This document shows positions 1-64,000 of a stretch of DNA of 64,000 nt, in pieces. Below the pieces are notes generated by a model. That model did not search any database. It was given only the letters and a program-made list of their open reading frames with translations, and had not been told where the DNA came from. The first letter of the stretch is position 1; every line of letters starts with the position of its first letter. The position numbers and the translations under genes were made by a program. Origin of the DNA: Pectobacterium wasabiae CFBP 3304 (GTDB lineage Bacteria; Pseudomonadota; Gammaproteobacteria; Enterobacterales; Enterobacteriaceae); the NCBI RefSeq assembly GCF_001742185.1, contig NZ_CP015750.1:2108001-2172000 (forward strand). The letters are read 5' to 3'.

Positions 1-1283
1 ATAAGCTTTTTCACCAGTGCACGGATAGCCGTTGACGAAGCTTCTCCGCCGCTATCGGTATTAACGTGGCTGGAGAAGAAATATTTTAGCTCAAAAATGC
101 CGCGTGGGCTGTGTAGGAATTTCTGTGTCGTCACGCGTGAGATGGTGGATTCATGCATATCTACCGCTTGGGCGATGTCTGCCAATACCATGGGCTTCAT
201 GAATTCTTCACCCTGCTCGAAGAAATCCTGCTGCTGCTCGACGATGCAGCGGGTTACTTTTAGCAGCGTATCGTTGCGACTCTCCAGACTTTTGATGAGC
301 CAGCGTGCCTCTTGCAGGTTACTGCGGATGAATTGCCCGTCGCTGTCGTTGCGCGCGCTGTTACCCAGCGCTGCATATTGTTGGTTAATCTGCAAACGGG
401 GAACGCTGTCGGTGTTCAATTCAACGACCCACACTCCCTGCACCTTGCGCACCAGCACATCAGGGATCACATATTCGGATTCACCCGTGTTAATTGACTG
501 CCCCGGACGTGGGTCGAGCGATTGGATCAGCGCCAACGCTTCTTTCAGCACTTCCTCTTTCAGGCGGGTCACGCGGATCAGGCTACGGAAATCGTGGTTA
601 GCTAACAGATCAAGATGATCGCTGACGATCAGGCGAGCTTCGAGCAAGCGCGGCGTACGGTTGTCAAACTGGGAAAGTTGTACCAGCAGGCAATCGCGTA
701 GATCGCGAGCAGCGACGCCAACAGGATCAAAGCGCTGCACGCGTTTAAGTACGGCTTCGACCTCTTCCAGCGTCACGTCGTCGTCACCGATGCTGTCAAG
801 AATGTCTTCCAGCGGCACGGTCAGGTAGCCAGTGTTGTCCACCGCATCCACAATCGACGTTGCGATGGCCGCATCAGTATCCGAAAACGGCGTCAGCTCA
901 ACCTGCCACATCAGGTAATCCTGAAGCGTTTGCGTGGTTTCGCCTTGATAAATAGGCAGTTCTTCGTCGCGATAGTCAGAACCCGTGCCCGACGGTGTGC
1001 CTGCGGAATAAATCTCATCCCAGGTGGCGTCGAGCGGCAATTCTTCCGGCATGTCCCGTTGTTCAAGGGCTTCACCGGTATCCAGTGAATCGCTGTCTGC
1101 CTTTTCGAATGACTCGATTTCGTCGTGCTGATCCGTTTGTTCGAGCAACGGATTGCTTTCCAGCGCCAGTTGAATCTCCTGTTGCAATTCAAGCGTGGAC
1201 AACTGCAACAGCCGAATTGCCTGTTGGAGCTGTGGAGTCATGGCCAGTTGCTGGCTAAGCCTGAGTTGCAAACCTTGCTTCAT
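1..1283 (-). CDS. rpoN: RNA polymerase sigma-54 factor, 3' end cut off by window
   Basis: RpoN directs core RNA polymerase to -24/-12 promoters that need an AAA+ activator. The frame runs open from the ATG at 1281-1283 to the window edge, giving about 427 residues of a family usually near 477, so only the C-terminal RpoN box is missing. The N-terminal region I is typical: starts [20 protein letters not shown] and is glutamine- and leucine-rich. An acidic region II follows (roughly residues 50-120), then the core-binding domain. The helix-turn-helix is seen near the edge around [14 protein letters not shown]. The lptB gene lies 49 bp upstream on the same strand, the conserved enterobacterial order. 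No frameshift was found on reading the whole visible frame. Confidence 0.97.
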
Positions 1284-1332
1284 AAATCGCGCTAACGTCC
1301 CATAAGTACTGCAAAGAGAAAATATTACCCTA

Positions 1333-2058
1333 TCAGAGTCGGAAGCCTTCGCCCAGATAGACGCGTTTCACCTGTTCATCGGCCAGAATATCGTTCGGTG
1401 AACCGTGGGCGATCAGGTTGCCCTGACTCACGATGTAGGCTCGTTCACAGACATCAAGCGTTTCGCGGACGTTATGATCGGTAATCAACACGCCAAGCCC
1501 GCTGTCACGCAGATGCTCAATGATTTTTTTAATATCCAGTACGGAGATCGGGTCTACGCCCGCAAACGGTTCATCCAGCAGGATGAATTTGGGATTTGCT
1601 GCCAGCGCACGCGCAATCTCTACGCGGCGTCTTTCCCCACCGGACAGCGATTGTCCCAGACTATCGCGCAAATGAATAATATGGAATTCTTCCATTAGTT
1701 CATTGGCACGATCTTCCTGCTGCTCGGTGGTCAGATCTTTACGGATCTGTAATACCGCCATCAGGTTGTCATAGACGCTTAAGCGACGGAAAATAGAGGC
1801 TTCCTGCGGCAGATAGCCGATGCCACGCAAGGCACGTTCGTGCAGAGGGAGCAGGCTGATATCGTCGTCGTCGATGACGATGCGCCCTTCATCGCGCGGG
1901 ACGATGCCGACGACCATATAGAACGTGGTGGTCTTCCCGGCCCCGTTCGGCCCGAGTAGGCCGACGATTTCACCGGAATTCACGGTAAGGCTGACGTTTT
2001 CCACGACTTTACGGCCTTTGTACGCCTTGGCCAAATTTTCTGCGGTTAATGTTGCCAT
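1333..2058 (-). CDS. lptB: LPS export ABC transporter ATP-binding protein LptB
   Basis: LptB is the cytoplasmic ATPase of the LptB2FGC complex that extracts lipopolysaccharide from the inner membrane and drives it across the LptA bridge. The 241 residues equal the usual length. Walker [10 protein letters not shown] is at 36-44, the ABC signature [15 protein letters not shown] lies near 137-151, Walker [12 protein letters not shown] near 159-169, and the H-loop is in [10 protein letters not shown]. The gene follows lptA by 3 bp, so the two are probably translationally coupled. lptF and lptG, the membrane partners, are not in this window, as in E. coli where they map elsewhere. Confidence 0.98.
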
Positions 2059-2061
2059 AGC

Positions 2062-2634
2062 TTATTCAGTAACCCGTGGTTGCGATTGTTGAGAACGAGA
2101 AGGCTGGCTCTTTTTCTCTTTTTCCTGAAGCTGAGAGGGGACTAACACCGTCGTCACACGTTTGCCTTTATCGCTGGTCGCTTCCATCTGCTGCTGTTTC
2201 ACCAGATAGGTGATGCGATCGCCTTTTACATTGCTGTCCTGCTGTTCCAGATAGGCATTGCCTGTCAGTACCAGAAAATCAGTAGCCAGCTCGTAGCGGA
2301 TTTTTTGCGCGTGGCCTTTTACGGGTTTGCCGTTGTCCTGCATCTGGTAGAACGTCACGGGGTTACCGTAACCTTCCACCACTTCACTGCCTTGCGTACC
2401 CTGTGGGCGCGTCACGACAACCTTGTCGGCTTTCACTTCGATCGTTCCTTGCTTCACGACAACATTGCCCGTGAACGTCACTGTGTTGCCCTGCATATCC
2501 AGAGATTGCTGTGCTGAATCAATGCGAATCGGTTGGTTGCTATCGCCCGTGACAGCAAAGGTGGAAACGCTGACGGCGAACAGCGAGCTGGCGATCAGGG
2601 TGTTACGCATCAGGTTATTGGTTTTGGATTTCAT
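2062..2634 (-). CDS. lptA: LPS periplasmic bridge protein LptA
   Basis: LptA is the periplasmic beta-jellyroll protein that forms the bridge carrying LPS from LptC to LptD. It has 190 residues. A signal peptide occupies about residues 1-27 (cleavage expected after the A-x-A of STFAV), and the OstA/LptA core begins at DSNQPIRIDSAQQSLDMQGN. The lysine- and serine-rich C-terminal tail is low in complexity and differs from E. coli. The start overlaps the end of lptC by 20 bp, typical for this operon. Confidence 0.97.
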   Translation of the reverse strand: MKSKTNNLMRNTLIASSLFAVSVSTFAVTGDSNQPIRIDSAQQSLDMQGNTVTFTGNVVVKQGTIEVKADKVVVTRPQGTQGSEVVEGYGNPVTFYQMQDNGKPVKGHAQKIRYELATDFLVLTGNAYLEQQDSNVKGDRITYLVKQQQMEATSDKGKRVTTVLVPSQLQEKEKKSQPSRSQQSQPRVTE

Positions 2635-3181
2635 AAGAGGTTTTTACCTTTTCGATCAACTCGGCCGTTTTATTACGCAGATTTCCGCGCATTTTCATTC
2701 CGCTTGAGGTAAAGCTGGTGCCGTACAGGGTGACTTCATCATCGGAAGAGACGTCCTGCGTGACCAGATTCACTTGGGCATTATTCGTTGTGATACGCTG
2801 AAGCTGCGCGTCCTTCGTCAGGCTATTCACCTCAACGTGGCCGTACAGATAGAGCATCTTGTCTTTTGTCAGCTTGGCGCGATCGGCACGTACTGACCAG
2901 GTTGCAATGCCCTGTTCATTGAACAGCGTGGCAACGGGGGTCGTAAACCAACTCAATTGCTCGTTGTTGAAATACTCCGCCTTTTCCGAAATGAGTCTGT
3001 AGCTCAGCTTGCCCGCAGGGCTGTATACCTGAGTGTTGGTCTTTTCGCTGGTATAGACTGGCACCGTAGGGTCATTTGCATTCGGTGCCGGTACGGTGTC
3101 GTCATCCGCAATATTCCAACCGATGAGGACCAGTACCAACAGAGCCAGGAAAGCGGTCAGCCAACGCTTGGTGTTACTCAT
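2615..3181 (-). CDS. lptC: LPS export protein LptC
   Basis: LptC is a bitopic inner-membrane protein that takes LPS from LptB2FG and hands it to LptA. One transmembrane helix is visible at about residues 7-25 (TKRWLTAFLALLVLVLIGW) with the periplasmic LptC jellyroll behind it, 188 residues in all. It overlaps kdsC by 4 bp (ATGA-type junction) and lptA by 20 bp. Kdo supply and LPS export are therefore likely made from one mRNA. Confidence 0.97.
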   Translation of the reverse strand: MSNTKRWLTAFLALLVLVLIGWNIADDDTVPAPNANDPTVPVYTSEKTNTQVYSPAGKLSYRLISEKAEYFNNEQLSWFTTPVATLFNEQGIATWSVRADRAKLTKDKMLYLYGHVEVNSLTKDAQLQRITTNNAQVNLVTQDVSSDDEVTLYGTSFTSSGMKMRGNLRNKTAELIEKVKTSYEIQNQ

Positions 3182-3744
3182 ATTGACAACCCTTTGGCAT
3201 GCTCCAGCTTATTCTGCGAGAACAGAATCAAATCACACAGCTCACGCACGGCACCACGGCCACCCGCAATGCGAGTGACATAATCCGCACGTGGTAACAG
3301 CAACGGGTGGGCGTCTGCCACGGCAACGCTCAGACCAACCTGTGCCATCACTGGCCAGTCGATCATGTCGTCGCCGATATAGGCCACTTGATCTGCTGTT
3401 ACCGATAGTTTATCCAACAGATCGTTGAAGGCCAAAACCTTATCTGATTGCCCCTGATAAAGGTGGTTAATGCCCAGCGTTTTACACCGATCGACCAGTA
3501 GTTTTGCGGAACGCCCAGTAATGATGGCAACCTCAATACCAGACGTCAGCAGGCAGCGAATTCCATAACCGTCACGGACGTTAAACGCTTTCAGCTCTTC
3601 GCCGTGGTTACCCATGTAAATCAGACCATCGGACATCACGCCGTCAACGTCGCAGATTAACAGGCGAACTTCACGGGCTTTATCCAGTACCTGTTGATCG
3701 ACCGGCCCATAACAGGTAGCGGTTTGCGCCCTGGTTTCACTCAT
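3178..3744 (-). CDS. kdsC: 3-deoxy-D-manno-octulosonate 8-phosphate phosphatase
   Basis: KdsC removes phosphate from Kdo-8-phosphate to give Kdo, the inner-core LPS sugar. It is a tetrameric C0-type HAD phosphatase. The HAD motif I, CDVDGVMSDG, is at 31-40, with the nucleophile and acid aspartates at 32 and 34. Motif II is ITGR near 75-78 and motif III/IV is YIGDDMIDWP near 122-131. The length of 188 residues matches the family. It lies 19 bp behind kdsD and overlaps lptC. Confidence 0.97.
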   Translation of the reverse strand: MSETRAQTATCYGPVDQQVLDKAREVRLLICDVDGVMSDGLIYMGNHGEELKAFNVRDGYGIRCLLTSGIEVAIITGRSAKLLVDRCKTLGINHLYQGQSDKVLAFNDLLDKLSVTADQVAYIGDDMIDWPVMAQVGLSVAVADAHPLLLPRADYVTRIAGGRGAVRELCDLILFSQNKLEHAKGLSI

Positions 3745-3763
3745 TCACAATTATCCTTTCTTT

Positions 3764-4801
3764 TTAAACCACGCCAGCCCGCAACATATCGTGCATATGG
3801 ACAATACCGACCAGACGATCGTTTTCTGCCACCAGCACTGAGGTGATGTGGCGCGACTGCATCAGGTTAAGTGCATCTACCGCCAGCATCTGCGGCGCGA
3901 CCCGGATGCCGCCCGCGGTCATCACATCAGCAATACGCGCGCTGTTCAAGTCAATATTCATGTCGAAGATGCGGCGCAGGTCACCATCGGTGAAGATACC
4001 CTGAATTTTCATATCCGCTTCGCAGATTACCGTCATACCCAGATTTTTGCGCGTAATTTCCACCAGCGCATCACGCAGCGAGGCATTGTGTGGGACATGG
4101 GGGATCTCGTCGCCTGAATGCATAATATCGCTGATACGCAGTAAAAGTTTGCGGCCAAGTGCGCCACCGGGGTGAGATAGGGCGAAATCTTCGGCAGTAA
4201 AACCGCGCGCCTGTAGCAAAGCCACGGCGAGTGCGTCGCCCATGACCAGCGTTGCGGTGGTGCTGGTGGTGGGTGCCAGACCGAGCGGGCAGGCTTCCTG
4301 CGGAACGTTGACGCACAGGTGTATATCCGCCGCTTTACCCATCGTGCTTTCTGGTGCGCTGGTCATGCAGATCAGGAACACTTTCTGGCGTTTCAGAACA
4401 GGGATCAGCGACAGGATTTCATGGGATTCGCCAGAGTTGGAAATCGCGATCACGATATCGTGCGGCGTCACCATGCCGAGGTCACCGTGGCTGGCTTCAC
4501 CCGGATGAACGAAAAAAGCGGGTGTACCGGTGCTGGCGAAGGTTGCGGCAATTTTGCAACCGATGTGGCCGGATTTGCCCATTCCCATCACCACCACTTT
4601 GCCCTGGCAGTGAAAGATCTTTTTGCAGGCGAGGGTAAAATTGTCGTCAATATACTGATCTAATTGCGCAAGCCCATCGCGTTCTATACTCAGTACCTGC
4701 TTGCCCGCCTGCTGGAAATCGAAATCGGGTTGTAGCCTATGTTCGGATAGTGCACGGTCAGACTGCTGTTTTAGGTGAGCGTCTTGTTCAAACGGTGACA
4801 T
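3764..4801 (-). CDS. kdsD: D-arabinose 5-phosphate isomerase
   Basis: KdsD interconverts ribulose-5-phosphate and arabinose-5-phosphate, the first step of Kdo synthesis. An N-terminal SIS domain (about 45-190, with MGMGKSGHIG and AISNSGES) is followed by two CBS domains (about 215-345). The 345 residues exceed the 328 of E. coli; the extra residues are all before LQPDFDFQQAGK, so the annotated start may be too early or the N-terminus is truly longer. No strong internal ATG is available. It is the first gene of the kdsD-kdsC-lptC-lptA-lptB block. Confidence 0.95.
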   Translation of the reverse strand: MSPFEQDAHLKQQSDRALSEHRLQPDFDFQQAGKQVLSIERDGLAQLDQYIDDNFTLACKKIFHCQGKVVVMGMGKSGHIGCKIAATFASTGTPAFFVHPGEASHGDLGMVTPHDIVIAISNSGESHEILSLIPVLKRQKVFLICMTSAPESTMGKAADIHLCVNVPQEACPLGLAPTTSTTATLVMGDALAVALLQARGFTAEDFALSHPGGALGRKLLLRISDIMHSGDEIPHVPHNASLRDALVEITRKNLGMTVICEADMKIQGIFTDGDLRRIFDMNIDLNSARIADVMTAGGIRVAPQMLAVDALNLMQSRHITSVLVAENDRLVGIVHMHDMLRAGVV

Positions 4802-4841
4802 ACCAATAGTCCTGATTATGGTTAAAAACGGAACAGCATAA

Positions 4842-5807
4842 TTATGAAAAACAGAACAACACCGTAAGGTAGGCGATAAACGCGCAGCATAATAATACGC
4901 CTGCGCCCTGTCCTATACGGCGTTTTTTGCTGAGGCACAGTGCAGTTAACAGCACGCTCGCCGCCAGCATGACCCAATAGTCGCGCTGAAAAACTTGAGG
5001 ATTCAGTGCGCCTGGCGAGAGTAGTGCGGGTACGCCCAGTACAATCGCAATATTAAAAATATTCGAGCCAATCAGGTTGCCCAGCGCGATATCATCTTCT
5101 TTTTTCAATGTCCCGACGATGGCCGTAGCGAGTTCAGGCAGGCTGGTGCCGATCGCCAATATGGTCAGCCCGATGGTCAATTCGCTGACATCGAAGTAGC
5201 GTGCAATGACGGTCGCGTTATCCACGACCATACGGGCGGCCATGGGTAAAATAATCATACCGAGAATCAGCCACAGCACGGCAGCCATCTGATTGCTGTC
5301 GTCTTGCGGAAGCTCTGCCAATTGCTCACGCGTCAGGCTGTCGCCGCCTTCCTGCTGCGCCTGTTGTGCCATACGCAGTATTAACGCCAGACACAGAATA
5401 GCGGCAAAGAGCAGCATCATGCCGTCGGCACGGCTCAGGTAGCTATCATGCAGTAAAACGCCACACAATAAAGTGACGGACACCATGAGCGGCAATTCCC
5501 GGCGCAACAGGGCCGAATGTACGGTTAGTGGGCGAATGAGCGCTGCGCTGCCAAGAATGAGTAAGATATTGGTGATATTGGAGCCAATCACATTACCGAC
5601 GGCCATGTCGTTCTGATCGTTTAAAGCTGCGGTAACAGAAACGATCAGCTCAGGTAGCGACGTGCCGAAGCCGACAATGGTGATGCCGATGACGAAAGGC
5701 GGTAAGCCGAGAGAACGCGCAAGCACAGCCGCGCCATAGATAAGACGATCGGCACCGTAAACCAGCAGTAGCAAGCCAACGAACAAGAGTAGTGTTGCAA
5801 AAAGCAT
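4842..5807 (-). CDS. yrbG: Calcium/sodium antiporter-like membrane protein YrbG
   Basis: YrbG belongs to the K+-dependent Na+/Ca2+ exchanger (CaCA) family of inner-membrane antiporters; its transported ion in vivo is not settled. Two inverted alpha repeats are visible: VGFGTSLPELIVS near 45-57 with GNVIGSNITNILLILG behind it, and LAIGTSLPELATAIVG with GNLIGSNIFNIAIVLG in the second half. About ten hydrophobic helices are seen. I take the ATG at 5805-5807 because it is preceded by AAAGGA at good spacing and matches the E. coli N-terminus; a longer frame to 5840 would run into the ERIC repeat. It precedes kdsD on the same strand. Confidence 0.94.
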   Translation of the reverse strand: MLFATLLLFVGLLLLVYGADRLIYGAAVLARSLGLPPFVIGITIVGFGTSLPELIVSVTAALNDQNDMAVGNVIGSNITNILLILGSAALIRPLTVHSALLRRELPLMVSVTLLCGVLLHDSYLSRADGMMLLFAAILCLALILRMAQQAQQEGGDSLTREQLAELPQDDSNQMAAVLWLILGMIILPMAARMVVDNATVIARYFDVSELTIGLTILAIGTSLPELATAIVGTLKKEDDIALGNLIGSNIFNIAIVLGVPALLSPGALNPQVFQRDYWVMLAASVLLTALCLSKKRRIGQGAGVLLCCAFIAYLTVLFCFS

Positions 5808-5826
5808 GCAGCGTCCTTTAATAGGA

Positions 5827-5955
<129 letters not shown>

Positions 5956-6344
5956 ATCACTGGCTTGTTGTCGAATAAGTCAGTATTTCTGGACGATTTT
6001 CGCACAAAAAGCATTTTTCTGTGATGAGCGCTAATTCTGACGGTGCTTGGCGAAAAAGTAAAACCTGTCGCGATAAGTAAAATCAGGTAACGGTTTATGC
6101 CGCCATTTTGGACAAGAACTTACGGTAAGTTTTTGTAAAACTCTCACTCTGATGAAAGTCAGCCGTTAGGCTAATGCCGATCGTTTAAGAGCCGAGATAC
6201 ACGGAGCGACCACGGGGCGAGGTGTCCCTACGGGAACCTCATCCCCGTGTTTCTCCTAAAATGAGACTTAAGTGACCAGCATTAATCCGTTAGGCTGGAG
6301 TGAAAGACGCTCTATAAGCGTACTGGCGTACTGATTGGTAAGGA
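5956..6344. other. yrbG-mlaF intergenic region with a strong hairpin
   Basis: There is no open frame with coding character. The clearest structure is an imperfect palindrome at 6211-6249 (CACGGGG ... CCCCGTG, with inner arms GAGGT/ACCTC and TCCC/GGGA around a TAC loop). It has no T-run directly behind it, so it does not look like an ordinary terminator. Promoters for yrbG (minus) and mlaF (plus) must lie here, but I see no unambiguous -10/-35 pair. Confidence 0.7.
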
Positions 6345-6353
6345 ATGGAAATA

Positions 6354-7166
6354 ATGAACCATGAGGCAACTAATCTGGTCGAAATCCGTGGTCTTAGCTT
6401 TCGGCGCGGAGAGCGAGAGATTTTCACAGACATCACGCTGAATGTCCCTAAAGGCAAGGTCACGGCAATCATGGGGCCTTCCGGTATCGGTAAAACCACG
6501 TTGCTGCGTTTGATCGGCGGGCAACTATCGCCGGACAGCGGTGAAATCTGGTTTGATGGTGAGAATATTCCGGCGCTGTCGCGTAGCGAACTGTACAACG
6601 CGCGCAAGAAAATGAGCATGTTGTTTCAGTCAGGGGCGTTATTCACCGATTTGAGCGTGTTTGATAATGTCGCCTGGCCGCTGCGTGAGCATACCCAACT
6701 GCCAGAATCCTTACTGCGTAGCATTGTCATGATGAAGCTGGAAGCGGTGGGGTTGCGTGGGGCTGCCGAACTGATGCCAGCGGAACTTTCTGGCGGCATG
6801 GCGCGGCGCGCGGCACTGGCGCGAGCCATTGCGCTCGACCCGCAGATGATTATGTTTGATGAGCCTTTTGTTGGGCAAGATCCGATCACGTTGGGGACGC
6901 TGGTGAAGCTCATTGATGAGTTAAACCATGCATTGGGCGTGACCTGTGTTGTCGTTTCTCACGATGTACCGGAGGTGATGAGCATCGCCGATTATGCCTA
7001 TATCGTGGCCGACAAACGGGTGATAGCAGAAGGGACGGCGGATCAACTGAGGGCGAACGATGACCCGCAGGTTCGTCAGTTCCTGGATGGCATCGCCGAC
7101 GGGCCAGTGCCTTTCCGTTTTCCTGCCGGTGACTATAAAACGTCGCTGCTAGGCTCAGGGGGTTAA
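6354..7166 (+). CDS. mlaF: Phospholipid ABC transporter ATP-binding protein MlaF
   Basis: MlaF is the ATPase of MlaFEDB, which moves phospholipids between the inner membrane and the periplasmic carrier MlaC to keep outer-membrane asymmetry. Walker [10 protein letters not shown] is at 41-49, the signature [17 protein letters not shown] follows in the middle, and Walker B is [11 protein letters not shown] chose the ATG at 6354 (270 aa, E. coli has 269) because AAGGA at 6340-6344 is nine bases upstream; the earlier ATG at 6345 abuts the Shine-Dalgarno. It is the first gene of mlaFEDCB, with a 7-bp gap to mlaE. Confidence 0.97.
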
Positions 7167-7173
7167 CGCAGTC

Positions 7174-7956
7174 ATGTTATTACGGTCGTTGGCGTCGCTA
7201 GGGCGTCAGGGGATCTCCGCCAGTGCTGCGTTTGGGCGCGCTGGGCTGATGCTGTTTAATGCGCTGGTGGGTAAGCCCGAATTCAGAAAACAGTGGCCGC
7301 TGTTGGTGAAACAACTTTACAGCGTTGGCGTGCAGTCACTGCTTATCATCATGGTTTCTGGCCTGTTTATCGGCATGGTGCTGGGGTTACAGGGCTATAT
7401 CATCCTGACGACGTACAGCGCTGAGGCCAGTTTGGGCATGATGGTGGCGCTGTCGCTGCTGCGTGAACTTGGCCCGGTGGTAACGGCGCTGCTGTTCGCT
7501 GGACGTGCGGGTTCCGCGCTGACGGCGGAAATCGGGCTGATGAAGGCAACCGAGCAACTCTCCAGTATGGAGATGATGGCGGTCGATCCGCTGCGCCGCG
7601 TTGTCGCGCCGCGTTTCTGGGCCGGGTTAATCAGCATGCCGCTGCTGGCGGTGATTTTTGTCGCCGTGGGGATCTGGGGGGGCGCGTTGGTCGGTGTGGA
7701 CTGGAAAGGTATCGACAGCGGGTTCTTCTGGTCTGCCATGCAGGGCGCGGTTGACTGGCGTCAGGATGTGCTGAACTGCGTGATTAAAAGTATCGTATTT
7801 GCGATTACTGTGACCTGGATTGCACTGTTTAACGGCTATGACGCGATCCCGACGTCTGAGGGGATCAGCCGTGCAACGACGCGAACCGTCGTGCACTCGT
7901 CGTTAGCGGTACTGGGATTGGATTTTGTGCTGACAGCACTGATGTTTGGGAACTGA
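7174..7956 (+). CDS. mlaE: Phospholipid ABC transporter permease MlaE
   Basis: MlaE is the integral membrane permease of the MlaFEDB complex, with 260 residues as in E. coli. It has an N-terminal amphipathic interfacial region and five to six hydrophobic helices. The conserved MlaE/YrbE core is visible in [26 protein letters not shown] and the region after it (about 91-116). The coding frame follows mlaF by 7 bp and is separated from mlaD by 4 bp, so the operon is tightly packed. Confidence 0.97.
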
Positions 7957-7960
7957 GTCG

Positions 7961-8527
7961 ATGCAAACAAAGAAAACTGAAGTCTGGGTTGGTGTGTTTA
8001 TGTTGATCGCGCTGGCTGGCATTCTCTTTTTATGCCTGAAAGTGGCCGATCTCAAATCGATCGGTAGTGAGCCGACGTACCGTTTGTACGCGACGTTTGA
8101 CAACATTGGCGGGTTGAAAGCGCGTTCTCCGATCAGAATTGGCGGTGTGGTTATTGGTCGTGTAGCGGATATCTCGCTGGATGAAAAAACGTATCTGCCG
8201 CGTGTGGCGATGGATATTCAGCAGCGTTACGATCATATTCCCGATACCAGCTCTCTGGCCATTCGTACCTCTGGCTTGCTGGGCGAACAGTATCTGGCAC
8301 TGAACATGGGGTTTGAAGATGAAGAGATGGGCACGACGATCCTGAAGGAGGGTGGTGTGATTCAGGATACCAAGTCGGCTATGGTGCTTGAAGATCTCAT
8401 CGGTCAATTCCTATATAAGAGCGGCGGCAATAGCGAGGATAATGCCGGTCAATCGGGTACGGAGCCGGGTGCCGATCCTGCGGCAACCCCTGAGCACAGC
8501 AACGAACCTGTTCCTTCACATCCATAA
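7961..8527 (+). CDS. mlaD: MCE-domain phospholipid-binding protein MlaD
   Basis: MlaD is the single-pass inner-membrane MCE protein whose hexameric ring forms the periplasmic channel of MlaFEDB. The TM helix is at about 8-27 (WVGVFMLIALAGILFLCLKV) and the MCE domain at about 38-117 (TFDNIGGLKARSPIRIGGV). The C-terminal tail after residue 150 is acidic and low in complexity (SGTEPGADPAATPEHSNEP). I start at ATG 7961 (MQTKK), which matches E. coli; the frame is open a few codons further upstream. Length 188 residues. Confidence 0.96.
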   Translation: MQTKKTEVWVGVFMLIALAGILFLCLKVADLKSIGSEPTYRLYATFDNIGGLKARSPIRIGGVVIGRVADISLDEKTYLPRVAMDIQQRYDHIPDTSSLAIRTSGLLGEQYLALNMGFEDEEMGTTILKEGGVIQDTKSAMVLEDLIGQFLYKSGGNSEDNAGQSGTEPGADPAATPEHSNEPVPSHP

Positions 8528-8539
8528 GAGGATATCTGC

Positions 8540-9169
8540 ATGTTTAAACGCTTACTGATGGTGGCTTTACTGGTGGTCGCGCCATTAGCCAACGCGGCGG
8601 ATCAAATGAACCCTTATCATTTAATGAATGAAACGGCGGAAAAAACGTTTGACCGTTTAAAGAACGAGCAGCCAAAAATTAAGCAAAACCCTGACTATTT
8701 GCGTACTGTCGTGCGTGAAGAGCTGTTGCCGTATGTTCAGGTGAGATACGCCGGTGCGCTGGTTCTCGGTCGTTACTACAAAGATTCGACACCCGCTCAG
8801 CGTGATGCCTATTTCAAAGCGTTTGAAGCCTATCTGGAGCAGGCTTACGGCCAGGCTCTGGCGATGTATAGCGGGCAAAGCTATCAAATCGCCCCTGAAC
8901 AGCCGCTGGGCAATGCTGATATCGTTTCCATTCGTGTCACCATCGTTGATAACGGCGGACGTCCTCCGATACGTCTGGATTTCCAATGGCGTAAAAACAG
9001 TAAAACCGGTAACTGGCAGGCGTATGACATGATTGCCGAAGGTGTCAGCATGATCACCACTAAGCAGAACGAGTGGGCGGCAATACTGCGTCAGAAAGGT
9101 GTTGATGGCCTGACTCAACAGTTAGAATCCTCGGCGAAGCAGACAATCACGTTGGATCAGAAAAAGTAA
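8540..9169 (+). CDS. mlaC: Periplasmic phospholipid carrier MlaC
   Basis: MlaC is the soluble periplasmic shuttle that binds phospholipid acyl chains and travels between MlaD and the outer-membrane MlaA-porin complex. A cleavable signal peptide is clear ([15 protein letters not shown], cleavage after about residue 19). The MlaC/Ttg2D fold follows, with [15 protein letters not shown] and [20 protein letters not shown]. It has 209 residues, against 211 in E. coli. The mlaA partner is not in this window. Confidence 0.97.
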
Positions 9170-9182
9170 TTTGGGTACGAAT

Positions 9183-9473
9183 ATGGCGAACGCATTGAAC
9201 TGGCAGGCGCAGGAATCAACGCTGGCATTAACCGGCGATCTCGATCGCGAAACGCTGCTACCGTTCTGGCAGCAGCGTGAATCGTTGCTCGCGGGTAAAA
9301 CCATGCTGGATGTGTCTGGCTTAAACCGTGTCGATTCTGCCGGGCTGGCATTGCTGATGCACGTTTATCAGCAACCGTGTTCAGGCGATGAGATCACGAT
9401 TGTCGGTGCCAGCGATCGGCTAAAAACGCTCATTGCGCTCTATAATCTGAATGAAATCATCCCAGTGTCTTAA
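9183..9473 (+). CDS. mlaB: STAS-domain subunit MlaB of the phospholipid transporter
   Basis: MlaB is the small cytoplasmic STAS protein that binds MlaF and is needed for assembly and activity of MlaFEDB. The STAS core is seen in LDVSGLNRVDSAGLALLMHV. I take ATG 9183 (96 aa) rather than an in-frame TTG at 9171: the ATG gives the family length, although the ribosome-binding site is weak. The gene starts 13 bp after mlaC and is the last of the operon, followed by a strong terminator. Confidence 0.93.
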   Translation: MANALNWQAQESTLALTGDLDRETLLPFWQQRESLLAGKTMLDVSGLNRVDSAGLALLMHVYQQPCSGDEITIVGASDRLKTLIALYNLNEIIPVS

Positions 9474-9480
9474 ACCGTCT

Positions 9481-9526
9481 CGCCGATGCCTCATTTCTCC
9501 TTCAGGCATCGGCGCATTCTTTGTTT
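9481..9526 (+). terminator. Terminator of mlaFEDCB
   Basis: An 11-bp perfect stem (CGCCGATGCCT at 9481-9491 with AGGCATCGGCG at 9504-9514) and a 12-base loop are followed by the pyrimidine-rich CATTCTTTGTTT. It lies directly behind the mlaB stop. Confidence 0.85.
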
Positions 9527-9595
9527 AAGATAGCGCCATATTCATCTAAGATACCTCCCTGTAAATCACTCCCCCTGACATAGAAATCGAGAGCG

Positions 9596-9850
9596 ATGGA
9601 AAATAACGAAATTAAAGATGTGCTGATGAACGCATTAGCACTGGAAGAAGCCCATGTTTCTGGTGATGGTAGCCATTTTCAAGTCATCGCGGTGGGCGCA
9701 CTTTTTGCTGGAATGAGCCGAGTCAAAAAACAGCAGGCTGTTTATGCGCCGCTGACGGAGTACATCGCGGATAACCGTATTCATGCATTGTCGATTAAGG
9801 CCTATACGCCGGAAGAGTGGCAACGCGACCGTAAACTGAACGGCTTCTAA
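9596..9850 (+). CDS. ibaG: BolA-family protein IbaG
   Basis: IbaG (YrbA) is a BolA-like protein linked to acid stress and to Fe-S handling with monothiol glutaredoxins. The 84 residues match the family and show the BolA core [20 protein letters not shown] followed by an alpha-beta tail ending [12 protein letters not shown]. The conserved glycine and histidine of the DGSHF motif are present. It sits between the mla terminator and murA, 80 bp upstream of murA, as in E. coli. Confidence 0.96.
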
Positions 9851-9918
9851 GTATTCCCCGAGCGAGCGGGAAGAGAATGCCTATATCAGTGTGACGAAAT
9901 ATTGAATTAAGACATTGA

Positions 9919-11193
<1,275 letters not shown>

Positions 11194-11230
11194 GCACTTC
11201 ACCCGTTTGCTCTTCAAATGATGTACGCCA

Positions 11231-11262
11231 GCCGGGTGGGTTCCCCACCCGGTTTCTTATTT
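11231..11262 (+). terminator. Terminator of murA
   Basis: The stem CCGGGTGGG with CCCACCCGG and a short TTC loop is followed by TTTCTTATTT. It lies between convergent murA and degS and may also act on the opposite strand only weakly. Confidence 0.85.
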
Positions 11263-11301
11263 ACCTGCCGATAGTGTTTTATCAACGAGCCTTGGATGCC
11301 G

Positions 11302-12399
11302 TCATTGGGTAGGGAATTCCTGTATCGTCATTTGTAGCGTAATTTGTTTATTATCGCGCTCAATCGTGACGGGAATAACGGTACCGGGGTGTATTTCTGA
11401 AACCTGTTCCATAGTTTCGATAATCGAGCGTGCGGGCTTATTGTTCACGCTAACAATGACGTCTTCAATACGGATACCCGCTTTATCCGCCGGTCCACTG
11501 GGATCGATAGTCTGGACGAGAATACCGGTCAACCGACCCTGAGCACCACGATTGTTGGCTAACGTGCTGTTTTCAATATTTTCTAGCTGTACGCCGTTGA
11601 TGCCAATATAGCCGCGAACCACACGACCATCGCGAATCAGTTTACCCATCACTTTGGTTGCCAATGCTACGGGGATGGCGAAGCTAATGCCTTCTGGCGT
11701 CTCGCCATTGCTGCTTTTATCAAAAGAAAGGGTATTAATACCAACCAGTTCACCGAGCGTGTTGACCAGCGCACCACCAGAGTTTCCGTGGTTAATTGAC
11801 GCATCGGTTTGCAGCAGATTTTGGCGTCCTACCTGGCTTTTTTGCTGACCGTAAGTGCTAAGGCTAACGCGGCCGGTGGCGCTGATAACGCCCTGGGTGA
11901 CGGTTTGCCCCAGGTTATAAGGATTGCCAATCGCCATCACGACATCGCCGACGTGCGGGATACGATCTGGATTCATGGGAATGACGGGCAGATTAACGCC
12001 ATCAATTTGCAACACTGCCAGGTCGGTTAGGGTATCGGAGCCGATCACGCGGGCCTCGTACAGCCGGCCGTCTGACAGCTCAATCTGGATCTGCTGCACA
12101 TTATTAATCACATGCTTATTAGTTAAAATATACCCTTTGTCATTCATGATGACGCCAGAACCCAGAGGATGAATGGCGACTTCATTGGGTTTTTCCGTAT
12201 TGGCAACCCGATTATAAATATTAACCACAGCAGGAGCCGCACGGTTGACGCCCTGATGGTAGCTTACGGGCGAGCCATCAGTATTTCTGTCATTGCTTTT
12301 CAGAAACGACGTGCCAGATCCGATAAACGGCAGTACGGCCAGAATAATTCCGGCGACAAGGGCACCAAATAGTGCTGAACGTAATAATTTAGCAAGCAT
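11302..12399 (-). CDS. degS: Site-1 regulated serine protease DegS
   Basis: DegS senses misfolded outer-membrane porins through its PDZ domain and makes the first cut in RseA, releasing sigma-E. One N-terminal TM anchor (about 5-26) is followed by a trypsin-like domain with the triad His96 (LTNKHVIN), Asp126 (SDTLTDLAVL) and Ser207 (GNSGG), then one PDZ domain from about 260. The length of 365 residues is about ten more than E. coli; part of this is a GQQKSQVGRQ insert before the active-site serine. It lies downstream of degQ on the same strand. Confidence 0.97.
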   Translation of the reverse strand: MLAKLLRSALFGALVAGIILAVLPFIGSGTSFLKSNDRNTDGSPVSYHQGVNRAAPAVVNIYNRVANTEKPNEVAIHPLGSGVIMNDKGYILTNKHVINNVQQIQIELSDGRLYEARVIGSDTLTDLAVLQIDGVNLPVIPMNPDRIPHVGDVVMAIGNPYNLGQTVTQGVISATGRVSLSTYGQQKSQVGRQNLLQTDASINHGNSGGALVNTLGELVGINTLSFDKSSNGETPEGISFAIPVALATKVMGKLIRDGRVVRGYIGINGVQLENIENSTLANNRGAQGRLTGILVQTIDPSGPADKAGIRIEDVIVSVNNKPARSIIETMEQVSEIHPGTVIPVTIERDNKQITLQMTIQEFPTQ

Positions 12400-12450
12400 G
12401 GCCGCGATTTACTGTGGAAAGGGAGATAAAGGGAGGATATCACGAGAAGT

Positions 12451-12483
12451 TCGGACACCGCATGACTCGGTGTCCGATTTTTT
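12451..12483. repeat. Inverted repeat between degQ and degS
   Basis: A 9-bp perfect stem (CGGACACCG at 12452-12460 with CGGTGTCCG at 12468-12476) has a 7-base loop and is followed by ATTTTTTA on the plus strand. Both flanking genes run on the minus strand, where the hairpin is preceded by an A-run rather than followed by a T-run. It therefore has terminator shape in the wrong direction for them. Confidence 0.7.
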
Positions 12484-12533
12484 ATGGCGCGCGATCCTTG
12501 GCCGATTAGACTATCGTAAAAAACGACAAGCGA

Positions 12534-13904
12534 TTAACGCAGCAGCAGATAGATCGTTTCTTCGCCTCGGACGATATTCAGCGCCAGAACGGAAGGTTTC
12601 GCTTCCAGCAGCTTGCGCAGTTGCGTGATGTTTTCAATACGTTCACGGTTTACGCCGATGATGATATCGCCTTTTTGCAGGCCAACCTGCGCTGCTGGTG
12701 TGTCCTTGGCGACGTTATCAATCTGCACCCCTTTGCTGCCGTCTTTCAGTTGACCATTAGTCAGGGAGGCGCCCTGTAATGAGGGTGAAAGCGTTTCGGC
12801 ACTAGTCGATGCCGATGTGCTGTTATCCAACACGACGGACACTTCCTGCGGTTTGCCATCACGCAGCAGGCCGATTTTCACGGTTTTACCTGGCGCAGTG
12901 GTGCCGACTTTGGCCCGCAGTTCGGCAAAGCTGCTGATTGGTTTGCCATCCAGCGTAGTCAATACGTCGCCCGCCTTAATTCCGGCTTTGGCCGCGGCAG
13001 ATTTCGGTAAGACTTCGCTGACGAAAGCACCGCGCTGGGCATCGACGTTGAAGGCTTTCGCCATTTCTGACGTCATCTCGCTGCCTTTAATACCCAGTAG
13101 CCCGCGCTTAACTTCGCCGAATTCAACCAACTGCTGCGCCAGATTCTGGGCCATGTTGCTGGGGATAGCGAAACCGATACCGATATTCCCGCCGCCTGGA
13201 GCCAGGATCGCGGTGTTAATACCGATCAGATCGCCGTTGAGGTTCACCAGCGCGCCGCCGGAGTTGCCGCGGTTGATAGAAGCATCGGTCTGGATGAAGT
13301 TTTCTAACCCTTCAAGATTCAGACCGCTACGTCCCAGTGCGGAGATAATGCCGGACGTTGCCGTCTGGCCAAGGCCGAACGGGTTACCAACAGCAACGGC
13401 AAAATCGCCGACGCGCAACTGATCGGAATCTGCCATTTTCACGGAGACCAGGTTTTTGGCACCATTCAACTGGAGCAGGGCGATATCGGTCTGTTCGTCA
13501 CGACCGATCAACTTCGCATCATATTCACGTCCGTCATTAAGCTGGACGCGGATTTTGTCGGCGTTATTGATAACGTGATTGTTGGTGAGCACGTAGCCTT
13601 TTGCGGCATCAATAATCACGCCGGAACCCAGCCCTTCAAACGGACGAGAATTTTGTTTGTCCGTCGGGAAGTTCGGGCCAAAGAAGAACTTGAACTCTTC
13701 CGGTACGCGCTGGCGCTGTACCTGTGTACCTTCAACATGCACGCTGACGACGGCTGGTAAGACTTTTTCCAGCATCGGGGCCAGGCTTGGCGTCTGTTGC
13801 CCTTGAACCACGGCAGGCAGCGCAGCATTCGCTGCGGGAAGCGTGGACAGGGTCAAACCTATGCTTATTGCCAGTGCACTAAATAATAATGATGTTTTTT
13901 TCAT
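12534..13904 (-). CDS. degQ: Periplasmic serine endoprotease DegQ
   Basis: DegQ is an HtrA-family periplasmic protease and chaperone that degrades unfolded envelope proteins. I start at ATG 13902-13904 (MKKTSLLFSA), which has AAGAGAG upstream and gives a proper signal peptide cleaved after A-N-A at about residue 27. The frame is open further upstream, but those codons look non-coding. Triad: His110 (LTNNHVIN), Asp140 (QTDIALL), Ser215 (GNSGGALV). Two PDZ domains follow (about 255-345 and 365-455). It is closer to DegQ than DegP: the N-terminal loop is short and degS is adjacent. Confidence 0.96.
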   Translation of the reverse strand: MKKTSLLFSALAISIGLTLSTLPAANAALPAVVQGQQTPSLAPMLEKVLPAVVSVHVEGTQVQRQRVPEEFKFFFGPNFPTDKQNSRPFEGLGSGVIIDAAKGYVLTNNHVINNADKIRVQLNDGREYDAKLIGRDEQTDIALLQLNGAKNLVSVKMADSDQLRVGDFAVAVGNPFGLGQTATSGIISALGRSGLNLEGLENFIQTDASINRGNSGGALVNLNGDLIGINTAILAPGGGNIGIGFAIPSNMAQNLAQQLVEFGEVKRGLLGIKGSEMTSEMAKAFNVDAQRGAFVSEVLPKSAAAKAGIKAGDVLTTLDGKPISSFAELRAKVGTTAPGKTVKIGLLRDGKPQEVSVVLDNSTSASTSAETLSPSLQGASLTNGQLKDGSKGVQIDNVAKDTPAAQVGLQKGDIIIGVNRERIENITQLRKLLEAKPSVLALNIVRGEETIYLLLR

Positions 13905-14112
13905 TGTTATTAACTCTCTTGCGGCCTGCGGATGAATAAAACGATGATATATAAACTTAAAGACACGGTGAAGAGTCAGACTGACGATCAATGTGTAAAG
14001 TTCACTGCTGTTTCGTCAGCAGATTGTAACTATCGCTTTTTAATGGTGTGTGATCGGACGATGACAGCGCGCGGTGCACGTTTTAATAAGCGTAGAACAA
14101 GGGAGGGAAAGC

Positions 14113-14132
14113 GTGAGGCCAGAAAGCCTCAC
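14113..14132. terminator. Hairpin downstream of zapG
   Basis: A 7-bp perfect stem GTGAGGC/GCCTCAC with a 6-base loop lies 24 bp past the zapG stop on the minus strand and is followed there by GCTTTCCC. It probably terminates zapG, though the T-run is poor. Confidence 0.5.
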
Positions 14133-14155
14133 GTTTAGGGTATAATTAGTTGATA

Positions 14156-14560
14156 TTATTTACGAATTGGGCGTTCGCCCCGCAACAAGCCTGACGCACC
14201 ATCGGAATAATCGCGTGGTGGCATGTTCACCGGTGCCTGATCGTTATCCGCTTCTGACTCGGTCAGACGGTATTTAAACGGATTATCCTGGCCGGGAACG
14301 TTAGGTAACAGGTTATTGGAGCTTTTCGCCATGTGCTGATAAAGCTGACGATAGTCATCCGCCATGTTATCCAACAGTTCCGCACTGCGGGCAAAGTGTC
14401 CAACCAATTCCTGACGATAGTCTTCCAGTTCGGTTTTGCTTTTCTCCAGCTCATTTTGCAATACCTGCTGTTGCCGCAGCTTACGGTTACCAAAGCGCAT
14501 GGCGACAGCACCAATAATAATACCGACGACTAAACCTATCAGCGCATACTCCCAAGTCAT
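14156..14560 (-). CDS. zapG: Cell-division-associated protein ZapG (YhcB)
   Basis: ZapG/YhcB is a DUF1043 inner-membrane protein that links cell division, elongation and envelope synthesis. One N-terminal TM helix (about 4-22, YALIGLVVGIIIGAVAMRF) is followed by a long charged coiled-coil (about 25-85) and a disordered tail ending in LLRGERPIRK. The 134 residues match the family. It is divergent from zapE across 215 bp in which I see no other gene. Confidence 0.94.
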   Translation of the reverse strand: MTWEYALIGLVVGIIIGAVAMRFGNRKLRQQQVLQNELEKSKTELEDYRQELVGHFARSAELLDNMADDYRQLYQHMAKSSNNLLPNVPGQDNPFKYRLTESEADNDQAPVNMPPRDYSDGASGLLRGERPIRK

Positions 14561-14775
14561 AATAGCTCCTATTTTGACGTTGTTGTCCCGTAGGGTTTTT
14601 CACTTAATAATAGTCACTATAACCGTTAACCTTGCCTGAGTGGAATCCTGATGCTCGATGACTGAGGGGAATGTTGACCTACCGCAGACATCAAGGTTGT
14701 TAACTGCGACGATTACGGCTTAAATCGACGGCAACACACAGCAAAACACGACTAACTTTTTTCTCAGGGATTGCG

Positions 14776-15927
14776 ATGGCTACTCCACAGACAACACCGC
14801 AGCAAACAACCCCCTTGGCGCTTTACCAGCAGGCGCTTTCCGCTGGTGAATATCAACCGGACGAGGTACAGCAGCAAACCGTTGAGCGTCTGGAGGCAAT
14901 ACATCAGGCACTATGCGAACGTGCAACGGATGACGGAGTGGGAGCCCCCGGTCGTGCAGGGAAATGGCGTAACTGGCTGGGACTGCGCGATAAACGCGAA
15001 CCTGCCCCGGTTCAAGGGCTGTACATGTGGGGCGGCGTCGGGCGTGGTAAAACCTGGCTGATGGATATGTTTTTCCATAGCCTGCCCGCCGAGCGCAAGA
15101 TGCGCCTGCATTTCCATCGCTTTATGCTACGCGTGCATGAAGAACTGAACCAGTTTCAGGGGCAGGAAAATCCGCTGGAGAAAGTGGCTGATGGCTTCAA
15201 AGCCGAAACGGACGTGCTGTGTTTCGATGAGTTTTTCGTCTCTGACATTACGGATGCGATGCTGCTGGCCGAACTGCTGCGAGCGCTGTTTGCCCGTGGT
15301 ATTGCACTGGTGGCGACGTCGAATATCCCACCAGACGATCTCTACCGCAATGGATTACAACGTGCACGTTTTCTTCCTGCGATTGCGTTGATTAAACAGC
15401 ATTGTGAAGTGCGTAATGTCGATGCCGGTATCGATTATCGTCTGCGTACGCTGACACAGGCACACCTTTATCTCTCGCCGCTGAATGAAGAAACGAATAC
15501 GGCAATGCAGCAGATGTTTACGCGCTTGACCGGGAAGAAATGGCAAACGCCGGGACCAGTGCTGGAGATCAATCATCGTCCGTTAACGACGCTTAGCGTG
15601 AGTGACGGCGTGCTGGCGGTCGATTTCCACACGTTGTGTACGGAAGCACGGAGCCAGAATGATTACATCGCGCTGTCGCGCCTCTACCATACGATGCTGT
15701 TGCACAATGTAACGGTGATGGAGACAAAGGAAGAGAACACCGCCCGCCGCTTTCTGGCGCTGGTGGATGAGTGTTACGATCGTCGCATTAAGCTCATTAT
15801 CTCTGCGCAGGCACCGATGTTTGCTATCTACCAGGGAGAGCACCTGAAATTTGAATATCAGCGCTGTTTATCCCGTTTGCAGGAAATGCAAAGCGAAGAG
15901 TACCTACGGCAGCCGCATTTGGCGTAA
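14776..15927 (+). CDS. zapE: Cell division protein ZapE, AFG1-like ATPase
   Basis: ZapE is an AFG1/LACE1-type P-loop ATPase that joins the Z-ring late in division and destabilises FtsZ polymers under some conditions. Walker A GGVGRGKT is at 86-93, Walker B CFDEFFVSDI near 150, and a sensor-like ATSNIPPDDLY follows. The 383 residues are a few more than E. coli (375); the extra residues are mainly in the N-terminal glutamine/threonine-rich stretch and a loop near 50-65. It is upstream of the rplM promoter. Confidence 0.96.
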   Translation: MATPQTTPQQTTPLALYQQALSAGEYQPDEVQQQTVERLEAIHQALCERATDDGVGAPGRAGKWRNWLGLRDKREPAPVQGLYMWGGVGRGKTWLMDMFFHSLPAERKMRLHFHRFMLRVHEELNQFQGQENPLEKVADGFKAETDVLCFDEFFVSDITDAMLLAELLRALFARGIALVATSNIPPDDLYRNGLQRARFLPAIALIKQHCEVRNVDAGIDYRLRTLTQAHLYLSPLNEETNTAMQQMFTRLTGKKWQTPGPVLEINHRPLTTLSVSDGVLAVDFHTLCTEARSQNDYIALSRLYHTMLLHNVTVMETKEENTARRFLALVDECYDRRIKLIISAQAPMFAIYQGEHLKFEYQRCLSRLQEMQSEEYLRQPHLA

Positions 15928-15967
15928 CACTGGCTGTGGTTTTTCGTGATTTTCGTGTGAAAAAAGG

Positions 15968-16592
<625 letters not shown>

Positions 16593-16604
16593 TCGGGATT
16601 ATAG

Positions 16605-17000
<396 letters not shown>

Positions 17001-17031
17001 TTTCTGGCTGCTTTGCAGCGAAATCAATGCG

Positions 17032-17063
17032 AAAAACCCGGTGCTTGTCACCGGGTTTTTTTT
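17032..17063 (+). terminator. Bidirectional terminator rpsI / MHS transporter gene
   Basis: The stem CCCGGTG/CACCGGG with a CTTGT loop is flanked by an A-run on the left and eight T on the right. It can serve rpsI on the plus strand and the convergent transporter gene (stop at 17116) on the minus strand. Confidence 0.9.
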
Positions 17064-17115
17064 ATATGTATGCTTCATCATTAACGCACGGTTTTTCTCT
17101 TTGCCGTAGTTATGT

Positions 17116-18456
17116 CTATTGTTCCGTTGCGTTTCTCACATCGTGCAGGTCGCGATCTTTGACTTCTGGCATCAAGAAGGCGGATAGCAGACCAATGCAG
17201 GAGTAGCAAATTAGCATCACAACGATGGGATACCACGACCCCGTTATTTGGCAAAAGATACCAGCCAACAACGGTCCCAGGCCCGTAGCGAACAGCCCCC
17301 CGATTTCTTTGGAGATCGCCATCTGGGAGAATCGGTTTTTTGAACCAAACATCTCCGCCATCGTAATCCCTTCGATAGCTGCTTGTCCCAGCACTGCGAT
17401 ATTATGAATAAGAATTAAACATACCGTAATCGTGGCGACGGCTTGCTCTTTGTTCACGATGATTGAGAGCATCGGGTAGGCGAGAAGAATCGAACCGAAT
17501 GTCAGAAAGATATAGGGAATTCGCCGCCCAATTTTATCAGATAACCAGCCTATTAACGGAATCGTCATAAAGCCAATGGCTGAACTTATCATGATGGCGT
17601 CGGTTGGAACTGCTTTACTGAATAGAAGTGTCTGTACCATGTAGCCGGCAAGGAAAGTTTGGATAATGCCCGAATTCCCTGCCTGACCGAATCGTAGACC
17701 TGTCGCGATCCAGAATGATTTCCCTTTCAGTAAAGACCAGAAAGGCGTGTGCTCTTGCGGTTTATGCGTAACCTCTTTTGCTCCCTGTACCCCTTCAAAT
17801 ACCGGGCTTTCTTTCAGGTTCAACCGTAACCAGATGGCAAATCCCATGACAAGGAAGCTGGCAAGGAAAGGAAGACGCCACGCCCAGGAAATAACCTCTT
17901 CATTGCTAAAAAAGTAAAACATCGCCGCCCAGATAGCCGTTGCACTCAACGTACCGCAGTTGGTTCCCATTGCAACCAATGAGGCAATAATGCCTTTTTT
18001 ACCCGCTGGCGCATACTCTGCCAGCATGGTGCTGGCACCAGAAATTTCTGCGCCCGCTCCAAGCCCTTGAATAACTCTAAGCGCGACCAATAGAATAGGA
18101 GCTAAAATGCCAACTTGCTGATAAGTTGGGAGTGCGCCGATTAATGTAGTACAGACCCCCATTAACGCAATAGTAATGAACAGCACTTTTTTTCTGCCTA
18201 CTTTATCTCCCATTTTTCCGAAGAAGACGGCACCCACAATACGGGCAATGTACCCTGCGCCATAGGTACCCATGGCAAGAATTAATGCCATTGCCGCAGA
18301 TTGCTCAGGAAAGAATATTTCATGAAAAACGAGTGCGGCACCAAGAGAATATAACTGAAAGTCCATGAATTCTAATGTTGTGCCAAGCCAACCAGAAACA
18401 GATGCCCTGGCAAGGTCGGATGAACTTCTTTTCACTTTAATTGAGGACTGACTCAT
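17116..18456 (-). CDS. MFS transporter, metabolite:H+ symporter (MHS) type
   Basis: This is a 446-residue inner-membrane permease with about twelve hydrophobic helices. The MHS signs are GWLGTTLEFMDFQLYS near 22-37, the loop 2-3 motif GKMGDKVGRKKVL near 79-91 and a second copy, GWLSDKIGRR, in the C-terminal half. MHS proteins carry organic acids and related solutes (KgtP, ShiA, ProP). The neighbours encode sugar-acid enzymes, so I infer a hexonate substrate. It is the last gene of the minus-strand operon. A TGTTGTATG half-site at 18515-18523 lies upstream. Confidence 0.88.
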   Translation of the reverse strand: MSQSSIKVKRSSSDLARASVSGWLGTTLEFMDFQLYSLGAALVFHEIFFPEQSAAMALILAMGTYGAGYIARIVGAVFFGKMGDKVGRKKVLFITIALMGVCTTLIGALPTYQQVGILAPILLVALRVIQGLGAGAEISGASTMLAEYAPAGKKGIIASLVAMGTNCGTLSATAIWAAMFYFFSNEEVISWAWRLPFLASFLVMGFAIWLRLNLKESPVFEGVQGAKEVTHKPQEHTPFWSLLKGKSFWIATGLRFGQAGNSGIIQTFLAGYMVQTLLFSKAVPTDAIMISSAIGFMTIPLIGWLSDKIGRRIPYIFLTFGSILLAYPMLSIIVNKEQAVATITVCLILIHNIAVLGQAAIEGITMAEMFGSKNRFSQMAISKEIGGLFATGLGPLLAGIFCQITGSWYPIVVMLICYSCIGLLSAFLMPEVKDRDLHDVRNATEQ

Positions 18457-18648
18457 TGTATCACCATATGATTATTGAATTTAATTTAAGATGTGGTGAG
18501 GTATAGATATGTTGTGTTGTATGCGATTTATTTCCCAGGGTAATATATGGGAGTGAATCGGCAGTTAAATAAAAACACACCGTATCCAAATTTTTTTGGT
18601 CAAGAAATTATTGTTAGCATTCCCTTGCTACATCTTCCTGGTAATACA

Positions 18649-19695
18649 TTAAAATTTAACTAAGACTTTTGACGAAATGTTTTTATCGCTTGCGGTAATT
18701 AATGCTTTTTCTATATCTTGATAGGCGTATTCGGCCGATATAATTGGCTGCGGATTAATAATTCCTTTCTCCAGCCATTTAACAGCGGTGGCAAATTCGT
18801 TAATGAAGCGGAATGAGCCTTTCCAGGACAATTCTTTCACCAGCATTTGTGCAACGGGGTACTGCACAGGGCTTGGCCCCATACCAATCTGTACAATTAG
18901 CCCGTTAGGGCGTGTCATGAGTACCGATGAAGCAATGGCCGCAGGGGCACCGCTAGCCTCGAATACGACATCAAAATAGCCTTTATTTTGGCAATATAGC
19001 GCTATTGAATGTTCATCAAGCGGGTTCACCGCGCTATCGGCCCCCATCTCCAGCGCGATATCTCTGCATCTTTCGCTGATATCGGAGGCAACAACTTCTA
19101 CCGCGCCCGAAGCCTTGGCGGAGGCAATCGTTAACGCGCCAATTGGACCAGCACCGATGACTAGTACCTTTTTCCCGACTAGGCTTCCGGCTATATTGAT
19201 GGCATGAATGACGACGGCTGTTGGTTCAGCGAGTGACATAATCTGTGAAGGGATTTTCTCATCATAGGGATAACACTGTGATTCAGAAACCGTGACGTAT
19301 TGGGCGAATCCACCGTTTACGTGTGGATTGAACTGTGCGCTACCCATAAACCGCATAGTGGAACATTCGTTCTGTTTGCCTTCCAGACAATAATCACATT
19401 GATTACAAGGTTGGGAAGGGTTAATCGCAACGCTTTGTCCAACTTTTAATTGGCTATTTTCTGATGCCTTATAAATTTTCCCGACGAATTCATGTCCGAT
19501 AACCATCGGGTGTTTTATTACAGATAAACCAGCGTGACCTTCATGGTAATAATGGATGTCTGATCCACAAATACCGCCACATTCAACCTTAACCACAATA
19601 TCACTATCGGTATAAACCAGTTCACGGTCTTCTACTTTTACATCCTTTTTTCCGTGAACAATACACGCTTCAAATTTAAGTGTATCTTTTTTCAT
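18649..19695 (-). CDS. Zinc-dependent dehydrogenase, L-idonate 5-dehydrogenase-like
   Basis: This is a medium-chain zinc alcohol dehydrogenase closely resembling IdnD, which oxidises L-idonate to 5-ketogluconate. Catalytic zinc ligands are Cys43 (GGICGSD) and His68-Glu69 (IGHEF). Structural zinc cysteines are at 97, 100, 103 and 111. The Rossmann glycines are in VIGAGPIGALT. I use ATG 19693-19695 (348 aa), which has AGAGG upstream; an earlier in-frame ATG at 19722 lacks one. It lies between the SDR and the transporter on the same strand. Substrate is inferred from family and neighbours. Confidence 0.85.
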   Translation of the reverse strand: MKKDTLKFEACIVHGKKDVKVEDRELVYTDSDIVVKVECGGICGSDIHYYHEGHAGLSVIKHPMVIGHEFVGKIYKASENSQLKVGQSVAINPSQPCNQCDYCLEGKQNECSTMRFMGSAQFNPHVNGGFAQYVTVSESQCYPYDEKIPSQIMSLAEPTAVVIHAINIAGSLVGKKVLVIGAGPIGALTIASAKASGAVEVVASDISERCRDIALEMGADSAVNPLDEHSIALYCQNKGYFDVVFEASGAPAAIASSVLMTRPNGLIVQIGMGPSPVQYPVAQMLVKELSWKGSFRFINEFATAVKWLEKGIINPQPIISAEYAYQDIEKALITASDKNISSKVLVKF

Positions 19696-19811
19696 TTTTG
19701 GTGCCTCTGAATATATAATCACATGGTTTTTATTTATCTAGTATGAATAGATATAAAACCAGTTTTATTCATGAAATTTTATTTTCTGGTTACGCTAATT
19801 TTTTATGAAAT

Positions 19812-20585
19812 TTAAAGAACGGCTAACCATCCGCCATCAACATAAATGACCTGGCCATTGATGTAATTAGATGCATTGGCAGATAAGAAAATAGCTGTAC
19901 CGATCAGCTCTTCTGTTTTCCCCCAACGTTTAGTTGGGTTGCTGCTTTTTACCCACTTATCGAATTCGACATCTTTAATTAAGGCTTTGTTCATGTCGGT
20001 AAGGATATAGCCGGGGCCGATCGCATTAGCCTGGATGTTATACTCTGCCCATTCGGCGGACATGGATCGCGTCAACATCTTGATACCCCCTTTGGCTGCG
20101 GTATAAGGTGCGACGGTAGGTCGCGCTTGTTCGCTGGTCAATGAGCAAATATTGATAAATTTCCCACCACGGTTGCGTTTTATCATGCGTACAGCCGCCT
20201 CACGTGACACAAGGAATGTTCCCGTCAGGTGAATATCCATCACGCGTTGCCAGTCTTGCAGCGCGAGTTCGACTAAGGGTTGGCGATGTTGAATTCCAGC
20301 GTTATTAATGACAATATCGATTTCTATACTGGCAGCATCCATCAGGTTGAATGCATTGACGATTTGATCTTCTTTTGAAACATCAATTACATAGCCTTTA
20401 GCGTTATAGCCCTTTGCTGTTAGTTTCTGAACGGCTTCATTCAGCGTTTCTTCCCTGATATCGCTGAGGATAATGGAGGCACCCGCCGAAGCCAGCCCTT
20501 CCGCGTAGGAAAAGCCGAGGCCTCTGGCGGAACCGGTGATTAGTGCTGTTTTTCCTGATAAATCAAATAGTTTTGCGGCATCCAT
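19812..20585 (-). CDS. SDR oxidoreductase, gluconate 5-dehydrogenase (IdnO)-like
   Basis: This short-chain dehydrogenase of 257 residues resembles IdnO, which reduces 5-ketogluconate to gluconate with NAD(P)H. The cofactor motif TGSARGLG is at 17-24, NNAG in the middle, the catalytic serine in NICSLTS and YTAAK as the YxxxK pair. I take ATG 20583-20585, which has a perfect AAGGAG upstream; the frame stays open to 20669 but those codons cross the operator. It is the first gene of the minus-strand operon, and with the IdnD-like enzyme it would convert idonate to gluconate. Confidence 0.87.
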   Translation of the reverse strand: MDAAKLFDLSGKTALITGSARGLGFSYAEGLASAGASIILSDIREETLNEAVQKLTAKGYNAKGYVIDVSKEDQIVNAFNLMDAASIEIDIVINNAGIQHRQPLVELALQDWQRVMDIHLTGTFLVSREAAVRMIKRNRGGKFINICSLTSEQARPTVAPYTAAKGGIKMLTRSMSAEWAEYNIQANAIGPGYILTDMNKALIKDVEFDKWVKSSNPTKRWGKTEELIGTAIFLSANASNYINGQVIYVDGGWLAVL

Positions 20586-20638
20586 CGTTAACTCCTTACG
20601 ATTGTTGAGCAGTAGAACATCGTTATTTGAAGAGATAG

Positions 20639-20668
20639 TGTTGTCATACATCATGTTGTAATACAACA
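20639..20668. promoter_or_regulatory. Tandem 15-bp operator-like palindromes
   Basis: TGTTGTAATACAACA at 20654-20668 is a perfect palindrome about its central A. Directly abutting it at 20639-20653 is TGTTGTCATACATCA, which agrees at 13 of 15 positions. Both lie between the divergent SDR and GntR genes. A third copy lies at 21747-21761. They are the natural candidates for binding of the adjacent GntR protein. Confidence 0.75.
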
Positions 20669-20763
20669 CATGAGTGGAACTGATGGTGTCGCTTTGTTAT
20701 ACTTCAATCAACAATCAAAGCGTTTTTTTGTGATCATGATTCCAATAATTGATTTGAGGCATT

Positions 20764-21468
20764 ATGGACAATATAGAGTCAATACCAAGAAATAACATTG
20801 CCGAAGCGGTTTACCAGAAAATGCAGAAAAAAATACTCAGCGGGGAATGGAAACAGGGCGAAAAGCTACCGTCTGAGTTTGAGCTAAGTGAGGCTTTTGA
20901 TGTAAGTCGAACCAGTATTCGCAGTGCGGTTCAAAAGCTGAGAAACTTAGGGATAATTTATACTAAGCATGGTAGAGGCTCTTTTGTTTCGAATGAAATT
21001 GATAGCTTTCGTATGCAGGCGAATGACAAGCCTATCCTTCACCTAACGAAAGGTGAATTTATGGATATGATGGTTTTTCGGCAAACCGTGGAGTTTAAGT
21101 GTATCGAATTGGCTGCTAAAAATGCGACAGACGAAGATATTTATCTTATAGAAGATGCACTTAACAGAATGCTTATCAACAAGAATGACTATAAAAAATA
21201 TTCTCAGGCCGATTTGGATTTTCATCTGGCGATCATTAACGCGGCGCATAACAAAGTGTTTTCACATGCCATTAAGTATGTGAAGGGTATGTATTATTTT
21301 TATCTGGAAGAGTTGAACCGTGTTTTAGGTATAACGCTGGATAGCATTGATGCACATATCAAAATTTTTATGGCGATAAAGAATCATGATATTGAAACGG
21401 CCAAGCTATGTCTGGATCAGGCAATGGAATGCAATATTGTCATGATTAATAATCTTGAGAATAGCTAG
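20764..21468 (+). CDS. GntR-family transcriptional regulator, FadR subfamily
   Basis: The N-terminal winged helix (about 12-75, with FELSEAFDVSRTSIRSAVQK) is followed by an FCD ligand-binding domain (about 90-225). FCD metal-binding residues are in DLDFHLAIINAAH and DAHIKIFMA. The 234 residues fit the subfamily, whose members usually sense sugar acids or other carboxylates. The gene is divergent from the SDR-dehydrogenase-transporter operon. The DNA here is visibly AT-richer than the ribosomal genes next door. The likely role is local repressor, with an intermediate of the pathway as inducer (inference). Confidence 0.9.
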   Translation: MDNIESIPRNNIAEAVYQKMQKKILSGEWKQGEKLPSEFELSEAFDVSRTSIRSAVQKLRNLGIIYTKHGRGSFVSNEIDSFRMQANDKPILHLTKGEFMDMMVFRQTVEFKCIELAAKNATDEDIYLIEDALNRMLINKNDYKKYSQADLDFHLAIINAAHNKVFSHAIKYVKGMYYFYLEELNRVLGITLDSIDAHIKIFMAIKNHDIETAKLCLDQAMECNIVMINNLENS

Positions 21469-21721
21469 CGCGTAAATATCATTGCGTTTTCCAGGCCGAA
21501 CGCCTTTCTTATTTCAGAATCCCCGTAACGGCCTGCTGATGTTTTCCTCTTGATGTCACCGTCAGAAACCGTGTTATTTTACCGTGTTTTTTGTATCTGA
21601 AATGTGTCTATAGTGGGGCATTATTTGTTTAATTCATTAATTTCATTGAATTTAATAATATACCCCGTTTTTTGTGCTTTTCTGGTTTTCCTTCGATATC
21701 AGTTGCTTTTATTTTTCCCTT

Positions 21722-21761
21722 TTGATAGTAATACCACTAAGATATATGATGTCATACAACG
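21722..21761 (+). promoter_or_regulatory. Promoter of the dehydratase gene with overlapping operator
   Basis: TTGATA at 21722-21727 and TATGAT at 21745-21750 are spaced by 17 bp. TGATGTCATACAACG at 21747-21761 agrees with the 20654-20668 palindrome at 12 of 15 positions and overlaps the -10, a classic repressor position. The rest of the 21469-21809 gap holds no gene that I can see. Confidence 0.7.
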
Positions 21762-21809
21762 TGTGGTATCTACCTGATTTTGATTGTGGCTATCAAAGGA
21801 GTTTTTTGC

Positions 21810-23054
21810 ATGATAAAGGTAACAAACGTAAAGACCATTCTAACGTCACCCGGCGGCATTGATCTGGTTGTGGTTAAGGTCGAAACCAATCAGGCCGGTT
21901 TATACGGTTTGGGATGCGCGACTTTTACCCAACGTATTTTCGCAGTTGAAGCGGCCATTAATGAGTACATGAAGCCTTTCCTGATAGGGAAAGATCCGTC
22001 ACGCATTGAAGATATCTGGCAGTCTGCCGTCGTGAGTGGCTACTGGCGCAATGGACCGGTGATGAACAACGCGATCTCGGCTATCGATATGGCGCTGTGG
22101 GATATCAAGGGTAAAGTGGCTAACTTACCGGTCTATGAATTGCTGGGCGGCAAATGCCGCGATGGTATTCCGCTTTATCGCCATTGTGATGGTGCGGATG
22201 CGGTTGCGGCGGAAGATAACATCCGTGCGGCAATGGAAGAAGGGTACCAATATGTTCGCTGCCAGATGGGGATGTACGGCGGTGCGGGGACGGAAGACCT
22301 CAAGTTGATCGCCACCCAGTTGGATAAAGCTAACATTACGCCAAAGCGTTCACCGAGAACGAAAACGCCTGGCATCTATTTCGATCCTGATGCTTATGCC
22401 AGAAGTATTCCGGCATTTTTTGATCATCTGCGTAATAAGATCGGTTTTGATGTTGAATTTATTCATGATGTCCATGAGCGTGTGTCACCCGTTACCGCTC
22501 TGCAAATGGCGAAATCTCTGGAAGACTACAAACTCTTTTACCTTGAAGATCCGGTGGCACCGGAGAATGTTGATTTCCTTAGTGTGATGCGCCAGCAAAC
22601 ATCTACCCCAATAGCGATGGGTGAGTTATTTGTTCATGTCGCTGAGTACAAACACCTCATTACCAATCATCTTATCGATTTTATTCGTTGTCATATTAGT
22701 ATGATAGGTGGGATTACCCCAGCCAGAAAACTGGCCGCGTTAGCCGAATTACACGGTGTGAGAACCGCCTGGCATGGCCCGGGTGATATTTCTCCTGTCG
22801 GTGTGGTTGCGAATATGCACATTGATATGAGTATTACCAATCTGGGTATTCAAGAATATACGCCAATGAACGAGGCACTCAGGGACGTGTTCCCCGGCTG
22901 CCCAGACATTGAAGGTGGATACGCTTACCTGAATGATAAACCAGGGCTGGGGATCGATATTGATGAAAACAAAGCAAAACAGTTCCCTGTTGAAGGGGGA
23001 TTGCCGTCATGGACGAATGCCCGCTTGCCGGATGGCACTGCGGCGCGCCCTTAA
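21810..23054 (+). CDS. Enolase-superfamily sugar-acid dehydratase (ManD/RspA subgroup)
   Basis: This 414-residue protein belongs to the mannonate dehydratase subgroup, which dehydrates D-mannonate and/or D-gluconate to 2-keto-3-deoxygluconate. Metal ligands are Asp220 (FIHDVHER), Glu246 (YLEDPV) and Glu272 (AMGELF); catalytic His222 and His322 are present. Residue 324 is proline (WHGPGDISPV); from memory, Pro rather than Ala there marks the low-efficiency or gluconate-active members. ATG 21810 has AAAGGAG upstream. It is transcribed in the same direction as the GntR gene from its own operator-controlled promoter. Gluconate made by the IdnD/IdnO-like pair is a plausible substrate. Confidence 0.87.
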   Translation: MIKVTNVKTILTSPGGIDLVVVKVETNQAGLYGLGCATFTQRIFAVEAAINEYMKPFLIGKDPSRIEDIWQSAVVSGYWRNGPVMNNAISAIDMALWDIKGKVANLPVYELLGGKCRDGIPLYRHCDGADAVAAEDNIRAAMEEGYQYVRCQMGMYGGAGTEDLKLIATQLDKANITPKRSPRTKTPGIYFDPDAYARSIPAFFDHLRNKIGFDVEFIHDVHERVSPVTALQMAKSLEDYKLFYLEDPVAPENVDFLSVMRQQTSTPIAMGELFVHVAEYKHLITNHLIDFIRCHISMIGGITPARKLAALAELHGVRTAWHGPGDISPVGVVANMHIDMSITNLGIQEYTPMNEALRDVFPGCPDIEGGYAYLNDKPGLGIDIDENKAKQFPVEGGLPSWTNARLPDGTAARP

Positions 23055-23094
23055 TCAGAAACTTAGTGGCGTCAATTCGTTTTAATGTTGCTTT

Positions 23095-23122
23095 AAAAGC
23101 CGGCAGCTATCGTCGGCTTTTA
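23095..23122 (+). terminator. Terminator of the dehydratase gene
   Basis: The stem AAAAGCCG at 23095-23102 with CGGCTTTT at 23114-23121 has an 11-base loop. It lies 40 bp past the stop codon. Confidence 0.8.
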
Positions 23123-23463
23123 TGCGATTGATGGATTAATAAAGACCAAGGCGAGGTATAGATCCCTTCCAGTCGGGTTGTTTGGACTTCGTTATTGCAG
23201 GTGAAATATTTGCATTTAATAAAAATAATGTTATTTATCATTTATATGAATAAGATTTCCTGCCTATCCCCCCACAAAACGAACAAAATCTGATAAGCTA
23301 TTCGCCGATTTTATGCCCGTGTGTCAACTGTCGTCGCTGTTTGAAACGACGTATTTTTTCAGGTGATGTTTACACATTGGCGAGCAAAATTTCGAATAGC
23401 GGTTTGCAGATTACCCATTGCACGGCTATTCGCCGTATTTTCTCGATAAACTTGGAGGTTTTC
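23123..23463 (+). other. Intergenic region upstream of sspA
   Basis: No gene is seen. The stretch 23205-23260 is very AT-rich and probably carries the sspA promoter, but several -10-like hexamers overlap and I cannot choose. The 11-mer GCTATTCGCCG occurs twice, near 23298 and 23427. The sspA frame is open to 23341, upstream of the real start. Confidence 0.5.
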
Positions 23464-24105
23464 ATGGCTGTCGCTGCCAACAAACGTTCGGTAATGACGC
23501 TGTTTTCTGGTCCATCCGACATTTTTAGCCATCAGGTCCGCATCGTATTGGCGGAAAAGGGTGTGAGTGTCGAGATTGAACAGGTGGACATGGATAATCT
23601 GCCTCAGGATCTTATTGACCTCAATCCTTACGGTTCCGTGCCGACGCTGGTCGATCGCGAACTGACGCTCTATGAATCACGAATTATCATGGAGTATCTG
23701 GATGAACGTTTTCCTCATCCGCCGTTAATGCCCGTCTATCCGGTTGCGCGCGGTAACAGCCGCCTGATGATGCATCGCATTGAGAGCGACTGGTATTCTT
23801 TACTGAAAAAAATTACGCATGGCAGCGCTCAGGAAGCGGATGCGGCGCGTAAGCAATTGCGTGAAGAACTGCTGGCTATTGCCCCGGTGTTCAATGAAGC
23901 GCCTTATTTCATGAGTGAAGAGTTCAGCCTGGTAGATTGCTACCTGGCTCCGCTGCTGTGGCGTCTGCCGCAGTTAGGTATTGAACTGAGTGGGTCGGGC
24001 GCGAAGGAGCTGAAAGGCTACATGACACGCGTCTTTGAGCGTGATGCGTTCCTGGCTTCCCTGACGGAAGTGGAACGTGAAATGCGTTTGCAAACCCGAG
24101 GTTAA
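23464..24105 (+). CDS. sspA: Stringent starvation protein A
   Basis: SspA is a glutathione-S-transferase-fold protein that binds RNA polymerase and helps stationary-phase and acid-stress gene expression; it has no GST activity in E. coli. The thioredoxin-like N-terminal domain carries the conserved SGPSDIFSHQVRIVLAEKGV stretch, and the helical domain contains FSLVDCYLAPLLWRLP. I use ATG 23464 (213 aa), matching MAVAANKRS of E. coli; the frame is open further upstream. sspB follows 5 bp downstream. Confidence 0.97.
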   Translation: MAVAANKRSVMTLFSGPSDIFSHQVRIVLAEKGVSVEIEQVDMDNLPQDLIDLNPYGSVPTLVDRELTLYESRIIMEYLDERFPHPPLMPVYPVARGNSRLMMHRIESDWYSLLKKITHGSAQEADAARKQLREELLAIAPVFNEAPYFMSEEFSLVDCYLAPLLWRLPQLGIELSGSGAKELKGYMTRVFERDAFLASLTEVEREMRLQTRG

Positions 24106-24110
24106 ACTGT

Positions 24111-24614
24111 ATGGCGTTGTCTCAACTGTCTCCGCGTCGTCCGTATTTATTACGGGCTTTTTATGATTGGTTGCTGGATAACCAATTAACGCCTCATCTG
24201 GTAGTCGATGTCACTTTGCCGGATGTTATGGTGCCGATGGAGTTTGCCCGTGACGGCCAGATCGTGCTGAATATCGCACCGCGTGCTGTTGGTGGCCTTG
24301 AGTTAGCTGATGACAGCGTTCGTTTCAATGCCCGTTTTGGCGGCGTACCGCGTCAGGTTCATGTGCCGATGGCGGCCGTAATGGCGATTTACGCGCGTGA
24401 GAATGGGGCTGGAACGATGTTTGAGTCCGAACCTGCTTACGAAGGCGCAGGCGAATATGAAGACTTTCAGGAAGGCGCACCCGCTTCAGGGACGGTCATG
24501 TCGATTGTCGATAGCTCGCCTGATTCTGAAGCACCTGAGGATGGCTCAGGTTCTGATGACGAACCGCCACAGCCGCCTAAAGGTGGCAGACCCTCGTTGC
24601 GGGTCGTTAAATAA
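24111..24614 (+). CDS. sspB: ClpXP protease specificity-enhancing factor SspB
   Basis: SspB tethers ssrA-tagged proteins and the anti-sigma fragment N-RseA to ClpXP. The Sm-like substrate-binding domain occupies about 1-110 (YLLRAFYDWLLDNQLTPHLV). It is followed by an acidic flexible linker and the C-terminal ClpX-binding tail, here GRPSLRVVK. The length of 167 residues is close to the 165 of E. coli. It is cotranscribed with sspA. Confidence 0.97.
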   Translation: MALSQLSPRRPYLLRAFYDWLLDNQLTPHLVVDVTLPDVMVPMEFARDGQIVLNIAPRAVGGLELADDSVRFNARFGGVPRQVHVPMAAVMAIYARENGAGTMFESEPAYEGAGEYEDFQEGAPASGTVMSIVDSSPDSEAPEDGSGSDDEPPQPPKGGRPSLRVVK

Positions 24615-24624
24615 ATTCGTTCCC

Positions 24625-24650
24625 AAGGGCACCTCTACGGTGCCCTTTCT
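24625..24650 (+). terminator. Terminator of sspAB
   Basis: The stem AAGGGCACC/GGTGCCCTT with a TCTAC loop is followed by TCTTAT. The ERIC repeat starts right behind it. Confidence 0.85.
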
Positions 24651-24777
24651 TATACCCGTCATACTTCAAGCTACAGGTGCGTTGGTTACGTTCATTCACC
24701 CGAATCACTTACCTAAGTAAGCTCATCGGGATTCTCTCTCTTGCCGCCTTCCTGTAACTCGAATTATTTAGGGTATA
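24651..24777. repeat. ERIC repeat, full length (127 bp)
   Basis: This begins TATACCCGTCATACTTCAAG and ends GAATTATTTAGGGTATA, 127 bp long. The core is CACTTACCTAAGTAAGCTCA; the flanking bases differ from the 5829 copy but keep pairing. It lies between the convergent sspB and budC genes, directly behind the sspB terminator. Confidence 0.95.
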
Positions 24778-24841
24778 TCGTTAGAATTACTATGACTCAA
24801 GTGCGCAAAGCACATGTTCCTTTTGGGTTCGCAACGTATCG

Positions 24842-25624
<783 letters not shown>

Positions 25625-25824
25625 TTAATGAAATCCAATCTCAATAAAGACAAGTAAATGCCGAAGATAAGTGTACGCCTTTATCGTGATGCTGAAGGAT
25701 TTATTACGAAAAGTTCTTTAAAACGAAGTGGAAAGATGAAGGGTTTATGAGCTTATCTGGTGTGAAATTCTAAAAAAGAGAGTGGATTGTTGCCATCGGT
25801 TGCTAACAGGCGCTTCAGATACAG

Positions 25825-25857
25825 CCGGAAAAGAAAAGGGCAGCTAGCGCTGCCCTT
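25825..25857 (-). terminator. Terminator of gltBD
   Basis: Read on the minus strand, AAGGGCAGC and GCTGCCCTT form a 9-bp stem with a 4-base loop, followed by TTCTTTTCC. It lies 19 bp past the gltD stop. Confidence 0.85.
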
Positions 25858-25875
25858 AAGAGACGTGATGCGTTT

Positions 25876-27303
<1,428 letters not shown>

Positions 27304-30300
27304 TTACTGCGCCTGAACCCGCAGCTCGGCTGCGGAACGACTACGGTGACCCAACAATGCCTTCACATCACTTGACTTCGGTTTCACCAGAGCAAATTTC
27401 GGTGCCCAGGTCGGCCAGTTAGCGAGGATCTCTTCTCCGCGGTGTGAACCGGTCTGCTGCACATGCTCGGTGATCAGGCCACGCAGATGCTCTTCATGAA
27501 TAGCCAATTCTTCAACATCCAGCACTTCTACCAGCTCTGGATTTACGCGTTTACGGAATTCACCGTCTTCATCCAGCACGTAGGCGAACCCACCCGTCAT
27601 ACCTGCGCCAAAGTTCACGCCAGTACGACCCAGCACGCAGACGATACCGCCCGTCATGTATTCACAGCCGTTATCGCCGATACCTTCTACCACGGTGATA
27701 CAGCCGGAGTTACGCACGGCGAAACGTTCGCCAGCGCGGCCTGCGGCAAACAGCTTACCGCCGGTAGCGCCGTAGAGGCAGGTATTACCGATGATGCTGG
27801 CTTCGTGGCTACGGAAGGCTGAACCCACCGGAGGACGCACGGAGATACTACCGCCCGCCATACCTTTGCCCACGTAGTCGTTGGCATCGCCCGTTAATTT
27901 CAGTTCAAGGCCGCCTGCGTTCCAGACACCAAAGCTCTGTCCTGCGGTACCGGAGAAGTGAGCTTTAATCGGATCGCCAGCCAGCCCTTGATCGCCATGC
28001 TTCTCGGCAATTGCGCCAGACAGCGTCGCGCCGACGGAGCGATCGGTGTTGCGGATATCGAAGTAGAGTGCTTTGCCCTGTTTCGCATCGATGTGCGGCT
28101 GTGCTTGTGCCAGCAGCTCTTTGTTCAACAAGCCTTTATCGAACGACAGATTGCTTTCAGTACAGTACAGCGCTTTGCCTGGCTGAGGCTGTGCGGCGTG
28201 CAGCAGTGGCGACAGGTCCAGTTTGTTCTGCTTAGCGCTGAAACCGTCTAGCTCAACCAGCAAGTCAGTACGACCAATCAGATCCACCAGACGGCTGACG
28301 CCCAATTCTGCCATCAGCACGCGGGTTTCATGTGCGATGAAGTGGAAGTAGTTGGTTACGCGCTCAGGCAAGCCGTGGTAGTGATCGCGACGCAGCTTCT
28401 CATCCTGCGTTGCAACACCCGTTGCACAGTTATTCAGGTGGCAGATACGCAGGTATTTACAGCCCAGCGCCACCATTGGCCCGGTGCCGAAGCCGAAGCT
28501 TTCTGCACCCAGAATCGCCGCTTTGACGATATCCAGACCGGTTTTCAGACCACCGTCCACTTGAAGGCGGATTTTGTGGCGCAGTCCGTTGGATACCAGA
28601 GCCTGCTGTGTTTCAACCAGCCCCAGCTCCCACGGGCAGCCCGCGTATTTCACGGAGGACAACGGGCTGGCACCTGTGCCGCCGTCGTAACCGGCGATGG
28701 TGATTAGGTCAGCATAAGCCTTGGCAACGCCGGTAGCGATCGTACCAACCCCCGGCTCGGACACCAGTTTCACCGAAATCATCGCTTTCGGGTTGACCTG
28801 TTTCAGATCGAAAATCAACTGTGCCAGATCTTCGATAGAGTAAATATCGTGGTGTGGCGGTGGTGAAATCAGCGTCACGCCCGGTACGGAATAGCGCAGA
28901 CGGGCAATGTACGGCGTGACTTTATCACCCGGTAACTGGCCGCCTTCGCCCGGCTTCGCGCCCTGCGCCACTTTAATCTGAATGACATCGGCGTTGACCA
29001 GATAGGCTGGTGTGACACCAAAGCGACCAGAAGCAACCTGCTTGATACGTGAAACTTTATTGGTGCCGTAACGCGCTGGATCTTCACCACCCTCACCGGA
29101 GTTGGAGAAACCACCCAGTCCGTTCATCGCTTCTGCCAGCGATTCATGGGCTTCGGGGCTGAGTGCGCCGATAGACATGGCTGCGGTATCGAAACGTTTG
29201 AACATTTCAGTGGCTGGTTCAACGCTGTCGATAGCGATGGCCGCACCTTCTTGCGGTTTCAGCGCCAGCAGGTCGCGTAATGTTGCGGCCGGACGCTCGT
29301 TAACCAGTTTGGCGTATTGCTCATAATCGCTGTACTCCCCGGTTTTCACCGCGGTTTGCAGCGTGGTGACGACATCCGGGTTGTAGGCATGGTATTCGCC
29401 GCCGTGAACAAACTTCAGCAGGCCGCCTTGTTCCAGCGTTTTGCGCTTCAGCCAGGCACGCTTGGACAGGTTCAGCAGATCCTGTTCGAAGTCGCTGTAG
29501 TTTGCCCCGCCGATGCGGCTGACTACGCCCAGGAAGCATTCCGTCGACACATCTTTATGCAGACCCACGGCTTCAAACAGCTTGGAGCAGCGATAAGACG
29601 CAATCGTCGAGATGCCCATTTTGGACATAATCTTGTACAGGCCTTTATTGATGCCGTTACGGTAGTTCAACATCACGGCCCGATAAGGTTTGTCGATGGT
29701 GTGGTTATCCACCATCCGCGCCAGCGTTTCGTAGGCGAGGTAAGGGTAGATAGCCGTCGCACCAAAGCCTAACAGTACGGCAAAGTGGTGCGGGTCGCGT
29801 GCACTGGCGGTTTCCACAATGATGTTGGCATCGCAGCGCAGGCTCTTTTCCACCAAACGGCGCTGAACGGCACCCACGGCCATTGGTGCAGGGACAGGCA
29901 GACGAGATTCACTGATGCCGCGGTCGGACAGCACCAGCAGAACGGCGCCGTCTCTGACTTTGCTTTCTGCTTCGTCACACAGTTTTTCGATGGTCTGTTG
30001 CAGTGATTGCTGCGACGGATCAAACGTCAGATCCAGTGTGTCGGCGCGATAGTGCAGCTCATCCTGCGACGTCAACTGTGTGAAGTCGGAGTAAAGCAGG
30101 ATCGGCGATTTAAAGCTTAGACGGTGGGCCTGACCTTCCGCTTCGCAGAAGACGTTCATTTCACGACCAATGCTGGTCGCTAGCGACATCACATGTGCTT
30201 CGCGTAGTGGATCGATCGGCGGGTTGGTGACCTGCGCGAACTGTTGACGGAAGTAGTCATAAATGATGCGTGGACGGCTCGACAGCACGGCGAACGGTGT

Positions 30301-31764
30301 ATCGTCACCCATGGAACCGGTCGCTTCCTGACCATTTTCACCTAGTACGCGGATAACCTGATCCAGCTCTTCGCTGCTGTAGCCGTACTGTTTCTGGTAG
30401 GTTTCCAGCAGCTCGTTGTTGAATTCACGGCTACCGACCTGATCGTCTGGCAACTCTTCAAACGGCACCAGACGCTTAACGTTTTTCTCCATCCACTCTT
30501 TGTAAGGATGGCGGCTTTTCAGATCGTTATCGGTTTCGGCAGAGTGCAGAATGCGACCGCTGCGGGTGTCGATTACCATCAGCTCGCCCGGACCGACGCG
30601 GCCTTTTTCAACCACTTCATCCGGCTGATAATCCCAGATACCGACTTCAGACGCGCAGGTGATCAGTTTGTCTTTGGTGATGACATAGCGCGCGGGGCGC
30701 AGGCCGTTACGATCCAGGTTACAGGCTGCATAGCGCCCGTCGGACATCACGATACCGGCTGGGCCATCCCACGGCTCCATGTGCATGGAGTTAAAGTCGA
30801 AGAATGAGCGCAGTTCAGGATCCATATCCGGGTTGTTCTGCCAGGCTGGCGGAACCAGCAGGCGCATGGCGCGGATGATATCCATCCCGCCGCTCAGGAA
30901 CAGTTCCAGCATGTTGTCCAGCGAGCTGGAGTCGGAGCCGGTTTCGTTAACGAACGGTGCGGCATCCTGCAAATCTGGAATCAGCGGGGTTTTGAATTTG
31001 TAAGCACGTGCGCGCGCCCATTGGCGGTTACCGGCAATCGTGTTGATTTCACCGTTGTGCGCCAGATAGCGGAACGGCTGCGCCAGTGGCCAGCGCGGTA
31101 CGGTGTTGGTTGAGAAGCGCTGGTGGAACAGGCAAATTGCTGACTCCATACGCAGATCGGCCAGATCGAGGTAGAAACGTGGCAGATCCGCTGGCATGCA
31201 CAGACCTTTATAGATCGTCACCAGATTGGAGAAACTACACACGTAGAACTCTTTGTCTTCGATGCGCTTTTCAATACGGCGACGCGCCATAAACAGGCGG
31301 CGTTCCATATCTCGTTGACGCCAGCCTGCCGGGGCGTTAACGAAAATCTGCTCAATACGTGGCATAGATGACAGGGCAATTTCACCCAGTACATCTGGGT
31401 TGGTCGGAACTTCACGCCAGCCTAGTACGGACAGCGTTTCATTCTGCAACTCTTCTTCTACAATCCGACGCGTAGCGCGAGCCAGCTCTTCGTCCTGATT
31501 GAGAAACATCATGCCAACGGCGTAATTTTTGGCTAAGCGCCAGCCGTGCTCTTCTGCCACCAGGCGAAAGAAACGATCGGGCTTCTGAAGTAATAAACCG
31601 CAGCCGTCGCCAGTCTTGCCGTCAGCAAGGATTGCGCCACGGTGCTGCATGCGTGCGAGTGCGTGAATAGCGGTACGCACTACTTTATGGCTCGGCTCAC
31701 CTTCTATATGGGCGATTAGTCCGAAACCACAGTTATCTCTCTCTTGGGATGCATCGTACAACAT
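27304..31764 (-). CDS. gltB: Glutamate synthase [NADPH] large subunit
   Basis: GltB makes two glutamates from glutamine and 2-oxoglutarate, the assimilation route at low ammonium. I start at ATG 31762-31764 (1486 aa), with GGGGAGG upstream; this leaves an 11-residue propeptide before the nucleophile Cys12 (ERDNCGFG). A longer frame to 31800 has no support. The type II glutaminase domain is followed by the central domain, an FMN-binding synthase domain (GEGGEDPARYGTNK; the 3Fe-4S cysteines in CKYLRICHLNNC) and the C-terminal beta-helix. The leader is long, and Lrp control is known in E. coli. Confidence 0.98.
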   Translation of the reverse strand: MLYDASQERDNCGFGLIAHIEGEPSHKVVRTAIHALARMQHRGAILADGKTGDGCGLLLQKPDRFFRLVAEEHGWRLAKNYAVGMMFLNQDEELARATRRIVEEELQNETLSVLGWREVPTNPDVLGEIALSSMPRIEQIFVNAPAGWRQRDMERRLFMARRRIEKRIEDKEFYVCSFSNLVTIYKGLCMPADLPRFYLDLADLRMESAICLFHQRFSTNTVPRWPLAQPFRYLAHNGEINTIAGNRQWARARAYKFKTPLIPDLQDAAPFVNETGSDSSSLDNMLELFLSGGMDIIRAMRLLVPPAWQNNPDMDPELRSFFDFNSMHMEPWDGPAGIVMSDGRYAACNLDRNGLRPARYVITKDKLITCASEVGIWDYQPDEVVEKGRVGPGELMVIDTRSGRILHSAETDNDLKSRHPYKEWMEKNVKRLVPFEELPDDQVGSREFNNELLETYQKQYGYSSEELDQVIRVLGENGQEATGSMGDDTPFAVLSSRPRIIYDYFRQQFAQVTNPPIDPLREAHVMSLATSIGREMNVFCEAEGQAHRLSFKSPILLYSDFTQLTSQDELHYRADTLDLTFDPSQQSLQQTIEKLCDEAESKVRDGAVLLVLSDRGISESRLPVPAPMAVGAVQRRLVEKSLRCDANIIVETASARDPHHFAVLLGFGATAIYPYLAYETLARMVDNHTIDKPYRAVMLNYRNGINKGLYKIMSKMGISTIASYRCSKLFEAVGLHKDVSTECFLGVVSRIGGANYSDFEQDLLNLSKRAWLKRKTLEQGGLLKFVHGGEYHAYNPDVVTTLQTAVKTGEYSDYEQYAKLVNERPAATLRDLLALKPQEGAAIAIDSVEPATEMFKRFDTAAMSIGALSPEAHESLAEAMNGLGGFSNSGEGGEDPARYGTNKVSRIKQVASGRFGVTPAYLVNADVIQIKVAQGAKPGEGGQLPGDKVTPYIARLRYSVPGVTLISPPPHHDIYSIEDLAQLIFDLKQVNPKAMISVKLVSEPGVGTIATGVAKAYADLITIAGYDGGTGASPLSSVKYAGCPWELGLVETQQALVSNGLRHKIRLQVDGGLKTGLDIVKAAILGAESFGFGTGPMVALGCKYLRICHLNNCATGVATQDEKLRRDHYHGLPERVTNYFHFIAHETRVLMAELGVSRLVDLIGRTDLLVELDGFSAKQNKLDLSPLLHAAQPQPGKALYCTESNLSFDKGLLNKELLAQAQPHIDAKQGKALYFDIRNTDRSVGATLSGAIAEKHGDQGLAGDPIKAHFSGTAGQSFGVWNAGGLELKLTGDANDYVGKGMAGGSISVRPPVGSAFRSHEASIIGNTCLYGATGGKLFAAGRAGERFAVRNSGCITVVEGIGDNGCEYMTGGIVCVLGRTGVNFGAGMTGGFAYVLDEDGEFRKRVNPELVEVLDVEELAIHEEHLRGLITEHVQQTGSHRGEEILANWPTWAPKFALVKPKSSDVKALLGHRSRSAAELRVQAQ

Positions 31765-32415
31765 ATTAGTGAACCTCCCCAGGCTCTGTGTGACTCTCAC
31801 AACCTACTGCGAGAAAGCACCGTGGCGTTGAGCGGCTAGTATTACGCTCTCTTCTTCGGCCTCTCGTGACGGTCTCACAAGTGGTAAATGACTTGTTTTT
31901 AGAGGGAGTCTTCATTTACTGCATAAATATGACGAATCATGGACCCGTCAGGAAAGCTTCCAGCGGATCCCCAAATTAGCGAGAAACCCTGTTCAGGTCA
32001 AATACCAGTGCAAAATGTGCTGATAAGCGATAATTTTTAGTTATATCTATGAAAGATAATGATTTTTTTAGAAAAATCATCTCGGTGGATGGATATGGGA
32101 TTACATTGAAATGTGAGCTGTATCACTATACAAAAGCATAAGAACCCTTATCCATGCTAGGTTCTTTCTGCGTTGTAGAATATTCTGCTGCATATGGCTA
32201 CTTTTAGATTTTATGAAACTATTTTTAAGTATTGCTTCATCTTCTCATCAGGTGTGTCGACGAGATAAGAAAAATTAATTGGCACGGACGTGAGTTTATT
32301 TTCACTAAAAGCGAATAAAAATGCATTTCATTGGCATGTGTGTGATTGATCGCGGTCATCGCGAAGGGGGCAAGAGAGAGGTAGTCTGCTGTTCCTTAAG
32401 GGAGCAGGCTAGAAT
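31765..32415. other. gltB-yhcC divergent intergenic region
   Basis: About 650 bp without a gene. The first 160 bp upstream of gltB are GC-balanced and are probably the transcribed leader. The stretch 32030-32340 is strongly AT-rich, with many A/T tracts, as expected for Lrp- and IHF-bound control regions of gltBDF in E. coli. I do not see a site clear enough to mark. Confidence 0.5.
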
Positions 32416-33345
32416 ATGCAATTGCAAAAATTAATCAATATGTTTGGCGGAAATCTTCAACGTCGCTATGGCGAGAAGATCCACAAGCTGACACTGCACG
32501 GCGGGTTTAATTGCCCCAACCGCGATGGCACGCTGGGGCGAGGTGGTTGCACGTTCTGTAATGTCGCCTCGTTTGCCGATGAACAGATGCAGCAACGCAG
32601 TATTGCGCAGCAGTTGGAAGCACAGGCGGGAAAGGTGAATAGGGCCAAGCGCTATCTGGCCTATTTTCAGGCGTATACCAGTACCTATGCCGAAGTTCAG
32701 GTACTGGAGAGTATGTATCAGGAAGCGTTGAAGCAGGCCGAGATGGTGGGGCTTTGCGTGGGGACTCGTCCCGACTGCGTGCCAGATGCCGTACTGGATT
32801 TATTGTCCCGTTACCACGATCGCGGCTATGAAGTTTGGCTGGAGCTTGGGTTGCAAAGTGCCTGTGACAAAACGCTGCACCGTATTAATCGTGGGCATGA
32901 TTTCGCCTGCTATCAGGAAACCACCCGCCGCGCGCGTGAACGCGGTTTGAAGGTGTGCAGCCATCTGATTGTCGGTTTACCGAGAGAAGACGCACAGCGC
33001 TGTTTAACGACGCTGGAGCAGGTCGTTGAGACCGGGGTGGAAGGTATTAAGCTTCACCCACTCCATATCGTGGAGGGCAGCACGATGGCTAAGGCCTGGC
33101 GAGCCGGAAGGTTGCCCGAATTGGCCTTGGATCGCTACGTCGAGACGGCGGGAGAGATGATTCGCCATACGCCGCCTGACGTGATCTACCACCGCATTTC
33201 CGCCAGCGCCCGACGTCCGACCCTGCTGGCCCCGCTCTGGTGTGAAAATCGCTGGACGGGCATGGTAGAGCTGGACCGCTATCTGCAAACGCATGGTGTA
33301 CAGGGTTCAGCACTCGGCACACCTTACCAGTACGATGGCGTCTGA
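32416..33345 (+). CDS. yhcC: Radical SAM protein YhcC (TIGR01212 family)
   Basis: This is a radical SAM enzyme of unproven substrate. The cluster cysteines are Cys33, Cys45 and Cys48 in a spaced arrangement (CPNRDGTLGRGGCTFC) typical of the YhcC/Elp3-like group rather than plain CxxxCxxC. GTRPDCVPD, LGLQSACDKTLHRINRGHD and HLIVGLPREDAQ mark the rest of the TIM barrel. The 309 residues match E. coli. It is divergent from gltB, as in E. coli, and upstream of arcB by 118 bp. Confidence 0.94.
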   Translation: MQLQKLINMFGGNLQRRYGEKIHKLTLHGGFNCPNRDGTLGRGGCTFCNVASFADEQMQQRSIAQQLEAQAGKVNRAKRYLAYFQAYTSTYAEVQVLESMYQEALKQAEMVGLCVGTRPDCVPDAVLDLLSRYHDRGYEVWLELGLQSACDKTLHRINRGHDFACYQETTRRARERGLKVCSHLIVGLPREDAQRCLTTLEQVVETGVEGIKLHPLHIVEGSTMAKAWRAGRLPELALDRYVETAGEMIRHTPPDVIYHRISASARRPTLLAPLWCENRWTGMVELDRYLQTHGVQGSALGTPYQYDGV

Positions 33346-33463
33346 TACGTCAAAAGACACGGGCGGTGGACGCCGACATTTCATGTCGTGAATCTACGGT
33401 GCAGCCCGTATAAGCCGCTATTTTGCGTTATGATGCGTGGGTTGGTGACTAAGGGAAATCGCT

Positions 33464-35833
33464 ATGAAGCAAATTCGTCTGTTGGCTCAGTACTATGTTG
33501 ATTTAATGGTAAAACTGGGGCTTGTCCGTTTTTCACTGCTGCTGGCCTCGGTATTGGTGCTGCTGGCGATGGTGGTGCAAATGGCGGTCACCCTGTTGCT
33601 CAGCGGGGAGGTCGAGAATATCGATGTCGTCCGCTCTATTTTCTTCGGGCTGCTGATTACGCCCTGGGCTGTTTATTTTCTCTCTGTGGTGGTGGAACAG
33701 CTTGAAGAGTCGCGCCAGCGGCTATCGAAGCTGGTGGCGAAGCTGGAAGAGATGCGCCATCGGGATCTGGAGCTGAATGTGCAGCTTCAGGAGAACATCG
33801 CGCAGCTCAATCAGGAAATTGCCGACCGTATCAAAGCGGAAGAGGCTCGTGTGCTGGTGATGAGCCGACTCAAAGAAGAGATGTCCCGCCGCGAACAGGC
33901 ACAAATTGAGCTGGAGCAGCAATCTGCGCTGCTGCGTTCGTTCCTCGATGCCTCGCCAGATCTGGTTTACTACCGTAACGAAGAAAAAGAATTCTCCGGC
34001 TGCAACCGCGCAATGGAGCTGCTGGTAGGCAAAAGCCAGAAGCAACTGATTGGTTTGACGCCGCAGGATGTTTACGCCCCTGATATTGCCGAGAAAGTGA
34101 TGGAGACGGACGAAAAAGTGTTCCGTCATAACGTTTCTCTGACCTACGAACAATGGCTGGTTTATCCCGATGGGCGCAAAGCCTGTTTTGAGCTGCGTAA
34201 AGTGCCGTTTTATGACCGGATGGGCAAACGTCACGGGCTGATGGGATTCGGACGCGATATAACGGAGCGTAAGCGTTACCAGGACGCGTTAGAGAACGCG
34301 AGTAGGGAGAAGACCACTTTTATCTCAACAATCAGCCACGAGCTTCGTACGCCGCTTAATGGCATTGTCGGGTTAAGTCGCATCCTGCTGGATACGCAAC
34401 TTGACCCTGAGCAGCAAAAATACCTGAAAACCATCCACGTCAGCGCGATTACGCTGGGCAATATCTTTAACGACGTGATTGAGATGGACAAACAGGAGCG
34501 TCGCAAGGTGCAACTGGATAATCAGCCGATCGATTTCACCGGTTTTCTGGTGGATCTGGAAAACCTCGGTGGCCTGCTGGCGGAGCCGAAAGGCTTGAAG
34601 CTGATTATGGACCAGCACCAGCCTCTGCCGCAGAAAGTGGTGACCGACGGCACGCGCCTGCGGCAGATTCTATGGAACCTGCTCAGTAACGCGGTGAAAT
34701 TCACACCGAAGGGTGAGAAAGGCGAAAAGGGCGAAATTGTGGTGCGCGTCTGGCATGAAAAAGGCGACCGCCTGCGCTTCGAGGTTGAAGATTCTGGGAT
34801 GGGTATCCCGGCGGATGAATTGGAAAAAATCTTTGCTATGTATTATCAGGTCAAAGACCAGCACGGTGGGAAACCGGCAACGGGCTCGGGAATTGGTCTG
34901 GCGGTGTCGAAGCGTCTGGCGCAGAACATGGGAGGCGATATCCAGGTTTCCAGCATGCAAGGTAAGGGCTCCTGCTTCACCCTGACGGTGATTGCGCCGA
35001 GCGTCGATGAAGCGGGAAGCGGTCTGGAAGACGATGATGACATGCCGCTACCTGCGCTACACGTTCTGCTGGTGGAAGATATCGAATTGAACGTGGTGGT
35101 TGCGCGTTCGGTTCTGGAGAAACTGGGGAATAGCGTAGACGTCGCCATGACCGGACAGGACGCGCTAGATATGTTCGATCCCGATGAGTTCGATCTGGTG
35201 TTACTTGATATTCAACTGCCGGATATGACCGGGCTCGATGTGGCGCGTCAGCTACGTTCGCGTTATGCCAACCGCAATATGCCGCCGCTGGTGGCGCTGA
35301 CGGCGAATGTGCTGAAAGATAAACGCGAATATCTGGATGCGGGTATGGATGACGTGCTCAGCAAACCGCTGTCGGTGCCTGCGCTGACGGCCGTCATTAA
35401 ACAATATTGGGATAATCACACGGTGTGGGCGGAAGAACCTGTGGCTGAGGACGGTGATGAAATGGCAAAAGCAAAAGAAGATCTGCTGGATATCCCGATG
35501 CTGGAGCAGTATCTGGATTTGGTGGGGCCGAAATTGATTCATCAGAGCCTGGAGATGTTTGAGCAGATGATGCCGGGCTATCTGGCGATTCTGGATTCCA
35601 ACATGACGGCACGCGATCAGAAAGGCATTACGGAAGAAGGTCACAAAATTAAAGGGGCGGCGGGTTCCGTTGGGTTGCGGCATCTGCAACAGATTGCTCA
35701 GCAGATTCAGACTTCATCGCTACCAGCATGGTGGGATAACGTACAGGAATGGGTCGATGAGCTTAAGCACGACTGGCGTCATGACGTTCAGGTACTGCGT
35801 GATTGGGTAGCAAAAGCAGAAAAAGAGTCCTGA
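33464..35833 (+). CDS. arcB: Aerobic respiration control sensor kinase ArcB
   Basis: ArcB is the tripartite kinase that senses quinone redox state and phosphorylates ArcA. Two TM helices (about 23-47 and 58-77) are followed by a coiled coil, a PAS domain with redox cysteines Cys180 and Cys241, HisKA with His292 (STISHELRTPLNG), HATPase, a receiver with Asp582 (LLDIQLPDMTG) and an HPt domain with His727 (HKIKGAAGS). The 789 residues exceed the 778 of E. coli; part of this is a GEKGEKGE repeat in the ATPase domain. All phosphorelay residues are intact. Confidence 0.98.
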   Translation: MKQIRLLAQYYVDLMVKLGLVRFSLLLASVLVLLAMVVQMAVTLLLSGEVENIDVVRSIFFGLLITPWAVYFLSVVVEQLEESRQRLSKLVAKLEEMRHRDLELNVQLQENIAQLNQEIADRIKAEEARVLVMSRLKEEMSRREQAQIELEQQSALLRSFLDASPDLVYYRNEEKEFSGCNRAMELLVGKSQKQLIGLTPQDVYAPDIAEKVMETDEKVFRHNVSLTYEQWLVYPDGRKACFELRKVPFYDRMGKRHGLMGFGRDITERKRYQDALENASREKTTFISTISHELRTPLNGIVGLSRILLDTQLDPEQQKYLKTIHVSAITLGNIFNDVIEMDKQERRKVQLDNQPIDFTGFLVDLENLGGLLAEPKGLKLIMDQHQPLPQKVVTDGTRLRQILWNLLSNAVKFTPKGEKGEKGEIVVRVWHEKGDRLRFEVEDSGMGIPADELEKIFAMYYQVKDQHGGKPATGSGIGLAVSKRLAQNMGGDIQVSSMQGKGSCFTLTVIAPSVDEAGSGLEDDDDMPLPALHVLLVEDIELNVVVARSVLEKLGNSVDVAMTGQDALDMFDPDEFDLVLLDIQLPDMTGLDVARQLRSRYANRNMPPLVALTANVLKDKREYLDAGMDDVLSKPLSVPALTAVIKQYWDNHTVWAEEPVAEDGDEMAKAKEDLLDIPMLEQYLDLVGPKLIHQSLEMFEQMMPGYLAILDSNMTARDQKGITEEGHKIKGAAGSVGLRHLQQIAQQIQTSSLPAWWDNVQEWVDELKHDWRHDVQVLRDWVAKAEKES

Positions 35834-36013
35834 TTTGGTATTTGGGCTGATTCAGTGTGCTGCGGCCACAAGGATGTGGCGAGTAACGCGGTTAGAAATT
35901 TTTTTTCGTATCACATGACATCATGTAAAAAATGCAGAACGGCGTCAGATTGAGTGGTGTTTACGATGAAGAGGGATGGGGAATGCGAGGGCTTTGCACG
36001 TTTCCATACGGTA

Positions 36014-36122
36014 GAACAAAATGACCCCGGCCGAAGCCGGGGTGCGCGAATTATGCGCCAACACCAGGGAAAACATGCACCTGCATTTAGATCTCAGGGT
36101 TTGTAAACTCGCAAGTGCGGAT
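36014..36122 (-). ncRNA. arcZ: Small RNA ArcZ
   Basis: ArcZ is an Hfq-dependent sRNA that activates rpoS and represses motility and other genes after processing to its 3' half. On the minus strand the conserved 3' part is clear: TTTCCCTGGTGTTGGCGCA, then ATTCGCGCACCCCGGC, a terminator stem (ACCCCGGC/GCCGGGGT at 36024-36043) and TCATTTTGTTC. The location between arcB and elbB and the antisense orientation to arcB match E. coli. The 5' half is not conserved with E. coli, so the 5' end is approximate. The rest of 35834-36339 shows no other gene. Confidence 0.88.
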
Positions 36123-36339
36123 ATTCGTGTCTTTAACGTGTCTTAACTACAACAACTTACAACAGTAACTAAAGAACTTACAACAACAAGTAAAGCCCAA
36201 GTACTGTACATCTTCATCAAGCAACAAAATAGCAAATGTGGAAATCTTTGTTACAAGAATCATTAAAATGTGTGATGTAGATTAGTGTTTGTCAATTAAA
36301 AAATCAATTAGTTGATGTAATGAAATGAAGGAAAAGATG

Positions 36340-36993
36340 ATGAAACGAGTCGGCATTGTCCTCAGTGGCTGTGGTGTTTATGACGGTTCAGAGATTCATG
36401 AAGCCGTGTTGACGTTACTCGCGCTGGATCGCGCGGGCGCACAGGCGGTTTGCTTTGCGCCAGATAAGCCGCAATTACAGGTGGTTAATCATCTGACGGG
36501 TGACGTAACTGGCGAGAATCGCAACGTTTTAGCAGAATCAGCACGGATCGCCAGAGGAAATGTCCAGCCGCTTTCTGCTGCGAATGCACAAGATTTAGAC
36601 GCGCTGATTGTGCCGGGTGGTTTTGGCGCTGTGAAAAATTTAAGCGACTTTTTTACGCAGGGTTCGGCCTGTCAGATCGATGAAATGCTGCAATTGCTCA
36701 CACGGGAAATTTATAAGCAAAGTAAACCAATTGGTTTGCTTTGCATCTCGCCCGTGTTGCTGCCGAAGATTCTGGGTGTACCTGTTCGCGTAACCATTGG
36801 TAACGATATCGATACCGCTGAGGCCGTCGAAGAGATGGGTGGTATCCACGTCGTTTGTCCGGTCGATGATATCGTGGTGGATGAGGAACATAAAATCGTG
36901 ACGACACCGGCCTATATGTTGGCTAACTCCATCAGCGAAGCAGCACAAGGCATTGATAAGCTCGTTGCCCGCGTATTGGATCTCACCGAATGA
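36340..36993 (+). CDS. elbB: Glyoxalase-like isoprenoid-linked protein ElbB
   Basis: ElbB belongs to the DJ-1/PfpI-like class I amidotransferase fold and has been given glyoxalase III-like activity in E. coli; its physiological role is unclear. The core is [20 protein letters not shown] at the start, [15 protein letters not shown] in the middle and the elbow cysteine in [13 protein letters not shown] choose ATG 36340 (217 aa, as in E. coli) because AAGGA at 36328-36332 is seven bases upstream; two earlier ATGs are in frame. Its stop overlaps the mtgA start by 4 bp. Confidence 0.94.
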
Positions 36994-37724
36994 GGTGGAA
37001 CCGAAGGCGTGGAGGCTTACTCACGTGGCTGAAGCGTCTGGTTGTTAGAAGTGTATTGGCTGTCGTCGGTGCGTGGCTAGCTGGCATCCTGCTGTTTTCC
37101 TTTCTGCCCGTACCGTTTTCTGCGGTAATGGCCGACAGGCAGGTCAGTGCGTGGCTGAACGGCGAGTTTTCCTATGTTGCCCATTCAGACTGGGTGGCAA
37201 TGGACGATATCGCACCGGAAATGGCGCTGGCGGTGATGGCGGCAGAAGACCAAAAATTTCCCCAGCATTGGGGCTTCGATATTGATGCGATTGGTCGGGC
37301 ACTGAAACACAACGAGCGCAACACGCAGCGGGTTCGCGGTGCGTCTACGCTGTCACAGCAGATGGTGAAGAATCTGTTCTTGTGGGATGGGCGCAGTTGG
37401 GTGCGTAAGGGGCTTGAGGCGGGTATTACCACTGGGGTGGAGCTGGTCTGGACAAAACGGCGGATTCTTACCGTGTATCTTAATATCGCTGAATTTGGCC
37501 CCGGGATTTTTGGCGTGGAAGCGGCCGCCAGACGTTATTTCAACAAACCTGCCAGCAGGCTGACTGCAAGCGAGGCTGCTTTGCTGGCGGCGGTGCTGCC
37601 TAACCCCATTCGTTTTCGCGTCAATGCGCCCTCCAGCTATGTCATTCAACGTCAGCAGTGGATTTTGCGCCAGATGCGGCAGATGGGTGGCGAGGCGTTT
37701 TTGCGAGATAACAACCTGAATTAA
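36990..37724 (+). CDS. mtgA: Monofunctional peptidoglycan glycosyltransferase MtgA
   Basis: MtgA polymerises lipid II into glycan strands at the periplasmic face of the inner membrane. A TM anchor lies at about 20-40 ([20 protein letters not shown]). The GT51 domain follows with catalytic Glu86 ([15 protein letters not shown]), [17 protein letters not shown], and [20 protein letters not shown]. The 244 residues match the family. The ATGA overlap with elbB indicates translational coupling. Confidence 0.97.
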
Positions 37725-37795
37725 TCAGCCTTACACGTTTAGTATACCGAGAATTTTTTGCGTTAACGGTCGTGTTTTCGACATCAGGAGAAAGT

Positions 37796-39091
37796 ATGCG
37801 GTTACGTTATTGGTCAGGTTTACTGGTTGTCTTGTGTTGTGTGACCTCTGGTGTCCGTGCGGACGCGGAGCCTAACGTGTCATCCCCCGATAATCCCTAC
37901 GCCTTCTTACAGTCGTCTCAGCTATCCGCAGTAAAGCAGCAACTTCAGCAGAAAACGGAAAAACCGCAGACGCGAATGGCGTATGAGCAGCTTATTTCGG
38001 AAGCCGACCGTGCGCTGAAAAGTGATAACCCTAGCGTGACGGAAAAGAAAACCACGCCACCCAGTGGTTCAAAGCATGATTATTTGAGCCTCAGCGCCTA
38101 CTGGTGGCCCGATCTCGACAAAGCTGATGGTTTGCCTTGGATCCGTCGTGATGGGCAGGTAAACCCTGCCAGCAAGGATGAGGAGACGGATGGGGTAAGG
38201 CTGGCAAAATTTACTGCCCAAACGCAGGCGTTGACGCTGGCGTGGTATTTCTCTGGAAAACAGGCGTATGCCGATAAGGCCATGTCGATGATTCGTAGCT
38301 GGTTTATCGACCCTGATACGCGGATGAACCCTAATCTCGATTTTGCGCAGGGTGTACCTGGTATTGCTCCAGGCAGGGGATCGGGCGTGCTGGACGGACG
38401 CTATTTCTCCACCCGTATTGTCGATTCTCTGATTATGCTGCGTCAGGCACCAGGCTGGACGACGCAGGATGAGCAGCCGATGCAGAAATGGATGAGTGAT
38501 TATCTACACTGGTTGCAAACCAGTAAATTGGGGAAAAAAGAGGCAACAGCCAAGAATAACCACGGTAGCTGGTATACCGTACAGGTTGCTGGCATCGCCT
38601 GGTATCTGGGAAAAATCGACGTGGTGAAATCCATGGCGCAATTGCAGCGAGAGAAATTGGATCATCAACTGCAACCGGATGGTTCTCAGCCAGAGGAACT
38701 GGCGCGTACTCGTTCTTTCCATTACAGCTACTTCAATCTTCAGGCGATAACAGATATGGCTATTCTGGCTTCCCGTATCGGGGAGAATATCTGGCAGTAC
38801 CAAACGCCGAAGGGAAGCAGTGTGATAAAAGCGCTGGATTTTATGGCCCCGTATCTGGATGAAAACAAAGCATGGCCGCGCAAGACGATGGACAGGCAAA
38901 GCAGCCGCCTTATCCCGCTGTTATCGCAGGCGGAGCGGAGTTTGAAAACGCCACGTTACCAGTTGCAAATCAAGCAGGCGGGCTTTGCTGAATTGCTTAC
39001 CGGCGAGGCGAGTGCGCGCGATAAAGAACCGAGTCATATTAGCGTTGAAACGCGCCGTGCACTCTGGCTGCTTAATTCTGTAAGAGGTTGA
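37796..39091 (+). CDS. Secreted alginate-lyase-family protein (PF05426-type)
   Basis: This protein has the alginate lyase (alpha/alpha toroid) domain found in PL5 and related lyase families that cut uronate-containing polysaccharides by beta-elimination. A signal peptide covers about 1-24. The catalytic-looking signature NNHGSWY is at 254-260 (Asn255, His256), and Arg306, His309 and Tyr310 lie in TRSFHYSYFNLQA. ATG 37796 with AGGAG upstream gives 431 residues. It stands alone between mtgA and dolP. The substrate may be a plant or bacterial polyuronate or glucuronan; the sequence does not decide. Confidence 0.83.
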   Translation: MRLRYWSGLLVVLCCVTSGVRADAEPNVSSPDNPYAFLQSSQLSAVKQQLQQKTEKPQTRMAYEQLISEADRALKSDNPSVTEKKTTPPSGSKHDYLSLSAYWWPDLDKADGLPWIRRDGQVNPASKDEETDGVRLAKFTAQTQALTLAWYFSGKQAYADKAMSMIRSWFIDPDTRMNPNLDFAQGVPGIAPGRGSGVLDGRYFSTRIVDSLIMLRQAPGWTTQDEQPMQKWMSDYLHWLQTSKLGKKEATAKNNHGSWYTVQVAGIAWYLGKIDVVKSMAQLQREKLDHQLQPDGSQPEELARTRSFHYSYFNLQAITDMAILASRIGENIWQYQTPKGSSVIKALDFMAPYLDENKAWPRKTMDRQSSRLIPLLSQAERSLKTPRYQLQIKQAGFAELLTGEASARDKEPSHISVETRRALWLLNSVRG

Positions 39092-39145
39092 TTATATTAA
39101 GTTATGGTTCTGGCGGGGAAAATGCGCTTTCGTCGCACAGAGCTA

Positions 39146-39179
39146 AAAAAACCGCTGATAGAGACATCAGCGGTTTTTG
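39146..39179. terminator. Bidirectional terminator, alginate-lyase-family gene / dolP
   Basis: The stem AAAAACCGCTGAT/ATCAGCGGTTTTT with an AGAGAC loop lies between convergent genes and has A- and T-runs on both sides. Confidence 0.9.
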
Positions 39180-39196
39180 TTCGTAAAAGCGTCGTA

Positions 39197-39769
39197 TTAT
39201 TGCAGGTAGGTAAAGGCTGTCGTCACGTGCTTAACACCGCCAACCTTACTGGCAATTTCTGCGGCGGAAGTGCCTTCACGCGGTGTCACCAAACCTAACA
39301 GGAAGACTTCGCTGTTTTCCGTGGTGACTTTTACGTTAGAGGACTTAACCGTGTCGCTTGCCAGAATCTGTGAGCGAACTTTGGTGGTGATCCAGGTATC
39401 CAGAGAGGCGGTTCCCATTGAAACCGGGGTGCCTTGACGTATTTCGTTGTAGACTTCGACTGCACCTTCCACGCCGAGGGCGATTTGTTTAGCCCGGCTT
39501 GCCATCTCTGTGCTTGGAGCCTGCCCCGTTAACAGAACTTTCCCCTGATAAGCCGTCGCAACGATACGGGCATCTTTTTTCAACTGCTCGTCTTTGCTGA
39601 TTGCATTCGTCACGCGGACTTCCAGTGTGCCATCGTCAACCTGCGTGCCGACGGTACGCGGGTCGGTAGCCGTTTTGGTCGCCACAGCACTGCCAACCGC
39701 GACAACCCCGACACAGCCTTGTAGCAGCAGGGCGATAGACAGCACGGCAAATGCAAAACTTATCCTCAT
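39197..39769 (-). CDS. dolP: Outer-membrane BON-domain lipoprotein DolP (YraP)
   Basis: DolP is a division- and outer-membrane-associated lipoprotein with two BON domains that bind anionic phospholipid; it supports BamA function and envelope integrity. The lipobox LLLQGC places the acylated cysteine at residue 19 from ATG 39767-39769, which has AGGAG upstream. The two BON domains (about 45-115 and 122-190) are evident, with GKVLLTGQAPS and SEVFLLGLVTPRE. The in-frame ATG five codons upstream is less well placed. It lies behind diaA on the same strand; the longer frame overlaps its stop. Confidence 0.95.
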   Translation of the reverse strand: MRISFAFAVLSIALLLQGCVGVVAVGSAVATKTATDPRTVGTQVDDGTLEVRVTNAISKDEQLKKDARIVATAYQGKVLLTGQAPSTEMASRAKQIALGVEGAVEVYNEIRQGTPVSMGTASLDTWITTKVRSQILASDTVKSSNVKVTTENSEVFLLGLVTPREGTSAAEIASKVGGVKHVTTAFTYLQ

Positions 39770-39780
39770 GTAGTGCTCCT

Positions 39781-40371
39781 TCAATCGTTCTGGTGTGGAA
39801 AAAGTGTGTTATCAATCAAATCGCACAGGCAATTTACTGTCAACATGTGCATTTCCTGAATACGGGCGCTGCGGTGTGACGGGATGCGAATTTCCACATC
39901 CTGCGGCCCGAGCAACCCGGCCAGTTCTCCGCCATCGTAGCCGGTCAAGGCGACAATCGTCATGTCACGGGTAACGGCAGATTCTACGGCTTTAACAATA
40001 TCGCGGCTGTTGCCACGGGTTGAAATTGCCAGTAGTACGTCGCCTGCCTGACCTAACGCTCTGACTTGTTTGGCATAGACTTCTTCATGCAAGCGGTCAT
40101 TGGCTATCGCAGTTAAGACCACATTATCTGCATTTAGTGCGATGGCGGGTAAGCTGGGGCGCTCTGCTTCAAAGCGGTTAATCATGCTGGCGGCAAAGTG
40201 CTGTGAATTGGCTGCCGATGTTCCGTTACCGCAGCACAAAATTTTGTTGCCGTTTAGCAGAGATTGCACCATTGCAATCGCGCCACGGGAAATAGCGTCA
40301 GGCAAGGCTTCTGCCGCTGCAATCTGCGTTTGAATACTCTCGGTAAAACAAACTTTTATTCTATCCAGCAC
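39781..40371 (-). CDS. diaA: DnaA initiator-associating protein DiaA
   Basis: DiaA is a homotetrameric SIS-fold protein that binds DnaA at oriC and times replication initiation. The sequence of 196 residues is nearly that of E. coli ([16 protein letters not shown] start; [35 protein letters not shown]). The start codon is GTG at 40369-40371. It follows yraN and precedes dolP, the conserved order lpoA-yraN-diaA-dolP. Confidence 0.97.
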
Positions 40372-40412
40372 GTTGAGTTAACCTACGTAAATTGAAATCC
40401 ATCAAGGATGTA

Positions 40413-40832
40413 TTATCCCTGTGCAGCAAAGGCATTGGGGAGCCAGTTGAACTCTTTGCCCGTAATAGCCAGCACGTCAAAACGGCAATCTACCGTGTCA
40501 AAACTGGCGCCTCGCTGCGCTAACCACACGGCAGCGGCATGCAGCAACCGCTGCTGTTTGCGTCGGGTGATGCTGGCTGCCGCATCGCCAAAATGCGCGT
40601 TGCGCCGATAGCGTACTTCGACAAACACCCAGATATGGCGATCGCGCATGATCAAATCCAGTTCACCGCCGCGTAGCGTAACATTCGCGGCGGTGAAGGT
40701 CAGGCCCGCGCGTTCAAGATAGCGCCGAGCTTGCTGTTCGTAAACTGCGCCAGCGGCTCGCTGATTCAGAGAACGGGTACCAACTGGCCCTGACGGTATT
40801 GCTGCCAGGTTAACTGCCGATTGATCGTGCAA
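40413..40832 (-). CDS. yraN: UPF0102 nuclease-fold protein YraN
   Basis: YraN has the restriction-endonuclease-like fold of UPF0102; its substrate is not established here. The putative catalytic motif is [10 protein letters not shown] ... FVEVRYRR (Asp/Glu-x-Lys-like). The length is 139 residues from a TTG at 40830-40832, but no ATG or GTG is available near the E. coli-like start, and the region overlaps the 3' end of lpoA by 67 bp. The true start may be one of several non-ATG codons closer to [15 protein letters not shown]. It lies in the lpoA-yraN-diaA-dolP block. Confidence 0.87.
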
Positions 40833-42772
40833 TCCGGCCCTGCGCTTAACATTCCTGTTGCACCAGGAATCTGGTGGCCTGGAATTTGGCGCATTTCACC
40901 AAAGTGGCTGGCGAGCGTCCAAGCATCCATCCCCATGGCATACAGGCGGACTAACGAGTAATCATTTTTAAACTGGCTGCTGACCTGTTGCATCAGCGCC
41001 GGGTTTGCGCCGGCTAACAGCGGGATATCACTGAACTGTAAACCTTCCATTTCGAGGCGGAAGTCAGGGCCTAATCCAGCCTGGAAGCTGCGTGAGCTGG
41101 CGTAGAGCGCAGGACGAGCGCGTGACGTGGTACGCATATCGATCATCGGCTTAATTAGTGCCAACTCATCCGGTGTGGCGATGATATAGACCGCATCGAC
41201 ATTACCGCTGACGGACGAACTGGCCGTTGGTTGAACCTGTGATGGGATAGTCAGCCCACCGATGGTGGTACCCGCCTGTGTCTGCTGCTGCGATAGGTTA
41301 ACGGGCTGGCCGTTCAGGCTTAAACCTGCGCCGCTATTGATGGCTTGTTTTAACTCTGCCGAATTACCAAAGCGTTGTTGCAGAGAGCTGGTACCGCTTT
41401 GCTGGTTCCAGGCCTGCGCGAAGGCGTTGATGATACGGTCACCCAGCGCACCACGAGGGGCTAAGACCAGAGGCTGCTGTTTACCCTGCTGGTGGATAAA
41501 TTTTGCCGCGTCTCTGGCCTCATCTTCTGGCGAGAGCGCGAAATAGCAGATGTTAGGGCTATTTTCGACGCGTTCCGGCTGGTTCAGTGCCAAAATATTC
41601 AGCGGCGACTGGCTGCTCGCCAACTGATCCACTTCATTTTTCAGCAGTGGACCGATAACCAGCGATGCGCCATCCTGTTGTGCCTGTGTGAGAATATTGG
41701 CCAGCGGTTGTGAAGAGGTGTCATATACTTTTACCGGGAGCGAGCTGGACAGCCCGGCGCCAGTGGCCTGTGTTGCAGGTGCTGGCACCGCCTGATCGCT
41801 GTATGGCGCGGGTGATTGAGCGTTCTGACCATCTGATGGTGAGGTTACCTGTCCGGCTTGTGCGGTATCCGTTGGCGGTGCGACGGGCGCAGAGACGGAC
41901 ATGGTGGCTATCTGACCATTCTTTGCTGCGTTAAAACCTTGCTGGATAGCATTAGCGAAAACCTGTGCCTGGCCGTTAAGCGGTAACAGCAGCGCGATGC
42001 TATTTACAGCCGATGGCTGATAATTGACGACCTGATTTAACTGCATAGGCAGGTTTTTCGCGGCAGGATGATGTGGATAACGGGTTTTCCAGTCCTGAAT
42101 CGCGCTCTGTAATTGGTCAGGAGACTCGCGGTTGTTCTGGTAGTTATTCAGCAAATCCACCCAGCCCTGAAGCACGTTTTCATCCGCGTTAATCAGCAGC
42201 GCCCCAGACTCCTGTGGTGACATTTGCGTCAATGCCAGCCAGGTCTGATCGAGATTCATCTGGTGCTCGTCGCCTTTCAGTAGCGGCTCCTGCGCGATGT
42301 AGGCCCGCAGCAGCTCAATGGAAGGACGCCCTTGTGCCGTTTTGATTTGTGTCTGGTAGTAACGCTGCTTCTGCTGGTCGGAAAGCGCACTCACATCAAG
42401 CTGGCTCAGCGCTGCCTTGGCCGCATCCATATTGTTTTGGGCGGCGGACAGTTCCGCACTGAGTAACTGCTGTTCTTGCTTTTGCGCCGCGCTCAGTTTT
42501 TCTGGCAGGGTGCTGAACTGCTGGCTTGCCTGCGGGGCTTTTCCTTCCTGTAACAGGGAACGAATAGCAAGTAATTGCCAGTCAGCCTTGTTATTATCGC
42601 TACTTTGCTGCATCTGTTGCAGATAATAATCGGATGATGCGTCAGCTTTGCCCTGAACCTCGGGTGGCGGGCTCTGCGGTGCATGGCTTGGACAGCCTGC
42701 GAGAAACAGTGCCGCTAACAAAACAGGGATAACACGCCCTGCCTGGGTACGGACTAAATGAAAGGGAAGCAT
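40766..42772 (-). CDS. lpoA: Penicillin-binding protein activator lipoprotein LpoA
   Basis: LpoA is the outer-membrane lipoprotein that reaches through peptidoglycan to activate PBP1A. The lipobox LFLAGC puts the acylated cysteine at 27. The N-terminal domain (about 35-250) is helical and TPR-like. The C-terminal domain (about 255-665) has a periplasmic-binding-protein fold and is interrupted near 295-340 by a low-complexity Ala/Pro/Gln-rich stretch ([16 protein letters not shown]). The length is 668 residues. It is divergent from rsmI across 61 bp. Confidence 0.96.
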
Positions 42773-42833
42773 ACTGTATCCAGTGGTTTCTTTTAAAGAT
42801 GCTCAATATTAAATCGGCAACCCGGATGAAACA

Positions 42834-43721
42834 ATGAATCAAGACCAACAAGCAAACATTTCTGCATCTACCCTCTATATTGTCCCCACACCAATCGGCA
42901 ATCTGGGCGACATCACGCAGCGTGCGCTGGCGGTATTGGCAAGCGTTGATCTGATCGCCGCAGAGGATACCCGCCATACCGGTTTGCTGTTACAACATTT
43001 TGCGATTAATGCGCGACTGTTCGCATTACACGATCACAACGAACAACAAAAAGCGGATGTGCTACTGGCTAAATTGCAGTCAGGGCAAAGCATCGCGCTG
43101 GTTTCAGATGCGGGCACACCGTTGATTAACGACCCCGGTTACCATTTGGTTCGGCGCTGCCGCGAAGCGGGCGTGCGCGTGGTGCCACTGCCGGGCGCTT
43201 GTGCAGCGATAACGGCGCTCTCCGCGTCCGGTCTGGCGTCTGACCGTTTTTGCTATGAAGGTTTTTTGCCCGCTAAAACCAAAGGGCGTAAAGATAAGCT
43301 GCGTGAGCTAGGGGAAGAAACCCGCACGCTGATTTTCTACGAATCCACACATCGTCTTTTGGACAGCTTGCAGGATATCAGCGAGGTGCTGGGGGCTGAG
43401 CGCTATGTGGTGCTAGCACGCGAGATCACCAAAACCTGGGAGTCGATTCACGGTGCACCTGTAGGCGAATTGCTTGCCTGGGTGAAAGAAGATGAGAATC
43501 GCCGCAAAGGGGAGATGGTGCTGATTGTCGAAGGGCATCAGATTGATGATAGTGCGCTCTCTTCTGAGGCACTGCGCACGCTAGCGCTATTGCGTGCCGA
43601 ACTGCCGCTGAAGAAAGCGGCGGCGCTGGCGGCTGAAATTCACGGCGTGAAGAAAAACGCGCTTTACCGCTATGGGCTGGAACAAGAAGGCGATAGTGGT
43701 GAATCGGGGGATGACAAGTAG
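42834..43721 (+). CDS. rsmI: 16S rRNA (cytidine1402-2'-O)-methyltransferase
   Basis: RsmI methylates the 2'-O of C1402 in the decoding centre of 16S rRNA using S-adenosylmethionine. It has the tetrapyrrole-methylase fold: [19 protein letters not shown] near 13-31, [26 protein letters not shown] and [15 protein letters not shown]. The 295 residues fit the family. The stop codon lies inside the rnpB promoter spacer, so the two genes are packed with no spare DNA. It is divergent from lpoA. Confidence 0.97.
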
Positions 43722-43739
43722 GGCAATTTACCCTATTAT
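43711..43739 (+). promoter_or_regulatory. rnpB promoter
   Basis: ATGACA at 43711-43716 and TATTAT at 43734-43739 are spaced by 17 bp, with a GC-rich discriminator (CCGCGCC) before the RNA start at about 43747. The -35 lies within the last codons of rsmI. GC-rich discriminators are typical of growth-rate-controlled stable-RNA promoters. Confidence 0.8.
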
Positions 43740-43746
43740 CCGCGCC

Positions 43747-44123
<377 letters not shown>

Positions 44124-44130
44124 TCATCAT

Positions 44131-44160
44131 AAAACCCCGCTTCGGCGGGGTTTTGCTTTA
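44131..44160 (+). terminator. Terminator of rnpB
   Basis: AAAACCCCGC/GCGGGGTTTT with a TTCG loop is a 10-bp perfect stem ending in TTTT and then GCTTTA. Confidence 0.93.
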
Positions 44161-44172
44161 TGTGGGTAGGCA

Positions 44173-44226
44173 AGATGAATGACTGTCCACGACGCTTTTT
44201 ATGAAAGAAAGCGGCTTAGCGGTCAA
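44173..44226 (+). repeat. Partial duplication of the rnpB 3' end
   Basis: Twenty-one bases at 44173-44193 are identical to 44076-44096 of rnpB, including GACTGTCCACGAC. After a different 18-base filler the copy resumes as CGGCTTAGCGGTCAA, against CGGCTTAACGGTCAA in rnpB. The copies are 97 bp apart with the rnpB terminator between them. E. coli is known to carry downstream repeats that contain rnpB 3' sequence; this is the same kind of structure. Confidence 0.9.
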
Positions 44227-44265
44227 TAGGAAGTACTGGCTGAAAAACACTATGGTGGGTATTTT

Positions 44266-44291
44266 TAAAGGTGCTATTATTAGTATCTTTA
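44266..44291. promoter_or_regulatory. Operator-like palindrome of the StbDE pair
   Basis: A 26-bp imperfect palindrome runs from TAAAGGTGCTA to TAGTATCTTTA, with 10 of 13 positions symmetric in each arm. It lies 38 bp before the antitoxin start, where such modules are usually autorepressed. The promoter is probably here too (TATTAT within the centre). Confidence 0.6.
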
Positions 44292-44328
44292 AGCGGTCTT
44301 TAGCTAACCTGATTGAGAGATGGAGATT

Positions 44329-44583
44329 ATGGCTTTCAACATCCTAACTAATACAGCAGCCAGTATCACTGAGTTGAAACGTGATCCAATGGGGACGGTG
44401 CGGTCTGCTGAAGGTGAAACTATCGCTATACTGAACCGCAATGAGCCTGCGTTCTATTGCGTGCCTCCTGCCGTATTCGCTTACTTGATGGAACTCGCTG
44501 AAGATGCAGAATTGGGGCATACCGTCGATGAGCGGATGTCAGAGATAGTTGATGCGAAAGAGATTTCGCTCGATGACTTATAA
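44329..44583 (+). CDS. Type II antitoxin, StbD/Phd-YefM family
   Basis: This antitoxin neutralises the toxin encoded next to it and represses the operon. The Phd/YefM N-terminal DNA-binding fold is visible (FNILTNTAASITELKRDPMG ... ILNRNEPAFYCVPPAVFAYLME) and the acidic toxin-binding tail ends EISLDDL. I start at ATG 44329 (84 aa), preceded by GAGATGGAG; an in-frame ATG nine bases earlier is possible. It overlaps the toxin gene by 11 bp. It closely resembles plasmid and chromosomal StbD proteins. Confidence 0.9.
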   Translation: MAFNILTNTAASITELKRDPMGTVRSAEGETIAILNRNEPAFYCVPPAVFAYLMELAEDAELGHTVDERMSEIVDAKEISLDDL

Positions 44584-44860
44584 GTTGAAATTTGTTCCTT
44601 CTGCAATGAAGGAATGGAAAAAGTTAGGGCATCCTGTTCGGGAACAATTCAAGAAGAAGTTGGCCGAGCGCCTAGAGAATCCTCGTGTTCCTTCGGCTCA
44701 GCTTCATGGTCGCAAAGATCAGTATAAAATTAAACTGAAGTCTGCTGGCTACAGACTGGTGTATTTAGTTCAGGATGACACCATTACTGTAATGGTTATG
44801 GGGGTTGGAAGGCGTGAAGGAAACCAGATTTATTCTGATACTAAAGATCGGTCTATTTAA
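44573..44860 (+). CDS. Type II toxin, StbE/RelE family
   Basis: This is a RelE/ParE-fold toxin; StbE-type members act as ribosome-dependent mRNA interferases, which is family knowledge rather than shown here. The 95 residues start MTYKLKFVPSAMKEWKKLG and contain LAERLENPRVPSAQLHGRKD, YKIKLKSAGYRLVYLVQDD and VMGVGRREGNQIY. Basic residues and the Arg-Leu-Val-Tyr strand are typical of the family. The ATG at 44573 lies inside the antitoxin frame, so translation is coupled. The pair looks intact. Confidence 0.9.
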   Translation: MTYKLKFVPSAMKEWKKLGHPVREQFKKKLAERLENPRVPSAQLHGRKDQYKIKLKSAGYRLVYLVQDDTITVMVMGVGRREGNQIYSDTKDRSI

Positions 44861-45038
44861 CTCTGCCTTTTACGCTTTATGCTTCTTCCTCGGTGGTTTT
44901 TTCTTACTGCGTTATTCCTTTCAAATTAATTGATGTTCTCCATCACATAACTCTGACTTTTTCTGTGTCATAAAGCGCGTAAAGTAACGTCATCGCGTGC
45001 TGCGGCACGTTCGCTGACATCTTTCAGAGGATATGACT

Positions 45039-45824
45039 ATGAACAACACTTCCCGGATGCCCGCACTGTTCCTCGGCCACGGTAGCCCGATGAACGTGTT
45101 GGAAAACAATGCGTATACTCAGGCGTGGCAAACGCTGGGTGAGACGCTACCACGTCCGAAGGCGATTATTGCGGTTTCTGCTCACTGGTATACCCGTGGT
45201 ACGGCGGTGACGGCGATGGAAAATCCGCGCACCATTCATGATTTTGGTGGCTTCCCGCAGGCGCTGTTTGATACGAAGTACCCAGCACCCGGTTCACCTG
45301 AATTGGCGGCGAGGATCCAGCAGGCGCTGGCTCCGTATCCCGTTACCGCCGATCAAAGCCAATGGGGATTGGATCATGGTTCTTGGGGCGTGCTGATAAA
45401 GATGTACCCCGACGCGGATATTCCCGTTGTGCAACTGAGCGTCGATGGCACGCAACCTGCCGCGTATCACTACGAATTAGGGCGCAAGTTGGCGGCACTG
45501 CGTGATGAAGGCATTATGATTGTCGCGAGCGGCAACGTGGTACATAACCTACGAATGGTGAAATGGGACGGCGATGCAGACGCGTACCCGTGGGCGATAT
45601 CATTCAATCAATTTGTGCGTGATAACCTAGCCTATCAGGGCAACGACCATCCGTTGGTTAATTTTATGCAGCATGATGGTGCGGCATTGTCTAACCCGAC
45701 ACCCGACCACTATTTCCCGCTGCTTTATGTGCTGGGAAGCTGGGACGGCAAAGAAGCGATGAGTATTCCGGTCGATGGGCTTGAGATGGGATCGCTGAGC
45801 ATGCTGTCGGTGCTGGTGGGATAA
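45039..45824 (+). CDS. ygiD: 4,5-DOPA-extradiol-dioxygenase-like protein YgiD
   Basis: YgiD is a class III extradiol ring-cleavage dioxygenase homologous to plant betalain enzymes; E. coli YgiD is a zinc-containing enzyme able to act on DOPA. Conserved metal histidines are in FLGHGSPMN (His14) and AVSAHWYTRG, with LDHGSWGVL and SGNVVHNLR later. ATG 45039 has AGAGG eight bases upstream; the earlier ATG at 45033 is too close to it. The gene gives 261 residues. It is convergent with ygiC, with a shared terminator. Confidence 0.93.
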   Translation: MNNTSRMPALFLGHGSPMNVLENNAYTQAWQTLGETLPRPKAIIAVSAHWYTRGTAVTAMENPRTIHDFGGFPQALFDTKYPAPGSPELAARIQQALAPYPVTADQSQWGLDHGSWGVLIKMYPDADIPVVQLSVDGTQPAAYHYELGRKLAALRDEGIMIVASGNVVHNLRMVKWDGDADAYPWAISFNQFVRDNLAYQGNDHPLVNFMQHDGAALSNPTPDHYFPLLYVLGSWDGKEAMSIPVDGLEMGSLSMLSVLVG

Positions 45825-45848
45825 CCCACACTTTGCTTTAGAAATGAG

Positions 45849-45873
45849 AAGGCACGGTGAAAACCGTGCCTTG
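45849..45873. terminator. Bidirectional terminator ygiD / ygiC
   Basis: AAGGCACGGT/ACCGTGCCTT is a perfect 10-bp stem with a GAAA loop, lying between convergent stop codons. T-runs are short on both sides. Confidence 0.75.
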
Positions 45874-45892
45874 TTACTTTCAATTTTGCTGC

Positions 45893-47053
45893 TTAATCCA
45901 GAATGGTGTGTGGATAAAAGCGCGAGAGATCCTGAGTGATCAGGGCGCGATCTTCACGTACACCGATACCACAGGGCAGATCGTTCACCAGCCAACTACC
46001 AATCAGCGTGTAGCTGTCGCCGAACTTCGGCAATTGATGGTATTGCTGGACGATCATGCCTTCCTCGCCGTAAGGGCCATCGGCTGACGCTATCTCTTTG
46101 CCATTTTCGACGATCTGGATGTTTGCCCCTTCGCGTGAAAACAGCGGCTTAATGACGTAGCTGTCTAGCTCAGGGTGTTCATCTTCCGCGAAATAGGCAG
46201 GAAGTAGATTGGGGTGATTGGGGAACATTTCCCACAGCATCGGCAGCAGCGCTTTATTGGAAATGATACTTTTCCAGGCTGGCTCCAGCCAACGCACACC
46301 TGCATCCTCCAGCTTGGTGGAAAACACCTCACGCAGCATGAATTCCCATGGATACAGCTTGAATAGGTTACTAATTACCTGATTTTCAGGATCGGTAAAC
46401 TGACCTTTCTCACCGAGGCCGATTTCCTCGATGTACAGAAATTCGCTCGGCAGACCCGCTTCCAGCGCGCAATCCTGGAGATATTGCACCGTACCGCGAT
46501 CTTCTTCCGTATCCTGACAGCAGGCAAAGTGCAGCAAGCCAAAGCCGTGATTCAGCTTCAGTTCCTCAAAGCGTTCAATCAGCTTTTCCTGAATGCTGTT
46601 GTACTGGTCAGAATTCTGCGGCAGCTTCCCGGCGTTGATTTGATCTTCCAGCCACAGCCATTGGAAAAAAGCGGCTTCGTACAGCGACGTCGGCGTATCC
46701 GCATTGTTTTCCAGCAGTTTGGCTGGGGATTTGCCGTCATACGCCAAATCGAGGCGTGAATACAGCGAAGGCTGATGGGTGCGCCATGAGTGCCTGACGA
46801 ATTCCCAGGTGTGCTTGGGAATGCGGAATTTGGTGAGCAGTGCGTCGCTGCTGACGACTTTTTCCACCACCTGCAGACACATCTGGTGCAGTTCTGCCGT
46901 GGTTTCTTCCAGCTCTTCGATCTGGGCAAGCGTGAACTGATAGTATGCCTCTTCGCTCCAGTAGGGTTCGCCGTACATGGTGTGAAAACGAAAACCAAAC
47001 TCGGTGGCTTTTTCCTGCCAGTCAGGACGTGCTGTAATATCTATCCGCTTCAT
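45893..47053 (-). CDS. ygiC: ATP-grasp glutathionylspermidine-synthase-like protein YgiC
   Basis: YgiC resembles the C-terminal synthetase domain of glutathionylspermidine synthase and is an ATP-grasp amide ligase of unknown substrate. The ATP-grasp core lies in [20 protein letters not shown] and the following [13 protein letters not shown]. The length of 386 residues equals E. coli. It is 11 bp behind ygiB and forms a two-gene operon with it, a conserved neighbourhood of tolC. Confidence 0.94.
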
Positions 47054-47064
47054 TCGATACGTCC

Positions 47065-47733
47065 TCAGCCGCCCATACTACGGGAAGAGCTGGAACTTGA
47101 ACTGGCGCTGCTACGCTGCATGCTGGTTTGTTTGGCGACGGTTTCACCAAAGCCGCCGCGCGTAATGGTGGATGTCGTTGCAGGCTTCGGTGCCAGTGCA
47201 GTTTTAGGCACTGTCATCGTGCGGCCTGTCGTCGCGTTGCCGTAGTTTTTGCCGGTAGCATCGACGAATTTGCCGTTAGCCGGGCTGGTGGGGGATTTTG
47301 AACTGAACAACGGCTGCTGTGTGAAACCGGCCCCGCCACTCATCATGCGGCCCATCATGTAACCGGCCATCAGCGGCATCCAGGACATGCCACCGCCCTG
47401 TTGCGATTCTGCTGCCATACCTGCCTGCGCGGGGACTTGAGTACACTGTGCTTCGCCAAATTCCGCTACGCAATCTTCTTTTGTCGCGTATTTTGGTGCC
47501 GTTTTTTCCGCTTCTTTTAATGCATTATTGTACGCGGTGGTGCATTGGGCAGCCATTGACGGGTTAGCTGACGAACAGTCATCCGCATTCTGGTAAAGGG
47601 AGACGGTTTCATCGGTTTGTTCGCAGCCCGCGAGGAAAAATACCGCGCTGACGGCTAAGGCAACGGGTGCCAGGCGATACGTTCTCCATTCTTTGCGGAA
47701 CGTTTCCTGATTAATATTTTTTGTACGTTTCAT
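47065..47733 (-). CDS. ygiB: DUF1190 lipoprotein-like protein YgiB
   Basis: YgiB has no proven function. The N-terminal hydrophobic helix ends in a lipobox-like FFLAGC, so it is probably lipidated. Four further cysteines (DDCSSAN, AQCTTAY, EDCVAEF, AQCTQVP) fit two disulfides. The C-terminus is low-complexity, with a run of serines before RSMGG. I use ATG 47731-47733 (222 aa), matching MKRTK of E. coli; the frame is open thirteen codons further. It is upstream of ygiC on the same strand. Confidence 0.92.
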
Positions 47734-47956
47734 TGTGTTTATCCCAGAGCAAAGTGTCATGATTAATGACAAATATGTGTCGCTAAGAATAGGGGAACGT
47801 TGCCTGAATTTAAAGCGCCAATGGGACTAATGGTCGTAACGAACGGACTCTTTACGTTGTTATACACTCTGTTGTGCGACATTTCGCGTTATGGAGCACG
47901 TAACCGTTTCGGCATTTTGGCGCAGCCACATTCTTCTGTGGAAAGAGTGTAGGTAT

Positions 47957-47983
47957 GAAAAAGGGGGAACGGTGGTTCCCCCT
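47957..47983 (-). terminator. Terminator of tolC
   Basis: Read on the minus strand, AGGGGGAAC/GTTCCCCCT is a 9-bp perfect stem with a 4-base loop, followed by TTTTTCAT. Confidence 0.9.
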
Positions 47984-48015
47984 GTATCGGGCGTTGGTTT
48001 AAAAATCGCTACGGA

Positions 48016-49407
48016 TTAACGCTGCGCCGAGGCGGTCGTCGTCTGCGGAGCGCTGTCGTCCGTTATGGTCGGCGTGGTTGACACCGGTTGACCCAGCGAC
48101 GCATTCAGCGCTTGCAGATCGCTTTCATTCAGCGTTCCCTGCGCGGATTTAATGTTTAACTGGTTGATCAGATAATCATAACGTGCGCTGGAGAGCTGCT
48201 GTTTGGCGTTATACAACGTGGTGGTAGCATCCAGCACGTCAACGATGGTACGCGTTCCGACCTGATAACCCGCTTCCATTGCATCCAGAGAGCTTTGTGC
48301 AGACACTTCAGCCTGCTTGTAAGCGTTGATGCTGCTGATGGAAGCAGAGATGTTGTTGAACGATGAACGGACTACTTGGATCACTGAACGGTGCGCACTT
48401 TCTAGCTGCTCACTGGCGCTGACATAGCTGTGCTGTGCCTGCTTGACCTGAGAGTTGGTGATACCGCCGTTGTACAGTGGGAGCGTAAAGTTGATGCCAA
48501 CTCTGTGTTGCCCTGCGTCGGTGTCGTTGAAGTTGCCGCTATTCGTCCGTGAGCCGGAATAACGGGTATCGCTTACGCCCGTCGATGCGGTGAGTCCTAG
48601 CGTTGGCATATAGCCGGTTTCGGATGAGCGAATTTGCTCACGGGCCAAATCCTGACTCAAACGTGCGGACAACAGGTTCAGGTTGCGGTTTTCCGCTTCT
48701 TTTAACAGATTGTTGACGGCTTCGGGTTTCTGAGTAGAAAAATGAGTGATATTCAGGCCAGCGAGCTGCGGGTAGAAATTGCCGGTAATCTGGCGCAGTG
48801 ATTCCAGCGCATTGTCCAGCGTATTACGCGTCAGAACTTCATTTGCCAGCACGCTGTCATACTGTGCCCGGGCGTTCTGGACGTCGGTAATCGCAACCAG
48901 ACCCACGTTGAAGCGCTGTGTCGTCTGGTCTAACTGACGATAAATTGCCTGTTTCTGAGCGCTGATATAGGACAACGAGTCAATCGCGCGCAGCACATTG
49001 AAATAGGCGGTCGCTGTGTTCAGCATCAGATTTTGCTGTGCCGTCTGGTACACAACATCTTCGATACCGGCTTGTTTTTCCTGCAGCGTCAGCGCACGCC
49101 ATCTGGACATGTCGAACAGCGTCTGGGTTAGTTGTAATGACGCGCTTTTCTCATTGTTATTGACGCCGTTACTGTCACGGTAACCCTTGTTATAGGTATA
49201 CCCTGCGTTGATCCCCAACTGCGGCAGTAACGTGCTGCGTGCTTCGTTGATTTTTTCAAACGCGGCGTCGCGTGTTGCCGCAGAGCTGCGTAAATCAGGG
49301 TTGGTGCTTTTTGCCTGCTGGTAGACCTGTAACAGGTTTTCCGCCTGGCTCATGGCGCTAAAACCGCCCAGGCTCAGACCAATAAGAAGAGGGAGCAATT
49401 TCTTCAT
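48016..49407 (-). CDS. tolC: Outer-membrane efflux channel TolC
   Basis: TolC is the trimeric outer-membrane exit duct for RND, MFS and ABC drug pumps and for type I secretion, both of which matter for plant-associated soft-rot bacteria. The signal peptide is cleaved after SQA (residue 22). The two halves of the OEP fold share VQNARAQYDSVLANE-type helices, and DAMEAGYQVGTRTIVDVLDA is conserved. I choose ATG 49405-49407, six bases behind AAGGA; the ATG at 49413 abuts it. The 463 residues are shorter than E. coli because the C-terminal tail differs. Confidence 0.97.
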   Translation of the reverse strand: MKKLLPLLIGLSLGGFSAMSQAENLLQVYQQAKSTNPDLRSSAATRDAAFEKINEARSTLLPQLGINAGYTYNKGYRDSNGVNNNEKSASLQLTQTLFDMSRWRALTLQEKQAGIEDVVYQTAQQNLMLNTATAYFNVLRAIDSLSYISAQKQAIYRQLDQTTQRFNVGLVAITDVQNARAQYDSVLANEVLTRNTLDNALESLRQITGNFYPQLAGLNITHFSTQKPEAVNNLLKEAENRNLNLLSARLSQDLAREQIRSSETGYMPTLGLTASTGVSDTRYSGSRTNSGNFNDTDAGQHRVGINFTLPLYNGGITNSQVKQAQHSYVSASEQLESAHRSVIQVVRSSFNNISASISSINAYKQAEVSAQSSLDAMEAGYQVGTRTIVDVLDATTTLYNAKQQLSSARYDYLINQLNIKSAQGTLNESDLQALNASLGQPVSTTPTITDDSAPQTTTASAQR

Positions 49408-49745
49408 TTGCATTCCTTGTTGTGCAGCAATCTCGCTATGGTAGCGCTGTCTGTAGACGAATAATTGTCGATTCTATCAGAATCTGCCAATAGGATAAGG
49501 TAGCTGAACGTGCCATCTTTCAGCGAAATACGTTCGAAGAGTCAGGTAAATTGACCTTTCGGGTGATTCAGTGTGACGCGTTGTTGTTCAGTAAGATACC
49601 GAAAAGCAATGCGGTGTGTGGGTATAACCCTCGGTTTCGCTGACGTCACGCCTAATAAATGCTCAAAAACAATGATGAGTATAATGACAGTGGGTTCCGC
49701 CCTACAATACTGGATTCCATTAATACTTGTTACAGGAGTGCAGCC
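49408..49745. other. tolC-nudF divergent intergenic region
   Basis: About 340 bp contain the promoters of tolC (minus) and nudF (plus). The nudF frame is open to 49659, but codon use and E. coli comparison place the start at 49746. I see no convincing mar/sox/rob box or repeat. Confidence 0.5.
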
Positions 49746-50378
49746 GTGGTGTCTTCCGTGTCCGGTCCCGTTACTTTCACCAAAGATGATGTAGAAATTA
49801 TTGCACGTGAAAAACTGTATGACGGTTTTTTTGCGCTGGAGCGTTATCGCTTCCGCCATCGTCTGTTTAATGGCGGTATGAGCGGCGAAGTCAGCCGTGA
49901 GATCCTGGAGCGTGGCCACGCTGTCGTGCTGCTGCCTTACGATCCGGTACGGGATGAAGTGGTGCTGATAGAACAGATTCGTATCGCCGCCTATGACACC
50001 AGCGCGTCTCCCTGGCTGTTTGAACTGGTGGCTGGCATGATTGAGCCAGGAGAAAGCCACGAAGAGGTGGCGCGGCGTGAAGCAGAGGAAGAAGCCGGAT
50101 TAAGGGTTGGCCGCTGTCGACCGATAATCAACTATCTTGCCAGCCCCGGCGGCACCAGCGAACGTCTGGCGGTGATGGTGGGCGAGGTGGACACGCGTTC
50201 GGCGCAAGGGATCCACGGCCTGGCGGAAGAAAACGAAGATATTCGCGTGCATGTGGTGAGCCGAGAACAAAGTTATCAATGGGTTGAGGAAGGCATCGTT
50301 GATAACGCCGCCTCTGTCATTGCCTTGCAATGGTTAGCGTTGCACCATGAAGAACTGAAACGTGCGTGGGTGGATTGA
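49746..50378 (+). CDS. nudF: ADP-ribose pyrophosphatase NudF
   Basis: NudF hydrolyses ADP-ribose to AMP and ribose-5-phosphate. The Nudix box is intact: [11 protein letters not shown] then REAEEEAG (pattern GX5EX7REUXEEXGU). [20 protein letters not shown] at the N-terminus and [19 protein letters not shown] behind the box match E. coli. I use the GTG at 49746, seven bases behind AGGAG, giving 210 residues against 209 in E. coli. yqiB follows 4 bp downstream. Confidence 0.95.
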
Positions 50379-50382
50379 ATTG

Positions 50383-50814
50383 ATGAAACGTTATACCCCG
50401 GATTTCCCAGCCATGATGAGGTTATGTGAAACTAACTTCATGCAATTACGGCGTTTGCTGCCAAAAATTGATGAAGTTGGTGAAATCGCGGTTTATCACG
50501 TCAATAATGCGGTCTATCAACTGACGATCCTTGAATCTACTCGCTATACGTCATTGGTTGAGATTAAGCAGACGGCACCTGCTGTCAGCTATTGGAGTCT
50601 GCCAATGATGAGCGTTAGGTTGTATCATGACGCGTTGGTTGCGGAAGTGTGTGCCAGCCAGCAGATCTTTCGCTTCAAAGCACGTTATGATTATCCTAAT
50701 AAGAAGTTACATCAACGTGACGAAAAGCATCAAATTAATCAGTTTCTTGCTGATTGGCTAAAATATTGTTTGGCGTATGGTTCGATGTCGATACCGGTTT
50801 TTGATACCCAATAG
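50383..50814 (+). CDS. yqiB: DUF1249 protein YqiB
   Basis: YqiB is a conserved enterobacterial protein of unknown function. It has 143 residues, close to E. coli, starting [20 protein letters not shown]. The C-terminal half ([20 protein letters not shown], then [20 protein letters not shown]) is nearly invariant. It is linked to nudF by a 4-bp gap and normally lies before cpdA; here a long ERIC separates them. Confidence 0.94.
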
Positions 50815-50862
50815 ATTTCAATGTGCAGGAAAGTGGCCGCCGAGCCACAAGGGAAACCAACG

Positions 50863-51129
50863 TATACCCTAAATAATTCGAGTTGCAGGACAAAACGTTA
50901 ACGTTTTGAACAACGCGAAGCGTTAGCCCTTTAGGGCGATGCTCAGCGATGAGCATCGTAACGCGGCGACACAGTGACAAATTCGTCAAAGGCGAATTTG
51001 AGCAGCCAAAGGCTGACCTCTGGTGAGAGACAATATGTCTCTCATTCATCCCCGGGAGCTTACATCAGTAAGTGACTGGGGTGAGCGAGGAAAGCCAACG
51101 CACATGCAGCTTGAAGTATGATGGGTATA
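50863..51129. repeat. ERIC repeat enlarged by two hairpin-rich inserts (267 bp)
   Basis: The ends (TATACCCTAAATAATTCG and AAGTATGATGGGTATA) and the core (GAGCTTACATCAGTAAGTGA) are ERIC, but the element is 140 bp longer than the 127-bp form. Compared with the 5829 copy, one insert of 72 bp lies at 50891-50962 and one of 71 bp at 50978-51048, separated by the ERIC stretch GCGGCGACACAGTGA. Both consist of consecutive short hairpins, for example AAAACGTTAACGTTTT, GATGCTC/GAGCATC, CAAATTCG/CGAATTTG and GAGAGACA/TGTCTCTC. Confidence 0.9.
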
Positions 51130-51185
51130 TTCTGCAATTTGAAAGATGACGGGTAGAGACAGATTTACGTAACCAAGGACACCAT

Positions 51186-52013
51186 TTGGAAAGCCTGTTG
51201 ACACTGCCTGTGGCGAGTGGCGCCAGAGTCAGAATTTTACAAATAACAGATACCCATCTTTTTGCGGGCGAGCATGAAACCTTGCTGGGTATCAACACCT
51301 ATCGTAGCTATCACGCTGTGCTGAATGCCATCAAGGTTCGGCAGGAGGCGTTTGATTTGATTGTCGCGACGGGCGATCTGGCGCAGGATCATACGCTGCA
51401 AGCCTATCACCATTTTTCGAGTGGGATTGCACAGATCCCAGCTCCTTGCGTATGGCTTCCGGGTAACCACGATTTCCAACCCGCGATGGTCGATGCGCTG
51501 GCTGACGCCGGTATTGCGCCATCCAAACACGTGCTGCTGGGTGATAAATGGCAGATCATTCTATTGGACAGCCAGGTGTTCGGCGTGCCACACGGTGAAC
51601 TGAGTGAATACCAGCTTGAATGGTTGGAGCGTAGCCTGCAAGGCCAGCCCGACCGTTTTACCTTGCTGTTGCTGCACCATCATCCGCATCCTTCCGGCTG
51701 TACCTGGCTCGATCAACACAGCCTGCGCAATGCGCATAATTTGTCTGCGGTACTGGATCGCTATCCGAAGGTGAACACCGTGCTGTGTGGGCATATTCAT
51801 CAGGAGATGGATTTTGACTGGCATGGTCGCCGCTTGCTGGCAACGCCGTCAACCTGTGTGCAGTTCAAACCGCACTGTACCAATTTCACCATTGATGACG
51901 TGGCACCGGGATGGCGCTATTTGGACCTGCTGCCGGATGGCTGCCTGGAAACGGAGGTCTATCGTCTGTCGGGCAGCGAGTTCCTGCCTGACATGAATTC
52001 GGACGGTTACTAA
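51186..52013 (+). CDS. cpdA: 3',5'-cyclic-AMP phosphodiesterase CpdA
   Basis: CpdA hydrolyses cAMP and so tunes CRP-dependent genes. It is a class III phosphodiesterase with the metallophosphoesterase motifs DTHLF, GDLAQD, GNHDF and GHIH plus LLLHHHPHP. The start is TTG at 51186 with AAGGA upstream, giving [20 protein letters not shown], the E. coli-like N-terminus. The 275 residues match. It overlaps yqiA by one base (TAATG), so the two are coupled. Confidence 0.96.
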
Positions 52014-52594
52014 TGCCTACGCTTCTTTATTTGCACGGTTTCAACAGTACGCCACAGTCGGCGAAAGCGACCGCGTTAAAAGCGTGGCTGGCAGAACAGC
52101 ACCCTGAAATTGACATGGTGATCCCACAGCTTCCACCGTATCCGTCGGAGGCGGCTGAGATGATGGAATCGTTGATTATGGCTCGGGCGGGTCGTCCAGT
52201 GGGGATTGTTGGCTCTTCCCTCGGTGGTTATTATGCCACCTGGTTATCTCAGTGTTTTATGCTGCCTGCCGTGGTGGTGAATCCTGCTGTGAAGCCGTTT
52301 GAACTGCTGCTGGACCATCTGGGAGAATATCAGAACCCCTACACCGGTGAACAATATGTGCTAGAGTCTCGGCACGTTTACGATCTAAAGGTCATGCAGG
52401 TTGACCGACTGGAATCGCCGGATTTGCTCTGGCTGCTGTTGCAGACGGGGGATGAGGTTCTGGACTATCGTCAGGCAGTCGCGTATTACACGGCCTGCCG
52501 TCAAACGGTGGAGTCAGGGGGCAGTCATGCCTTTGTCGGATTTGAGCACTTCTTCACACCGATCGTGAATTTCTTAGGGCTTACGACAGACTGA
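52013..52594 (+). CDS. yqiA: Esterase YqiA
   Basis: YqiA is a small alpha/beta hydrolase with palmitoyl-CoA and other ester hydrolase activity in E. coli. It has [15 protein letters not shown] at the start, the nucleophile elbow [10 protein letters not shown], the catalytic aspartate in [11 protein letters not shown] and the histidine in [12 protein letters not shown]. The 193 residues match the family. It lies in the conserved nudF-yqiB-cpdA-yqiA-parE string, 84 bp before parE. Confidence 0.95.
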
Positions 52595-52615
52595 ACCGCC
52601 GCATATGCATTGAAA

Positions 52616-52640
52616 AACGAATCGCTGAAAGCGGTTCGTT
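52616..52640 (+). repeat. Hairpin between yqiA and parE
   Basis: AACGAATCGCT/AGCGGTTCGTT pair with one G-T and a GAA loop. No T-run follows (AAACACC), so it is at best an attenuator or processing site. Confidence 0.45.
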
Positions 52641-52642
52641 AA

Positions 52643-54574
<1,932 letters not shown>

Positions 54575-54616
54575 CGCCTTGATCGGATACCTCATCGATG
54601 GCAGGTATATTCGCTT

Positions 54617-55513
54617 ATGAAAGTCACGCTTGAGGAACTTCAGGCTTTTGTCGTCGTGATTGAGACGGGTTCGATCACGGCGGCGGCGGAACAGCTTGGG
54701 CAAACCACGTCTGGCATCAGCCGGGCGTTGCGGCGTCTGGAGGACAAGCTGGGGACGACCCTGCTGCACCGTACCACGCGACGTCTCTCGCTTTCCGAAG
54801 AGGGCACGATGTTTCTTGAGCATGCCCGTAGTGTGATTCATGCTGTGGAATATGCCGAAGAACAGGTGTTATTGCGGCACGAGCAACCGAGCGGACGGCT
54901 GCGGATCAACTCGGGTTCGGCGTTTATGCAGCATGTGATTGTGCCTCTGGTGCCGGAGTTTCGCCGCCGTTATCCTAAGATCGTTCTTGAACTCAATACC
55001 GATGATTTCATTATTGATTTGCTAGAGCAGCATACCGATATTGCGATTCGTATCGGCACACTCAAAGACTCCACTATCCATGCGCGGCCGCTTGGCGCAA
55101 GCAAGCTGCATATTGTTGCCAGCCCTGATTATTTACAGCAGCACGGTACTCCCACGACGGTCGAAGCATTGGCCGATCATCTTTGCCTGGGATTTACTCA
55201 AGCGGAGTCGCTGAATCGCTGGCCGCTGCGGCACGAGCTTCATGACTTCTATCCCATCACACCTGTACTATCCGCATCAAACGGTGAGATATTGCGTCAG
55301 TTGGCGCTAAAAGGTGAAGGGATTATGCAAATGTCTCACTTCCTGATCCGCGACGATTTGGCAGCGGGACGACTGGTGCCAATCCTTGTCGAGGAGACGG
55401 TGGAGGCCCGCCTGCCAGTTTACGCGGTGTATTATCGCAATAGCCAACTGGCGGCGCGCATTAGCTGTTTTCTTGATTTTATGAGCGAGAAGCTCACGGA
55501 AAATCCGCTGTGA
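54617..55513 (+). CDS. LysR-family transcriptional regulator
   Basis: The N-terminal winged helix (about 3-62, ITAAAEQLGQTTSGISRALR) and the co-inducer-binding domain (about 90-295) are typical of LysR proteins of the DmlR/YafC group. The 298 residues are full length. It follows parE by 42 bp on the plus strand and is convergent with mdaB, so it is not the divergent regulator usually expected for LysR targets. Whether it controls mdaB, a quinone reductase, is an inference from proximity only. Confidence 0.9.
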   Translation: MKVTLEELQAFVVVIETGSITAAAEQLGQTTSGISRALRRLEDKLGTTLLHRTTRRLSLSEEGTMFLEHARSVIHAVEYAEEQVLLRHEQPSGRLRINSGSAFMQHVIVPLVPEFRRRYPKIVLELNTDDFIIDLLEQHTDIAIRIGTLKDSTIHARPLGASKLHIVASPDYLQQHGTPTTVEALADHLCLGFTQAESLNRWPLRHELHDFYPITPVLSASNGEILRQLALKGEGIMQMSHFLIRDDLAAGRLVPILVEETVEARLPVYAVYYRNSQLAARISCFLDFMSEKLTENPL

Positions 55514-55553
55514 GATGTGGCCCACCGCGGTGGAAAGCTACCTAAAACGCCAA

Positions 55554-56135
55554 TCAGGCAACATGTTCGTCCAGATGCTGGCGGTAATTTGCAAGATAAG
55601 TAGGGACATCCGGTTCTTTCATCACATCATTGCAGATGAAGGTCGGCAGTGGGGATAACCCGATAAACTGATTCGCTTTATGGAACGGCAGATAAACCCC
55701 ATCCACCCCCACACCGTGAAAGAACTGGTCGGGATCGTTGAAGGCCTCCAGCGGTGCATTCCACGTCAGAGACAGCATGTATTTCCGGCCCTGCAACAAC
55801 CCACCAGAACCGTATTTCTTGCTGGCATCCGAACGGCTGCGGCCATCGCTGGCATAAAGAGAACCGTGGCCGGCGGTAAACACCTCATCAATGTATTTCT
55901 TCAGGATCCACGGCGTATCCATCCACCAACCCGGCATCTGGTAAATGATGGTGTCCGCCCACAGGTAGTTCTGAATTTCCTGTTCAATATCATAGCCGTT
56001 GTCCACGACTGTCACGCGGATATCGTGGCCTTTATCGCGCAGGAAACTGGCGGCGACATCGGTAAGGGTATGGTTCAGTTCACCTTTGGAATGGGCGAAC
56101 GATTTGCCTGCGTTAATCAGCAAAATATTCTGCAT
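55554..56135 (-). CDS. mdaB: NADPH:quinone oxidoreductase MdaB
   Basis: MdaB is a flavodoxin-like FAD protein that reduces quinones by two electrons, protecting against oxidative stress. It has NILLINAGKSFAHSKGELN at the start, MPGWWMDTPWILKKYIDEVF and the conserved YMLSLTWNAPLEAF. The 193 residues match E. coli. In E. coli mdaB lies near parE; the usual ygiN and qseBC neighbours are absent here. Confidence 0.95.
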   Translation of the reverse strand: MQNILLINAGKSFAHSKGELNHTLTDVAASFLRDKGHDIRVTVVDNGYDIEQEIQNYLWADTIIYQMPGWWMDTPWILKKYIDEVFTAGHGSLYASDGRSRSDASKKYGSGGLLQGRKYMLSLTWNAPLEAFNDPDQFFHGVGVDGVYLPFHKANQFIGLSPLPTFICNDVMKEPDVPTYLANYRQHLDEHVA

Positions 56136-56287
56136 AGGTCTGTTCTCGAATGAGTTATCAACGAAGAGGTTGGGCGTAGTCTAGGGGAGCGAGCGATGAA
56201 GAAAAATGGGGGATGGTGCATAACACTGTTGACTGAATATCAACAATAAGAAAAAGAATGACGCTATGCTGAAATAATACGTAGAAG

Positions 56288-56318
56288 ATAAAAGGCAAGA
56301 GAATCTTCCCCTTGCCTT
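56288..56318 (-). terminator. Terminator of the PTS-aldolase operon
   Basis: Read on the minus strand, AAGGCAAG/CTTGCCTT form an 8-bp stem with an 11-base loop, followed by TTATCTTC. It lies 21 bp past the first aldolase stop. Confidence 0.8.
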
Positions 56319-56338
56319 GTTCCGATCGTGTGGCGTAT

Positions 56339-57202
56339 CTATCGATATAAATCGGCTTTTCCTGTTGAGCCGAAGAGCGCCATTTTGTAGCGGATCACCT
56401 CTTTTGCCGCGTTAATCGGTTCTGGGTAGATGGCATTAGGATCCCACCAGGTTTCACGGCTGAGTATTTCCCGCGCTTTTTGGAAATAGGCGAATTTCAT
56501 ATCGCTGGAGATATTGATTTTGCCCACGCCCAGCGTCACCGCTTCGGCAATTTCGGCGTCCGGGTTCGCTGAACCGCCGTGCAGGACGAGCGGGATCGAT
56601 ACCCGCTGCGAGATATCCCGCAGGATATGCATTTGCAGCTCTGGCTTCAGATCTTTGGGGTAGATACCGTGTGCGGTGCCGATGGCAACGGCTAATGTAT
56701 CGACACCCGTCCGGTTGACGAAATCTTCCGCCTGCTCGGGGTCGGTATAGATCACTTTGCTGACGCCGCCTTCTATCGTGGTGCCCGTATCACCAATCGT
56801 GCCTAATTCCCCTTCCACGGAAACGCCAACGGCATGCGCGAGTTTCACCACTTCAGTGGTGAGCGCGACGTTCTCTTCATAAGGCAGGAGCGATCCGTCG
56901 ATCATCACGGAGGTAAACCCGCATTGGATAGCGCGCAGAACATGCGCAATCGAGGCACCATGATCGAGGTGGATGACAAATGGCACCGGACTGCGCAGCG
57001 TTCTTTCTCGCACGTAAGCGAAGAACTCATCGGTGACGAAGGCCAACTCGCTCGGATGGATAGAGATAATGGCGGGGGTATTCGTTGCTTCGGCTTCTTC
57101 CACCACAGCGCGGATAAAGCAGCTATCGGCTACGTTAAACGCCCCGATAGCGAAGCGGTGCTCACGCGTGGGTTGAAGCATATCAGTCATAGAAATCAAC
57201 AT
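56339..57202 (-). CDS. Class II ketose-bisphosphate aldolase
   Basis: This zinc-dependent aldolase of the FbaA/GatY/KbaY family cleaves a ketose (bis)phosphate to DHAP and an aldehyde. The zinc histidines are in HLDHG (78-82), AIGTAHG and LVLHGGS; EGELG is conserved. The 287 residues match the family. The tail after the third histidine reads SANPDAEI rather than the common SGTPD, so substrate preference may differ. ATG 57202 has AGGAG upstream. It is the last gene of a minus-strand PTS locus and downstream of a broken paralogue. Confidence 0.9.
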   Translation of the reverse strand: MLISMTDMLQPTREHRFAIGAFNVADSCFIRAVVEEAEATNTPAIISIHPSELAFVTDEFFAYVRERTLRSPVPFVIHLDHGASIAHVLRAIQCGFTSVMIDGSLLPYEENVALTTEVVKLAHAVGVSVEGELGTIGDTGTTIEGGVSKVIYTDPEQAEDFVNRTGVDTLAVAIGTAHGIYPKDLKPELQMHILRDISQRVSIPLVLHGGSANPDAEIAEAVTLGVGKINISSDMKFAYFQKAREILSRETWWDPNAIYPEPINAAKEVIRYKMALFGSTGKADLYR

Positions 57203-57291
57203 GTTATTTCTCTCCTGTGTCGGATAAAGAGCAAAGCATTCCTGTACCAGTGGATAACCACTGATGGCGAAAGTCGGTAAAGAGCGAACGG

Positions 57292-58142
57292 TCAGGCTTT
57301 GTTAGTTGAACCAGACCAACTGAGATAATCGACGACCACGTCGCGGCAGGCAGTCTCCATCGTCGCTAGCAGGTCAGATAGTTCCATCGTTGGGTGCTGA
57401 TGTAGCGCCTGCTGCAATGCCGTTTTCCCTGCCTCAAAGACGGCTGCGCCGACGTTGATTTTGGCGACGCCGTGACGGCTGACGCGACGGATGTCGTCGG
57501 CTTTAGTGCCGCTACCGCCGTGTAGCGCCAGTGGCACCGTGGATTCCCGGTGCAGCGCTTCCAGACGCTCAAAATCAATCTGTGGCGTTACCTCAGCAGG
57601 GTAAATACCGTGGGCGGTGCCGACCGATACGGCAAGCAGGTCGATACCGGTTTGGTTGATAAAGGGAACGACATCTTCCACCTGCGTCATTTTCACCGTG
57701 GCATCCTCAAGGTCGTAGACGGGGCATCGGCGATATGCCCAAGCTCACCTTCCACGCAGACGCCAGCGGTCGCGGCTATCTTCACCACCTGATGCGTGCG
57801 CAGGATGTTTTCCGCCAGCGGGTGGCTGGAAGCATCGATCATCAATCCGGTAAACCCTGCGCGGAACGCCTGCCCAATCAGGTTAAATGCCTTGCCATGA
57901 TCCAGACTGAGCGCCACAGGAATGGTTGCCTGTTCAGCCAATGCCTTGACCAGCGGCACCGCGAGAGGCGGTGGAAAGTGCGCACTGTGCCCTTGGTACA
58001 CATTCAAGATCAGCGGCGCACGCTGTTGCTCGGCGGCGGTAATGGCCGCACGCGCAGTTTCCAGATTGAAACAGTTGATGGCGAGCACGGCATATTGCTG
58101 TTGATACGCGTCATCAATGAGGGTTTTCATTGCGGCATACAT
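57292..58142 (-). pseudogene. Frameshifted second class II aldolase
   Basis: The frame 57693-58142 (149 aa) holds the N-terminal half of a class II aldolase (LSLDHGKAFN, GELGHIADAPS). The frame 57292-57696 (134 aa) holds the rest (VGTAHGIYPAEV, LALHGGSGTKADD). Adding one base near 57709-57713 joins them to an intact family-length protein of about 283 residues. Either the gene is broken by a one-base deletion or the read has an error. The sequence at the shift is not a classic slippery heptamer. All zinc histidines are intact. Confidence 0.85.
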
Positions 58143-58153
58143 GGCGGCTCCTG

Positions 58154-59245
58154 TTATTCGAGAGTGAATTTAATGTCTTCGTCACGCACGCGACTGTCGT
58201 CAACATCGTCGAACTCTTCATCAGCCTGCGTGACGCGCTTTTTAATCAGCGACAGCATCACGCCGCAGATTACTGTGCCAATACCGAGTGCCAGACAGAA
58301 CATCAGCGGCTTGGTAAACAAGGGAACAACAAACATGCCGCCGTGTGGCACGGGAGCCTCCACACCCCAGACCATGATCAGCCCGCCCGCAATGGCGGAG
58401 GCGACGACGCAACTGGCAACGACCCTGAACAAATCGCGTGCGGCAATCGGGATTACCCCTTCGGTGATCATGCAGATCCCCATCGGGAAGGCGGCTTTCA
58501 GCGCTTCTTTTTCTGCACGGGTGTATTTGTAGCGGGTCAATAGGAAAGAAAGCGTGATGCCGAAAGGTGGAATGATTGAACCGACAAATTTGACGGCTTC
58601 CGGCCCGTAAATGCCATCGACCAGCATGCCGTCCGCGAAGAGCGACATCGTCTTGTTCACCGGTCCGCCGAAATCGAAGGTCGCCATCGCCCCCAAAATC
58701 GCGCCCATCAGGAATTTCGACCCCCCTTGCATGGATTCCAGCAGATGAATCAGCGCTTTTTGCAGCCAGACGATGGGTTGACCGATAAACGTCATCATCA
58801 GAAGCCCGGCGATAATGGTGCTGAGCAACGGCAGGATCATGACGGGCATCAGCCCCTGCATCGACGTGGGGAGTTTGATGTAGCGGCGCAGCAGCAGCAC
58901 GGTGTAGCCGACCAGAAAGCCACCGAGAATACCGCCGATAAACCCGGTTTGAATCTGGCCACAGATAAAGCCCACAATCAGGCCGGGTGCGAAGCCGGGG
59001 CGGTCGGCAATGGAGTAAGCGATCGCCGCGCTGATCAGTGGCACAATCAGGCCCATTCCCCAGCCGCCGATCTGATTAAGCATCCATGCGATGCTGCCGG
59101 TTTGCTTACCGACATCCGGGCCACCGATGACCTGACCGAGTGCAATGCAGATCCCGGCTGCAACAATCAGCGGGATCATCCAGGAAATACCGGTAAGAAG
59201 ATGCCGTTTTATTTCCTGTCCAACAGTGATTTTTCTGGTGTTCAT
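58154..59245 (-). CDS. PTS fructose-family EIIC permease
   Basis: This is the membrane-channel domain of a fructose-type PTS (FruA/FrvB/FrwC group) that imports and phosphorylates a sugar. It has about nine to ten hydrophobic helices, with the conserved GPVNK in FDFGGPVNKTM and ITEGVIPIAA. I use ATG 59243-59245 (363 aa); the frame stays open upstream into the EIIB stop. The C-terminal tail is acidic (EEFDDVDDSRVRDED). It is separate from EIIA and EIIB, which are encoded upstream in the same operon. Substrate is unknown. Confidence 0.9.
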   Translation of the reverse strand: MNTRKITVGQEIKRHLLTGISWMIPLIVAAGICIALGQVIGGPDVGKQTGSIAWMLNQIGGWGMGLIVPLISAAIAYSIADRPGFAPGLIVGFICGQIQTGFIGGILGGFLVGYTVLLLRRYIKLPTSMQGLMPVMILPLLSTIIAGLLMMTFIGQPIVWLQKALIHLLESMQGGSKFLMGAILGAMATFDFGGPVNKTMSLFADGMLVDGIYGPEAVKFVGSIIPPFGITLSFLLTRYKYTRAEKEALKAAFPMGICMITEGVIPIAARDLFRVVASCVVASAIAGGLIMVWGVEAPVPHGGMFVVPLFTKPLMFCLALGIGTVICGVMLSLIKKRVTQADEEFDDVDDSRVRDEDIKFTLE

Positions 59246-59270
59246 AATGATTACCCCGAAATGGATATAT

Positions 59271-59585
59271 TCAGGCACCCGCTAAAGAGCTAGCGACTTT
59301 TTCCAGAAACTTGATGGGAGATTTAATAACGACCTCCGTTTTTACCCGAACGATAGGTTTGCCTTTAAATCGCTCCTCTCCTGTTATTTTGATATCGATA
59401 GCCAGAATAACGACATCGGCAGCGGCTATTTCGTCGTGGGTTAATTCATTCTCCGTACCAATGGTGCCTTGGGTTTCCACTTTTATCGCGTAATTTAACG
59501 CGTTGGCACCTTTAATCAGTTTCTCGCGTGCGATATAGGTATGCGCGATACCCGCCGTGCAGGCGGCAACACAAACAATATTCAT
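59271..59585 (-). CDS. PTS fructose-family EIIB
   Basis: EIIB receives phosphate from EIIA on a cysteine and passes it to the sugar. The active-site loop CVAACTAGIAHTYIA places the phospho-cysteine at residue 9. The 104 residues are the normal size of a free EIIB-Fru domain. I choose ATG 59583-59585; the longer frame to 59687 overlaps the EIIA gene and has no coding character. It lies 25 bp upstream of the EIIC start and 13 bp behind the EIIA stop. Confidence 0.92.
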   Translation of the reverse strand: MNIVCVAACTAGIAHTYIAREKLIKGANALNYAIKVETQGTIGTENELTHDEIAAADVVILAIDIKITGEERFKGKPIVRVKTEVVIKSPIKFLEKVASSLAGA

Positions 59586-59598
59586 TTTGAGCCTCGTC

Positions 59599-60078
59599 TT
59601 ATGTCGGAGTGACAGGCGCTGTTTCTGCATACTGACTAAACAGCCGAATAATTTTATGGGGATCGGATTCGTCCAACAGTTGAGCAATCACCTCATCGTC
59701 GGCCAGTGCACTGGCAACCTGAGACAGCAGGCGAATGTGTGTCGTGTTCTGATCTTCCAGACGCACGGCAAAGAGAATAATGCAGCGAACCTGGCTGCCG
59801 TCGAGTGTTTCCCAGGGAATATCCTGACGGGTTCGGCCAATCGCGAGCGTGGTTTGTTTTACGGCGGATGATTTCCCATGAGGGATCGCAATATGGTTTT
59901 CAAAACCGGTCGACCCTTCGGCTTCACGTAACCAGACATCGTGAATAAAATCCTGTTTGTTGATAATGGCACCATCGGCATACAACAGATCGGCTAATTC
60001 ATTAATCGCTTCATCTTTATTGGTCGCGGACATGTTTAATTTTACGCGGTTGGCATTCAGTATTTTATTGATATCCAT
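59599..60078 (-). CDS. PTS fructose/mannitol-family EIIA
   Basis: EIIA takes phosphate from HPr. The PTS_EIIA_2 domain has the phospho-histidine His67 in IAIPHGKSS, with the partner His62. The 159 residues are the normal size. It follows the regulator gene by 48 bp and precedes EIIB by 13 bp. The regulator has no EIIA domain of its own, so this protein may also phosphorylate the regulator. Confidence 0.92.
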   Translation of the reverse strand: MDINKILNANRVKLNMSATNKDEAINELADLLYADGAIINKQDFIHDVWLREAEGSTGFENHIAIPHGKSSAVKQTTLAIGRTRQDIPWETLDGSQVRCIILFAVRLEDQNTTHIRLLSQVASALADDEVIAQLLDESDPHKIIRLFSQYAETAPVTPT

Positions 60079-60126
60079 TTATCACACCTCATCTATAAAT
60101 TTAAAAAATTAACGTTCGGCCAATAA

Positions 60127-61677
60127 TCAATGGAGGACGACCTGATGCAGTTGATTAGCGATAACTTTTTCGGTAACGCGTTTAATGTCATCGTCATTAA
60201 AAAAGGCAGAGACATAAACAACAGGGATCTGTTGCTCTTCCAGATGAATCGTAGAAATAATCAGTTCAATATTTTCCTGTTGGCAAAATATCTGCATATT
60301 ACTGGCTGAAATAACGCCAACAATAATCCAGTCAGGAAACGCACGCAGAATACGATTTTTTAGCAAATGTGACGTACCTACACCGCTGGAGCACACCACC
60401 AGAATACGTTTGTGAGCAATTTGGCGTTCCAGCGCGGCTTGAAAATGAATGGTCAGATAGCCGACTTCATCTTCAGCGACCGGTTTTAATTGAAATCGCA
60501 GACAGACTTCATTCATGGCTTGCTGAGTCATTTCATAAATATCGATAAATTCGCTTTTGATATCGTCTAATAATGGATTGCGAATGTGTATTTGATACTT
60601 TAATCGGTTAAGTAATGGCTTGATATGAATGAGCAATCCTTCATGTAATAACTTATCTGTGCGCAAGTCGACATTGATTAAATCAGAAAATACCTGCGTT
60701 AATGCACGCGTAATTCTGCGCGATTCACTATTAGAAAATTGATAGTGGAGCAACTGATTATCTGCACGCTCTTCCATCACAATGCCTGAAGAAATAATAT
60801 ATTGGTAAATAAACCAGACTTCATCAGAAGGTAGCGTGCTCTCGACGCGTTGCTCTATTTGGGTCACCATATTTTGAGCAATGGAGAATATACGATTATC
60901 AACCTGCTGATGCACCGATTCTTCCGCCATGATGAGCGCTTTTCCCTGCGCAATGCGGTGCATCATAATTAAGGTATGGGTGAAAATATTGATGTAATAA
61001 GGCTCGCCGAGTGGATAAGAAAGCTGCTTCTCCATGTCCTGTAACAGTGCTTCAACGAAGGAAACGTCTTTTTCGCCGAAATAATTGATCAATGCCTTAT
61101 AGCTACTGGGGTCGAGACGAGAGTGGTTAAGCGGGCCGGGTTCTTTATGGTGCATAACGTCATTAATCAGTGATGCCATCGCCTGGCGCACCTGATTCTC
61201 ACTGCCTTCAATGTGCGTGCCGCTCTGGCTGCGCACCAGCGATAATCCCAGTGGGTGTAGCCAGCTTTCGATGATTTTCAGATCGTTAACGATAGAGGCG
61301 CTGCTGATGAAATAGCGTTCAGACAGCTTGCTGATGGAGGTTTCGTGAGGCGTGTCGCTTAACAACTGTGAGGCGATTTTGACGCGCCTAGCATTATTGA
61401 TCAGGGCGTCGGTATCTCCATCATCTACGACAAGTTGCTGTTCCAGTAACGTGAGGTGTCGATCGTCATCCGTTGTTAACATGATCCCCGCACCGACCTT
61501 TTTGTCTGGATAAATATTCCAGACAGAAAGGAAGGCTTCAACAAATTGCATATCGCGATAGACGGTTTTTTCTGACACATCCAGGTAATGTGCAATATCT
61601 TTAACTGTTACATATCCCTGGTGTTGTAACAGATATTTCAATAAACGGCTCTGGCGGGCGGTGAGTGGCTGCATCAT
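60127..61677 (-). CDS. PRD-domain transcriptional regulator with EIIB-like domain
   Basis: This is a MtlR/LicR-type activator of a PTS operon. Domains in order: a DeoR-like HTH (about 1-60, VKDIAHYLDVSEKTVYRDM), a second HTH (about 90-155), PRD1 (about 175-285, THTLIMMHRIAQG), PRD2 (about 295-400, HIKPLLNRLKY and EVGYLTIHF) and an EIIB-like domain (about 410-500, VVCSSGVGTSHLL). The 516 residues are shorter than most such regulators (about 640-700) because a C-terminal EIIA domain is absent. It is the first gene of the locus, transcribed toward the PTS genes. Confidence 0.9.
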   Translation of the reverse strand: MMQPLTARQSRLLKYLLQHQGYVTVKDIAHYLDVSEKTVYRDMQFVEAFLSVWNIYPDKKVGAGIMLTTDDDRHLTLLEQQLVVDDGDTDALINNARRVKIASQLLSDTPHETSISKLSERYFISSASIVNDLKIIESWLHPLGLSLVRSQSGTHIEGSENQVRQAMASLINDVMHHKEPGPLNHSRLDPSSYKALINYFGEKDVSFVEALLQDMEKQLSYPLGEPYYINIFTHTLIMMHRIAQGKALIMAEESVHQQVDNRIFSIAQNMVTQIEQRVESTLPSDEVWFIYQYIISSGIVMEERADNQLLHYQFSNSESRRITRALTQVFSDLINVDLRTDKLLHEGLLIHIKPLLNRLKYQIHIRNPLLDDIKSEFIDIYEMTQQAMNEVCLRFQLKPVAEDEVGYLTIHFQAALERQIAHKRILVVCSSGVGTSHLLKNRILRAFPDWIIVGVISASNMQIFCQQENIELIISTIHLEEQQIPVVYVSAFFNDDDIKRVTEKVIANQLHQVVLH

Positions 61678-62097
61678 ATTACCCTCTGTGATTCGTTAGA
61701 TTTTCTGATGCTTATCGGATTGATAATTTTTTCTGAATAATTTCCTGTTTTATTTTCCCTGTGCGTTTATTTAAATAGGGTGTGGTAATGATTAATCTAG
61801 TCGTGATAGTCGATAGGGACAATACTAAATGCTGTCCGCTGAATAGGACAAAATAAAAACATAGCGATGATTGAATATTAATTGAGATCGCGATCACGTT
61901 ACTATGGGTAATAATTGTGATCTCATCTGCATATTAATTGTTTCGTTAAACAATGCAGTGAAAATAAGAATATGGGCAAGCCAGAATTCGGGGGAATAAA
62001 AAGGCAAGAAAGCCGTACTGCGCATTCTTGCCTGATTAAAGAAGCGATGCCTGAGCTGAACATCGCCTTCTTTTAGTGAATCAGCGTGTTATACCGA
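61678..62097 (-). terminator. Regulator upstream region and terminator of the TonB receptor
   Basis: Next to the receptor stop, minus-strand AGGCAAGAA/TTCTTGCCT (62002-62010 and 62025-62033) is followed by TTTTTATTCC and looks like its terminator. A second inverted repeat GAAGCGATG/CATCGCCTTC lies between it and the stop. The AT-rich 61680-61960 stretch must hold the promoter of the PRD regulator; no gene is seen. Confidence 0.65.
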
Positions 62098-64000
62098 TTA
62101 GAAATCGACATTCACACCAAGCTGGAAGGAACGGCCGGGCGCGGTAGACAGCGCGCGATCGTATTGCCCTTGTCGGTCATCGGTTTCGATCTGACGGCTG
62201 CTCAGGTAGTCCCAGTATTTACGGTCAGTCAGGTTATACACGCCACCGCTGATTTTCACGTCTTTGGTCACGCGATAGTAGGCGGTCAGATCCACCATGC
62301 CATAGCCAGGGATCCGCATATATTCGGCAGTCGAAGCGGTGATTGCTGTGCCAGCATTGGTGTAGTTTTGACGATTGGTATCCTGCGCCTGCTTCCCTTT
62401 CTGGAAGGTTGATGTCAGAGCAGCGCCGTAGCGTTGGGAAGGATCGTCATAGGCGATGCCAACAACCGCTTTCATCGGCGCGACGCTGTCGAGATCGACA
62501 TAGCGGTCGCCAAGGTAGCGCGACTGCGATTGACCTTTGGTATAGCCAAACGCCAGCGTGGTGCTGAGCCCATCAACCGCTGGGAACCAGGTGCCTAGCT
62601 GTATTTTGCTGCTGACTTCGCCGCCATAAATGTAGGCTTTATCGCGGTTTTCCGCCTGGTATATCGTACTGATATTGCTCGGAACGTTGGTGAATCTATC
62701 TGGATTAGCGCTACGACGGTAGCGGGTATTGGCGATAAAATTCTTATAGGTGTTGTAGAACAGTGCTGTCCGGAATGTGACTCCCTCCGTTGCTTCGCCT
62801 TTTAAGCCCCATTCTACGTTGTTGCTGGTTTCTGTCTTGAGGTCGCTATTGCCGATAAAGGCATACTGAAACGGCCCGGCATAGTTGGCGTCAAGATTTG
62901 TGCTGCCATAAAGCTGGCTGGCATCGGGGAACTGTGCGCCGCGGCGATACTGCAAATAGGTGGTTAGCGTTGGAGTGATGTCGTAGAGGAAGCTCAGTGA
63001 AGGCAGGATTTGTGTATCACTGTTGGCTTTACCGTACAGTCTGTTGACATCGGATCCACTGATGACACTGCCGTTGCCGCTCAGGCTAACCGCGTTGGTC
63101 GCTTTGGTTCGTTGATGAACAGCGCGCACGGCAGGGACGACCGAGAAGGCGTGCCCAGCCAGATCCCAAGAGACGGTATCCTGCACGAAGCCGCCGACGG
63201 TGTAGCTGTCACTGTCGGCTTCTGGCTGCATGATGTTATTCGCACCCGTTTGATTAGGCGATTGTCTGAACGGACGCTCTGTCTTGGTTTGGCTGGCATT
63301 GAGGCCCCAGCTAAACTCGTGACGATCCCAGCTTTTCACCAGATGGGTATCGAAGCCGTACGTTTTTACATTGTAATCAGAATAGACACGATGGCTATCG
63401 GCGGCTGCCATTCCCGTGGTTGCAGGTAGCCAGGTGTTGTCATGTGATTCACTGTTTTGGAAGTAAATGCGGCTATCAACTAAATCAACCAGCGTGTTGT
63501 TGGCGGGCGTCCAGCGGTCTTTCAGGCTGGCGCTCCAGCGGCGAGTCTCGCTGCTTTGTTGTGCGGTGCCATAAATCGTATTATTGTTGCTTGGCAGGCT
63601 CCCCCAGTAATCGTAGTGGGTGTGGTTGGTTTTATGATAATAATCTAGCGTACCGGTGAGCTGGTGTTCATCATTCGGTTGCCAGATGGCCGATGCCAGA
63701 ATGGCGTTAGAGTGCCAGTTTGCTGGGTAAGCGGCGATCTCGTCGCTGTTGTTACGCGTTTGCTGGCCGTCACGACGGCTGAGCACGACAATGCCGCGCA
63801 GTTCGGCATCCCCGCCTGCGGCGGTGATGCCGTTATGCCAACCATGGTTGGCAGAGTCATAATCACTCTGGAAGCCGACATACTCCTGTTTATTTGCGCT
63901 TAAATAATCATCTGCTGATTTGGGACGGAACGAAACACTTCCGCCTAGCGCATTGATCGCATTTTCCGCTGAGGTCACACCGGATTCGATATTCACCCGT
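62098..64000 (-). CDS. TonB-dependent receptor, haem/haemoglobin type, 5' end outside window
   Basis: This outer-membrane gated channel takes up its ligand, probably haem or haem-protein iron, using TonB energy. At least 634 residues are visible and the frame is open at the edge, so the signal peptide, TonB box and most of the plug lie beyond 64000. The visible start, NIESGVTSAENAINALGGSV, is the end of the plug. The barrel has the receptor signature RRGAQFPDASQLYGST and the C-terminal aromatic SFQLGVNVDF. It resembles the TIGR01785/01786 haemoglobin-transferrin receptor group. The codon at 63994-63996 is GTG and internal, not a start. Confidence 0.9.
   Translation of the reverse strand, partial: RVNIESGVTSAENAINALGGSVSFRPKSADDYLSANKQEYVGFQSDYDSANHGWHNGITAAGGDAELRGIVVLSRRDGQQTRNNSDEIAAYPANWHSNAILASAIWQPNDEHQLTGTLDYYHKTNHTHYDYWGSLPSNNNTIYGTAQQSSETRRWSASLKDRWTPANNTLVDLVDSRIYFQNSESHDNTWLPATTGMAAADSHRVYSDYNVKTYGFDTHLVKSWDRHEFSWGLNASQTKTERPFRQSPNQTGANNIMQPEADSDSYTVGGFVQDTVSWDLAGHAFSVVPAVRAVHQRTKATNAVSLSGNGSVISGSDVNRLYGKANSDTQILPSLSFLYDITPTLTTYLQYRRGAQFPDASQLYGSTNLDANYAGPFQYAFIGNSDLKTETSNNVEWGLKGEATEGVTFRTALFYNTYKNFIANTRYRRSANPDRFTNVPSNISTIYQAENRDKAYIYGGEVSSKIQLGTWFPAVDGLSTTLAFGYTKGQSQSRYLGDRYVDLDSVAPMKAVVGIAYDDPSQRYGAALTSTFQKGKQAQDTNRQNYTNAGTAITASTAEYMRIPGYGMVDLTAYYRVTKDVKISGGVYNLTDRKYWDYLSSRQIETDDRQGQYDRALSTAPGRSFQLGVNVDF

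Follow-up and report, generated by a model that had tools for sequence, protein, structure and literature searches.

The ERIC element at positions 50863 to 51129 of the window, by which we mean the whole 64-kb stretch (64,000 nucleotides) of the Pectobacterium wasabiae CFBP 3304 genome analysed here, contains two additional strings of small hairpins, and raises the question of whether these are two copies of one and the same unit, and by which route they came to reside within ERIC.

The ERIC copy, its two inserts and its neighbourhood

The locus and its reference copy comprise the following features, given in window coordinates.

50863..51129, + strand: ERIC element of 267 bp, with ends TATACCC/GGGTATA, inserted at a TA dinucleotide (empty TA sites in orthologues)
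50891..50962, + strand: four-hairpin module at ERIC site 1 (after CAGGA), with hairpins CAAAACGTT/AACGTTTTG, AACGC/GCGTT, GCCC/GGGC and CGATGCTCA/TGAGCATCG
50963..50977, + strand: ERIC backbone kept between the modules, as in the 127-bp orthologues except for bases adjoining the module
50978..51047, + strand: four-hairpin module at ERIC site 2 (between GTGA and ATCCCC), with hairpins CAAATTCG/CGAATTTG, CAGCC/GGCTG, ACC/GGT and TGAGAGACA/TGTCTCTCA
50803..50862, + strand: left portion of an older, shortened ERIC-like relic, interrupted by the present ERIC and overlapping the 3' end of the upstream gene
51130..51158, + strand: right portion of the same relic (51128-51158 in the ERIC-like match)
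50362..50814, + strand: upstream reading frame (labelled yqiB in the initial annotation)
51186..52013, + strand: downstream reading frame (labelled cpdA in the initial annotation)
5829..5955, - strand: plain ERIC of 127 bp without modules, the empty reference

The host of the inserts is an ordinary ERIC (also named IRU or RU-1): it begins with TATACCC at 50863, terminates with GGGTATA at 51129, occupies a TA dinucleotide and retains the 127-bp core, as removal of the inserts together with the adjoining bases yields the 127-bp orthologues of two sister genomes (G006 and G016). Insertions of about 70 bp in ERIC were reportedly described by Wilson and Sharp in 2006 and by De Gregorio in 2005; compared with that description, the inserts studied here form one covarying four-hairpin family, which occupies three sites in ERIC and is also found outside of it.

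The two extra hairpin strings had been proposed by an initial annotation of this DNA and are confirmed, as the ends and the named palindromes are present and the predicted RNA folds lie below those of all shuffled sequences. The insert at 50891-50962 folds at -29.9 kcal/mol (mean of dinucleotide-shuffled sequences -14.9, z -5.5) and that at 50978-51047 at -31.0 kcal/mol (shuffled mean -14.1, z -5.7), with 0 of 200 shuffles as good in either case, and the entire ERIC reaches -121.6 (shuffled mean -70.9, z -10.9). When folded by itself on the + strand, the first insert prefers another structure, with three stems, to the four hairpins; on the - strand, the four hairpins are the best fold, and the first hairpin of this insert is present in the fold of the whole ERIC. 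The sizes of 72 and 71 bp originally assigned to the inserts hold in scale (about 70 bp) and not in detail: orthologous copies of 127, 197 and 267 bp set the net size at 70 bp per insert, because a few bases adjoining the module differ.

The ERIC probably lies within an operon, since same-strand genes are found on either side; four reading frames of this strand surround it (49659-50378, 50362-50814, 51186-52013 and 52013-52594). Its placement between yqiB and cpdA is likewise upheld as far as the frames are concerned, the two gene names being labels of the initial annotation that fit both flanking proteins.

The present ERIC is itself hosted by a shortened ERIC-like relic (50803-50862 and 51128-51158), forming a younger ERIC within an older one; the ERIC-like score of this relic is 60.4, with 32.7 as the highest among 500 shuffles. 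Flank matches spanning the relic extend into sister genomes devoid of the ERIC, these being matches of the flanks as a whole.

One covarying family of four-hairpin modules comprises both inserts

Compared directly, the two window inserts exhibit no detectable likeness (z 1.3; 28 of 300 shuffles as good), and they are joined into one family because both resemble other family members, not each other. Among eight representative modules, 24 of the 28 pairwise comparisons were equalled by none of 300 dinucleotide shuffles, with z values of up to 10.4 between modules of different sites; the four weaker pairs had 2, 2, 9 and 28 of 300 shuffles as good, the weakest being that of the two window inserts. 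The similar design previously attributed to the two is thus borne out as common family through other members, and not as direct likeness.

The hairpins themselves covary. In an alignment of 29 modules from the three ERIC sites, changes on both sides occur in 17 of 26 base pairs, 109 alignment cells carry such changes against 35.2 after shuffling (0 of 500 shuffles as high), and 88.8% of the cells are paired in the four-hairpin structure against 75.1 in shuffled alignments. RNAalifold, left unaided on the same alignment, retained 15 pairs, both-side changes being present in 10, and left the fourth hairpin unpredicted. A second alignment of 150 rows from other genomes, which was fitted to the covariance model and is biased toward its structure, had both-side changes in 23 of 26 pairs and in 696 cells against 222 when shuffled (0 of 500 as high); its fourth helix is paired in 68.8%.

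Two covariance models were employed, of which R1 was built from ERIC inserts only (the 29 modules of three sites, window inserts included), and R2 from a set that left out window sequence and all site-2 inserts. R1 scores the site-1 window module at 77.7 bits and the site-2 module at 45.1 bits, its training set containing both. Searched against the 64-kb window, R2, which was trained on other copies, recovers both modules as family members, namely the site-1 module at 70.9 bits (E 2.7e-15) and the site-2 module at 32.9 bits (E 3.4e-6), E-values being rough; at E<=1 it gives two matches more, a reverse-strand shadow of 17.1 bits and one of 11.4 bits at 35811. These results show both window inserts to be members of one family of about 72 nt with four consecutive hairpins.

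Module sites in ERIC and differences between sister species

At least 105 distinct ERIC-like sequences were gathered from this genome out of 131 left-end matches, three among the 105 (295, 327 and 378 bp) being spans across two ends and not real copies. By reading the fetched sequences by eye, we found 43 ERIC copies with intact layout and modules; the others were plain copies of some 127 bp or had been rearranged, for instance into arm-module-arm forms that lack the ERIC centre. Single modules occupy site 1 in 7 of the 43 copies, site 2 in 6 and site 3 in 11, and multiple modules occur at sites 1+2 (7), 1+3 (7), 2+3 (4) and at all three (1). Two earlier expectations have to be abandoned here: a double insert is not unusual, as 18 of these copies carry two modules and 1 carries three, and the entry points are not confined to two, as ERIC offers three sites, all filled in locus L028. 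Both inserts, for which a genome search had been suggested, recur in other ERIC copies, and the family extends beyond ERIC.

Within the ERIC copies read, the module has one and the same orientation. It is preceded by GA in 29 of the 30 best matches in this genome (mostly ERIC copies and hence not independent), exceptions being the T in front of the site-2 module of two ERIC copies (L018 and L070). The window copies share this family trait of an A, usually GA, ahead of the module and of one orientation in ERIC, both modules being directly preceded by GA. Where the uninterrupted site is known, there is no target duplication, and the bases that adjoin the module are altered at 0 to 3 positions.

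At the orthologous position, 19 of 25 genomes of the genus have an empty TA, or nearly so. G006 and G016 possess a plain 127-bp ERIC, equal to the window copy minus the modules and the bases beside the first, G007 a 197-bp ERIC with the second module only, identical to the second module of the window, and P. wasabiae itself (G000) the 267-bp ERIC with both. Module content of one ERIC copy hence varies between species from 0 to 1 to 2 modules (127, 197 and 267 bp); moreover, the locus exhibits a 136-bp arm-module-arm form in G023 and a 58-bp remnant in G001. In flank trees, G000 is adjacent to G015, where the site is empty, and G007 lies close to G024, likewise empty, and to G006 and G016 with their plain ERIC. 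As ERIC-bearing and empty species are interleaved in the flank tree, gain, precise loss and exchange are not separable at this locus. The proposal that a mini-element entered ERIC twice is accordingly retained in that one family sits in two places, and not with regard to two fresh insertions, since gain, loss and exchange are all possible.

A further comparison of 15 loci of this genome with three genomes (45 comparisons) yielded 26 that matched in one piece, with no ERIC-sized gap, 1 without match and 18 with a gap. Going by gap lengths only, 3 of the 18 agree to within 2 bp with the copy of this genome, and the other 15 do not, for instance 198 against 127 bp, 271 against 197, 127 and 135 bp, 198 against 275 bp, and 204 against 275 bp; the smallest gaps measure 57, 65 and 93 bp.

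How did the modules multiply within ERIC? That they passed from copy to copy when ERIC arms recombined homologously or underwent gene conversion, with new insertion being rare and perhaps confined to once per site, has in our estimation an even chance of being right. Altered bases beside the module are common to the site-1 copies examined, which read ACG (ACA in two) to the right of the module where empty ERIC orthologues read AGG or TGG; these bases being changed alike, site 1 seems to have been entered once or a few times, and descent or gene conversion from few insertions fits them better than many separate insertions. In addition, an arm together with module A is 97-98% identical between different loci of different species. 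However, the entry point at site 3 varies slightly, with at least three variants (after GGTGA, GGTGAGTGA, and GAGTAAGGA or GAGTGAGGA), and module subtypes seem, by eye, to pair with both backbone subtypes.

Several ERICs of this genome (L042, L046, L047, L050, L053, L055, L119, L125 and L161) are of the arm-module-arm type, their centre being replaced by one module. Such forms are what recombination between modules at sites 1 and 3 should give.

We regard as rather unlikely a reductive history, according to which long, module-bearing ERIC is ancestral and the 127-bp and other forms emerged by precise or imprecise module loss. The title of a 2011 paper by Zo reportedly speaks of reductive divergence. 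Shortened derivatives do exist, both as arm-module-arm forms of about 131-182 bp and as 81-86 bp forms with one hairpin left; the 136-bp form and the 58-bp remnant at this locus, as well as the interleaved module states in the flank tree, speak for loss, too. Yet the module also resides outside ERIC, in tRNA, tmRNA and 5S sequence with a known uninterrupted form, and the modules of the three sites are homologous, so that they had one source at some time.

Hosts outside ERIC and the nature of the module

R1 reports 121 matches at E<=1 in this genome, 104 of them at E<=1e-5. Within the genus, all 25 genomes have matches, from 23 to at least 145 each (with up to 150 candidates scored per genome); with stricter filters, matches were found in 60 of 197 genomes and 23 of 79 genera of the order, and the phylum yielded matches in 58 of 299 genomes and 29 of 153 genera, other classes among them.

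For 34 matches of this genome not already placed in an ERIC copy, the flanks were read by eye. ERIC or ERIC remnants host 8, a SymE-like reading frame 3, and other long repeats 6 (L185, L189, L196, L206, L212 and L221); 15 make up a subfamily whose ends are rich in A, several lying immediately before terminator-like hairpins and some in tandem, 1 (L215) lies in no recognised host class, and 1 (L229) is a tRNA-linked RtT copy confirmed by Rfam at 100.3 and 96.8 bits. 

The frame which we take to be SymE-like is interrupted at three loci of this genome, with the module at L207 506-576, L208 551-620 and L210 525-595. Two other long repeat families have modules inside (L189, L196 and L212; L185 and L206), and L185 matches Rfam Ysr224 at 55.9 bits, below the gathering threshold of 70. 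Loci of the A-rich-ended subfamily, with terminator-like hairpins at gene ends, include L211, L213, L214, L216-L220, L223, L224, L226, L227 and L231. In genome G283, three modules of the same sequence (L415, L416 and L417) lie on different contigs with almost the same flanking sequence, two being close to a contig end, and possibly belong to a larger mobile unit carrying the module. Tandem modules without recognised host sequence (L421, L422, L423 and L434) occur in genomes of another class.

In other genera, 24 R1 matches from 19 stretches, taken from the best-scoring matches listed, were read by eye. Of these, 9 either follow GTTCGA, being of the T-loop type, or reside in a 5S copy (L236, L239, L240 twice, L243 twice, L244, L248 and L251), 5 in ERIC or ERIC-like sequence (L233, L238, L241 and L242 twice), and 10 in neither T-loop, 5S nor ERIC-like sequence. 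An A precedes the module in 24 of 24, with CA or TA instead of GA in some hosts. Another 21 matches comprised 7 of the T-loop type (L418, L420, L424, L426, L428, L429 and L432), 1 in a 5S copy (L430), 1 in ERIC (L431) and 12 elsewhere. According to Rfam, a tmRNA gene adjoins L239 and L426, and a 5S gene adjoins L251.

A larger T-loop sample comprised at least 118 stretches with 140 sites from named genomes, mostly Gammaproteobacteria among the 80 titles listed; being chosen by a pattern fixing the T-loop and the first hairpin, it cannot give the general share of T-loop-linked modules. Same-strand tRNA ends lie less than 150 nt upstream of 87 of the 140 sites (median 72 nt; 0 on the opposite strand; expected share 1.6%), and the tail of the same upstream tRNA continues in the right flank in 37 of these 87, against a mean of 3.3 and a maximum of 9 for shuffled tails (200 shuffles). 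The T-arm continues at 66 of the 140 sites (permuted mean 49.3, maximum 57), and R1 gave 159 matches at E<=0.001 on 100 loci of this sample, to which the covariation of the 150-row alignment above refers.

Common interruption of whole tRNA genes was considered and rejected: after removal of the module, ARAGORN found a whole tRNA at 12 of 140 sites compared with 9 and 9 of 140 in two controls, and 2 of 140 sites had a complete acceptor partner, compared with a control mean of 1.7 and maximum of 6 (50 permutations). At one locus (L356, near position 976), a tRNA-Val gene appears, by eye, complete on either side of a T-loop module.

These hosts recall RtT RNA (Rfam RF00391), known from RttR of the E. 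coli tyrT region, in which a tRNA 3'-end copy holds, within its T-loop GGTTCGA|ATCC, a hairpin string ending in GAGTA. E. coli K-12 has four RtT matches in the tyrT region (132.9-137.5 bits), and the three printed alignments read GGUUCGA (GGUUCGG in one), the hairpin string, GAGUA, and then AUCC...CCACCA; R1 matched three RttR hairpin strings there weakly, at 16.6 bits each. Both models coincide in the same place at L306 from Serratia (RtT 56.6 bits, R1 56.0 bits; RtT gathering 45), L418 (61.5 and 70.4 bits) and L424 (66.1 and 56.1 bits), and in further loci with RtT below gathering. Since RtT is a T-loop copy of the module, ERIC inserts and RtT hairpins look like one dispersed family. There are differences: the RtT model takes in the flanking tRNA sequence and leaves the ERIC inserts unreported, and the first hairpin of E. 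coli RttR differs from that of the module. RtT had no match at gathering (45 bits) in the window and none at E<=1 in the window copy (L001), whose modules are surrounded by ERIC and not by a tRNA 3'-end.

A second catalogued family, AaHKsRNA22 (RF02902), matches a module in L028 at 40.1 bits, above the gathering threshold of 39.8, and modules in several other loci below threshold; it is listed as an Aggregatibacter sRNA, unlike the ERIC-borne module, and the window copy does not attain its gathering threshold, being unreported at E<=1. Among open-licence papers, judged by titles and abstract starts, we found none that links ERIC inserts to RtT or tRNA T-loops.

With REP/MITE-type and nested repeats, the module shares that it is non-autonomous, palindromic and multicopy. 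It differs from REP/MITE-type repeats in consisting of four consecutive hairpins, with no terminal inverted repeat and no target duplication seen, in its hosts (T-loop, 5S and ERIC), and in occurring in a genome without a Y1_Tnp match. Hairpins, one orientation, a short target motif and lack of target duplication are typical of REP units moved by Y1 (RAYT) transposases, and the module displays all four. Nonetheless, we deem it very improbable that an IS200/IS605-type Y1 transposase moves the module as a REP-like unit: Y1_Tnp (PF01797) had 0 matches in this genome and none in 5 of 8 other genomes tested, which leaves the module-bearing G000, G119, G084, G163, G120 and G196 unmatched, the domain being present in G104, G134 and G195. 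Local decay or chance palindromes in one ERIC copy, to which the initial annotation would have resorted had neither insert occurred elsewhere, is practically ruled out by the 104 genome copies at E<=1e-5, the covariation and the detection by the held-out model R2, and we found nothing in its favour.

Taken as a whole, we consider it probable that the module is a non-autonomous mobile unit found in set positions and in one orientation, which multiplied mainly together with ERIC. This explanation builds on observed features, namely the unity and covariation of the family, its ERIC sites, the variation of modules between species, and the T-loop (tRNA and tmRNA) and 5S contexts. The two window inserts would then be two copies of a four-hairpin module of about 72 nt that usually sits after (G)A, inside other repeats and copies of stable-RNA 3' ends. 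Such a unit would enter its hosts by precise insertion without target duplication. Once in ERIC, it would multiply chiefly by travelling along when ERIC transposes and through exchange among copies of ERIC. This analysis found no enzyme that mobilises it and saw no insertion arising de novo.

More tentatively, and with somewhat less than even confidence, the ERIC inserts of about 70 bp, RtT RNA and AaHKsRNA22 could represent one Pseudomonadota-wide non-autonomous hairpin element. Its targets would be structured hosts (tRNA/tmRNA T-loops, 5S rRNA 3' ends and ERIC), which it would enter precisely, in a single orientation, mostly behind (G)A and with no duplication of the target, perhaps by an RNA or single-strand route.

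For P. wasabiae, transcription of the operon would place a stable chain of stems in the mRNA, in the stretch separating the two neighbouring genes, and this would most likely affect transcript processing or stability. According to work in Yersinia cited in PMC2229807, ERIC influences how stable transcripts are. For the family, ERIC inserts, the E. coli RttR repeats and an Aggregatibacter sRNA family, catalogued apart so far, are now tied together. With many dispersed module copies having known uninterrupted sites and differing between species, it becomes testable how tiny, enzyme-less hairpin repeats spread, and why copies of tRNA and rRNA ends should house them.
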